NCBI GenBank assembly: GCA_009869945.1
Contig: WIXG01000433.1
Coordinates: 1-56,729, forward strand
Length of the DNA: 56,729 nucleotides
Direction: 5' to 3'
DNA from: Mesaphorura yosii
Taxonomy: Eukaryota; Arthropoda; Collembola; Poduromorpha; Tullbergiidae
The notes beneath the pieces are model-generated. The model did no database searches. It was not told the DNA's origin and was given only the letters and a program-made list of their open reading frames with translations. A program made the translations under genes and the position numbers. Below are positions 1 to 56,729 of this stretch, in pieces. The first letter of the stretch is position 1, and each line of letters opens with the position of its first letter.

Positions 1-314
1 AATTCCCTGTACGCTCGGGCCTGAGTCAACAAATGATAATTGATATACGATGCAGCAATGCGACAGGCGTATACCACACTTACGTAAATGTTGGGCGAGC
101 CCAGCGAAGTCCTTATACTCAACCCGATATTTTTATATAACTGTATAATAGACGAGATCACGCAATTCTCCTCTTTAGTAGTATTTCATTATCAAGTCCA
201 TAGATAGTGAAACAGTGTACCTCGTCTGTGTGTGCGTGTCAGTCAGGCGATGATAATTTTGGACTATGCACCCTGAACTGCACAAACATGAGCAAGAATC
301 AGTAAAGGGGGCAA

Positions 315-348
315 TATAAAGTGGTGCTCGAAAGCAACGCAGTCAGTT
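315..348 (+). promoter_or_regulatory. TATA box and initiator of the UGT gene
   Basis: TATAAA at 315-320 is followed about 28 bp later by TCAGTT at 343-348, the arthropod-type initiator. The pair sits about 50 bp upstream of the UGT start codon. Spacing and motifs fit a focused RNA polymerase II core promoter. Nothing else was recognised in 1-314. Confidence 0.6.
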
Positions 349-394
349 CAGTTAATTTCTGTCTTCGATCCAAGAACAGTGTGCATTTTTAAAG

Positions 395-2077
395 ATGGGT
401 ATGCCACGACGGCGAATTTTGACCTTCCTAACCTGCGCCGCCTGCATCCTGTCAACTCCAGCCAGCGTCTTGCCGGCCCGAATTCTTGCAGTCTCTTTCA
501 TCTCGACTGTGAGTCATAAGATTACGTACGAACCACTTCTGGAGGCGCTTGCCAGCCGAGGCCACAATGTCACTGTCCTGATGCCAACCATTTCTGGTAA
601 ACAAGTGCCGAACCTCACCGAGATTCTCACCTTTGATATCCGAGAATTGATGGCTAGTATGCCCAACTGGTGTGAAATGCGTGAGCGTGGTCTTGCCACG
701 GTGGCGGATCGGATGCCCTTCGTCTTTGGATTCGATGCTTTCTCAAAGTCGTGCAGTAAAACACTGGAACTGCCTCATGTCCTTGCACTACTGAACCAGC
801 ACTACGACGCAGTCATCATGTCAGCATTGTTTAACGAATGCACGGCTGGTTTTGTACACAAATTAAACACGACTCTTATTCTGGTAAGTCCAACCTTCTC
901 ACCAAGTTGGATTTCTGGTCTTTTTGGTTCCCGGACTCCGCCTTCCTTCGTCCCGAACCTGTTCACTGAGTTTGATGAAAGGATGGATTTTTGGGAACGT
1001 ATGTTCAACATGTGGGCTGAACTCTTTGTGGCTGCGTACCGCTCATGGTACTTTAATCCTGCCATGGAACATATTTACCGTCAGAAACTGAACGACCCGC
1101 TCATTCCGGCTGCAGATGAAATCATGCGTAATGCGAGCCTCATATTTAGTACGAGTCATTTCAGCTTAAGCCGACCACGTCCTCTGCTACCTGACATTGT
1201 CGAAGTGGCCGGAATGCACTGCCGACCCGTAAAACCACTTCCGAAAGAGTTGGACGAATTCCTAACCGGCTCCGGACCGGCGGGCTTCATTTACTTCAGC
1301 ATGGGCTCTATTCAGAAGGGATCTGCAATGAGCGAAAAGTATAGGCGTATGTTTCTACGTACTTTTGCCAAACTCAAGCAACGTGTGCTTTGGAAATGGG
1401 AGACTGAACACATGGACGAGGACCTTCCGCCGAATGTAAAGCTAAGCAAATGGCTCCCACAACAAGATGTACTTGGCCATCCGAACTGCAAAGTGTTTCT
1501 CACTCATGGGGGCTTTGGGGGTACGGTGGAGGCAGTTTATCATGGTGTGCCACTTGTTGGAATTCCAATGCTGGGAGATCAACACTTGAATATGAAGAAG
1601 TCGGTGGATGCTGGGTTCGCGATTAGTCTGGAGTATATGACCCTGACGGAGGAGGAGCTACTGGAGGCGCTGACTCGAGTCGCGTCCGATTCACGGTAGG
1701 CGAGCTCTTTTCAAAATTGAGAATTCAGTCCTTTTAACATGTGTCTCACATTTGGTAGGTATCGTGAACGAGTGCAAGCCATCTCCGCCAAATTTCGAGA
1801 TCAACCTGAAACTCCCCTGCAGCGTGCCGTATTCTGGACCGAATATGTGATAAGGCATAAAGGTGCTCCACATTTGCGCTCTGCGGCGAGGGACTTGAAC
1901 TGGGTTCAGTATCACTCCGTCGATGTGCTTGTGGCTATTCTCGGGATTCTGCTCTTCGCCACCGTGTTCTTGCTGTACGCAGTTTTCGGATATATTGTGC
2001 CGCTGTTTCTGATGGGTTTGCATGCAGTGTTCCGGATCATATTGCCAAAGGATAGCAAGAAGATGAAGACGATGTAA
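395..2077 (+). CDS. UDP-glycosyltransferase (UGT), two exons
   Basis: Membrane-bound enzyme that transfers sugar from a UDP-sugar to small lipophilic molecules in the ER, typically in detoxification. Exons 395-1695 and 1759-2077 are joined across a 63-bp intron; the codon split CG|G restores ...DSRYRER and gives 539 aa. A hydrophobic N-terminal signal peptide is visible. The UGT signature begins near residue 353 ([12 protein letters not shown], then [12 protein letters not shown] and PMLGDQ). A single membrane span lies near the C-terminus ([21 protein letters not shown]) followed by a basic tail (KDSKKMKTM), the usual type I ER topology. Length is normal for insect UGTs. AATAAA overlaps the stop codon (2077-2082 and again 2081-2086), so the 3' UTR must be very short. 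The donor-sugar site is seen; the acceptor cannot be predicted. Confidence 0.95.
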
Positions 2078-2473
2078 ATAAATAAACTTAAGATGGGCTT
2101 TTATTTGGTCGGCTCCTTTTCTTCCCATCAATGAAAAGAGAGCCAGTTCCCTGAAAGTAAAGGTGGAGAATTCAATCCAAAAACTTCCATACACCCTGTC
2201 CAAAGTTGTCGAGTGCTTCCACAGGTCTCGCAACGAAATTTCCGACTTGTTGTGCTTGATGTGTGATGTTGAACAGGTTGCTGGCAGTAGGTCGATTTCC
2301 AATGGCAGAGAAGAGCAGATCAGCTGCCTGCCAAAGGTGCAAATGTCAGGACACATACGGGGGTCAGACACGCAGCAAATTAGCACAGCGAGATTAAATC
2401 AGACATACAACATATTACGGAATTAAAATGAAAATCGTAGAACATGCAGCATGGTACTTAAAGTACAGAAAAC
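2078..2473. other. Intergenic, convergent UGT/IR-1
   Basis: Space between the 3' ends of the UGT (+) and IR-1 (-) genes. It holds the UGT polyadenylation signals at its left edge. Open frames here show no family signature, and I see nothing else. Confidence 0.5.
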
Positions 2474-4786
2474 CTAATGCGGTAAAACACAGACTCTCGT
2501 TCTCCTTCTGCACCTCGCAGTTTTCTTAACGCAATTCCATGCGTACGAAACATTTACTCGGGTGGGAAGGTTCCACACCTGTCTACGCATGGAGATGGAT
2601 GTGGCGAGACTAACCAAATTTTTGGTGGTTCTAACACATTTAATTAGACCGACCAGTAGAACAGCAGTGACAGCGCTTCCAATCTTCTTCCGCAACCTCA
2701 TGAACGCCCGTTCACCGAGCAAAGCCGCAGCACACATTGCCAAACCAAAGCCGTACACAAACAAGGGAATTCGAAGCACTTCCATTGACATCTTCTTCGG
2801 TGGGTCCGCGTGTGGTGGGAGTCTGAATATAGCAGCACCAGCGGCTCTGGCCTTTCTTGAACTTCGAAGATCGTCAAAGAAATCGTATCGTTCAGAAGAA
2901 TAGTCTGTGAATTCTGCCCCCAACTTATCCCACAACCCATACAAGCCTGACTCGACCAACGCTCCCACTGGTCTGGCAAGCCTGTTGCTAACCCAATTAT
3001 GAGGCACAAGCAACACTTCCATGTTAACAAAAGGATTTGCAGGTTTCTTCAAAACAACCTGCTTCCGGTCTTCGAATATTGCGCGAATGGCGTTCGCCAA
3101 GATGGCCGAGGTGAGCTGCGCATCTAGCATGGCGAAATTGGGCGGTATTGCGTACTTTCCTTTGTTCGTATTGATTAGACTGTTGAAGAAAATTCCTCGA
3201 AGGAATTGGGATTGGAAGCCACTGCGATCTACCGTTGCAGTTGACGCTCCGTCTATCTGAACATACTTGAGGGAGTTTAGGACTCGATCGCATGTGGAGC
3301 ACGAGGGAACCCTGGGCAGATTACTTAAAGCAGGTTTCAGTGTATACTCTCCGTCACGCAACTCGGCAGCCATAGTTAAAGAGAATATTGAGTAATCACT
3401 TTCGACGAGTTCCTGAAGAGTGTTGGGTACATTGGGAACAACGTACTTACTCATGAGTGCCACCATGATGCCAGAGTACCCATTTGATATGACGATGGTC
3501 CCAAGCAACCAAGGCCAAAATACAAGGACGAATTGAGGTTTCACGAGCCGTCCGGGAAAACCTTGGTCTAGCAGAGTGCCAAAGAGGCCCAAGATGCATG
3601 GCAACATTTCATTAGAGTCAGGATTGAGTTCTTGCTGAAGAATCCAGTAGGAGCCGGTGATGGCCACGATGGAGAGCAGGGTGAAAAGCCACGTCTGACC
3701 GTCCATGGCTGTTAACAGTGAGTTGATGTTTGTAGTCGCAACGAATTTCTTATCCAGGACGATGATGAATCTGAACGGGGTCGTCAAGACCCTCAGCACA
3801 TCGTATTTGCGCTGCGCGTAGTATCCTGCGCTGGAGTCATCAAGAAATGACGTGCCAAGTAGCCCGTATTCATGACGCATCCGATGATACTGATCCGCGG
3901 TGGGAAGTGAGACGTTGTAGTCCACCCAAAGCTGAGCGAGTAGGCATTGGAAAGGTTTAAGGATCCTGGTGCTCTCCCTCTGACCGCTTGTGGTGTAAAA
4001 GTACCACATCATCTTATTATCGCAGGTCCAACGTGAGAATAGAAGATGATGGTAATTAATAGCGTACGCGTCTTCGGGATACATGATTACGTTGGTGATT
4101 GCTTTCGTATGTGCTAGCTGCCACTGGTACGTAAGGGTTCCTCTTTCTTGTACCTCACTCACCCGAAAATTCTCCAGTACTGACCCATCGGACTGAATCA
4201 TGTTGACTTTGGTACCGTTTATTCTGACATGAAGTGTCACGCCACGATAGCCCCTCAAGTAGTGGATGGCTGCTGCCCAATGAGGCGGTTCTCCCTCTTC
4301 TGATGACTTCTCCCCTTCGTTGCCACTTGTGACTACAACTGTGAAGTCAGCCACATCGTTCGCCATGCTACGAATGGTGACCGTTGAGTATGGCGCTAGT
4401 AGCGAGCTCCTATCGTACGGTGATGTGATCAAATCTGTAATGAATATGATCACAACTTTGCATTCCACGTGCCGCAGATGATTGCCTAATGGATGGTGGC
4501 CCGTTGGTTTGTCTCTGAAGTATCTGGTCAACTTGCGCATGGATTCTTGCCAAGAGAAGGGCAGCTCCACGGTTCTCTGCACCTGATTGAAGAATAGCAC
4601 GTACTCTTCAAGACCTTCAGCTTGAGTCACTGGGTGAAGACGGGCATGCATCTCCAACGCCACCGTACAGCTTTTCAACGGGTGGGTGAAGAGATAAACC
4701 ATTTCTTCCGCGAGCCCCAGTGCAGAAGCACAGGAACTCGATGCACAAGTTAACAGAGCGCAACAGATCACGTGAGACAGATGCAT
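2474..4786 (-). CDS. Divergent ionotropic receptor (IR-1), single exon
   Basis: Predicted ligand-gated cation channel of the chemosensory IR family, an offshoot of ionotropic glutamate receptors. It is 770 aa from the ATG at 4786; the hydrophobic start MHLSHVICCALLTCASSS looks like a signal peptide. The order is that of the family: extracellular N-terminal region, first membrane helix (TWLFTLLSIVAITGSYWIL), a degenerate pore segment (ILGLFGTLLDQG), second helix (FVLVFWPWLLGTIVISNGYS), second ligand-binding lobe (NTLQELVESDYSIFSL onward) and a last helix near VLRIPLFVYGFGLAMCAAAL. The canonical glutamate-binding residues are not evident, as in divergent IRs. It is intronless, unlike IR-2. Ligand unknown. 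Two further IR genes lie in the window, so this is a loose cluster. Confidence 0.8.
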   Translation of the reverse strand: MHLSHVICCALLTCASSSCASALGLAEEMVYLFTHPLKSCTVALEMHARLHPVTQAEGLEEYVLFFNQVQRTVELPFSWQESMRKLTRYFRDKPTGHHPLGNHLRHVECKVVIIFITDLITSPYDRSSLLAPYSTVTIRSMANDVADFTVVVTSGNEGEKSSEEGEPPHWAAAIHYLRGYRGVTLHVRINGTKVNMIQSDGSVLENFRVSEVQERGTLTYQWQLAHTKAITNVIMYPEDAYAINYHHLLFSRWTCDNKMMWYFYTTSGQRESTRILKPFQCLLAQLWVDYNVSLPTADQYHRMRHEYGLLGTSFLDDSSAGYYAQRKYDVLRVLTTPFRFIIVLDKKFVATTNINSLLTAMDGQTWLFTLLSIVAITGSYWILQQELNPDSNEMLPCILGLFGTLLDQGFPGRLVKPQFVLVFWPWLLGTIVISNGYSGIMVALMSKYVVPNVPNTLQELVESDYSIFSLTMAAELRDGEYTLKPALSNLPRVPSCSTCDRVLNSLKYVQIDGASTATVDRSGFQSQFLRGIFFNSLINTNKGKYAIPPNFAMLDAQLTSAILANAIRAIFEDRKQVVLKKPANPFVNMEVLLVPHNWVSNRLARPVGALVESGLYGLWDKLGAEFTDYSSERYDFFDDLRSSRKARAAGAAIFRLPPHADPPKKMSMEVLRIPLFVYGFGLAMCAAALLGERAFMRLRKKIGSAVTAVLLVGLIKCVRTTKNLVSLATSISMRRQVWNLPTRVNVSYAWNCVKKTARCRRRTRVCVLPH

Positions 4787-6070
4787 AATTAGCACAAAGG
4801 TACATCCTCAGTTGTAGCCGTGCTCTGCACGAGTCCGTTGTACACCGGCGAATTGGATTTCACAAATGCCAAACTAGGAGTAAACTTCATGCAAGTGTGT
4901 TTCACTACCATCGATGATCGATCAATTTTTTTCATGGGCTTATCGAGAAAATCGGACTCCCTCAGTTACACTACTCCTTTGGGAACTTTAGCTCTTGCAC
5001 GCGATTCGAGGCACAGGTACCCGAAGTACCAGTCAAATTCAGCCCCTATAGATTATCACCATTTGTGTTTTCTTTCCTGATGACTAACTGAATCCCTAAA
5101 TACCGAATTCCATTTCTTTCGGAATGCTTGATTGGGAGCGGTATATGAGAGCAAGTGCACGATACTTCAATCTCGACGGGTTGACGAGTTAGAGTCTGAA
5201 AGTTGCTGAGAGGCTGAACTGGCTTTGGTGAAGATTGAGCTTACGTTAGGTTAGGTTTTGTTTAGGTTAGTTAATCAGCGATGGGTTGCTGTTTTGGCAG
5301 CTGTGGTGTCAGCATTACGAGCTCTGATTCTTGCTTCGATGTTAATTTAAGCAGCAGAGCCACTTTTGAACATCTGATTCTGGTTTCTTGTATCTTGGAC
5401 CATGACGTTGTTGTCAAGAAGCCCAAACTCTTGACCCAGACCTCTTCCAATCCCAGATCTTTGCATCCCCGTGAGCCCACAAGAAGAGCTCCTTGAATCT
5501 GCATTGGCGCAGGCGCAGCTGACGCTGGCGGCTCCCTTTCTCGAAGCGTCCCAGAAATGTCAACCAAAGTACCTGGAATCAATTCACAAAATTAGTGTAT
5601 CTCGCCCGTATGATTAGTTAGTTAGAATCAGTTAGTCGAAGGAAGGCTTAATCATCCAAAATATTAAGACTCACCCTTTGTCGGACATTTCTGGAGTTCA
5701 AGCTTCAACCGGACCTCACTTAGGTTTGGTGTCAACGTGAGCCGAATGAAGCCCATTGGGGTATCGACAGAGCTTCATATGGAGAAGAGGATTGCTGTTG
5801 TTGTTGTGGACCTGACATGATGATGAATTTTGAGCTCTGCTCAATGATTTTTGCTCAGCATACACATGATGATCTCACCATGTGATGACCTCATTCTATC
5901 CAACGTTCCATCTACAATAACAAGCTAATGTCGAGAGAAACTTGGATAGAGAACTCTTCAGGTGAATCAATTCATGTAATCTCTTTGATAAGGCGTGGCG
6001 GTGCATATTGTTCACTCACATTCACTTGCGAATATAATGCATTTTGGCCGTTGGTAGTTAACATTTCGCA
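4787..6070. other. Intergenic with an unresolved minus-strand transcript candidate
   Basis: Between divergently transcribed IR-1 and the CARD-NB-ARC gene. On the minus strand an ATG at 5756-5687 region (MSDKG) is followed by a good donor (GTGAGT) and, about 100 bp on, an acceptor before a 100-codon open frame ending at 5271 (TLVDISGTLREREPP...). The phases do not match, so I do not call a gene. A GTTAGGTTAGG stretch occurs near 5244, a motif common in arthropod genomes. The rest shows nothing recognisable. Confidence 0.25.
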
Positions 6071-9000
6071 ATGGAGGCATTTTTCCAGGCGTGTGGAGAG
6101 GACATCGTGTCGCGGCTCATTGAGCCCAATTTGAGTGTCCGGCTGTATACCCGAGGCGTGTTGACTTCCCTGGAGCTGGAGGAAGTGTCCAACATGGAGA
6201 CGACCATCCATCGGAGGCGACTGCTTAACATCCTCATGACAAAGTCGGTAACCCCCTCTCACTTGCAGCCTGCAGGCTACAAACGCCTTTGCCTCTTCTA
6301 ACCCTATTTGTCTACGTGTTCTGCAGGAGCCTGGCAGCCATCAGGGCCTTTGTAGATATCGTCCGGGATGCTACTACAGGACAGGAGGATCTGGTCGAGA
6401 AACTGGAGGCGGAAATTCAAAAGTGGGTGGTTAGCGCCAAGAGGTGTGGGGTGAACCTCGACGGGCACCACCTGCAGGGGGCCAAGATAGCCAAGCAGCA
6501 GCAAGAGAGCCGTGCTGCCGGTGTGGGCGTCTGGCTTGGGGTGAACGAAGTGGTGCACAACTTTACTGGACGGGAGGAGGAGCTGGGGACATTGCACAGG
6601 CTCGTGACCGACAACCATGACGAGGGGACTTACTCGGTCCTTACGAGCGTCCATGGTCTCGGGGGCATTGGAAAGACGTCCTTGGCCCGTAAATACGCCT
6701 GGCGCCAACGCGCCTTTTACGAGAACAACGTCGTCTGGATCGATTGTGAACGTGGTGAGTTGATACGAGAGGCTTTCATCCGTGTGGCCAGGCGGCTTCA
6801 ACTCCAGGTCGTTGGGGAGGACGAGGAAGGGGATCGCGAACTCTGCACCGCCGTCTACGAATGGTTCGACCAAAATACAACTGCCTGCCTCTTTATTTTC
6901 GACAATGTCGAAGACTTCAGTGGCCCCGATGGAGTCAGGGCCTGGCTGCCCGTAAATTTGGCGCCTCACATCCGTCGCCCCCACCTGCTCCTCACGAGCC
7001 GACGTTCGGACCTTGTCAGGCACGGGAAGGTGCTCCGGTTGGACGTACTCAGCTGGGAAGACGCAGTCGAGCTGGTTCGTAAATCACTTCCGGATACGAG
7101 CACGGACTCTGTGGAGACCTTCGTTCGTAAGCTTGGCCGCCTCCCCCTGGCGCTCCAGCAGGCGTTGGCCTACCTGGACGAAGTGAAGGACACGATGTCT
7201 GGAGACCAGGACAATGTCCTGCACGCCTATATGGAACTATACGAGCAGCGGGCCCAGGAGTTGCTGAGCGACACCAAATTCATGGAGCACTTCCTGTCAG
7301 ATTCTGAGTATAAAAAGTCAGTGTACCTCACCTGGCGGGTCACACTTGACAAGATCGAGACGTTGGAGTTTGGGGCGCTTGCGATTCGAACACTGCAACA
7401 GCTCGCCTTCTTCAACTCCGACAGCATTCAGCTGGACTACTTTTCTAGGCTGGGGTCCGCGCGGGCCGTGGATCTCTTGCAGTTTCTGAAGCCAGATATG
7501 CAGCAGTTGCTCGGGGTGTCGTGGTCGGTGGCAGTCGGAATCCTAAGCAAGTTTTCGATGGTCAACTGCGTGCACGGGGTCGTGTCAATGCATCGTCTCG
7601 TCCAGGAAGTCGTTCGACTTGACATTGGAGCAGAGGACGAAGTGGAGCTCGTGGGGAACGTGGTCCGGTTGACGACAGCCCACTTGCCCCGGACCGAGTT
7701 TGGGGAGCAGACCTTGTTGCACGCAACTAGCGTCTTGCCCTTCTACTTTCGGAACAAGGCCGTGATGGAGGAGTTTCCTGAATTTGGGTCGCAAGTCTCT
7801 GAGCACAGTCAACTCATTCGCCACTCGGTGTCACAGTTGCCGCGCGAGACGGAGGCCAACTGCGTGCGGCTGCTAGATGTAATGAACATGGACTCGGGTT
7901 GTGTACAGATGGCGGTGGCCTACGTCAGAAGGGCAGCGGCCGCGAACAGAACAAAGAGTTGTCGGCTCGATGTGTACATTAAAGGGGCCGTGGTTTGCAA
8001 GGAGCTGCGATTGAGACACTTGACGTACCCCGCGGTTGACGACGAAGTTCGGACAATGCTTGGCTGCTGGACTGACAGCTTTCTGGCTCACCTTCAAAGC
8101 CTGGAAGACCCCGAGTTTCTCCTGGAACTGTGCTGCATTCTGTGCCATCTCAGCCCCGAACACATCACAGCCGATTGGGTTTCCAACGCCCTCGGCGTGA
8201 CGGAGGTCTCCTTGGTGAGTAGGAGCAAGGAGGAGGACTGGCGCATGGATCTCGTCGCCCACATGAGCCTACAACAACTTCCGGCCTCTGTCACTCCGGT
8301 ATCAGTCCAGCGGAGCCTCCAGCGCCTGGTTCGACATGTGGAACAGGGTTTGGCCATGTCGGACGGCCGTGAGCTTGAGTGCGCGACGCATGGCTTCTTC
8401 TTGTCCTCGCACATTTTCAATGGTGGTAGTGGGCACAGGGCGGTCGACTTTGAGTGTGAGGCTTCATTCATTGTCAACGTTCACTGGCACCTCCTGAGCC
8501 TCCGCCGAAGTCCAGACGCCTTTCATCTGTCGGCGGAAGCGAGAAGAAGCACCAAATTCCAGATGTCAGGCGATTGTGGGGAGTTGATGGTCTGTAGGGA
8601 GTCTGTTTACAAGGCTCTGTTTGGTCGACACGAAGAAACCAATGACGGGGGTTCGACTCGGGTCTGGGAGCAGGGTCTGGCTGCGTGTGAACGACTCATT
8701 GACCTGCACAACTCCACGGCCCCTGGCGGATGTGCCCAGGAGAGCAAGGAGCTAGTCCATGCGTTGCGGCACAAGAGCCTGCTCCTGGAGAAGCTAGGTC
8801 AAATGGAAGAGAGCAAGGCACTCTTCACTGAGAGCTTTAACATGGGAACCAGGATACGGGCGCGTGGCGATGGAACCAAGGGAAATGCGCCACTTGCTCA
8901 CGCGACACCCCATTTTCTACCCGAGACGATCATAAATGCACTTGACTCCGTCTTTCCCAGATCGGAAGACATGAGATTCCCGCCTCGGTTCAATGTCAGC

Positions 9001-9087
9001 AACATTAATTTCACGGTGACCAGCGGGCAGGGCCAAGATCCAGCGGACCAAAGCGAGTCAACTCTTCCTGACTCAGGAGTCCGGTGA
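6071..9087 (+). CDS. CARD-NB-ARC-TPR protein (Apaf-1/NLR-like)
   Basis: Predicted STAND-type signalling ATPase of the kind that builds apoptosome or inflammasome-like platforms. Exon 1 (6071-6243) and exon 2 (6327-9087) give 977 aa. Residues 1-90 look like a CARD: the pattern RGVLTSLELEEVSNMETT then RRRLLNILMTKSLAAIRAF and GQEDLVEKLE. The NB-ARC follows: FTGREEELGTL, P-loop GLGGIGKTS (about residue 167), Walker B-like ACLFIFDNV (about 246), HLLLTSRRSDL, GRLPLALQQALAYL (about 327) and an MHD-like MHRLVQEV (about 478, D replaced by R). Near residues 850-900 a TPR-like helix pair is visible (HKSLLLEKLGQMEESKALF). There are no WD40 repeats, unlike Apaf-1. The best-fitting donor at 6244 (GTCGGT) is non-consensus; the stronger GTAACC at 6248 would shift frame. 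The stop at 9087 falls in a possible donor (CCG|GTGACA), so more 3' exons are possible. Confidence 0.8.
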
Positions 9088-9800
9088 CACCCACCAATAT
9101 GGGAGTCATGGGAAGCACTAGTATGTGGAAAGTGCCGCGCCGAAAGTTCACTGAAAGTATCTATGCGCCCTCATTGACTTTTCGTGCTGGTCAAGGAGCC
9201 AGGGACGCTGATTGTCATACCCTGGCACGCGGACAAAATTTTACTACCCCTTGGAGGGGATACAAGCTTGTTTCGTCTGGATGTCGATTGGCCGTGTCCT
9301 CCTGGAGTCGACGCTGCAGTGCACTGAGGGATCGCACTTGCGGGGAAACACCTTCCAGCACCGGTGAATCGTCACCGACGCAAATTACTCTATCCTGGAG
9401 CAGGCGCCGATAACCAAGGTTCATACGTTAATGTGCCCTCGGACGAGGAACTGCAGCAGCACAACGTCTTGCGGTGGATGATGGAGTCAGGTCGTGTTTC
9501 ACACGAATACGCTGCGCGGGTCCCCTGGCAACACCAGCAGGACCACCAATCAGAACCCGATGGTTCGGCGCCCACACTGTGATTGTGGGCCGCCCCTGGT
9601 AGGTGCAGCCTCCAAAGTACAGGGGGTTCCGGCGGGGGAGGTGGCCACAAAATCGGAGTTTCATTATTTGGAGACACGCGTATGATTGATTACTGATTTT
9701 ATCAGCTACTTGGCAATAAATGCTCAACTGGTCAGTTGATGATCTGTAATTAGAATTTTTATTGAATCTGTTGAGAAGTAAGCCAAGCATCATATGAAAT
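9088..9800. other. Coding-like but frame-broken stretch 3' of the NB-ARC gene
   Basis: Three plus-strand frames carry protein-like pieces that do not join: FVLVKEPGTLIVIPWHADK in one frame from about 9178, and NVPSDEELQQHNVLRWMMES in another from about 9430. This may be unspliced or decayed 3' exons of the CARD-NB-ARC gene, or a neighbouring remnant. TTTATT at 9758-9763 is the minus-strand polyadenylation signal for the Death-domain gene. Confidence 0.3.
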
Positions 9801-10364
9801 CTAAAGAAGCTGCTCCAGTGTCTGTTGCTGTAGGTTCATCATGCCCTCCACCGCCGCCCAATTGTAACTCTCGATGTCCTCTACACCACAACATTAATGC
9901 CAATTTAGTGTTAGGCTAGAGGCTACGTTAGGCTAGCCGATTCCTAAAAGATGGCCGACTGACCTTGCAGGGTGGTCCACTCCAAATCCTGCAGCGCCGC
10001 CAGCAGCACGCCAAACGTGGCCGCCTTGGCCTTGCGGGATACCCAGTTTAACACGAATGTTTCTGCAGCCTGCCAGTACGCGTCATCCTTCACTGACTTC
10101 TTGATCGCATTCTTTTCTGCGGGGCTCAGTCCAAATTCTTCGCGGGAAACCAGACGAACCATGTTCGCCTCGGTGCGCTCGTCTTTTTCGAAAAACTTGG
10201 TCAAAATTTGACGGATTCTGTTAGTCACCGCCGTTTCACGCCCCATTACTGCAATCAGAATTCAAAAGTGTTAAGTCCGGTAATTAGCCTAATCTAACCC
10301 TAACTGTTGACGAAAGGATAAATGGAAACTTACGCGAGCAGTCACTAAGTTTTAGGTTAGCCAT
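9801..10364 (-). CDS. Small stand-alone Death-domain protein, three exons
   Basis: Exons 10334-10364, 9964-10248 and 9801-9880 (introns 85 and 83 bp) join in phase to give 131 aa starting MANLKLSDCSLMGRE. The centre matches the Death-domain helical pattern: EFGLSPAEKNAIKKSVKDD, then the conserved Trp in ETFVLNWVSRKAKAATFG and LLAALQDLEWTTLQEDIE, corresponding to helices 3-6. The C-terminal tail is Gln-rich (MMNLQQQTLEQLL). There is no other domain, so by size it could be an adaptor or decoy. A polyadenylation signal (AATAAA on the minus strand, 9758-9763) follows the stop. It lies about 700 bp from the 3' end of the CARD-NB-ARC gene and converges with it. Death-fold assignment is from helix pattern only; a CARD or DED is the alternative. 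Confidence 0.72.
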
Positions 10365-10580
10365 GATGTAAGATACGATAGTAATTATCCACTGTCACTG
10401 TACACTCGCACTGGTAAACTCAGAAATAATTGAGCAAGATTCACCGTTTCAGATCGTTTCAGTGCAAACGGGTCTTATCAGTGACGAGGAGATAACCTCA
10501 ACCTAGTCGGGATAGTATTTGGGCAGAGTATAACCGATAATAACTACAGACCGTCTCTCTGGAACACATATTTCAAGTGT

Positions 10581-11186
10581 TTATTCAAAGAAACAAAGAT
10601 AGTAAAAAGGATTTGCCATGAATGAAACAACAAACAAAAGAATCGGAATTTTCAAAATGGCGGCTTGGCGGCGTGCTTGCTGTTTAGTCTCTGCTGATGG
10701 CCACCGCAGTGAGCCCTGCCCCAACCCCACCCTAGCACCTATCACAACTCCTGCAGCAATTCCCCCAAAGCTAATCTTCTCCTCTTGGGCCTTGGCATAC
10801 GCCTTTCTGAAGATGGCCACATCCTCCTCGCTGGCATTGGGGAGGGATTCGTACCGCTGCTTGACAACTGCGATGACGGACTCCTCAGAACCGGATGACC
10901 TTGGGAACTTTGGCCTCCAGATTGTGGAATCCTGGGTGTCTACGAGGCAACACAATCTCCCGTACGAGATCGCTGATGTGGCAGTCGGAGATGAGCCGCT
11001 CTGCCAGCGAGAATTCACATACTTTTGCATGCAGGCCCTGGCGTTCCTCGCAGCCAATTCGATGAGCACAACGCGTTTATGAGTCAAGAATTCCATTCCA
11101 TTGTACGAGTCTTTCGATGGCAGACCGGTATCGTCCCCTGGCTCAAATTTGCCGTTGCTGCTGCTGGGAAGCAGAATGCCTCGCAT
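10581..11186 (-). CDS. Hypothetical protein with a glycine-zipper segment
   Basis: An uninterrupted 201-codon frame from the ATG at 11186. I do not recognise a family. The first 120 residues are soluble-looking with conserved-looking helices (EFLTHKRVVLIELAARNARA). Residues about 140-165 form a Gly/Ala-spaced hydrophobic stretch (SFGGIAAGVVIGARVGLGQG) like a glycine zipper that packs helices in membranes. A second hydrophobic run ends the protein (ILLFVVSFMANPFYYLCFFE). AATAAA overlaps the stop codon on the minus strand (10580-10585), as in the UGT gene, which supports a real 3' end here. It lies between the Death-domain and PARP-Deltex genes; a membrane-acting role is only inference. A spliced last exon cannot be excluded. 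Confidence 0.5.
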   Translation of the reverse strand: MRGILLPSSSNGKFEPGDDTGLPSKDSYNGMEFLTHKRVVLIELAARNARACMQKYVNSRWQSGSSPTATSAISYGRLCCLVDTQDSTIWRPKFPRSSGSEESVIAVVKQRYESLPNASEEDVAIFRKAYAKAQEEKISFGGIAAGVVIGARVGLGQGSLRWPSAETKQQARRQAAILKIPILLFVVSFMANPFYYLCFFE

Positions 11187-12475
11187 CTATCTCTCTAATT
11201 GGTCCAAGCTCCAAGTATTTGATCTGCACGCTCCCAAGATAAACTATTGACTAACAGCCGGTCGTGCCTGTGTTAGTTGACCTTCATAACCTTAGCAAAC
11301 GGCTAGTATAAAGTGTGCCGTCAGAGTGGTATTGCACATAGATGTAAGTTCGTGCCGTGTGCAAAAGGCTTTCATTTTCTATTAACACTCTTCGCCAGTT
11401 CTGCAGAAGTCGTAAGTACAAACAAATCATCGGCTCGCAGTTTACAAGAAATCGCAAGTAGAACTTCAGCTTAATTAGCTCAAATGTAGTCAATCGACCA
11501 GCGAAAGGCGAGGCCAAGTTAAGATTCGAGCACAAACAAATGATTTGTCACAAGCATGGCAAAGGAAGCTTCTTTCCCTGGACAAGTATGACATTTGCTA
11601 ACATTCGTGCCTTGCCTTCGGTGCCCCTGGCAGCGTGGCTGTACGCGGGTGGACGTTGGATGGCGGGCGAGCGTTCTTCCACTGCCACGACAAAGGAACT
11701 GCCGAGTGGTTGCGGATAGAGGTGGGTCGACTGAACCCTCCGATTCGTGTGCTCCAGTGTACCTGGGGCGGGTGTACGGAGCCTGCCCTCCGAAGCGCGC
11801 GACTTTTGGGATTTTGGCCACGGTCAATGGAGTGGAGACTCGTGGCTGGCGACTGCACGACGTTCGACAGGAGTCGTGGGGGGGGGGGGGGCGAACCCTT
11901 GTACTCGGAATTCCGGAAATGCCATGGGGTCGTGTCACGCACGGTAGGGAGCCAAACATGCATTTTGTGGACGCACGCAACGAGTCCGCTGGAAACTGGA
12001 AAAATGCCGGACGGAAAAGAGAGCACAATCAGGCAACAATGCAAAGTCCCCAACAGGGCGAGGATCAGACGGATCCACCAGCGCCAGGTTCCTGGCCACC
12101 ACACGACTAGGTAACACACCTGGCGCTCATGGGGTCGCAATGAAGAGAACTGCGAATGCGAATGTAAGCAGGATTGATGCCGTATTTAGAGATGAGCAGC
12201 TGTCAAACGAGAGGAACAAAGCAACAGGCGTCCTAATCTTTAATTGGGTTTTTTTCACGCGTAATTCCTTTCCTTTAACTCATTCAATTTCGTCCGTGTC
12301 GTCTGCAAAACGTATTTTATCATTTATTTTATTTAGTTCGAGTTCCATATCTCATCAGGCATCGCCGTGCCCAGATAATTGACGTACCCTCAATGCATGT
12401 GGCTGGTAGTTGTATCAGCAATTAGTGACCACTGCAGGTACTGCTAAGCACACATAGCACGCATACTACGACGAA
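11187..12475. other. Intergenic: orphan TATA and a decayed coding fragment
   Basis: TATAAAG at 11307-11313 followed by TCAG at 11321 looks like a plus-strand core promoter with no gene I can attach to it. The 11.6-12.1 kb fragment is listed separately. Between 12115 and 12475 nothing is recognised. Confidence 0.3.
11599..12064 (+). pseudogene. Frame-broken fragment resembling DUF4780-type transposon-linked protein
   Basis: Protein-like sequence runs in one plus frame up to a run of 12 G (11879-11890) and continues in another after it: KGTAEWLRIEVGRLNPPIRV ... MEWRLVAGDC before, GRTLVLGIPEMPWGRV after. The spacing and motif order recall DUF4780-like proteins encoded beside reverse transcriptases in arthropod genomes, but this is recognition by eye. 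Either the element is decayed, or the homopolymer length is a sequencing error. No reverse transcriptase or terminal repeats were seen nearby. Confidence 0.3.
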
Positions 12476-14486
12476 ATGTCTGGGGTTGGGCAACCACTGC
12501 CACCTCATCCCTTGAACTCGGGTGCTAACCTAACCCCCAATGGAAACCCCCCACGCCGTCGTGGTCGGGCCAGAAAGGGACCCAAATACTCGGTAAGTGC
12601 ACTCCACTGTTCTCCTCACAAAACTAAGGCCAACCCCTCAATTTGGTTGCAGGCGTTCGGGGGCATCGCGCCGTTTACTGACGGTGCGACTCCACCGTCT
12701 CCTCTCATTCTCCTCCCTACCTACGCAGATTGCCCTTGCCCCCCGAATTGGACTCAATCCCTGGAGCAAGCCAGGTTGCTGGTAACGAGCCCCTTCATGA
12801 AAATCCCCGTCGCTGAAGAGTCAGCGGAGTGGTTGGCCCTCCTTCGTTACTTTCAGTCGGACTCCACCGCCGCCACCATCACGCACGTGGAGCGAGTTGT
12901 GAATCCCGAACTCTGGCGGCGTTTTACACGAACACGCACCGAACTCCTCATATCGAAATCTGATGACTTCAACCTGTTGGCCGAGCTGGGACTGAGTGAG
13001 AAAGAAGTCGCTGAACGCGCACACGTGAGCATGAACTTTGACCGAAGCCGCCTGCAAGGGAGTCCGTACGCTGACAATATGGTGCTCCTCTTCCATGGGT
13101 CGAAAGGTCGTGACGCCGTGGACACGATCCTGAGTCAAGGGTTGGACGACCGACTGGGCAACACGTGGGGGTTGTTGGGGCGTGGCATTTACTTCACTGA
13201 CGACTCCGCCAAAGCGATGCAATACGACAAGAATGGAATGCTCATCGTCTGTGCTGTGATACTTGGGGATTGCTTGGCTGGAGGTGAAGGCGGAGCCGTG
13301 AGGGAGCCAGAGAAACAGCCGGGGCAGAAGAGAAATCCGCAGGACCTGTTTTTCGACTCTGTCGTTGGGCGTCCCGGCCCGCACAATGAGTACGTGATTT
13401 ACAACCGGAGTCAGTGCTGCCCCCTCTACACCATCTCATACACTCGGAACTCTGCCATGTCGGACCAAAGCGTTCACATTCAACTGGATTACCTGAGGGC
13501 TCAGGCTCAGCTGCCTTCGTTCGCCTGGACCAAAGCCATCAGCCTTTCTACGGATGAGCAGTTGGGGCAAGTGCTCTACCCCTTCCATGCCCGCACCATC
13601 TTTCAAGTTATGCACGCACCACATCAACTCCAACCCTTCCAAGGGGACGAAGGCTCCACAGCTGCTCCACTTGCGCCTTCCCCATCATCTAATTCTTCTC
13701 CATCCAACATCGAAACGTATAATTTCTTGTTCGACGACATCGTTGACTTCACGCAGGAACGGAAGAAACCCGACACCCCTGCAGCCTCCACCGTCCCAAC
13801 TCCAGGATATGAGTGGCTCGATTCCCTACTGATGGAGTTAGGTGGCTCTCCACCGCCAGCTGCTCTCGAGGAGTGCCCCATCTGCTTCTCGGAGTATACA
13901 CCAAGTGGCTCTGATTGGGAGGTAGGTCACCTGACACTCACAAACCCCCTCCTCGTGCACTTCCAACCTAATTTCAACATTCCTCATTCCCTCCTAGGTT
14001 TTGGACTGCACGCACAAAATCTGCACCTCCTGCACTGCTCAGATGCGGGGCACTGGCTCGACGATGTCCGGTCAAGTCCACACGTGGCTGAAGTGTCCAT
14101 TCTGTCAGTCCTGTTCGGGGGTACAAGTCGGTGATTGTCCAGATGGCACCATGAAGGTTCGGAACTTGTCAAGGCCTGCAGCTGGGTACGAGGGTTGGGG
14201 CTCCATCTCTATCCGTTACTTGGTTCAGAATGGTGTGCACTTCCTGAATCGGACTGCCTACCTCCCAGCCACCCCCGAGGGATTTCGTATTCTGAACTTA
14301 TTGAAGACGGCGTGGGATCGACGTCTTTGTTTCAGGATCGGGACGAGTCTGACGACTGGAGCCACGAACGTCCTCGTCTGGAACCTCCACCACAAGAGTG
14401 CGTTGCGTGGAGGGTTGTATGGGTACCCTGACCCCGGCTATCTGCTGCGTGTGGGACAGGAGCTTGCACAGTATGGAATCAGATGA
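12476..14486 (+). CDS. PARP catalytic domain fused to RING and Deltex C-terminal (DTC) domains
   Basis: Exons 12476-12592, 12653-13921 and 13998-14486 (introns 60 and 76 bp, both phase 0) give 624 aa. Order: basic Pro/Arg-rich N-terminus; PARP ADP-ribosyltransferase fold with the H-Y-E triad intact (LLFHGS, His about 187; GRGIYFTD, Tyr about 219; NEYVIYN, Glu about 285); a Ser/Pro-rich linker; a RING finger (CPIC at about 447, CTHKICTSC, CPFC at about 495); then a Deltex C-terminal domain (DGTMKV, GYEG, RTAYLPATPEGFRILNLLK, DRRLCFRIGTSLTTG, HHKSALRGG, YGYPDPGYL). Deltex RING-DTC modules ubiquitinate targets and can attach ubiquitin to ADP-ribose; in vertebrates DTX3L works in trans with PARP9. 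Here both activities sit in one chain, so the product could ADP-ribosylate a target and then ubiquitinate the modified site. Intron 1 is 3n long and stop-free. Confidence 0.9.
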
Positions 14487-15039
14487 TGATTTAGATGGCC
14501 TCGTGGTCAGCTTATTTGAGCATTGAAGAGGTGCACTGAATGGATGCCCACTTGACGGATAGGAGTTTGAGTGGTCCCTTGTTTATCATTAAGTTGGGAT
14601 TGCCTGGAAACGAAATACACTACCTTGAAATGTACTTTGAAATCCATTGTTCTCTCATCTCACTAAAATTTATATGAGGTTTCTAAACGTTGGTGAACAC
14701 GGGTCGCCCCCACATCGACGATGTAGGGCAGCGGATCAGTCACGAAAGTACGCCGAGTGTTCCGTACACCAACGCTACACCGTATGCCGGCTATGTACGC
14801 CACGATGTACGCCGCAACGCTCCTTTTCACTCAACCCGAAAACCGTCCTCTGCTCGCAGCGTACAGCAAAGTAATTGACATTTATCTCGATTTAACACGG
14901 AGGGCGTGGGAACCCCAATGTACTACATTTATAGAGGTTAATAATATGGCACTCTACCCTAAAACCCTAACCTAACCTAAAAAGTACCAGTAAGGCATAT
15001 CTTGGATAAGAATATGATCTAAAAGCATTGTGCTGTGTC
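14487..15039. other. Intergenic, convergent PARP-Deltex/IR-2
   Basis: No gene recognised. Contains an AACCCTAACCTAACCTAA stretch (about 14962-14980), the complement of the GTTAGG motif seen near 5244; too short and degenerate to be a telomere. Confidence 0.4.
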
Positions 15040-17201
15040 TTAGTCAGAAAAGTAGGCTAATGTACGATCCAACTTTTTCTTCTTCCAATGGAATTCAACC
15101 ACTAATACAGACAATGAGGAGCACAATCCAATTCCCAGTATGAAAAACATGAGCCAAACATCTACCAAGGCTAGTCCCGAATCCACCTCCGATTCACCCT
15201 CTCCTTCAAGCTCACCGCACTTGGAACTCGAATCCTTGATTGAGCACTCACAATTCGGCTTACTATCCCTCTCTTTCCTCAACACAGTCCCTCTCACCCG
15301 GCCCACCACGCCCGTCTGCGCCATGTGAAGTCTTGCATAGTTGAGGTGGTCAGTCAGCTCAGAGCCAAGTCTCAAGAAGCTGGAAGCCCAACGCTTCACA
15401 CCGGACAGAGTAATCCGGCGGAGCCGGTCACAATTTGGGCTAGCAGACGCGTGCCTTATTTGTGCGATCGAGTGTGTGACGTACGCAAAACGTGGAGTGT
15501 CCACAGCGTACTTCATTCCAGCCTCACCCGAATCAAATGTACGATAGTTTGTGCGCATGGGCCAAACAGGGCTCCACACGCCCAGCGCTTCCCCTGTCAA
15601 CACATTATCCACGACTCCATCTTTCTCCGTGCCAAACGTGTAGCCACGAGCGGCTAAATCTTGCAAGTTTTCTATTTCGCCCTGCGTCGAAAATTTGACG
15701 AGGAGGAATCCTGACAAGATTGTATAAAACAGGATACAGCTCAAAGCAACTGAGAGCGTGTACAGTCTGCTCCCGACTTCATGTTTTGTAGGAGGTAGAT
15801 CAATGCCCTGCACTGTGACGAGTGCAGTTGTCCAGATAAACAACTCGGATGATTCCAGCGGCTGAAAAAAGACTCTGCTCAGTGCAAGCAAGATAACCAC
15901 AGAAGCCAGCAACGCGAGCAGAGCACTTCTATCGAAGACTCCACCGAACACATTGCCCGACACCTGCGCATGCATGTCACCATTCGAGAATGGGTCCAAA
16001 TAGTTCACATATATTTCATTGTGCACTCTTGTCACGAAGGGAAAACTGAAATATGGATTCTTGTAGAGAGTCATACTGGACAAGGCAAGATCTGCATCAC
16101 CCTTTACCACGAGTTCTCCCATGCTTCGACCATCTGACGAATTCGGGTGAGAGGCCCAACTTGACGCGTTCACGAAGGTAGATTTGAACTGAAGCAGATC
16201 TTGGGTATAGGCAAACATTTCGTAGCTGAGGGTATCATAACCAGGACTGAGAGAAGAGTCTGTGGCAGGCCTGAATGCAGCCAGGGTTTCCTGCCCAGAG
16301 CTTGTACGAATTTCAGGTTGGAGTACGTGCGCGACTTTGATGTCAGTCCCAGCCAGCTGTCTCGATCGCAGTAGCAATCGACCGTTCAGTGTCGTCACAC
16401 TGGACACGTAACGACCAATAGGCGCCCTTAGTAATAAGGGTTTGACAACGAGCCGTCCCTTTACCCCGTATAGTTCGTACGTGGTTGACAAGAAGCCATC
16501 GATGTAATAAACTTGATCTGATAGTCTAAGCGTCAGTTTGTTGCTCGAGTCGATGGCGGCTCGAAGGATCTGATCTGATTCTCCACCGACAGATGAAATC
16601 AAGAACCAGACTGTCGAGCGTCGCGGAAATTCGTTCAAGCACTACATAGGATGAAAATAATAAATGGACAGAGAGCACATACCATACCTGGAAAGTGCCA
16701 GAATGTATAGACTGAATTTACCGCTGTCAGTACTGCTAGTGTGGTATTGAACTGCTCAGAGAGCAAGGCAATGACCAGCGTCTCATGCGGAGGCAGAGTG
16801 GCACACCTCTTCTTCCAAGCATGCTGCACAAGTTTTTCGTCTTCTGCGTAGTCCAGGCCGGGCTGGTCCGATGATTCATTGCATTTCGTACCGACCGCGA
16901 CTAGTGGACAGGCACCTCCTGCTGCTCCTGTTTCTAGGTCGAGATGGCCTGTACTACTCAAAAGTGCGACTTGCTCAGTCACACCGACGAGGCTCCTTGT
17001 CGCGGAGGTCTGTAGTTTGTGTTCTATGTATGTGTAGAAAATGATTTGAGGGTTGACGAAACGTTCCGCAATGTTGGCGAAAAGGTGTTTGACTATTTTG
17101 GAATCCATAGCCGCCTCCTTCTTGCAGCAGCAGATGTTTTCTGATATGCTGAAGATGAGGACGATCAGCATGAGCAAGAGAAAGGCCACACGCCCCGACA
17201 T
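15040..17201 (-). CDS. Divergent ionotropic receptor (IR-2), two exons
   Basis: Exons 16683-17201 and 15040-16641 are separated by a 41-bp intron (donor GTATGT, acceptor TATGTAG, phase 0) and give 706 aa. The ATG at 17201 begins a clear signal peptide (MSGRVAFLLLMLIVLIFS). An N-terminal extracellular region with several Cys is followed by the channel block: helix SALLALLASVVILLALSRVF, pore-region Trp segment, helix LSVALSCILFYTILSGFLLV, the second binding lobe (EIENLQDLAARGYTFG) and a last helix (WLMFFILGIGLCSSLSVLV). This is the IR order. Ligand-contact residues are divergent. An upstream ATG at 17300 exists but precedes a less convincing leader. The intron is among the shortest in the window. 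Confidence 0.78.
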
Positions 17202-18633
17202 TTCAGTACTTCCCTCTGTCTGCGTTGCGAGTTGCACAAAATCGACATGGCAAATAAACTGCTCGAGAGATATTCTGACACAATTTTTCATGTAGATCAC
17301 TCAAAATTGGTAATTATATTGGTACTCAAGTCGTGTCACATAAAATCATTCCGATTGTGCGACCTGTCATTTAACAGCAAAAAAGTCCTCTCGTACTCAT
17401 ACTCGCCACAAATTTGAGTGTGTGAAAGACGTCACTTTTGAATGAAAAGAGCTATCAAATCTTTCGCATTTAGTTGTCGTAGGAAATAATTTTTGAGTGA
17501 GGTTTCGCAGTTATTGATTTCGTTGACGAAAACCTGTCTCCTTCTAGAGGTGCACTCACAATTGTCCACCATAATACAATCCATCTGAGACAATTCTGAC
17601 ACATCTTAGCAACGTGGAGAGGTGCACTACAGAGGCTCGGGAGAGCCCTACCGCTCACTCTCCAAACAGATCCAGGAACCAGGCGGCCGTATCAGGAAGT
17701 CAGCCTAAATACAGACTAAAGCCGAATATTCGAACACGTCCTCATAATTCTTCTTGCCAACGACAAAATAAAACCGAACCCCGATTCGTGCAGCAAAACA
17801 AGAATGCATGTTGGGCGTCCAGATTGTGTGCTTTTGTTTTCAGTCATCTTGTGTCATTCAATGTATCTCAATGTGTCAAACGTAGAATGAAAGGTTGAAG
17901 TACAAAACGAAAATGCAGGGCGGGCATTTGCAAAAATAGGAAACGAGACAGCGGTTGCAAGATTTTATGATAAAAGTATTGCTAATAACGAGTTACGTTT
18001 AAAATGTTATTTTTATACAACTGTTGCCGAAGCACTTGACATTTACGTTGGCTACGGCTTTACAGATTAAGGCCTAATATTGTAAAGAACTGATTTGCTT
18101 GTCCGTTTCATCATATCTTAATTGCTCTGTAGATTGTTAATTATGCCTACTTGCGGAAGCCACAAAGTGATTTAGAGTGATCGTCCAGATTCTGACCATG
18201 GAGACGATAAAGGAATAGAAATAGAAATTAAATAGATGTCCAACAGCACAAGAGTATTAATGGCAACATCTTGAAAGTATTTAGGTTAGTATAGTTGGAT
18301 AAAAAAGTAAAAACAGGATAAAAAAAATGAGGCAATCATGCAAAAATAGCGGTTTAGCAGAAGATTACAACCAACGATCCCATTAGAAATAGACAAGGAT
18401 GTTTTCTGGGACCACAAACTGTGGTTACAAAGAGCTACTATTATTATCCTGATGCTTCGAACACGACTTCTAGAGCAAGCCATTACATTTCATAGACTTC
18501 CATGACTTATGCGACGAACGTCTTTGAAATTGGCATAAATATGTGAGCTGAGCCACTTCATAAAGCCAGACTTAGACTTCTTTCTCTGATTTAGACTCGC
18601 AACATTGAATTCGGAGGAAGGCCAACTCCAAAA
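17202..18633. other. Intergenic, AT-rich
   Basis: Divergent upstream region of IR-2 and the repeat-protein gene. No open frame with a family signature and no RNA gene recognised. Confidence 0.4.
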
Positions 18634-19633
18634 ATGTCATCTTTTATTATAATTCTTGGGGCAGCCACTATTTTTGTAAGCCGTTCCCCTTGAGGGATTC
18701 CTTATTGAAAGAATATGCACTAAACGATTAAACATTTCTAATAGGCAGCAGCCTCTGTGAGCGAAGGACATTCTCATGAGAAGCGTGGATTACTCGACTC
18801 GGCTCGTAAGCCCATATCATTCGAATACCATGACTTATGACTCCGCTTGACTCGACCTAACCAGTTTAGTCGTCTTAAAAAAATTAAAAACTTAGTCGAT
18901 ATATTTCTCATGTTGTATTTCAGTTAAGTCAGTTGTGCAGCCACTAGGGGCAGTGGAAAATGCAGTTTCTCCTGATGCCATGAATTCTTTCTGCAAGCAA
19001 AATGGGTACACGTTGTGGGTTGGTGACGGGCCTGAGCCAAAAGAGGCTGAAGGATTGGTCAACAGTGCTTGGAGTGGCTGGGGCAAGCTCACCGGGGCTG
19101 CTGTGGGGGCATGGGCCCCTGAGGGTGTCATGATGGGGAAATGTGAACCACTGGGATGGGCCAAACCAGGCAGTGACTATGCACGCACTCATGCTAAAAC
19201 CACGACCACGTATATGATACAAGGACAACCCGGTACATACCAGCCAGGCACTCCAGGAAGCACGGTCACATATGTGACACCAGGACAACCGGGCACATAC
19301 CAGCCAGGCACTCCAGGAACTACGACCACATATGTGACACCAGGACAACCGGGCACATACCAGCCAGGAAATCCAGGAACTACGACCACGTATGTGACAC
19401 CAGGACAGCCAGGCACATACCAACCAGGCACTCCACCAACCACGACCCAATATGTGACACCAGGACGGCCAGGCACATACCAACCAGGAACTCCACCAAC
19501 CACGACCACGTATGTGACACCAGGACGGCCAGGCACATACCAACCAGGAACTCCACCAACCACGACAACAATATACCAACCACCTCAACAGCCACAGACA
19601 CAACAAATGTGCCAATGTCCTTGTCAAGGATAG
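18634..19633 (+). CDS. Secreted Thr/Pro/Gly-rich repeat protein
   Basis: Three exons (18634-18675, 18745-18805, 18924-19633) join in phase to give 270 aa. The short first exon plus the start of exon 2 encode a signal peptide (MSSFIIILGAATIFAAASV). Residues about 35-120 form a non-repetitive region (KQNGYTLWVGDGPEP, SAWSGWGKLTGAAVGAW) that I do not recognise. From about residue 120 there are six copies of a 20-aa unit built as TTTYVTPGQPGTYQPGTPG, ending in a short Cys tail (MCQCPCQG). Extracellular, mucin- or adhesive-like; the many Thr next to Pro are likely O-glycosylation sites. Function unknown. The neighbouring 19.85-kb Gly/Tyr-rich stretch could be an alternative last exon. Confidence 0.85.
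19210..19572 (+). repeat. Six tandem 60-bp coding repeats
   Basis: Units start with ACGACCACGTATGTGACACC-like sequence and repeat every 60 bp in frame. The first unit is the most diverged (TYMIQGQ instead of TYVTPGQ). The last three share PPTT in place of PGTT, so they were probably copied together. Confidence 0.9.
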
Positions 19634-20375
19634 GATGGTCTTTTAAATTCAAAGCCAAATTCTACATGTACATTTTTCCACTCTAAGAATGTCTATCCAC
19701 GTTTCTATTTTGGAATTTGTAATGAATCGATTGAATGCAAGAAATGCACAAACCTGCTCTCTCATCTTGAGCTCTTCTAATGGTCATTATACATTGTCCA
19801 CATGATATGTATAACTAGCCCATTTTTTTATTTACCTATATTTCCTACGAGTACGCGAGGGAGGTTTGTGGCTACGCCCAGAGACAAGCATCGGGTTACG
19901 GGAGTGCTGGAGCGGGAGCCTATGCGGGCTAGGCCCCTGTTCCATCGTACTTTGTCGAATAAAGATGTCGGGATGCCGAGTTCCCCTTACCTGCTATATG
20001 GGCAAGTTTCTGCGTGCGCTTGCGATTAAATACAATGAGGCTCATTATGCTGATAATTACTCTAAATCTGGACGCCAATCTTGATGGGGATGGTCTCACT
20101 GGCCCACATCTTCGAATCCATGGATGGAGTGCGTGGATGGAACGGAGAAGCATTATGAACCTTACAAAAGTTACTGGTAGGTCTATAACCGACTACATTT
20201 CATTGAAAAAGAGCTGGGCGTTCATCACCATCATCATTACTGATGTATTTATTACATTTATGATCGAATAAATCTACCACGCTGATTACGTTTGTGCACA
20301 TACCGAATCACTGAATTTATTCGGGGATCGGGCTACCTAGTAAACTTTAATCGCTCCATGAATGCCGAATTTAAA
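19634..20375. other. Intergenic with a possible orphan last exon
   Basis: Around 19850-19930 a plus-strand frame reads YAREVCGYAQRQASGYGSAG and stops in GAYAG, followed about 25 bp on by AATAAA (19958). It resembles a Gly/Tyr/Ala-rich tail of a cuticle-type protein, but no upstream exon was found. The remainder shows nothing. TTTATT at 20316-20321 is the polyadenylation signal of the exonuclease gene. Confidence 0.3.
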
Positions 20376-21109
20376 TCAAAAGAAAGCCATGTTTGGGTTT
20401 CGTTCTCCATTAGCAAGAAATATGTCTAATTCGTACAAATTTGCCTCTGCACATCTGCGCTTGAATCTCAAGTTGTCTTTGTACTTTTCCATGCGTTTGT
20501 AAATGTAGTGCAGCTCCGCAATATCAGCTGCAGCATATTTGATCATTTCTTCGGACAACGGACGACGTTCCCAGAATCTGGGATTCGCCTTGTAAAAATC
20601 CACCCCAAACACGGCTTTCCATGGGTTTTCAGGCAGACGATAGTATTTGAGGACATTGGTGAGGCTGGTGCGCTTGTTGTCTCGCTCACCACGCATCATG
20701 TGAAATGCAATTTGTGTGTCAAACACGTTCACCAATTGGACACCGAATTGTTCACGAAGATTACTTCGCTCACCCCGACAATCGTGGACAATCTGCGTGC
20801 AGCCACAATGGCAATATGAGATAGCTATTATGGGACGGGTAATTCGTATGATTTTACCTTCAAAACTGACTCATTCTCGAACACAGCGTCTCGAAGTAGG
20901 TTCATAATCTCTGGACATCTGAAAATGTCGAAGATCCAACATGTGTTGCTAGTTGGCGTGGATATTTGTACTAGTGACAGGGTGCCAGTCGGGCCCAAGC
21001 TGACTCCTTCGCAGTCCAAGGCAACAACGGTTTCCGCTTTGAGTTTGACGCAAATGTCCTCAGCTAGGCTGGTGTTTTCCACGATTACCGTTGTTGACGT
21101 TGAAGCCAT
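20376..21109 (-). CDS. 3'-5' exonuclease domain protein (DEDDy, EXD-like)
   Basis: Exons 20858-21109 and 20376-20792 (65-bp intron, phase 0) give 222 aa. The RNase D-type fold is complete: motif I VALDCEGVSLG (Asp and Glu for metal binding), motif II region KIVHDCRGERSNL and NVFDTQIAFHMM, and motif III MIKYAAADIAELHYI with the Tyr-x3-Asp spacing of the DEDDy class. It should degrade RNA or DNA from 3' ends; EXD1-type proteins act in piRNA pathways and EXD2 in DNA repair or mitochondria. There is no HRDC domain and no clear targeting signal. Polyadenylation signal 20316-20321. Which EXD paralogue cannot be decided here. Confidence 0.9.
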
Positions 21110-22833
21110 TTTGGACGTGGGTTAGATTTTGGAATAGATGAAATATAGAGCCAACAGTGCAAAACCTTTTAATACCTTTCAATGATTTGACTGAACGTTC
21201 GATCGCTAACGTACGTTCGTTTTACGCTTGCACGAGCTGGAATCTTTCCCAAGGACAAAAGCCAATGCCCAAGAAAGTCGAGTATATCAATAATATATAT
21301 AAAGCCACTGATAATGCATTCAAACCTAGTCGAGTGCACTCAAGCTTGGGGATTAATTAAGTTAGCATTGTTTTTAGGTGCGCACGAGTGCATGGCAAGT
21401 AATTAAACCCAATGCCATAATATTTTTGATAAAATACACTAAAATGTTTCTTTCCTAACACCATGGCCATAAACATAAGTAGACAGTTTATCTTGCCATG
21501 TTACCTTGAACTTGAGGATGACGTGCACTTCGGGTCGAAGCATCACGTGGAACATGTGCCGTACACCGACTGGATAGTTTCAACTTGTGTCGGAGCTAAC
21601 CCATAGTACCTTCACCTTAACCCTGCGCTAAAGCTAGAGTTGGATGGAACAAGGGTCACCACCAGATCCACTTCAGCTCATGGCGTGCCGTTCACGACAT
21701 CACTTTAGGTTTGGTGCATGATATTATGTTCTGTTCATGACTTCATGTCGAAAGTCACGTCGGTGGCTACCCTCCACATTTTTACGGAACTGCAAATCTT
21801 AAGCCTGTACTCTTCAAGGCTTCTCGCAAAATCGCTCTCAGAAGCTTCAACTCAATTTCCAACCACTTAATTAATTGAATTTGCGAAAAAACTGATAAGT
21901 ATTCGCCGCATTTTGAAGCTGAGCACTGCGTGCAAGTGTCAGATATGATTTACGGTTCAACTATTCGCAATTTCCCTAATTTTTATATGAACACTTCGTC
22001 TGAATGAATTTATCAACTTATTTTCATCTGCCTTTCTGAGTCATTAAGCAAGTAAACACGTCAAACAGACTTATTTTTAGCACTTCAGACTTGTCGGACT
22101 TTGATAGTGACCGTACGTCATTGAAAATGGGCAACTTTGCGTCCTTTGCCAAATAAAGCTTCTACTTTAAAGCTTAAAAGATCAAACTTATTTCACGCTA
22201 AAATGTCGATGTCGATAAAAATATCAACTCAAAGTGTGAGCCAACAATACAAAACCCTAAACATACGCTAAAAGCAAGAGCACCCCCATTTTCCAATCCA
22301 AATGAAACCTGTCAGCCGCCAGCATGACCCACAACACGACCCAGCCACTATAAGCATTGCGGACCAAGATATCGGATCCAGATTGTGCAGGATTGTAAAG
22401 ATCCTCATTTTATAGGTTCTACCATTAAATTTGCGATTTGGAAATGAGCTGAACGCTCGCTAAGACTCATAACGGGCGCACGTCATTCATTGGTTCGTAT
22501 TGACTTATGCTACGAATTATTCATTTAAAATTTTCATTCTCAGGAGCGTTGTAGCTCTTGGCCTTGTCTCTCAGTATTGGATCAATTGAAAATTTTAACT
22601 TTTCCTAGGAAGAGAAGCCCGAAGGTAAATAGTCAAATTTTCGTCCCAACTGTTTAAACTGTTTACACAGAGAAGGCAATACTGACGTGATACGGAAGCG
22701 GCGTGCTTATTTTCTGAAAGAGAATGCCTCAGGGACGGAGTGCAAGCATTTGAAAGCCGGCACACGCGATCGATGAGCAATGGCCAACGGCGGCGTCCTC
22801 TTCTCAATCTTACCTCAGAGTTCGAGACCCGCC
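21110..22833. other. Intergenic, AT-rich
   Basis: Shared upstream region of the exonuclease (-) and IR-3 (+). No coding or RNA feature recognised in 1.7 kb. Confidence 0.4.
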
Positions 22834-24780
22834 ATGGCACCAGCCGCCATGATTCTATTTGCCTTAGTTTACTCCGCCCTTCAGCTTCGTATGGTCACGA
22901 GCCTGGAGTTGGATCTCGGACTAGGTCACCTGAACCTGTGTACGTTTCATTTGACTGACTTTGGCATGGACCTCAGTTCGGCCACCGTGGTTGCCAGCAT
23001 CCTCCGTAAGAATCAACATGGGCAACCATGGACATTAGTCCAAAGCTCCAAGCAGGTCGACAACCATCGATCACAAGGAAGGCTGGACATGTGGAATGTG
23101 CGTCTCAATTTCATGCACGAATCACGCTTCTGTAATGTGCATATTCTGATTGGCCTGGAGGACCCGCAGCCGCTCGTACAAACACGGGGTATGCCTTCTG
23201 ATTTTCAGTCGTATGCGATGAGGTGGGCCGCGAATGAGGATAAGCTTTTCATCTACGTCTGGTCAGCGTCCCAGGAAACAAGAGCAAAGGAATTCTGGAT
23301 GCTCCGCCAATACGGTTTCCGCCAGTACATGTTCATGTATGGAGCCGAAGGAATCGAGCGTTTATTCTGGATTTGTGCAGCCTGCCCGACGGTTGCTAGC
23401 CGCTGGCATGGCATTCCACTCGGGGAAGGAATAGCCTCCAACTTTGCTCAGGCGCTGGTCAAACGATGGGGCCAAAACCTGCACGGTGGACCAGTTTTCA
23501 TTCTGGATCCTCGTATGCAAGGAGACGCTCTGACCACAGAGCTTTGCGACCCCGAACACCTTTGGTATCCCAGCGGCCATACTTGGGCAAGGAATCCCGC
23601 GATAATGTTAGAGGCAAAGGAAAAGTGTTTCGCGAGCAAGAAATTGATCGCTGCCGTAGGAAGGAAGTTGAATGGAACTCTGACTGGGCCGTCTCGCCTC
23701 AGGCCACCCCATAAAGAGGGACCCCCAGTTGTGGTATGTCAGAATGACCTGGCCGATGATGTTCTGCTGACCAGCTTCGGGTACAGTCGAATGATGATTG
23801 TACTGCCACGCAGAGAAGGGTCACTCGTACTGGAATACTGCGATTTCGAACAGCACGCGAGTCACAATGATTCCAACTGGATCCGGGCATTCGACGAAGC
23901 GACGTGGGCTCTCGTCTTGGTCTCCTGCACGCTTCTGGCCGCCCTCTCAATCATGGTCGACCGTGCAAACCACGACTCCTCTTTCAGAAAAGCAGTGCGT
24001 CAGATTTTCAACTCCATCTCGCTAGTCACGAGCGGTGAGGGCGTGGTGCGGTTCAAATTCCAACTGCTCGCCTGCGCGGCTGGATTCACCCTCATCACAC
24101 ATTACGAGATGTTTATGACTGGCGTCGTAGTTGCCCCCACTCCACCCCGGGAACACAACAGCCTGCGGTCGCTGCTGGAGAACGGGTACAAGATTTCGTA
24201 CAGGGTTGATCATTATGGGATTCAGGACCCGGAGAGCGTGTACCGTCGGGATTTCGAACGTCTTGGGCTGAGAGGTTGGCTGAACTCAAGTTTCGAGAGG
24301 GAGTCCAACCGGAGCGCGTACTACAGCCTACGGAGGCCCCCATCGCGTGTCAGGGTGATGTACAAGTGGGGAGCGGCGGCAGTTGCTCGCTCGCATCAAA
24401 TCAAGAATCCAACTGCATTCTGCCACGTCGCGAAACAGCCACTTCGCGAAGTCATGAAGACCTGGACCATGTTGTACGGATTGATGAAGGTAGAGTTGGC
24501 TCGTGTTGTGCAGCGGTTGACAGAGTTCGGATTGGTTGAGTTGTGGGATAGGGTTGATTCGCGATTTGAAGAGGATTACGCAGAGTACTACGTACGACGA
24601 AGGGAAACGGAGATGTATGGTCAGAGGTATGATGGACCAGTGTCGGTCACACTTGACTTTCAAGTCATGAAGATCTTTACGGTTGTGAGCTGCCTGTATG
24701 CGATAAGCGTATTGGTTTTGCTTGGAGAATTGCTGAGCGTCGCAGTCGCGCTAGTTTGGGTCATATTATTATTACAGTAG
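22834..24780 (+). CDS. Divergent ionotropic receptor (IR-3), single exon
   Basis: 648 aa from the ATG at 22834 (GCCATGG context), which opens a signal peptide (MAPAAMILFALVYSALQL). An upstream in-frame ATG at 22780 would bury it. Channel block: helix TWALVLVSCTLLAALSIMV, pore segment IFNSISLVTSGEG, helix FKFQLLACAAGFTLITHYEM, binding lobe NSLRSLLENGYKISYRVD, and a final helix (VMKIFTVVSCLYAISVLVLL). The plan is that of an IR with a short ectodomain. It is intronless like IR-1, on the opposite strand. Not a close copy of IR-1 or IR-2 by eye, so the three are not a recent tandem array. Confidence 0.78.
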   Translation: MAPAAMILFALVYSALQLRMVTSLELDLGLGHLNLCTFHLTDFGMDLSSATVVASILRKNQHGQPWTLVQSSKQVDNHRSQGRLDMWNVRLNFMHESRFCNVHILIGLEDPQPLVQTRGMPSDFQSYAMRWAANEDKLFIYVWSASQETRAKEFWMLRQYGFRQYMFMYGAEGIERLFWICAACPTVASRWHGIPLGEGIASNFAQALVKRWGQNLHGGPVFILDPRMQGDALTTELCDPEHLWYPSGHTWARNPAIMLEAKEKCFASKKLIAAVGRKLNGTLTGPSRLRPPHKEGPPVVVCQNDLADDVLLTSFGYSRMMIVLPRREGSLVLEYCDFEQHASHNDSNWIRAFDEATWALVLVSCTLLAALSIMVDRANHDSSFRKAVRQIFNSISLVTSGEGVVRFKFQLLACAAGFTLITHYEMFMTGVVVAPTPPREHNSLRSLLENGYKISYRVDHYGIQDPESVYRRDFERLGLRGWLNSSFERESNRSAYYSLRRPPSRVRVMYKWGAAAVARSHQIKNPTAFCHVAKQPLREVMKTWTMLYGLMKVELARVVQRLTEFGLVELWDRVDSRFEEDYAEYYVRRRETEMYGQRYDGPVSVTLDFQVMKIFTVVSCLYAISVLVLLGELLSVAVALVWVILLLQ

Positions 24781-25072
24781 TTCATTTATTCACGAGAGGC
24801 ATAATTACATGGTTTCCGAGTAATGAGCGGTGGAAAATCGCACACTTAAATGGCGTCCCAGTTCAGCAGGCGACAGAAGTTCTCGCACACGCTTGAGTCT
24901 TGATCTCAAGACTGCCGTGGTTCCTCATGGTATGAGCGTCAGGATTCGCTCTACTCTTGAATCGCAACCCTCTTAAGCGTTTAGAAGTAGAAAGATGACA
25001 GTTTCGACTTTGAACTTGTTATTCTGATCAGACATTTGATCTGATTAATTGTTGAATACAAAATACAAGTTA
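24781..25072. other. Intergenic 3' of IR-3
   Basis: Nothing recognised. Confidence 0.4.
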
Positions 25073-25330
25073 TTAATGTGACTCTATGAGTGCTAATGCG
25101 AGGATGGCGCAAAAGACGACCGAGTTGGACTGCTTTGCCTGGTGTACGAACTGAAGGATTACAAACAAAGGAAAGGAAAATGCCCCGCACACACTTGGCA
25201 CGCTGCTCGGTCTCAGCACGGTGAATTTCACAAGTGCAGATGGCACAATGAATACTGAGCTGGCTACCAAACAAGTACGATTAGTGAATAAAAGCTGTCG
25301 CTGTGGCTTTTGCATTTGTGTTAGAATCAT
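25073..25330 (-). CDS. Small hydrophobic protein candidate
   Basis: 85-codon frame from an ATG at 25330. Three hydrophobic stretches (SSVFIVPSALVKFTVL, VCGAFSFPLFVILQFV, SVVFCAILALALI) suggest a small multi-span membrane protein. No family recognised, no clear polyadenylation signal and no splice evidence. A chance frame is possible. Confidence 0.35.
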   Translation of the reverse strand: MILTQMQKPQRQLLFTNRTCLVASSVFIVPSALVKFTVLRPSSVPSVCGAFSFPLFVILQFVHQAKQSNSVVFCAILALALIESH

Positions 25331-25829
25331 TCGCTATTTGCTAAGCAGAACCTCCTGACCTTCCGCGTTCCGCACAGCACCTCTGCCTTTGCGGGTTACT
25401 GTAATTCCCTTTGCTCTACAGATGGTCGGAAGCACCCTGAGGCTGGCCATTTTCCATCAGTGTCCGCAAGTGCTTGAGGGCGAATCTTCTTGAAGGCCGC
25501 CGATGCTTCATCCACGGTTGCAGGCGGGCTGTGTTTATGCCAATTCTTGAATCTTTTGTCTCGAGGTTATCAAGTACTAGTTCCTTTCGTAATCTAACAC
25601 CGATCATGCTTCCTCACAACACTTGAGAAATCTGCCCACAACTTGCAGGGACAAGCTGGGCAGGAGGAGGGCGTCACGGGCAGCCTCGGGAAGATTTCGT
25701 GCCTTCACCTGCTGATTGCCTAGTGTATTATTGTGTAATGAAAATGAATAAATAAACAGGAAGTATTATTATTTGTATTCAAAGATTCAAGGCACACAGT
25801 TATTAAATTATTTTGGTAATAATTATCGC
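25331..25829. other. GC-richer patch, unresolved minus-strand coding potential
   Basis: Minus-strand frames such as ATVDEASAAFKKIRPQALAD and ARDALLLPSLSLQVVGRFL look protein-like but sit in different frames and I cannot splice them. Possible remnant or noncoding exon. Confidence 0.25.
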
Positions 25830-26125
25830 TTAGTAGTTGTAAAGGTAAGCAAGCACCACCATCGCGACTACTGCAGCAATGAAGGTTGCGAAAGTGTTCT
25901 CTCCAAAAAGACTGTCGCCGGGAATCGCAATCAAATAATCACCTGAACTGACTTGACTTTCATATTGGATAGCATTAGATGGTGAGAGGGAGTGGGTGTG
26001 GGGGAATTTATTTCTTACTTTTGAGGGCGCCTCACCAAAGGAACAGTTTTCCCACGGAATGTTTTTTTCTCATCACGGGATCCATGAACATGCTGCTCCT
26101 GACCTCCAAACAATAATTCTTTCAT
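25830..26125 (-). CDS. Tail-anchored microprotein, two exons
   Basis: Too short to show up as a long open frame. Exon 26019-26125 (MKELLFGGQEQHVHGSRDEK...) ends in phase 2 at a GTAAGA donor; exon 25830-25947 begins after TCAAGTCAG and restores codon AA|T. The 71-bp intron leaves a 74-aa protein. A basic, polar N-terminal half (KKTFRGKTVPLVRRPQN) is followed by SGDYLIAIPGDSLFGEN and a single C-terminal membrane span (TFATFIAAVVAMVVLAYLYN), so it should be tail-anchored with its N-terminus in the cytosol. Family unknown. Confidence rests on matching phase, consensus splice sites and the clean anchor. Confidence 0.6.
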
Positions 26126-28185
26126 AATGCTTTGTTTCAGTTTCAGTTGCCTTATTCATTGGCCTAATTTTAAGTTTAGTTGAACGTCGTTAATAAATGT
26201 GAGCACATTTTTGTCGTCAATATGTTTCTGAGCATATAAACACCTTTCGAAATACAGACATCCTCTTTTCCCTTGGCCTTCGCGGCCGGAATTTACCGAG
26301 GTATTGCATAAACCATTTTCCAATTTTCTAGATAATAATCTGGATTCTTTGGAAATGAAAGAACTAGCAAAGTTAATAAAATTGGCACTTGATCTTGGCA
26401 CATGGCAGATTGCTGAGTGCAAATTGATTTTCGGAAACTAAAGGCTATTAATTATTTGCAATTTCTTCTCCTTACAAACAAAAGTGCTTCGTCTCTTTTT
26501 TCGCGGCTGGAATGCTTCTTGATTTATTCATGTCATTTTAAAAGCAATTTTCTCCAATTTTTTTCAAGATATTTTCTCAGGATAAGGGGAAGAAAAGTTG
26601 GCAAACTTGATTAAACCCCAACGTTGAATAAATGCGTCGTGATCCATGCCTTGGTCATGTGTGCTTTCCATTTATAATGTCCTTCTGTCAAAATCTTGGT
26701 GGCAATCATGCAAATGATAAGTCAAGCAGAACTCGAGATCACCGAGGATACCCTGTCGGCGCATTGTCGCTCGGGGATGCTCGCCTTGGTTTGGAACCAC
26801 GATATCAAAACTCTCCGGCCAGTTTCATCGTTTTGGAGGTCATGCTGGAAATATGCCATTGGCTGCTTCGTCACATTGTCCGGTCTCATTCAGGTCTGGC
26901 TCCACAGAATGTCGTACGTTTGTTGAACTCTGAGGATCGCTTCTGGCTTACGAATCATTTCATTCATCTTGCTCCCTGGATTCGGCTTGATCACTGCATG
27001 GAATTTGATTATGTTGTGGCGGCGAGACGACCTGGCCCAGTTGTGCAATCAAATGCTGTTTCAGAGCCAGAAATGTGTGACCCGCGCTCGGGCGCCGCGG
27101 GCCAAGTACTTTGAGTAGTACACAAAATTTCATGCATTTGATAAAAATACATTGCGCTTCTTTTTAAAACCCTAAACTAACCTAAGCTTAAACGTCGTAC
27201 TGAAGACTTCCATTGCACTGCACAGGTCAGGTCCGGAGTTTAGAATGAAATCCGAAGTTTATTGCGTATATTGCGTAACCATTGCATTTGAAACAGAAAC
27301 AAATTACGTAAATTGCTGGTTCACGCCTTTAACAAGTACTACTGTTATGTTTTTATCCAAATCCATTCGAGAACATCAGTCAATCCTTTCACGGCCTCGC
27401 CCATTACACTCCTCTACTACTTTTAATTCAAGCCCCTCTGGACTTTAGTCCAATGGACTCATATTATCAACATCACATTGATTAGGTGGCTCAAACGAAG
27501 AGAAGCGTGAGATGCAGAATGACGTCCACGCTGAGTGTAATGAACGTGGTTACCATACTCCATCCCAAGTTACCAATTTTAAATTGAGTCGGCCGGTACA
27601 TTTTGAAATAAATATCGTACAAATATTTGCATTTCTATTTTACAGCTTAGGTTCCTAACCTCTAAATTCAATGCTAATTGTTGATTTCATGCTGACCGTA
27701 TACCCACGACTTTGTCAAGTAGGATTCTGCAGCGAAGGCGATAATAGGCGAAGAAAAGAGCTGAACCAATCATTATTCCCAGTTGAAATTGAAACAGATT
27801 TTACTTTACTACCTTATGTCAATCATCTGCCTTTTATCACAACTATGAAGTTGAAATAATGATGTTGATTTTTAACAAAAATGCAAGAATGTTGTGGACA
27901 AGATTTTTGATCCTAGTCACGCAGGTTCAAGGCTGATACCACAGCACGATACCCATAAATTATCCGGGTAATCTGATAAAATACGGCACGTACAATATGT
28001 ATGAGCTTATCAGGCTTAAATCATCAACTCTTGCATGATTAGTTGAGGATCAAGTAGCTGTCAACTAGGGATTCTACTTCCTTGAATGACACCGTGTGCC
28101 AGGTGCGCATCATAACGTTAGAAATTATTATACTGACTGTCAGTCCGAAGCGGTAGCCAGGCCAAAGTTCGTCGTTTACTTACAG
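26126..28185. other. Intergenic, mostly AT-rich
   Basis: A 160-codon plus-strand frame at 26632-27114 and an overlapping frame from 26696 (MQMISQAELEITEDTL) carry no recognisable family; I do not call them. The upstream exon(s) of the 28186 gene must lie here or further left, but none could be matched in phase. No RNA gene seen. Confidence 0.35.
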
Positions 28186-28670
28186 CCGAGTTTGTTGAGT
28201 TTAACAATGATTATCAAATACCTTTTGATAGTTTCCGTGGTGGCATAATTTCAACAATTAACGGTGCATGTGACACTTCTCCTAGGCTCATAGTCTCAGC
28301 TCGCCCTGTCGGTGACCCAGAAAATGTATACGCTCAAGTGTTAGCCACATGTCCTAAAGTGTCGTTTTCAGGCAATCCTGAGTACTTGAGTGGGAACCAA
28401 AATTTACAAAACGTTACAGCCGCCTCGCTTGCACTGACTGGTGCAAGAACTGCAACTTTATTCGAAGAGTACGCGTATGGTGGCAATGGGGTTTGTATCA
28501 GTAAATCTCCAAGCATAGTAGCCGCTTTCCTTTCAAATGGGGCCAAATATTCAGGAGGCTTGACCAATTTCAAGTCTATCAAGTTTGGAGAATCCTGCAG
28601 TTTAGCACTGGGGAAATCTTCTCTTAAGGTTGTCTGCGCCGATGATTACGGCGTAATACACGAATACTAA
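28186..28670 (+). CDS. Last exon of a secreted, possibly beta/gamma-crystallin-like protein (5' part not found)
   Basis: A strong acceptor (TTTACTTACAG) precedes a 161-codon open frame in phase 1: EFVEFNNDYQIPFDSFRGGI ... ending CADDYGVIHEY, with AATAAA downstream near 28697. The middle (ATLFEEYAYGGNGVCISKS then GLTNFKSIKFGE) resembles a Greek-key motif of the beta/gamma-crystallin fold; four or five Cys suggest an extracellular protein. The N-terminal exon, presumably with a signal peptide, was not identified: a MIIKYLLIVSVVA leader at 28207 lies in another frame with no compatible splice. Confidence 0.5.
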
Positions 28671-28859
28671 CAAATCATACACATGTAGCATTCACTAATA
28701 AAATATGTACTTTATTTTTAAACATTTGTGCTGTCGCACGCACGTCGTCGACGAACGCGGATCGGAGCTCACATGCAAGTACCTCAAGTTGTGGAACCCA
28801 TTGTCATAGCCTGGGACACCTTGAATTTTTGAATATGAGTCCACACTGTTCCGTCACTA

Positions 28860-29125
28860 CTGCTGTAATAGTTCCAGGTCCGAACTGAATTCACTTCCAA
28901 TACCAGAACTGGACCTGACGTAAAGTTATTGTTGAGCTGGAACTGACCACTGGATCTGAAACCGACCGTTAAAACAGTGGAACTGAAGAAAGAACTCTCT
29001 CAACAGTTCCAGTTCCAAACAGTTCCAATGCAAACCTTATAGGAAAGGGAACTTTATTCCACCCGAGCTGTTTTGGTAACTCAGTGGGACTGGGAACTGA
29101 CTACGGTCGGAACTGATGGAGCTAA
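28860..29125. repeat. Cluster of GGAACTG/CAGTTCC repeats
   Basis: At least ten copies or near-copies of GGAACTG or its complement CAGTTCC occur in about 260 bp, in both orientations, so parts can fold back. It is followed by CAGTGATTCAG repeated at about 29132 and 29179. Confidence 0.7.
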
Positions 29126-30736
29126 GAAGCTCAGTGATTCAGCTAACCAAAGCATAGCCAGCGGCACAGTTTAACAATTCAGTGATTCAGCGGCTCAGCT
29201 AACTATATCATGACAAGCTCGGCTGAGCTCTATTTTGAAGCTGACCTGCGTCGTCCACTGTGGTCGGTGCCAGTGCCGCCCAGCACACCAGTGCAGAGTA
29301 GCCAGGTTCTACCCCCGCCACCTGCAGGATGGTTTCGACCCTTGATGGGGTTTACCAGCGTGTGAATGACACGTACCCCCGAGTCTCCTCTGCATTCCAC
29401 TTCCCAACAGACGGCGAGTTGTCTACATGCAACCTCACTCAGCCGTGTTACCATGGCAGCCTGCATCCTCAGCAGTGCACCGTCATCGGAGTGCATTCTC
29501 CGCGTGGAATGCACCCTCGAAAGAGTAGCAGCGACGTTGCCACGCCGGGGAGCCACTCCCGAAGCTTTACTTGCAGAGTGCAGACGATCGTGTGCACAGG
29601 CGAGCAAACCACACATGAGTTGTGCTCTGTACGCTCGCTCTCATTGTACTACAAACCATGGCAACACTGTGTCTGGGAATCGTCTCTACACACTCACTCT
29701 CTTTACAGTGCATGCTGCGGTAGTGCAGCAGTCGATGTGTTATGTGGCAGTCAGGCAGTCGTTGTCTGCTGTCTAGACAGCCGTAGCACACAGCACAGCA
29801 ATTGAGTTTGGAGAGGGGGAGACAGTTCATTCACATCTCCATACATTCCCAGTAGAAGCAGTGCTCCTTCTTTGTCTCGCCGTCTGTCGTGTGCAGTCTG
29901 TAGCAGTCTGTAGACGGACGACTGTTGCGAGTGGCTGCTGTCTGGGTCTTCATTGCACTTTTCGTCTTGGTGGAACTGCATTCCGGATCGGAGACTGGCT
30001 GGCATAGCAACAGTGATTTTATTTGGGACTGGAGCTACTGGGATTGTTGGGGGTTGTTGGAGGGCGACTGCGAGGGGGGAGGCCAAGAATGGAGTGTCTG
30101 TGCAAGGAAGGAGGGAGAGCTGCGAGCTGGAGTAGATGAAAGCTGCCCTGCCCCGCCACGCTACTCCGGGTAAGAGGCCGTACTTCTCTTTAGAGGGCCC
30201 GGGACCTGGACTCCGTTAGCAATTGGGAGTCAGGTACCTGAAGTAGCGCGCGGGGCGGGGGAGCGAGTCGACGGGGTGGAGATTGGAGGTCGGGGACGGA
30301 GCCTGGAGGAGCCCCCCACTTCACAACAGCACTACACCCCCCTTCTCTCATTGTACTTCATCAGGTGCTCTGGGACGACTACTCCAGGCACCTGCGGGAG
30401 TGCAAATAGAGCGGGGCGGAGGGGACCGGCGATGGTAGAGGGGGGATTCTGGGCTTTCAGGGAGACGAAGTGGGTTAGAAGCAGCCTAGAAATAGCCTTC
30501 CCGCAGCAATTACCATGGAGACACATCCGCCACGGCGGAGTGACTCACCCACGTCAGCGAGATGTCGACCCAGCAACCGCGCTTGCGCGCCATCTGCACG
30601 CCACCACCGGAGACAGAGTATCACAAAGACAAAGATTACAAGTACTCAAACAGGGTTTATTAGTGGAATAATGCGAATAAATAGCGGAAAATAATGTCAA
30701 TAATAACAAGTTTTTAACAACAAATCTCCATGTGTA
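29126..30736. other. Intergenic start of the GC-rich half
   Basis: No convincing gene. Contains the first X-box-like palindromes (29446-29460, 29652-29667, 30508-30523), several CACTCTC/GAGAG tracts and CAGTCTGTAG repeats near 29895. TTTATT at 30656-30661 is the polyadenylation signal of the minus-strand gene starting at 31364. Confidence 0.4.
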
Positions 30737-31364
30737 TCAGATCTCAAACTTCCTCAACCTCTCCATTATCTCACTACTCTTCACACTACAAATTTCTTTA
30801 AAACGGGAGCAGTCCTTCGCCATTGCCTGAGGGTGGTCGGGGCCAAATAAAGCGAGGACAATTTGTTCATCCTCTTCAAGTGATTGTTTGTTGTAGAGTT
30901 CGCATAGTAGGAGGTCGGCGCAGTTGTCTATCGTTTCCATGTCGACGGAGGATGGTGAAGGGGCGCTCCTCCTCTGCCTCCTCTTATTAGCACCCCACCC
31001 CAATCTGAGCTTATTAATCCGGTAGTAGCGGCCTGTAATTACGCAGGAATTCGGGGGATTAGAACCACATTTAGTTTCTATTGAGACCCTCCAGAATGAA
31101 AAACTCACCCTTATTCCCCCTCCTAAGTGCTAGATAGAAAGCTAGCACAGCAGCCGCCTTAAAGTTCAGTAATGCAGCCCCCGTCATCCCTGAGGATAGT
31201 AGTCCAGTATGGCCCGTCACGGAGGCGAACGGCTCGAGTGGGACGAGCATCCCCAACTGCCCATGGTCATTGTCCAAGTATAAATCTTGATTTATATCCA
31301 CCCCATCAGAGGAGCAGGTGGAGACGAAGATGATGAGAAGCACGATCGCACTCTGTGATGCCAT
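30737..31364 (-). CDS. Small secreted/membrane protein, Cys-motif family
   Basis: Exons 31109-31364 and 30737-31032 (76-bp intron, phase 1) give 183 aa. Signal peptide MASQSAIVLLIIFVSTCSS. A hydrophobic stretch follows (LLNFKAAAVLAFYLALRRG), then basic residues GWGANKRRQRRS that include a possible furin site. The C-terminal domain begins DMETIDNCADLLLCELYNKQ and has a third Cys pair (CSRFKEICSV). The C-x4-5-LxCE-x-[HY] motif recurs in the genes at 49412 and 50932, so they belong to one family; function unknown, and I infer an extracellular arthropod-specific protein. Polyadenylation signal at 30656-30661. Confidence 0.8.
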
Positions 31365-31861
31365 TTTGGAGACTGATGAGAATGATGGCAGCGGATGCCA
31401 AGAAAGTGCAAACTGTTGAGTAACACTCTCTCGTAACCAAATTTTACGTAATCAGAGAAACTCGCTACCGTCGCCATCGTAATTTGGGCGAACATTTCTA
31501 CAAGTTTTTACGCGAACACCGCTTTCACTTTCTACCACCGGTGCTGCCGTCGCTGCTGCTGCTCGTTGTCAATGAAATGCACCAGTTTCCCCAGCAACAA
31601 GAGCGACGATCAAGACGATGAGGGAGAAAGCGGTGTGACCGGTTTTTTTTATTCCTCTTTCATTGCTGTACTGCGAGTGAGCACGTGCACTGATGCCACC
31701 ACTGTGTAAGAATGCGAAATTGGCGGTTGCCCTGGTGACAGAATATCTCTCGAGTAAACGTGGGTTACGGGAGCGGAATTCTACGCGGTCGTTTTAATTC
31801 CAGCAGGGATAAACAGTCAACAAATTTTGATATAAATAATAATAAGGGGGAATGCAGGGTT
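31365..31861. other. Intergenic
   Basis: Upstream of the 31364 gene. Contains an X-box-like GGTTGCCCTGGTGAC at 31726. No gene seen. Confidence 0.4.
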
Positions 31862-32555
31862 TCAGTAGTCGTAGTCATCTTCATCTTGTAGCTCGTTGGA
31901 GGAGGACTCGTTACTGGAGGGGTCATCATCATCGTCGTCATACTCCTCATCGTCGTCATCATTATCCACCTCGTCGACTTCCACCTCGTTTGATCCGTCA
32001 TCATCCTCATCGGAGTCTGCTTCTAATGAAGACGGTTGCTCCTGGTCGATGGGCTGTGTAGTTGTCGTAGGCGCCTCCGTCGTTGTGGTTACCTCCTCAT
32101 CGAGCTGCTCCACGGGCTCAAAGGCTGGGGCCCCCTGCACACTAAACTCCTGCTCCCTGCTATACTCCGGCCTTAAAATAGGGCGTGGCTGGTCCCTCTT
32201 TAAGACTCTGATATTATCGCGAACGTGGTAGAAGGGGAGATGAGAATAGGTGCTGAGTTTTAGTTGGCGTGGGTGTCGGGTTGAGCGCTTCACACGGGAG
32301 TGGGCTTTGTGCTCCTCCTTCGAGTCATACTCATGAGTGTGATTGATGGTATTCTCCTCGGAGCTGGTCTCTTCTATCGACGGCTCCCGTGAGGTGGGGC
32401 TCCCAACGCACGAGCTCCCTAGATCAAAAGGCGGAAATCGTAAGAATACAGAAGAGGTCTTCTCTTTAGGAAATGCGTCTCCATAGAGACTTGCCGTACT
32501 CACCGAGCAGCAGCGCCAACACTCCGACCAGAAGAAGTCCGGTGGTAGTCCTCAT
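31862..32555 (-). CDS. Secreted acidic protein with furin site and Asp-rich tail
   Basis: Exons 32504-32555 and 31862-32418 (85-bp intron, phase 1) give 202 aa. Signal peptide MRTTTGLLLVGVLALLLG, then an N-glycosylation motif (NHT). RVKRS near residue 52-56 fits furin cleavage. The mature part begins basic, then a Thr-rich segment (VTTTTEAPTTTTQ) and an extremely acidic tail rich in Asp/Glu/Ser to the end (DEDDYDY). Such tails bind calcium or cationic matrix in extracellular and cuticle proteins. No family recognised; the tail is low complexity, so database matches to it would be uninformative. Confidence 0.8.
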
Positions 32556-33955
32556 CTTGTCCTCTCTGCTTTGTTTGGTGTTCTGAGCGACTCGCGTCCG
32601 GCCGAGGAATGAGCAGTTGTCATGGGTCTTGACACTGAGCGTGAAACGAAAGTGAAAACAACGTGCGAATCGAGTGAGGAACGAGTTTTTCAGCTGATGA
32701 ATGATGATCTTCATGTTATGAAAGCGCCTCGGTTATGAAAGTGCTCGTGACCTTTGCTCGCACTCGTACTACAGTTGTCAAGGTGGCGGCCCTGATTTTG
32801 TGCGTGAAGTACAAAGGAGTGGCATCGTTGCCATAGCGACGACCGAGAGACAATGACACTACGTAGAGTTTCTCCCCCCAGAACGGGTTTGCGTTGCGAA
32901 AACGACTTTGTAGTGGCGCCCGTACGCTGTGCTATGGCGATGTGCTTGACTTGTACGGTGGACGTTACCGGTTGACAGACAGCAGTGCCTTGGAGTTTGG
33001 CCGAACTTGACTGCCGCCATCTCGTTTCGGGTTTTGTCCGCCATTCGCTGAAGGACGTGTGATGAAAGAGTATGTGATGCCTGCACTCTCGATCAACTAC
33101 ACATGATTTGCAGGCTGCTGCTTGGATCCCAACACCTGTCACTACCGCCGTATGTGCAAAAGCGGGAATCTGGTCAAGGTGGCGACCCAGATTTTGCGTG
33201 CGCAGCAGACGTTGCCATGCCGACGGCCGAGAGACAATTGACACTCGCCTTCGCCGCACCTGCGCAGAGTTTCTCCCACCAGGAACGGGTTTGCGTGGTG
33301 AGAATGGCTGTTGGCAGGGAAGGCGCTTGTACAATGACGGTTGCCATGGCACTGTGCTTGGCTTTTAATACGGAGGTTGACGGCCGTCAGCGTGTCGGGA
33401 ACTTGAACTTGACCGCCCCCATTGCCGTCAGTGGTCGGGTGATTTGAGCTCTTTGCCACTCTTTGAGCGGGCCGGGTGCATAAAATCTCGCGCAGCGCCT
33501 GCACTCTTGATCAGCACACATGATTTACGGGCTCTCCCTCTAAAGGAGGGCAGCTGCGAGTACCCAACAACACCTGTCACAGCGCCGCACTCGATTACTG
33601 TGGAAAAACGAATTTGGCACTCCGCCTTGGATTCTATTAATAGCGACCGGGAATTTTTATACCGCTGCGTGGGCGTCTTAGCTACTCTCTCTCTCTCTTA
33701 TTGATATCCCCCGCAAATGCAGAGTGCGTGGATGCAGAAAGCAAGAGAGTGTGACTCTCACTCTCTGAATGGAGACGCTATGCGCCAAGACTCCGATAAA
33801 AAAGCAAATGTATGTGAGAGCCACCCTCCGCCCGCCCGCACGCCCAAAAATGGAGAGACTGAGCTCGGAGATCGACTTTAGTCTGTCGAAGCCCTCCACC
33901 CGGAACGTACACACAGAAAGCTGAGAGCTGTCCTGCTGCTGCTGTTGCCTTGGAG
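32556..33955. other. Intergenic with an approximately 400-bp tandem duplication
   Basis: No gene called; the long minus-strand frames here simply reflect the duplication listed below. From 33680 there is a CT repeat (33687-33699) and GAGAG-type tracts up to the filamin start, which could be promoter elements. Confidence 0.45.
32774..33532 (+). repeat. Diverged direct tandem duplication, unit about 395-415 bp
   Basis: TCAAGGTGGCGGCCCTGATT at about 32777 corresponds to TCAAGGTGGCGACCCAGATT at about 33175, and the copies stay collinear through GACCGAGAGACAAT/GGCCGAGAGACAAT, AGAGTTTCTCCC, ACGGGTTTGCGT, GCACTGTGCTTGGC-like and the end ACACATGATTT(G/A)C(A/G)GGCT. Both copies contain an X-box-like palindrome. 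Confidence 0.75.
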
Positions 33956-34762
33956 ATGGCTGACTTGAAGGCGTCCGGAACGGGGCTCAGCTCCGGGTTT
34001 GCGGGTGACCAACTGATTAATTAATCTCCCGATTAAATGCACTTGGCTTCTGGCTATTGACTAATTTGATTACTCTTCACAGAGGCCCCTAACAAGTTCA
34101 CCATATTCAGCCAAGGACTCAATGTTTCTAAACTGGCACTCGCTTTTGACGGCCCCTCCAAACCGGAGTGTAAATTAACCACACAAAAAGATGGAAGCGT
34201 GGACGCCGTTTACACTGCCGCGTTGCCGGGGGATTACAAGGTGAAGTTGCCATGGTCATCATTTAAATTTTCCTTTTTTAAAAAAAAATCTCACTCCCTG
34301 CAAAAGCTACAATTGAGGAATTTAATCTACCACAGGTTCACATCAAGTTCGACGACGAGCACATCACCGGCTCTCCCTTCGCTGTGAAAATTCTCGGAGA
34401 CGTCAAAGGAGCCGTGCAAAAGGTGAAGGTCACGGGGGCTGCGACGAAAACCGGAAAGAACAATGCTGTCAATGAGGTGATTGTGGACGCACGGGAGGCG
34501 GGCATCACGAGTGAGTCAAGAATTCTTTAATAAAATCATGGTCGCCATGCCCACCACCCACTGAATATCATGTGTCCATCTCGCAGGCGGCCTCCAGGTC
34601 TCCATGGAGGGCCCCTCCAAACCGGAGATCACCTTCAAGAACGAGCCGGACGGGACGACCAAAGTCGTGTACAAGCCGAATGCTCCTGGGGCCTATAAAC
34701 TCAATCTTAAGTTTAACAATCTGCCGTTGCCTGGGAGCCCCTTTAATATCAAAGTGACATGA
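33956..34762 (+). CDS. Two-repeat mini-filamin, four exons
   Basis: Exons 33956-34004, 34083-34240, 34336-34510 and 34587-34762 join in phase to give 185 aa. Two filamin Ig-like repeats are clear: repeat 1 ASGTGLSSGFAG... FTIFSQG, LALAFDGPSKPECKL, DGSVDAVYTAALPGDYKV, HITGSPFAVKI; repeat 2 VIVDAREAGITSGLQV, SMEGPSKPEITF, YKPNAPGAYKLNLKFNN, LPGSPFNIKVT. Full-length filamins cross-link actin and have an N-terminal calponin-homology actin-binding domain and about 20 repeats; none of that is present here. The coding region starts with its own ATG and ends at a stop followed by AATAAA (34877-34882), so it is a complete short gene rather than a fragment. Repeat faces of filamin bind integrin and other tails, so a scaffold or competitor role is possible (inference). 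Confidence 0.88.
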
Positions 34763-35368
34763 GTTCGGGGTTGTCGATGCTCTCAAAAATTGTATTGGAG
34801 TTTTTGCTGCTGTGTGTTCACAATTACTGTCTATCAATGCTGTCCTCGTCGTCACTCTTTACTCGAGTGTGTGCCCAATAAAAACAAAAATGTGGAAATG
34901 AAAGGTTTTTCGAAAGTGGCTGGGTTTCCATGGAAAATCAATGCCATAATTCTCCAATTCAGGAAAAATATAGTTTTTAATCACATAGGAATTAATCAGT
35001 AAATTGTCACCAGCTCACAGTCGGCTGCTGCGGCTCGTATATCTCGCTATTATTGTTGCAATCGTATTCATGTTCTCCGTTGCCATGACCACCAATAGCA
35101 GCGGTAGAGTAAAGGTTAAACGGAGGGAGGCGCTTCTTTCCAGTAGTGCCCCGGGTGGAGGACTTCTTGTCCCTCTGCGATGGTGGCCGGGGGTGGTCGG
35201 AGGAGGTGGGGGAGCTGCGGGGGCGAATAAAAAAAGGAAAAGGTGAGTTAAGTTTCCATGGCGTCGAGAGTCAAAAAAAATTTTTTTTTTGCAAGCCCCA
35301 CAATTTTTTAAAATACATTTCTTTATACGGCTTTCGTGTCCGTTAGCAACAAAATAAAGTAAAAAAAA
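34763..35368. other. Convergent intergenic, possible extra vnd exon
   Basis: On the minus strand an acceptor (TTCGCCCCCGCAG, ending about 35219) precedes an open stretch to about 35010 (SPTSSDHPRPPSQRDKKS ... PQQPTVSW, or in another phase LPHLLRPPPATIAEGQEV). Either could be the true vnd 3' end. X-box-like sites at 34922, 35078 and 35251. Confidence 0.35.
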
Positions 35369-36888
<1,520 letters not shown>

Positions 36889-37546
36889 GACGACTTTGCT
36901 GAACCTGTGCGACAGAACCGGGTCGAAGAAGTGGTGCGAAGGAGTAGCAGCAGCGGAGACTGAATTCCCACTCGCAATCAAAGCGCTTTTAATATTTTTA
37001 ATGAAGTTGACTCTCGATTAATTGTCCACTCTCGCTCTTATCTTCACTCTTTACGGGGGGCCTTCAATCAATCTCCAGCCTTATCGAAAATTGAAAGCTG
37101 TCCGTGTTTGTGAGCTTATCGAATTGATTTACAAACGGCAGCTCGAAATGTATAAATGGACCGTTATAGCAACGGCGTGTGTGTGTGGGAATTTCGCTGT
37201 AGCCAATTCTCGGACAGCAATCCTCGTACGAGTAAATCAAGTGATAAGGTTGATGGCTGTTGTAAAGAATTTAGTTGTCAGTTCGGGTCGTCAATCAAAC
37301 GCGAAACATGGGGACATTTTGCGCACCATGCCTTTATTCCACGTATAATTTCATGGCTGTTGCGTAACGACCCCCCAACCTCTTTTAAATTAAATTTCTT
37401 CTTACGAATGCTGAACAACCTCAGACTTAACTTTAAACTCAGACTTTAAATTAACTCAATCTTGTTTCCATGGCGACAAGGACACTCACAAAAAGTACGA
37501 ATGCGATTTCTCATTCTGCTGCGGCAAATTGCTGGACAGTGTTTCT
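36889..37546. other. Intergenic between vnd and MTCH2
   Basis: Upstream region of vnd. Contains a near-perfect X-box-like TTGTTTCCATGGCGACAA at 37462-37479 and GTTATAGCAACGG at 37162. No gene recognised. Confidence 0.4.
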
Positions 37547-39150
37547 TCAAAGAGCTCCAGAATAATGAACCGGCCCCCAAACTCCCCCAACAGCCTCCCC
37601 ACCCACCATCCTTCCCGTGTAGCTCCTCCCTAATAAACTCGCCCCCCTCGACAGCTGCCTGTTGCGCTTCAAACTGGTCCAAGCATCGTAAGCTGAAGTG
37701 TAGATTGGAGTGTGGGGAGGGTTTCCGATTGCCAAGCGCGTCCCATTCACAATCAGGTTATTAGAGACGAGGTGCAGCTGGTAGGTGAGCGTGGAGGCGG
37801 TGTACTGTCGGAGGAGGAGAAAAGAATTAGAAACGCATGGCAACGGGGGTTGATGATTGGGGGACTTTGAAAAAAAAATCCTTGTCTGACATTTTTAACA
37901 TTGGAGATTCCTTTGATTTAGGCTGTTTGGCTAAGTTTTTCTCGGAACTTTGAAATGTTTTCTGGGTTCTGAGAACTTTTTATGATCACCCTGTTTGGCT
38001 ACAATCACTGGAGGGAGCTTGAGTTTTGGGGGTGGCGTCGTGAACGAATCGAACCCCCACCACTTCCCCGCGTATAACGGGGGGGATTAGTGTCCGCCGC
38101 TCGACTCGTTCACGACACCCCCCATATATCCTCTTACCCCTCCGACAAACCCCGCCAGGTAGTGCGGCATCTGCTCCTTCTTGAACCCCCTCTTTAAGAA
38201 GTGCACAATCACAGAAGCGATGCACACGTACAGAGCCTCCGCCAGGAGCCTCGGACCAAGCCCTGTAAACAACCCACGGAGCCCGTCTTCCTCTAGAATT
38301 CTGGAGAGGGTCGAGAGGGGGGAGCTGCAGGGTTGACAAAAGAGTGAGGGTTGATTAGAGAAGGCCCCAGACCATATTAATTTCAAGACACTCACCAGTA
38401 CTCTTGCATCAGCTCCCTCCCCACAAAAGCCCCCATCATCCTCACCGTCATAACATGGAGAGGGTGGGAGAGACTAACAGCAGCCGAGGCTGAAAGCACC
38501 TCCCAGCAGGTCTGTTTGATTAAATACTCGTTCGGAGTGGAGGCCAGGAAAAAAGGGTAGAGTGGGGTCTTCTTCACCGGAGGCCGTGCTGGCTCTTCAT
38601 CTTCATCTTGGTACCCCTTCACAATGGGTGAGAGCTCGATCAGGTTGGCTGAGACGAGGTAGTGCACTCCATTCCCAAGAAGCCTCGGTCCAAGCCCTCG
38701 GTAGAGCCCCGGGAGGCCGTCTACTGACTTTAAGTATTTCACTGTGGGATAAAGATAAAGAGATTTGAGATTATTTGGGAGCCCCATGACAACCGCGCCC
38801 TTTATAAATAACTTAAGTTTACCCACTCACCGTACTGGAACGCGTTCGGGTATTGGAGTGCCGAGAAGAACCGCCCTCTCGTGGGGGGAAACGGTTCGTA
38901 GCCGAGCTGTGGTTAAAGAGAGGGTGAGTTTAGTCAATTTCCAGTTTCCAAAACAGGTTTAAGAAGCAGGGTTTTAGGGGTTACTAAGGAACAGTTCCAG
39001 TTGGGCAGCAAATTCAAATAGATATGGACTCACCTGAATCAAGACTTTGGCGTACTCGAGAGGATGATTAACGAGCTGAGAGATTGACCTGAAGAGGAGC
39101 GTGTTCAGTTTCTGGTCAAAGGGGGAGAGTGCTGGAGGAGGGGTGGCCAT
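37547..39150 (-). CDS. MTCH2: Mitochondrial carrier homologue (MTCH2-like), five exons
   Basis: Exons 39034-39150, 38831-38906, 38396-38741, 38138-38324 and 37547-37804 give 327 aa. MTCH proteins are divergent SLC25 members in the outer mitochondrial membrane; MTCH2 inserts tail-anchored proteins and binds tBID. Diagnostic pieces: N-terminal SQLVNHPLEYAKVLIQ then LGYEPFPPTRGR; carrier-like GLPGLYRGLGPRLL and GLRGLFTGLGPRLL; AAVSLSHPLHVMTVRMMGAF; and the C-terminal TYQLHLVSNNLIVNG, TPIYTSAYDAWTSL, RQLSRGASLLGR that match the family's last segment. Slightly longer than the usual about 300 aa because of a charged insert (GYQDEDEEPARPPVKK). CHD1 lies 400 bp upstream on the same strand. Intron 4 holds an introner-like repeat. 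Confidence 0.92.
37805..38137 (-). repeat. Introner-like repeat with terminal inverted repeats in MTCH2 intron 4
   Basis: With the gene, the intron opens GTAAGAGGATATATGGGGGG then TGTCGTGAACGAGTCGAGCG; about 60 bp later its inverse appears, TTCGATTCGTTCACGACGCC. The outer halves pair over about 18 bp. The core CAAATCAAAGGAATCTCCAA (plus-strand 37903-37927) is shared with the vnd and CHD1 introns. Confidence 0.75.
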
Positions 39151-39549
39151 TTCTGAAGGGTGCCGAACGGTGCTCACTTTGCGGATGGGAAACTGGTCAG
39201 AAGATCGAGAGTAGGGTGGAGAGAAAAGCGAGAAGAGCCGACTACATAAGTAGAGAATTCCGAGTGCCAGCTTTCAAATCTCACCGCCCGCCTTCGCCCT
39301 TGCTGCTGCACGTGAGGGCAAACACGAAAGAGAGAGCCGCAGCAGCAGCGAAGAGCAACAACTCACCAAATGCGACATGACAGGATGCAACGGATTAACA
39401 GCCCGATCTCCATAGCGGAATTCGGAGAATTTTCGTATTCGTTTTTAATTCTGTCTAATATCACACAAACTTGTAAACAGGTCAGAACGCTGTACAAGAA
39501 AATCCACAAACTCTACAGTCGGATTACATTTCTCCACATTGGAAGTCTT
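39151..39549. other. CHD1 3' UTR and MTCH2 promoter region
   Basis: 400 bp between CHD1 stop and MTCH2 start, same strand. No separate gene; no AATAAA for CHD1 was found. Confidence 0.5.
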
Positions 39550-48576
<9,027 letters not shown>

Positions 48577-49411
48577 CTCCTCTCCTTTGTGTGGAGTGCT
48601 GGCTCCTCGAAAAGCTTAGGCTAAGCTTTAGCCTTCAGGACGATCATCAACCGCCAATCAGCTGATGCTGGCCGCTGCTGGAGGAGTCGTTTGAAGAGCT
48701 GCCGCCCGGCCAAAGCACAAACATGAAAGCACAAATGAACGCGGAGTGCGAGTCGGGAATTGTTTTAGTGGATGCTCCCAAAACTAACTGGGAAACTTAT
48801 CACAGAATTGTAAGGGGGGAGCTTATCAGACTAATGGTTTGATTGCTAACACTGATCTGATTCGGAAAAGATGTCCGTCGTCCGGCTGGGTCGCGGAATT
48901 ACGCAGTGCGCAGTGGATGAGATGTGAGTTGTGTGTACGAGAGATTGAGAGAGTGAAAAGATGGTCGCTCTGCACTCTCTGCTGCTCTGTCTTATGGCTG
49001 TGAGTTGGAGTGCACACGTACTCTTGCACAGCGCGCCCATCCACTCCCACTCTCAAACACGATTCGAATCGATCCCTCTTCAAGTAACCATGGTTCGAGC
49101 ACAGTCAAATGCAGCGGCAGAAGCAGCAGAGAGCAGCAAAGTCAAAGTTTACACAACGGGAATGAGCATGCAAAAGAGACATCTCTCCACGCACGAGTAG
49201 GAGGGGGGCGGGTTGCGACAGGCACCCGGCGGCAGATGTTCTTTGTTGGCGGCGATGTTATCCCCCATTGCAACGGTCCAGGAGGAAACCCTGGCCTCTT
49301 TGAAAGTGATCGCGGGAAATCGGAGCGGATGGCGAAATAAAATACTCTTTTTTTTTATTCAGAAGCAGTTTTGAGGAAGGGAAATATAAAACTGGGGATT
49401 TCTTCCGGCGG
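48577..49411. other. CHD1 upstream region with a weak plus-strand ORF
   Basis: A frame at 48961-49200 begins like a signal peptide (MVALHSLLLCLMAVSWSAHV) but has no family match, and AATAAA occurs at 49336. It may be a short secreted peptide or chance. GAGAG tracts precede it. TTTATT at 49354-49359 serves the gene at 49412. Confidence 0.3.
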
Positions 49412-49912
49412 TCAGCTCACCCTCCTCACCAGGCCCAGAACCCTCTCCCCACTGAGTGGGCAGTTGCTGTAAAAGTAGTTGCATCCATACCCCTCAACTC
49501 CTTGTAGTAACTGGCCCATGTGCGCGGCAAAGTGGAGGCGGGAGGAGGTTGATGTAGAGGACGGGGTAAGACTCGTCTCCCTGTGGATAAAGAAGAGTAC
49601 AGAGAGTGCCTCCAAGATGAAAATAAAAGGTCCTCACCTTATCAATTGAAGCAATCCCTCCTCCGCCTCGGAGCGACCGTGCTGCAGTGTAGTGGAGGCG
49701 TGCATCTCACATACTAATTTGGGGAGGCAGTGCGTGTGGAGGAGAGAGTGGAGTTGTTTCTTTAATTCATCTGAGGCGGTGGTAGGAGAGGTAGAGGTAG
49801 ACAGCTCTCTGCTTGGACGAGACCCCCAATAGGGGAAGGCGCCCTCTAAATCTAAAGTTGCGAGGTAGACTAATAATGCTGTTAAAAATAGTCGGATGAG
49901 GTGCTCCCTCAT
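49412..49912 (-). CDS. Small secreted protein, Cys-motif family
   Basis: Exons 49638-49912 and 49412-49580 (57-bp intron, phase 2) give 147 aa from the ATG at 49912. Signal peptide MREHLIRLFLTALLVYLATL. The body carries LLHTHCLPKLVCEMHASTTL and, after the intron, AHMGQLLQGVEGYGCNYFYS with NCPLSG: four Cys that probably form two disulfides. The C-x2-LVCE-x-H motif is shared with the genes at 50932 and 30737. Spacing suggests a family of arthropod secreted proteins of unknown role; the 50932 gene lies 1 kb away, head to head. Polyadenylation signal 49354-49359. Confidence 0.8.
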
Positions 49913-50931
49913 TTTGTAGTAGACTCCCGAGGAGAAGACCGGGCGATGGGCTGCGGAGAATTCAATATAGAGAATGACTCCCTCAAGCGGGTGCACGGCG
50001 GTCAAACATTCAACTTACCACAGGCGGTCAATCCGCAGCAGCAGCAGCTTCCGTTACAACCGCAGCAACAACCCCAACCCGGAAGAGAAAGAAATGGGAG
50101 TAAATATACTTGCAGATGGAGTGGATTAAATTGCAGAGGGCGCACATTGCGGAGGGTGCTGAATGGCGGTGCTGAGGTGACGCCAAACAGGGGCACGGCT
50201 CCAAAGAGTGGAGAAGCAGCGGCAGCTGACTCACTCTCACAGAGAAATTTGACTGACTGTTCGAGACTGTTGCTGTGGCCTTGCCTCCACACACGTGCTC
50301 ACTGAAACTCTCTCTCGTTTGTGAAGCCTGCACACGCAAAGCAGAGTGCGGTTAAAGCCGTGATGAAAAGTGAAAGTTTCTCGCCCCCGACTTGACTGAG
50401 GATCGCCCTTGTCCAAAGCACCCGCTCGTTGGTGGGGTGGGTGCCCGGCTGGGGTGGACGTCTGCCTACTGGCGGGCTTTCGTTCCAGTCGACCTTCCCA
50501 GCCCTCCCCCCTCAAAAGCCCAGCCAGGGAACCCATCAAAGAGCTAGAAACAGGATGCTCGGCGACTCTCGAGTATCCTCATCGGCGAAAGTGAAAGCCA
50601 CCCACTGCAGTTAATTTGTTGCTCCTCTGATTAGAAATTAATCTCTACGTGCATTGATGCACACATGCTCAAGAATAAGATGGTTCTTACGCACGAGATT
50701 TGCGAGCTTCCTTCAAGGATGGAAGGGAGCTTACCACTTGAAACGCACAAGAAGGTAGCGGATGCAGTCTGAAGACTTGGTAGTCTCAGTCGACCGATCG
50801 CCACGGCCAAGTGTGCCGAGTCCTCGCGGTGCTGCTTCCTTTTGTGGCCACAGCAAGTCTACATTCAGTTTCGAGTCGTCGACTCCAGGGCCCGCGTTCT
50901 TTATTGGTTGCGAAAAGTTCCCTGTGCAACC
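49913..50931. other. Bidirectional upstream region of two family members
   Basis: Lies between divergent genes 49412 (-) and 50932 (+). CAG/CAA-rich tract at 50033-50075 and many CACTCTC motifs. No further gene supported. Confidence 0.4.
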
Positions 50932-53076
50932 ATGCTCCCATCCCGGCTCTACACCATCTTCCTCCTCCTACTCCTCCTCTCCCCGTTATCTTCAGACGGC
51001 TCTCTCCTCCTCGGAATCATCCTTAAAATTGTGTTCCTAAAAGGGGCCCTCTTCCTCGGAACGCCAATGGCGATTGGCTCGTTTTTACTAGGCCAGGGAG
51101 TGGGGTTTCTAGGAGGAGGACTGGCAGGCTCTTTCAGTGTTTTGAAAGCTGCTCATAAATACCACGAGGGTCAGAAGGCGATATGGAGGCGGCCAGTCTA
51201 CCATCACCACAGTCACAAGAGGCCCTGGCCAAAGATACCAAATATCAGAGTGAAGCTACCGACCTTTAAAGCAAGGCCTTCATACGGGCCTCCACCGAGA
51301 ATCAAGTATGGAGTGCAGCACAGAAGAAAACCTGCATTGAGCTTATCGGCTGGTTACCGTTTCAAGAGCAGGCCGCCAGCGCATTTGATAAAGCAGAACC
51401 CCATTCAGTACAGCCCCGTCCCAGTCCCCTCTTACGGGTACGGCTCTGCGCCGGCATCAGACTACTACGGGACGGGCCCGACGAGTTTCGACGGGCCCAT
51501 TCCAGCAGCCTCCAGCCAGGGCGGCATCCTCCAACGCCTAATGGCACTCCCATCTCTACTAGCAGGGCGACCGGCCCTACCTGAGTCAACGTTCATCTCC
51601 GAGCAGCACACCTTCTACCCGGATGAGGTGCAGCCCCCTGTCGAAGAGTACGGAACCGCGGCTGGGTTCTATGACGGCCCGGCAGCAGCCTACACCGGTG
51701 TGATGACGAGCACCGGCCCTGTACTAAAGACAAGCATGGAGGCACCTCTGGCGAGGCCCATGGGGCTGGGAGAGTATGAAGAGCAAGACGAGTTTCACTT
51801 TCATCAAGATGGGAGTGCAAGAATAAAACCCGGGAGGGTGAAGCAGGTGCTCAGTTTGGGGGTGCCGGGGCACTACACTACTACAACGCCGTCTTATAAT
51901 TCGTATGAAGAAGACCAGGAGCAGCATCACGACATGAGCGCCAGTATAGCCTACGACCTGGGCGAGAGCAGTGAGTGGCCCTACAGTGAAAAGAAACAAG
52001 ACTCGCATTCGAGCGCCGCCACCCTCGTCTCCTACATCCAGCGGAGACTGGAGTCTAAATCTAGAGGAGGGAGCAGTGAGGGGGAGAGGGCGGAGGCGAA
52101 GGAGTTGATAAATCTATTGAGGAGGGCCTATTTGACCGAGCTGGAGAGAAGTCTGAGCCCTCCATTGGAGGGGGAGTTGCAGCTGATGGAGAGGAAGAGT
52201 GGAGAGGAGGCCAGCTCGGGGGCAGAGCCACCGAGCCCTGCTCGGGTCGGAAATTCAACACTGGCCCACAACAGCACTACCACATCAGACAAAAGGCCAA
52301 AGAGGCAGACGCTCGCGGAGGGTGTCGCGGGGCTCCTTAATCAGCAGCAGCGGAATGAGACGGGAAACTCATCTGAGGAGCCATCCTCTTCCTCCCAAGA
52401 ATCCACCACAGAAGCGATCCTCCTCCAACTCTCCCACCTCTCCGCCGAGCTCCAGCAGTTCTTCACCGTCCTATCCCTACTCGACCAGGACGACTGCTTG
52501 CAGAAATTAGTCTGTAATGTGCATGAGAGGGCTGGAAATGTTCAAACAGAGTACGAACACAACATCATCGCCACTTTTAGGTGAGGCGCCACTCGTACGT
52601 AAACTCCTCAGCAAAGAGTGCACGAGAGTTCAAGTTCGCAGTGTTACCATAAAGACCACTTTCGATTTCACGTACGTGCGTAAACAGGCTTTTGGCTGTT
52701 TTTTCAGGCGTGTAATTGAACTTGACCCAGATTTCAAGCAGTGCAGTCGCGTGCAATTCTTTTGTCCTATTCTTTTTTTTTTGCTCATTTGTTATCCCCC
52801 CGCAGGATCCTCCACTTGCTACTCCCACAGGATCCCTCTCCCGTAGACGACCCAACCTTCAAGTACAGACTGGCTGCCAGGTTGGGGGAGATGTCCACAA
52901 AGCAGAAGGAGATTGAAATCTGTGAAAAATACTACGCAAAATGCTCCTTGAGCCCCATGCAAATCATTCAGATGGGGAGGGGAGTTGAGGAGGAAGATCA
53001 GCTGGGGAGCTCCACCTCGAGAGAGGACGTGACGGCGAGGAGCGATGAGACGATGGTGACGATGCCGAGGGTGTAA
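50932..53076 (+). CDS. Large secreted Pro/Tyr-rich protein, Cys-motif family
   Basis: Exons 50932-52580 and 52806-53076 (phase 2) give 639 aa. Signal peptide MLPSRLYTIFLLLLLLSPLS, then a hydrophobic Gly-rich stretch (FLLGQGVGFLGGGLAGSFSV), a basic His/Lys/Pro part (YHHHSHKRPWPKIPN), and a long Tyr/Pro/Ser-rich region like extracellular matrix or cuticle proteins. A furin-type site (DKRPKRQTL) divides it from the conserved C-terminal domain: LSLLDQDDCLQKLVCNVHER, RLAARLGEMSTKQKEIEICE, YYAKCSLSPMQIIQM. That domain shares the C-x3-LVC-x-x-H motif with the small neighbours at 49412 and 30737. AATAAA at 53178-53183. A longer N-terminus from an upstream ATG at 50842 is less likely. Confidence 0.85.
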
Positions 53077-53481
53077 GCCCCCGACCCTTCTACTCGAAAG
53101 AGTGAGGGAGTGCCATCCCCCCTGCAAATCCCCCCTTTTGCACACGCCTAATTTATTATGTTCACTCCTGTTGAATTAATAAAAAACCGAGTGGTTGTTT
53201 TGTGGTATGAGTGGCATGATTCCTGCGAGCAATTACCGTGGAGACAAAGAGCAGGAGTCGGCGAGTGCTGGAGACTCGGCGCCCCGCTTTGAAATACGCA
53301 GAATCCCTTTCTTTATCATTCTCATTCTGTTATTGGAGAGAGAATTCTCGTACAAACATCCCATCAGTTTTTCTGTCAACTCTCCAGTAACAGTCTGCAC
53401 TCTTCCGTCCACCTGTGTCTATTACGTGTAAACCACTCTGATCAATCACCAATCATTACTCGGAGCACCGATTCTTAAAGA
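53077..53481. other. Intergenic
   Basis: 3' UTR of the 50932 gene (AATAAA 53178) and OTUB1 promoter; X-box-like CAATTACCGTGGAGACAA at 53230. No gene. Confidence 0.5.
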
Positions 53482-54533
53482 ATGGACCCTCCAACCAGCA
53501 CCATCCTCGAAGACGGAGGGACAAATCAACAACCTTCCTCCGTTTCCAAGGGCCCACAAACATCCGCACCCTCAGAAACAGCCAACACGGATGAGCTGAC
53601 GATGAGGCAGGTGGAGGCGATTGATGAGGAGGTGGGTTACCTTTACTACTGAATATTAAGGGGGATCTAACAAGTTCTCCACCCCGCAGATCTCCTCCTC
53701 AACCCCCCTCGTCTCCCCCGTCGAGGCTATCAATGGACTTGAGAAGGAGTACAGGGAGGACCCTGTGTACAAAGAAAAGGTGAGTCCGTCACCGGATCGA
53801 GAGCAGTCTCAATTAAAAGCGACAAGTAAATCAATTTCTAAATCTGCAGATCTCCTCCCTCTCCACCCATTACCCCTTTATAAGGAGAATGCGGCCGGAC
53901 GGGAACTGCTTCTACAGGGCTTTTAGTTTTGGAGTACTCGAATCACTGATAGGAAACCAAGAAAAGGCCGACCAGTTCCATTCCTCCGTTGTTAAATCAA
54001 AAGAGCTATTGAACTCGACTGGGTTCAACCAGTTTACAGTGGATGACTTTTACGATACCTTTTTAGAGTTGTTAGAGAGAGTTAGAAAGGGGATAACACT
54101 GCAAGAGTTGGAGGAGGCCTTCCGTGAACCCAGCTTGGCTGATTACTTGGTGGTCTATTTGAGGATAGTAACGAGTGCTGAGCTCCGCCGAAATTCAGAC
54201 TTCTACCAAAACTTCATTGAATCTAAATCAGTGGAGGAGTTCTGTCAACTCGAAGTGGAACCAATGTACAAGGAGTCTGATCATATCCACATTATTGGAT
54301 TGAGTAAGGTGCTGGGGGTTGGGGTGCGGGTTGTTTATGTTGACAGGGGTGAGTCCTTTATCTCTCTGGTGTGCAGTTACCAAGGTGGAGTGACTGAAAT
54401 TTGTAATCTTGCAGGCCCCTCCACCTCCCACAACTTTCCGGAGGATGACTCTGAGCCGGTGATCGTACTATTGTATAGGCCAGGGCACTACGACATCATA
54501 TACGAGGCGAAAGTGGATGGTGGAAAGGAGTGA
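53482..54533 (+). CDS. OTUB1: Ubiquitin thioesterase otubain (OTUB1-like), four exons
   Basis: Deubiquitinase of the OTU family, preferring Lys48 chains and able to block E2 enzymes. Exons 53482-53631, 53690-53779, 53850-54348 and 54415-54533 give 285 aa. Catalytic block RPDGNCFYRAFSFG (Asp about 97, Cys about 100), then DHIHIIGLSKVLGVGVRVVY and the catalytic His in YRPGHYDIIY (about 271). The N-terminal approximately 45 residues are polar and disordered, as in OTUB1. The last intron (66 bp, 3n) has no in-frame stop, so retention would insert 22 residues just before the final strand. AATAAA at 54633-54638. OTUB1 rather than OTUB2 by the long N-terminus and sequence pattern. Confidence 0.94.
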
Positions 54534-54736
54534 CCATAGCAACGTGTACGAGCATAATTTAATACAAGTTAATGTTTTTATTATTATTAAAACAAGTTGT
54601 TTTTTGCTACGAAATACTTAACTGTTGTGTACAATAAATGTCATATTTATGGAGCCCCTGGCCCGTGTCTTTTTCCTAATTTAATCCCCACTTTGAGAGT
54701 TTCCAGCTCCCCCCCCCCCCCGGACTCCGTGGAAAC
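54534..54736. terminator. Overlapping convergent polyadenylation signals
   Basis: OTUB1's AATAAA (54633-54638) lies to the right of the minus-strand signal TTTATT (54577-54582) of the chitin-binding gene. The two mature transcripts should therefore overlap by several tens of bases in antisense. Confidence 0.5.
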
Positions 54737-56729
54737 TCAATACCCCAGCAATACCTGCGCACACCTCCTCAACAGCTCCCTGTTCTTTGGTTTACCCGGT
54801 GCAGTTGTCGCCTCGTTGGGCGCCAGAACACACGGTGGGGCCTTACTCTCTTCTACACATTTCTGCTCCATTTCAACGAAAATTTCTCCATCCTTACACC
54901 TACTAACCCGAATTTGGAAAGCGTACCCGTCCCACTTGCAACTGTAGTACTTGCTACAGTCACGGGGGTGGGGGCGGAGGCGGCCAGAATTTGGGCCTCC
55001 CCTGCATGTTAACTGGAACTCGTCGTCCGGTTCGGGTTCTGGGGCCGGGGGTTCCGTTGTTGTTGTGGTTGTTGTAGTGGGACGGGTGGTGGTTGTCGTT
55101 GGGCGAGTTGTCGTCGTCGTCGGTCTCGTCGTAGTTGTCGTGGTCGGAGTCGTCGTTGTAGTTGGCCGAGTCGTAGTCGTTGTAGTCGTGGTGGTCGTGG
55201 GCTTCATCGTCGTAGTAGTTGTAGTACTCGTAGTAGTAGTCGTCAAAGGAGTCGTGCTCACAGTGGTCGTCCCGTCCTCCGTTACGTAGCTGGGGCACAT
55301 CGTAGTACTCACAATAGGTGTTGGGGTCGTCTGAGGGGTTTGTTCTGTTCCCGTGCCACATCTACCTTTAACATTGTAAGGGTGATTGCATGTTAACACT
55401 TCCTGGTCCCATACCGTCCCCGGCCCGCAGTCGTAGTGGAATACAGTGTACTCTCTCGAGCCAAAGTCGACGCACCGGTAGAATTTAGTGCAGATGGTTG
55501 GGTGCGGGTAGAAGCCGGGTCCGGAGGAGCAGCTGACCGTTGATTGCTGGCTGGAAGATTGGCTTGAGGACTGGCTCGACTGCTGCGAGGAGGACTGACT
55601 CGAGCTAGAAGATGACTGGCTGGAGGAGCCTCCCGAAGACTGCTGACTGGAGGAGGACTGACTGGACTGCCCGGAGGAAGACTGTTGACTGGATGAGGAC
55701 TGGCTGGAGGAGCCTCCCGAAGACTGACCCGAACCCGATTGCTGAGAGCTTGACTGCTGGGAGGAACCCTGCTGCCCGGAAGACGACTGGCTCGAGCCGC
55801 CCTGCTGTTGGCTGCTGGATTGCTGCGAGGAGCCCTGCTGCTGTCCAGAGGAGCTGGACCCCTGCCCAGAGGAGCCCTGCTGCGAGGAACCGCCCTGCTG
55901 CTGCGAGCTGCTGGAGGAGCCCTGCCCCGATCCACCCTGCTGCTGAGAGCTGCTGGAGGAGCCTTGCCCCGAGCCTCCTTGCGAACCCTGCCCGCCGGAA
56001 CCACCCGATCCTCCCTGCTGCTGCTGAGAGCCCGATTGACCGGAAGAGCCCTGCTGAGAGCCGCCTCCGGATCCCTGCTGTTGAGAGCCACCTCCTTGTG
56101 ATCCACCCGAGCCCTGCCCACCGGAGCCACTGCCAAGCTGACCCCCACTTCCCTGTTGCTGCGAGGAGCCAGTTGATTGCGAGCCCTGCTGTTGCCCTCC
56201 ACTGGCTTGGGACCCGCCGGACCCTCCTTGTCCACTGCTCTGTCCACTTTGCGAGGAGCCCTGTCCAGCCCCGCCTTGGCCCGACGCGCCCTGCTGCGAG
56301 GATCCACCCTGCTGCTGCTGGCCACCTCCCTGCGAACCTTGACCTGAGCCGCCTTGCTGCCCCGAGCCACTTCCTAGTGAGCCCTGCTGCTGTCCACCGC
56401 CGCCCTGGCCAGAACCGGAGCCACTTGATTGTGACCCGCTTCCGCCCTGCCCGGAGCCCCCGACTCCCTGCTGCTGACCACTTCCCTGGCCACCGGAGCC
56501 CTGCTGCCCCGAGGAGCCACCACCCGACTGACCTGAGCCGCCCTGGCTGGACCCACCTCCGCCCTGATGTTGGCCACCTTGCGAGCCCCCGGAGCCAGTT
56601 GATTGGGAACCTCCGCCTTGCTGCTGACCACCTCCTCCTTGCGATCCACCGCTTCCTTGTCCCAGCCCTGAGCCTCCGCCTTGCTGCTGACCACCTCCTC
56701 CTTGCGATCCACCGCTTCCTTGTCCCAGC
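54737..56729 (-). CDS. Silk/mucin-like protein with two chitin-binding (peritrophin-A) domains, 5' end outside window
   Basis: 663 codons of a single open frame enter from the right edge. From about 56729 to 55560 it is almost only Gly, Ser and Gln (GGSQGGGGQQQGG-type, shifting to SSQQSSS), like silk or glue proteins. Then a peritrophin-A domain with six Cys (SCSSGPGFYPHPTICTKFYR ... YDCGPGTVWDQEVLTC ... RC), a mucin-like Thr linker (TTTTTRPTTTTT) and a second six-Cys domain (LTCRGGPNSGRLRPHPRDCS ... CKDGEIFVEMEQKC ... PPC). Secreted, chitin-attached matrix of gut lining or cuticle is likely. Polyadenylation signal 54577-54582. No intron in the visible part. Long frames on both strands here are repeat artefacts. 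Confidence 0.9.
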   Translation of the reverse strand, partial: LGQGSGGSQGGGGQQQGGGSGLGQGSGGSQGGGGQQQGGGSQSTGSGGSQGGQHQGGGGSSQGGSGQSGGGSSGQQGSGGQGSGQQQGVGGSGQGGSGSQSSGSGSGQGGGGQQQGSLGSGSGQQGGSGQGSQGGGQQQQGGSSQQGASGQGGAGQGSSQSGQSSGQGGSGGSQASGGQQQGSQSTGSSQQQGSGGQLGSGSGGQGSGGSQGGGSQQQGSGGGSQQGSSGQSGSQQQQGGSGGSGGQGSQGGSGQGSSSSSQQQGGSGQGSSSSSQQQGGSSQQGSSGQGSSSSGQQQGSSQQSSSQQQGGSSQSSSGQQGSSQQSSSQQSGSGQSSGGSSSQSSSSQQSSSGQSSQSSSSQQSSGGSSSQSSSSSSQSSSQQSSQSSSQSSSQQSTVSCSSGPGFYPHPTICTKFYRCVDFGSREYTVFHYDCGPGTVWDQEVLTCNHPYNVKGRCGTGTEQTPQTTPTPIVSTTMCPSYVTEDGTTTVSTTPLTTTTTSTTTTTTMKPTTTTTTTTTTRPTTTTTPTTTTTTRPTTTTTRPTTTTTRPTTTTTTTTEPPAPEPEPDDEFQLTCRGGPNSGRLRPHPRDCSKYYSCKWDGYAFQIRVSRCKDGEIFVEMEQKCVEESKAPPCVLAPNEATTAPGKPKNRELLRRCAQVLLGY
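55055..55265 (-). repeat. Thr/Arg-Pro coding microsatellite
   Basis: Degenerate ACN repeats encode about 70 residues of T with RPT units every six residues; codons vary among ACT/ACC/ACG/ACA, so the repeat is kept at protein level. Confidence 0.8.
56610..56729 (-). repeat. Two near-identical 60-bp units at window end
   Basis: 56611-56669 and 56671-56729 are almost identical and encode GGGLGQGSGGSQGGGGQQQG-type 20-residue units, the youngest part of the Gly/Ser/Gln region. The array probably continues beyond the window. Confidence 0.85.

Follow-up and report, generated by a model that had tools for sequence, protein, structure and literature searches.

Introduction

Hybrid marks of ADP-ribose and ubiquitin are a young topic, and PARP and Deltex proteins have been studied as separate partners, PARP9 and PARP14 with DTX3L and PARP7 with DTX2 (PMC12687431; papers cited by PMC number are drawn on through parts of their text). 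The catalytic pair of DTX2 for ubiquitylation of ADP-ribose consists of H582 and E608 (PMC7615817), with H707 and E733 as the counterpart in DTX3L (PMC10810221). The linchpin residue of the RING is a Lys in DTX1, DTX2 and DTX4 and a Gln in DTX3L (PMC7615817). DTX1, DTX2 and DTX4 carry WWE domains (PMC12687431), and the catalytic triad of PARP9 reads Q-Y-T (PMC7955679).

The nearest single-chain precedent that we met in the literature, within the parts of the papers available, is the U-box-macro-PARP DDB0232928 of Dictyostelium, in which a PARP and an E3-type module also share one chain (PMC2964712). This protein differs from the one described below in coming from an amoeba, in having a macrodomain, and in using a U-box, so that an ADP-ribose-directed ligase module is missing. 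The word Deltex does not occur in the available parts of two surveys of PARP evolution (PMC2964712 and PMC4245714). Both report PARPs that carry further domains linked to ubiquitin, among them UBA in homologues of PARP6/8 from two protists (PMC4245714). Likewise, neither ‘fusion’ nor ‘single polypeptide’ occurs in the available part of a 2025 review on ADP-ribose and ubiquitin (PMC12687431). Among the matches listed in our literature search, as far as their texts were accessible, we recognised no PARP-RING-DTC protein; papers outside those matches could name one. We regard the novelty of a PARP-Deltex fusion as provisional; sequence databases may already contain such a protein that nobody has commented on.

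Here we analyse a gene in the 56,729-nucleotide stretch of springtail DNA (Mesaphorura yosii) that we refer to as the window. Its product has the domains that define the PARP and Deltex families, and does not have those that define WWE-type Deltex proteins or PARP9. It shares with vertebrate DTX3L, which acts with PARP9 or PARP14, a C-terminal RING-DTC module, the His and Glu of the DTC domain, a functional link to PARP, a Tyr at the position of DTX2 H594, and the Gln linchpin (PMC7615817). In contrast to DTX3L, for which the PARP is a separate protein, one chain here carries the module together with an H-Y-E PARP domain, and a loop of the DTC domain is shorter. The contrast with PARP9 lies in the macrodomains and the Q-Y-T triad of that protein (PMC7955679). 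In the window protein, Pfam searches at E up to 1 gave no match to a macrodomain, to a WWE domain or, with the general Pfam models, to N-terminal RRM/KH-like domains of the kind found in DTX3L. The RING-DTC module with its conserved His-Glu pair is also common to DTX1, DTX2, DTX4 and fly Deltex. Fly Deltex, too, carries WWE domains, and to our knowledge none of these four proteins has a PARP domain, unlike the window protein, which has a PARP domain and no WWE match.

Gene structure

The gene occupies positions 12476-14486 (+) of the window. Spliced in frame at GT/AG borders, its three exons encode 624 residues followed by a stop codon, and an in-frame stop lies 5' of the ATG, which bears out the phase-consistent three-exon gene proposed in a preliminary description of this DNA. 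Exon 1 (12476..12592, +; 39 codons) encodes the N-terminus with a basic stretch and is followed by a GT donor at 12593. Exon 2 (12653..13921, +; residues 40-462) covers the PARP domain and the linker and runs into the RING, the rest of which is encoded, with the DTC domain, by exon 3 (13998-14486, +). Intron 1 (12593-12652, +) is 60 nt long, a multiple of three, and free of stop codons, so the reading frame does not prove that it is spliced. Retention of intron 1 may occur, and would alter the N-terminus only, since the intron lies 5' of all three domains. Intron 2 (13922..13997, +; 76 nt, phase 0) lies within the RING and must be spliced for this domain to be completed. A second copy of the gene, on another contig, has an intron at the same position and in the same phase; given this shared RING intron, we rejected a retrocopy origin of the window copy.

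The locus could in principle consist of two genes, or of an assembly artefact, read as one. The gene model is derived from DNA, and the possible retention of intron 1 leaves some latitude for such a reading, but we consider it very improbable and largely refuted. Exon 2 on its own spans everything from the PARP domain through the linker to the second RING cysteine, which makes two genes unlikely, barring an unseen internal start, and on this ground we rejected the two-gene model. The second copy has, moreover, an identical domain order and an identical RING intron. The domain scores given below, together with the existence of a homologue built in the same way on another contig, exclude a chance arrangement. 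That PARP, RING and DTC domains are encoded together by one predicted gene model is thus confirmed.

The PARP domain

The PARP domain, read at first from its motifs, holds up in a profile search: residues 112-301 (12869..13438, +) match PF00644 with 54.7 bits, above the curated cut-off of 26.7 bits (E 1.2e-14). The motifs LLFHGS, GRGIYF and NEYV start at residues 184, 215 and 284, respectively, and the triad, assigned from alignment columns, is formed by H187 (13094-13096, +), Y219 (13190-13192, +) and E285 (13388-13390, +). The H-Y-E motifs are therefore intact and located where the preliminary description placed them. The three residues align with the H-Y-E residues of the tankyrase-like and PARP1/2/3-type proteins encoded by the same genome, and with those of tankyrase-2 in the PDB (phmmer). 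With both the catalytic domain and H-Y-E present, the protein groups by sequence with the PARP (ARTD) family.

The best match to the domain in the PDB is PARP12 (phmmer, E 2e-9), followed by tankyrase-2 (E 2.8e-8), and the tankyrase-like protein is the nearest of the three other PARPs from this genome that were compared. The third triad residue is a Glu as in tankyrase, unlike PARP12, which has an Ile at this position in the alignment of its PDB chain. Tankyrase and PARP12-type PARPs thus provide the nearest solved catalytic domains, but the window protein has no ankyrin, SAM, CCCH or WWE match in Pfam, and carries an E3 module on the same chain. The H-Y-E triad, as read from the alignment, permits PARP activity or chain making, without proving either.

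The RING and DTC domains

N-terminal of the RING lies an EWLDSLL motif (13811..13831, +; residues 426-432), which is identical in the second copy. The RING is of the C3HC4 type, and its zinc ligands are C447 and C450 in the first part (13874..13921, +), and C466, H468, C471, C474, C495 and C498 in the second part (13998..14105, +), where Q499 is the next residue. The full RING claimed earlier is borne out by the ligands, of which 8/8 are present; the six Pfam RING models that match within residues 446-500 do so with E-values from 2.5e-4 to 0.037, each scoring below its own cut-off. Directly following the last RING cysteine, both copies have a Gln and the DTX2 and DTX1 chains a Lys, the latter in line with the published statement on the linchpin (PMC7615817).

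The DTC domain (14130..14480, +; residues 507-623) matches PF18102 with 108.1 bits against a cut-off of 25 (E 5e-31), as expected of the full domain that had been claimed. Its C-terminal location (507-623 of 624), the RING directly before it and the His-Glu pair place the protein, by sequence, in the Deltex family. In an alignment to DTX2, DTX3L and DTX1 the pair is formed by H593 (14388-14390, +) and E617 (14460-14462, +), which correspond to H582 and E608 of DTX2 and to H707 and E733 of DTX3L; DTX2 numbers were obtained on the assumption that the 235-residue chain is the construct 390-622 plus two residues.

In the same alignment, the position of DTX2 S568 is occupied by Leu in the window protein and by Met in the second copy, and that of DTX2 H594 by Tyr in the window protein and in the DTX3L chain, and by His in the second copy. 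Both positions presumably line the ADP-ribose pocket. Solved DTX2 structures include 6y22, 6y2x and 6y3j, the last with bound ADP-ribose. One loop of the window DTC domain is shorter by 14 residues than in DTX2 and DTX1, and by 12 residues than in DTX3L. The Pfam match comprises 117 residues in both copies, spanning 132 model positions. Single-sequence AlphaFold2 predictions of the two parts of the window protein gave mean pLDDT values of 33.3 and 39.2, too low for a fold to be read from them.

A second copy of the fusion

The second PARP-RING-DTC locus is located on contig C328, with the DTC domain 1.4 kb past the PARP match. Its exons (L011 2613-5103, 5194-5483 and 5582-6070, +) encode 1089 residues from a start codon that we chose. 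In Pfam searches the PARP domain scored 49.7 bits and the DTC domain 125 bits. The predicted order is a long low-complexity N-terminus, the PARP domain, a UBA-like region, a stretch like a SUMO-interacting motif, the RING and the DTC domain. The UBA-like region has a Pfam score of 16.6 bits, below the cut-off, and matches the UBA domain of DSK2 in phmmer (E 2.3e-4). The stretch TIDLTDTDEEQE resembles the usual pattern of a SUMO-interacting motif, for which it is a candidate. The window copy has neither of these two elements.

The two copies are 67-70% identical in the domains (167/239 residues in the PARP region, 38/57 in the RING and 80/120 in the DTC domain), and 50/132 residues are identical in the linker. 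The linker of the second copy holds one extra intron; its N-terminal part is modelled as free of introns. By the Nei-Gojobori method, pS is 0.71-0.76, with synonymous change near saturation, and rough dN/dS values are ~0.12 for the PARP region, ~0.085 for the PARP core and ~0.067 for the DTC domain; for the RING plus DTC together, dS is saturated and dN/dS not computable. The high pS and the low dN/dS show that the duplication is old and that both copies are under constraint.

Around the second copy, 9.9 kb were inspected and three frames compared with Pfam, of which two are C-type lectins (L011 8075-8326, + and 8665-9177, -; 27.5 and 44.2 bits, respectively).

Deltex and PARP genes in the assembly

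We searched the draft assembly (93,006,257 bases in 1127 contigs) exon by exon. Only two DTC matches were found, those of the window gene and of the second copy. The RING-DTC protein used as a query gave three matches, which again correspond to only two loci, since the window gene accounts for two. The three WWE matches in the assembly belong to genes resembling RNF146 (WWE piece with a PDB match at E 2.6e-17, and a RING over the cut-off in a neighbouring frame), HUWE1 (UBA piece, PDB E 8.2e-8) and TRIP12 (PDB E 1e-42, with a match to the TRIP12 model as well). A WWE-type Deltex was thus not found in this 93-Mb draft, in which a split DTC domain or a gap could hide one. For the genome of the springtail Holacanthella, a Deltex orthologue is reported as not found, with the incomplete assembly as one of the stated reasons (PMC5644144). 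If a WWE-type Deltex is truly absent, the question arises what covers the Notch role of Deltex.

The assembly contains eight PARP matches and three macrodomain matches. Among the PARPs are a PARP1/2/3-type protein with WGR, PARP regulatory and catalytic domains (L001), a tankyrase-like protein with SAM and PARP domains (L002) and a PARP16-type protein with the ARTD15 N-terminal domain and a PARP domain (L006). By reading of the sequence, L007 appears PARP16-like, and L004 together with L008 appears PARP2/3-like.

Searches for prokaryotic and viral relatives, run with two short peptide patterns each, returned 42 viral and 52 genome-contig pattern matches, none of which was confirmed; this is a weak negative. 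Among plasmids, the single match obtained was weak and confined to the PARP part, with 27.8% identity across 29% of the query. The assembly also contains TTAGG repeats, with 40 overlapping matches of a 25-mer against 0 for the control; together with the ligand-gated channel matches given below and the appearance of the genes, they point to an arthropod.

Possible mechanism

Our preferred reading, to which we give somewhat better than even chances, is that the window protein is an ADP-ribosyltransferase and a Deltex-type E3 ubiquitin ligase in a single chain, which would write both modifications in cis. The PARP domain would use NAD+ to ADP-ribosylate the protein itself or a bound target, and the DTC domain would capture the ADP-ribose so made. 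The RING would bring in E2~ubiquitin, whose ubiquitin would end up either on the ADP-ribose, at its 3' hydroxyl and with the help of H593 and E617, or on a lysine close by. This would leave an ADP-ribose-ubiquitin mark made in cis, probably acting as a degron or a signalling scaffold, and the likeliest first reaction may be one in which the enzyme modifies itself and so adjusts its own abundance. A writer acting in cis had been put forward in the preliminary description; the H-Y-E triad, as opposed to Q-Y-T in PARP9, and the retained His-Glu pair of the DTC domain argue for it, as residues read by alignment. PARP, RING and DTC each retain their key residues, and the design is kept by an old, constrained second copy; against it stand the Leu and Tyr at the S568 and H594 sites, the shorter DTC loop and the sub-threshold RING.

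It is also conceivable, if rather unlikely, that the two halves are decoupled, with the PARP domain as a device for targeting or automodification, and the RING-DTC module as an ordinary lysine ligase recognising ADP-ribose that comes from other PARPs, for instance the tankyrase-like and PARP1/2/3-type proteins. Recruitment of PARylated substrates by Deltex RING-DTC modules, for ubiquitylation on lysine, has been put forward as a possibility (PMC7615817), other PARPs are encoded by the genome, and the poorly conserved linker between PARP domain and RING (50/132) does not force a tight coupling. However, the retention of both H-Y-E and the DTC His-Glu pair in two copies under strong constraint suggests that they are important jointly. 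A PARP domain that is dead, or that only binds NAD+, as a review describes for PARP9, would leave a protein that is simply a Deltex ligase. The domain is diverged from solved PARPs (best phmmer E 2e-9), its activity is judged from sequence, and the reaction originally attributed to PARP9 is reportedly not catalysed by PARP9 itself (PMC12687431). We nevertheless consider a loss of activity improbable, because the triad is intact, in contrast to the Q-Y-T of PARP9 (PMC7955679), and because dN/dS in the PARP core is as low as ~0.085, at a dS near saturation.

If the window protein is indeed a single-chain writer, two steps known from separate proteins may be done by one protein here. A natural fusion with an H-Y-E PARP would be independent evolutionary evidence that both steps belong together, and would offer a one-protein system for asking whether the hybrid mark arises sequentially on the same molecule. 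More tentatively, and with the odds somewhat against it, we speculate that Deltex exists in this springtail only in fusion with an active H-Y-E PARP, as a single protein that writes the hybrid mark and has taken the place of WWE-type Deltex. Of its two ancient copies, one would have gained a UBA-like reader of ubiquitin along with a motif like those that bind SUMO, resulting in one protein that both writes and reads ADP-ribose and ubiquitin.

Neighbouring genes

Of the 102 open reading frames of at least 110 codons in the window, 19 were compared with Pfam, and matches at the chosen thresholds were obtained for eight. These include a UDP-glycosyltransferase (356-1696), a NB-ARC/STAND ATPase protein in an intact frame of 952 codons (6229-9084, +), a mitochondrial-carrier match below the cut-off (38395-38826), and exons of a CHD1-like chromatin remodeller (39553-43991, with a chromo domain at 46569-47402; -). 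An otubain-type deubiquitinase (53817-54530, +; Peptidase_C65, 235.4 bits) lies ~39 kb from the PARP-Deltex gene. A role in antiviral or cell-death signalling, suggested earlier from the neighbours, is not supported by them: the NB-ARC frame is one of at least 52 such matches in the assembly (matches, not genes), and thus says little about the function of the PARP-Deltex gene. These 52 matches are seemingly many for an animal.

No tRNA was found in the window with ARAGORN, and no Rfam match reached the gathering score. Beside the PARP-Deltex gene, at 15043-17300 (-), long frames with no Pfam match resemble a divergent ionotropic-receptor gene. Ligand-gated channels have 64 matches in the assembly at E up to 1e-3, some of them below the cut-off. 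At 54740-56728 (-), a repetitive frame of 663 codons, rich in Gly, Gln and Ser, runs to the end of the contig.
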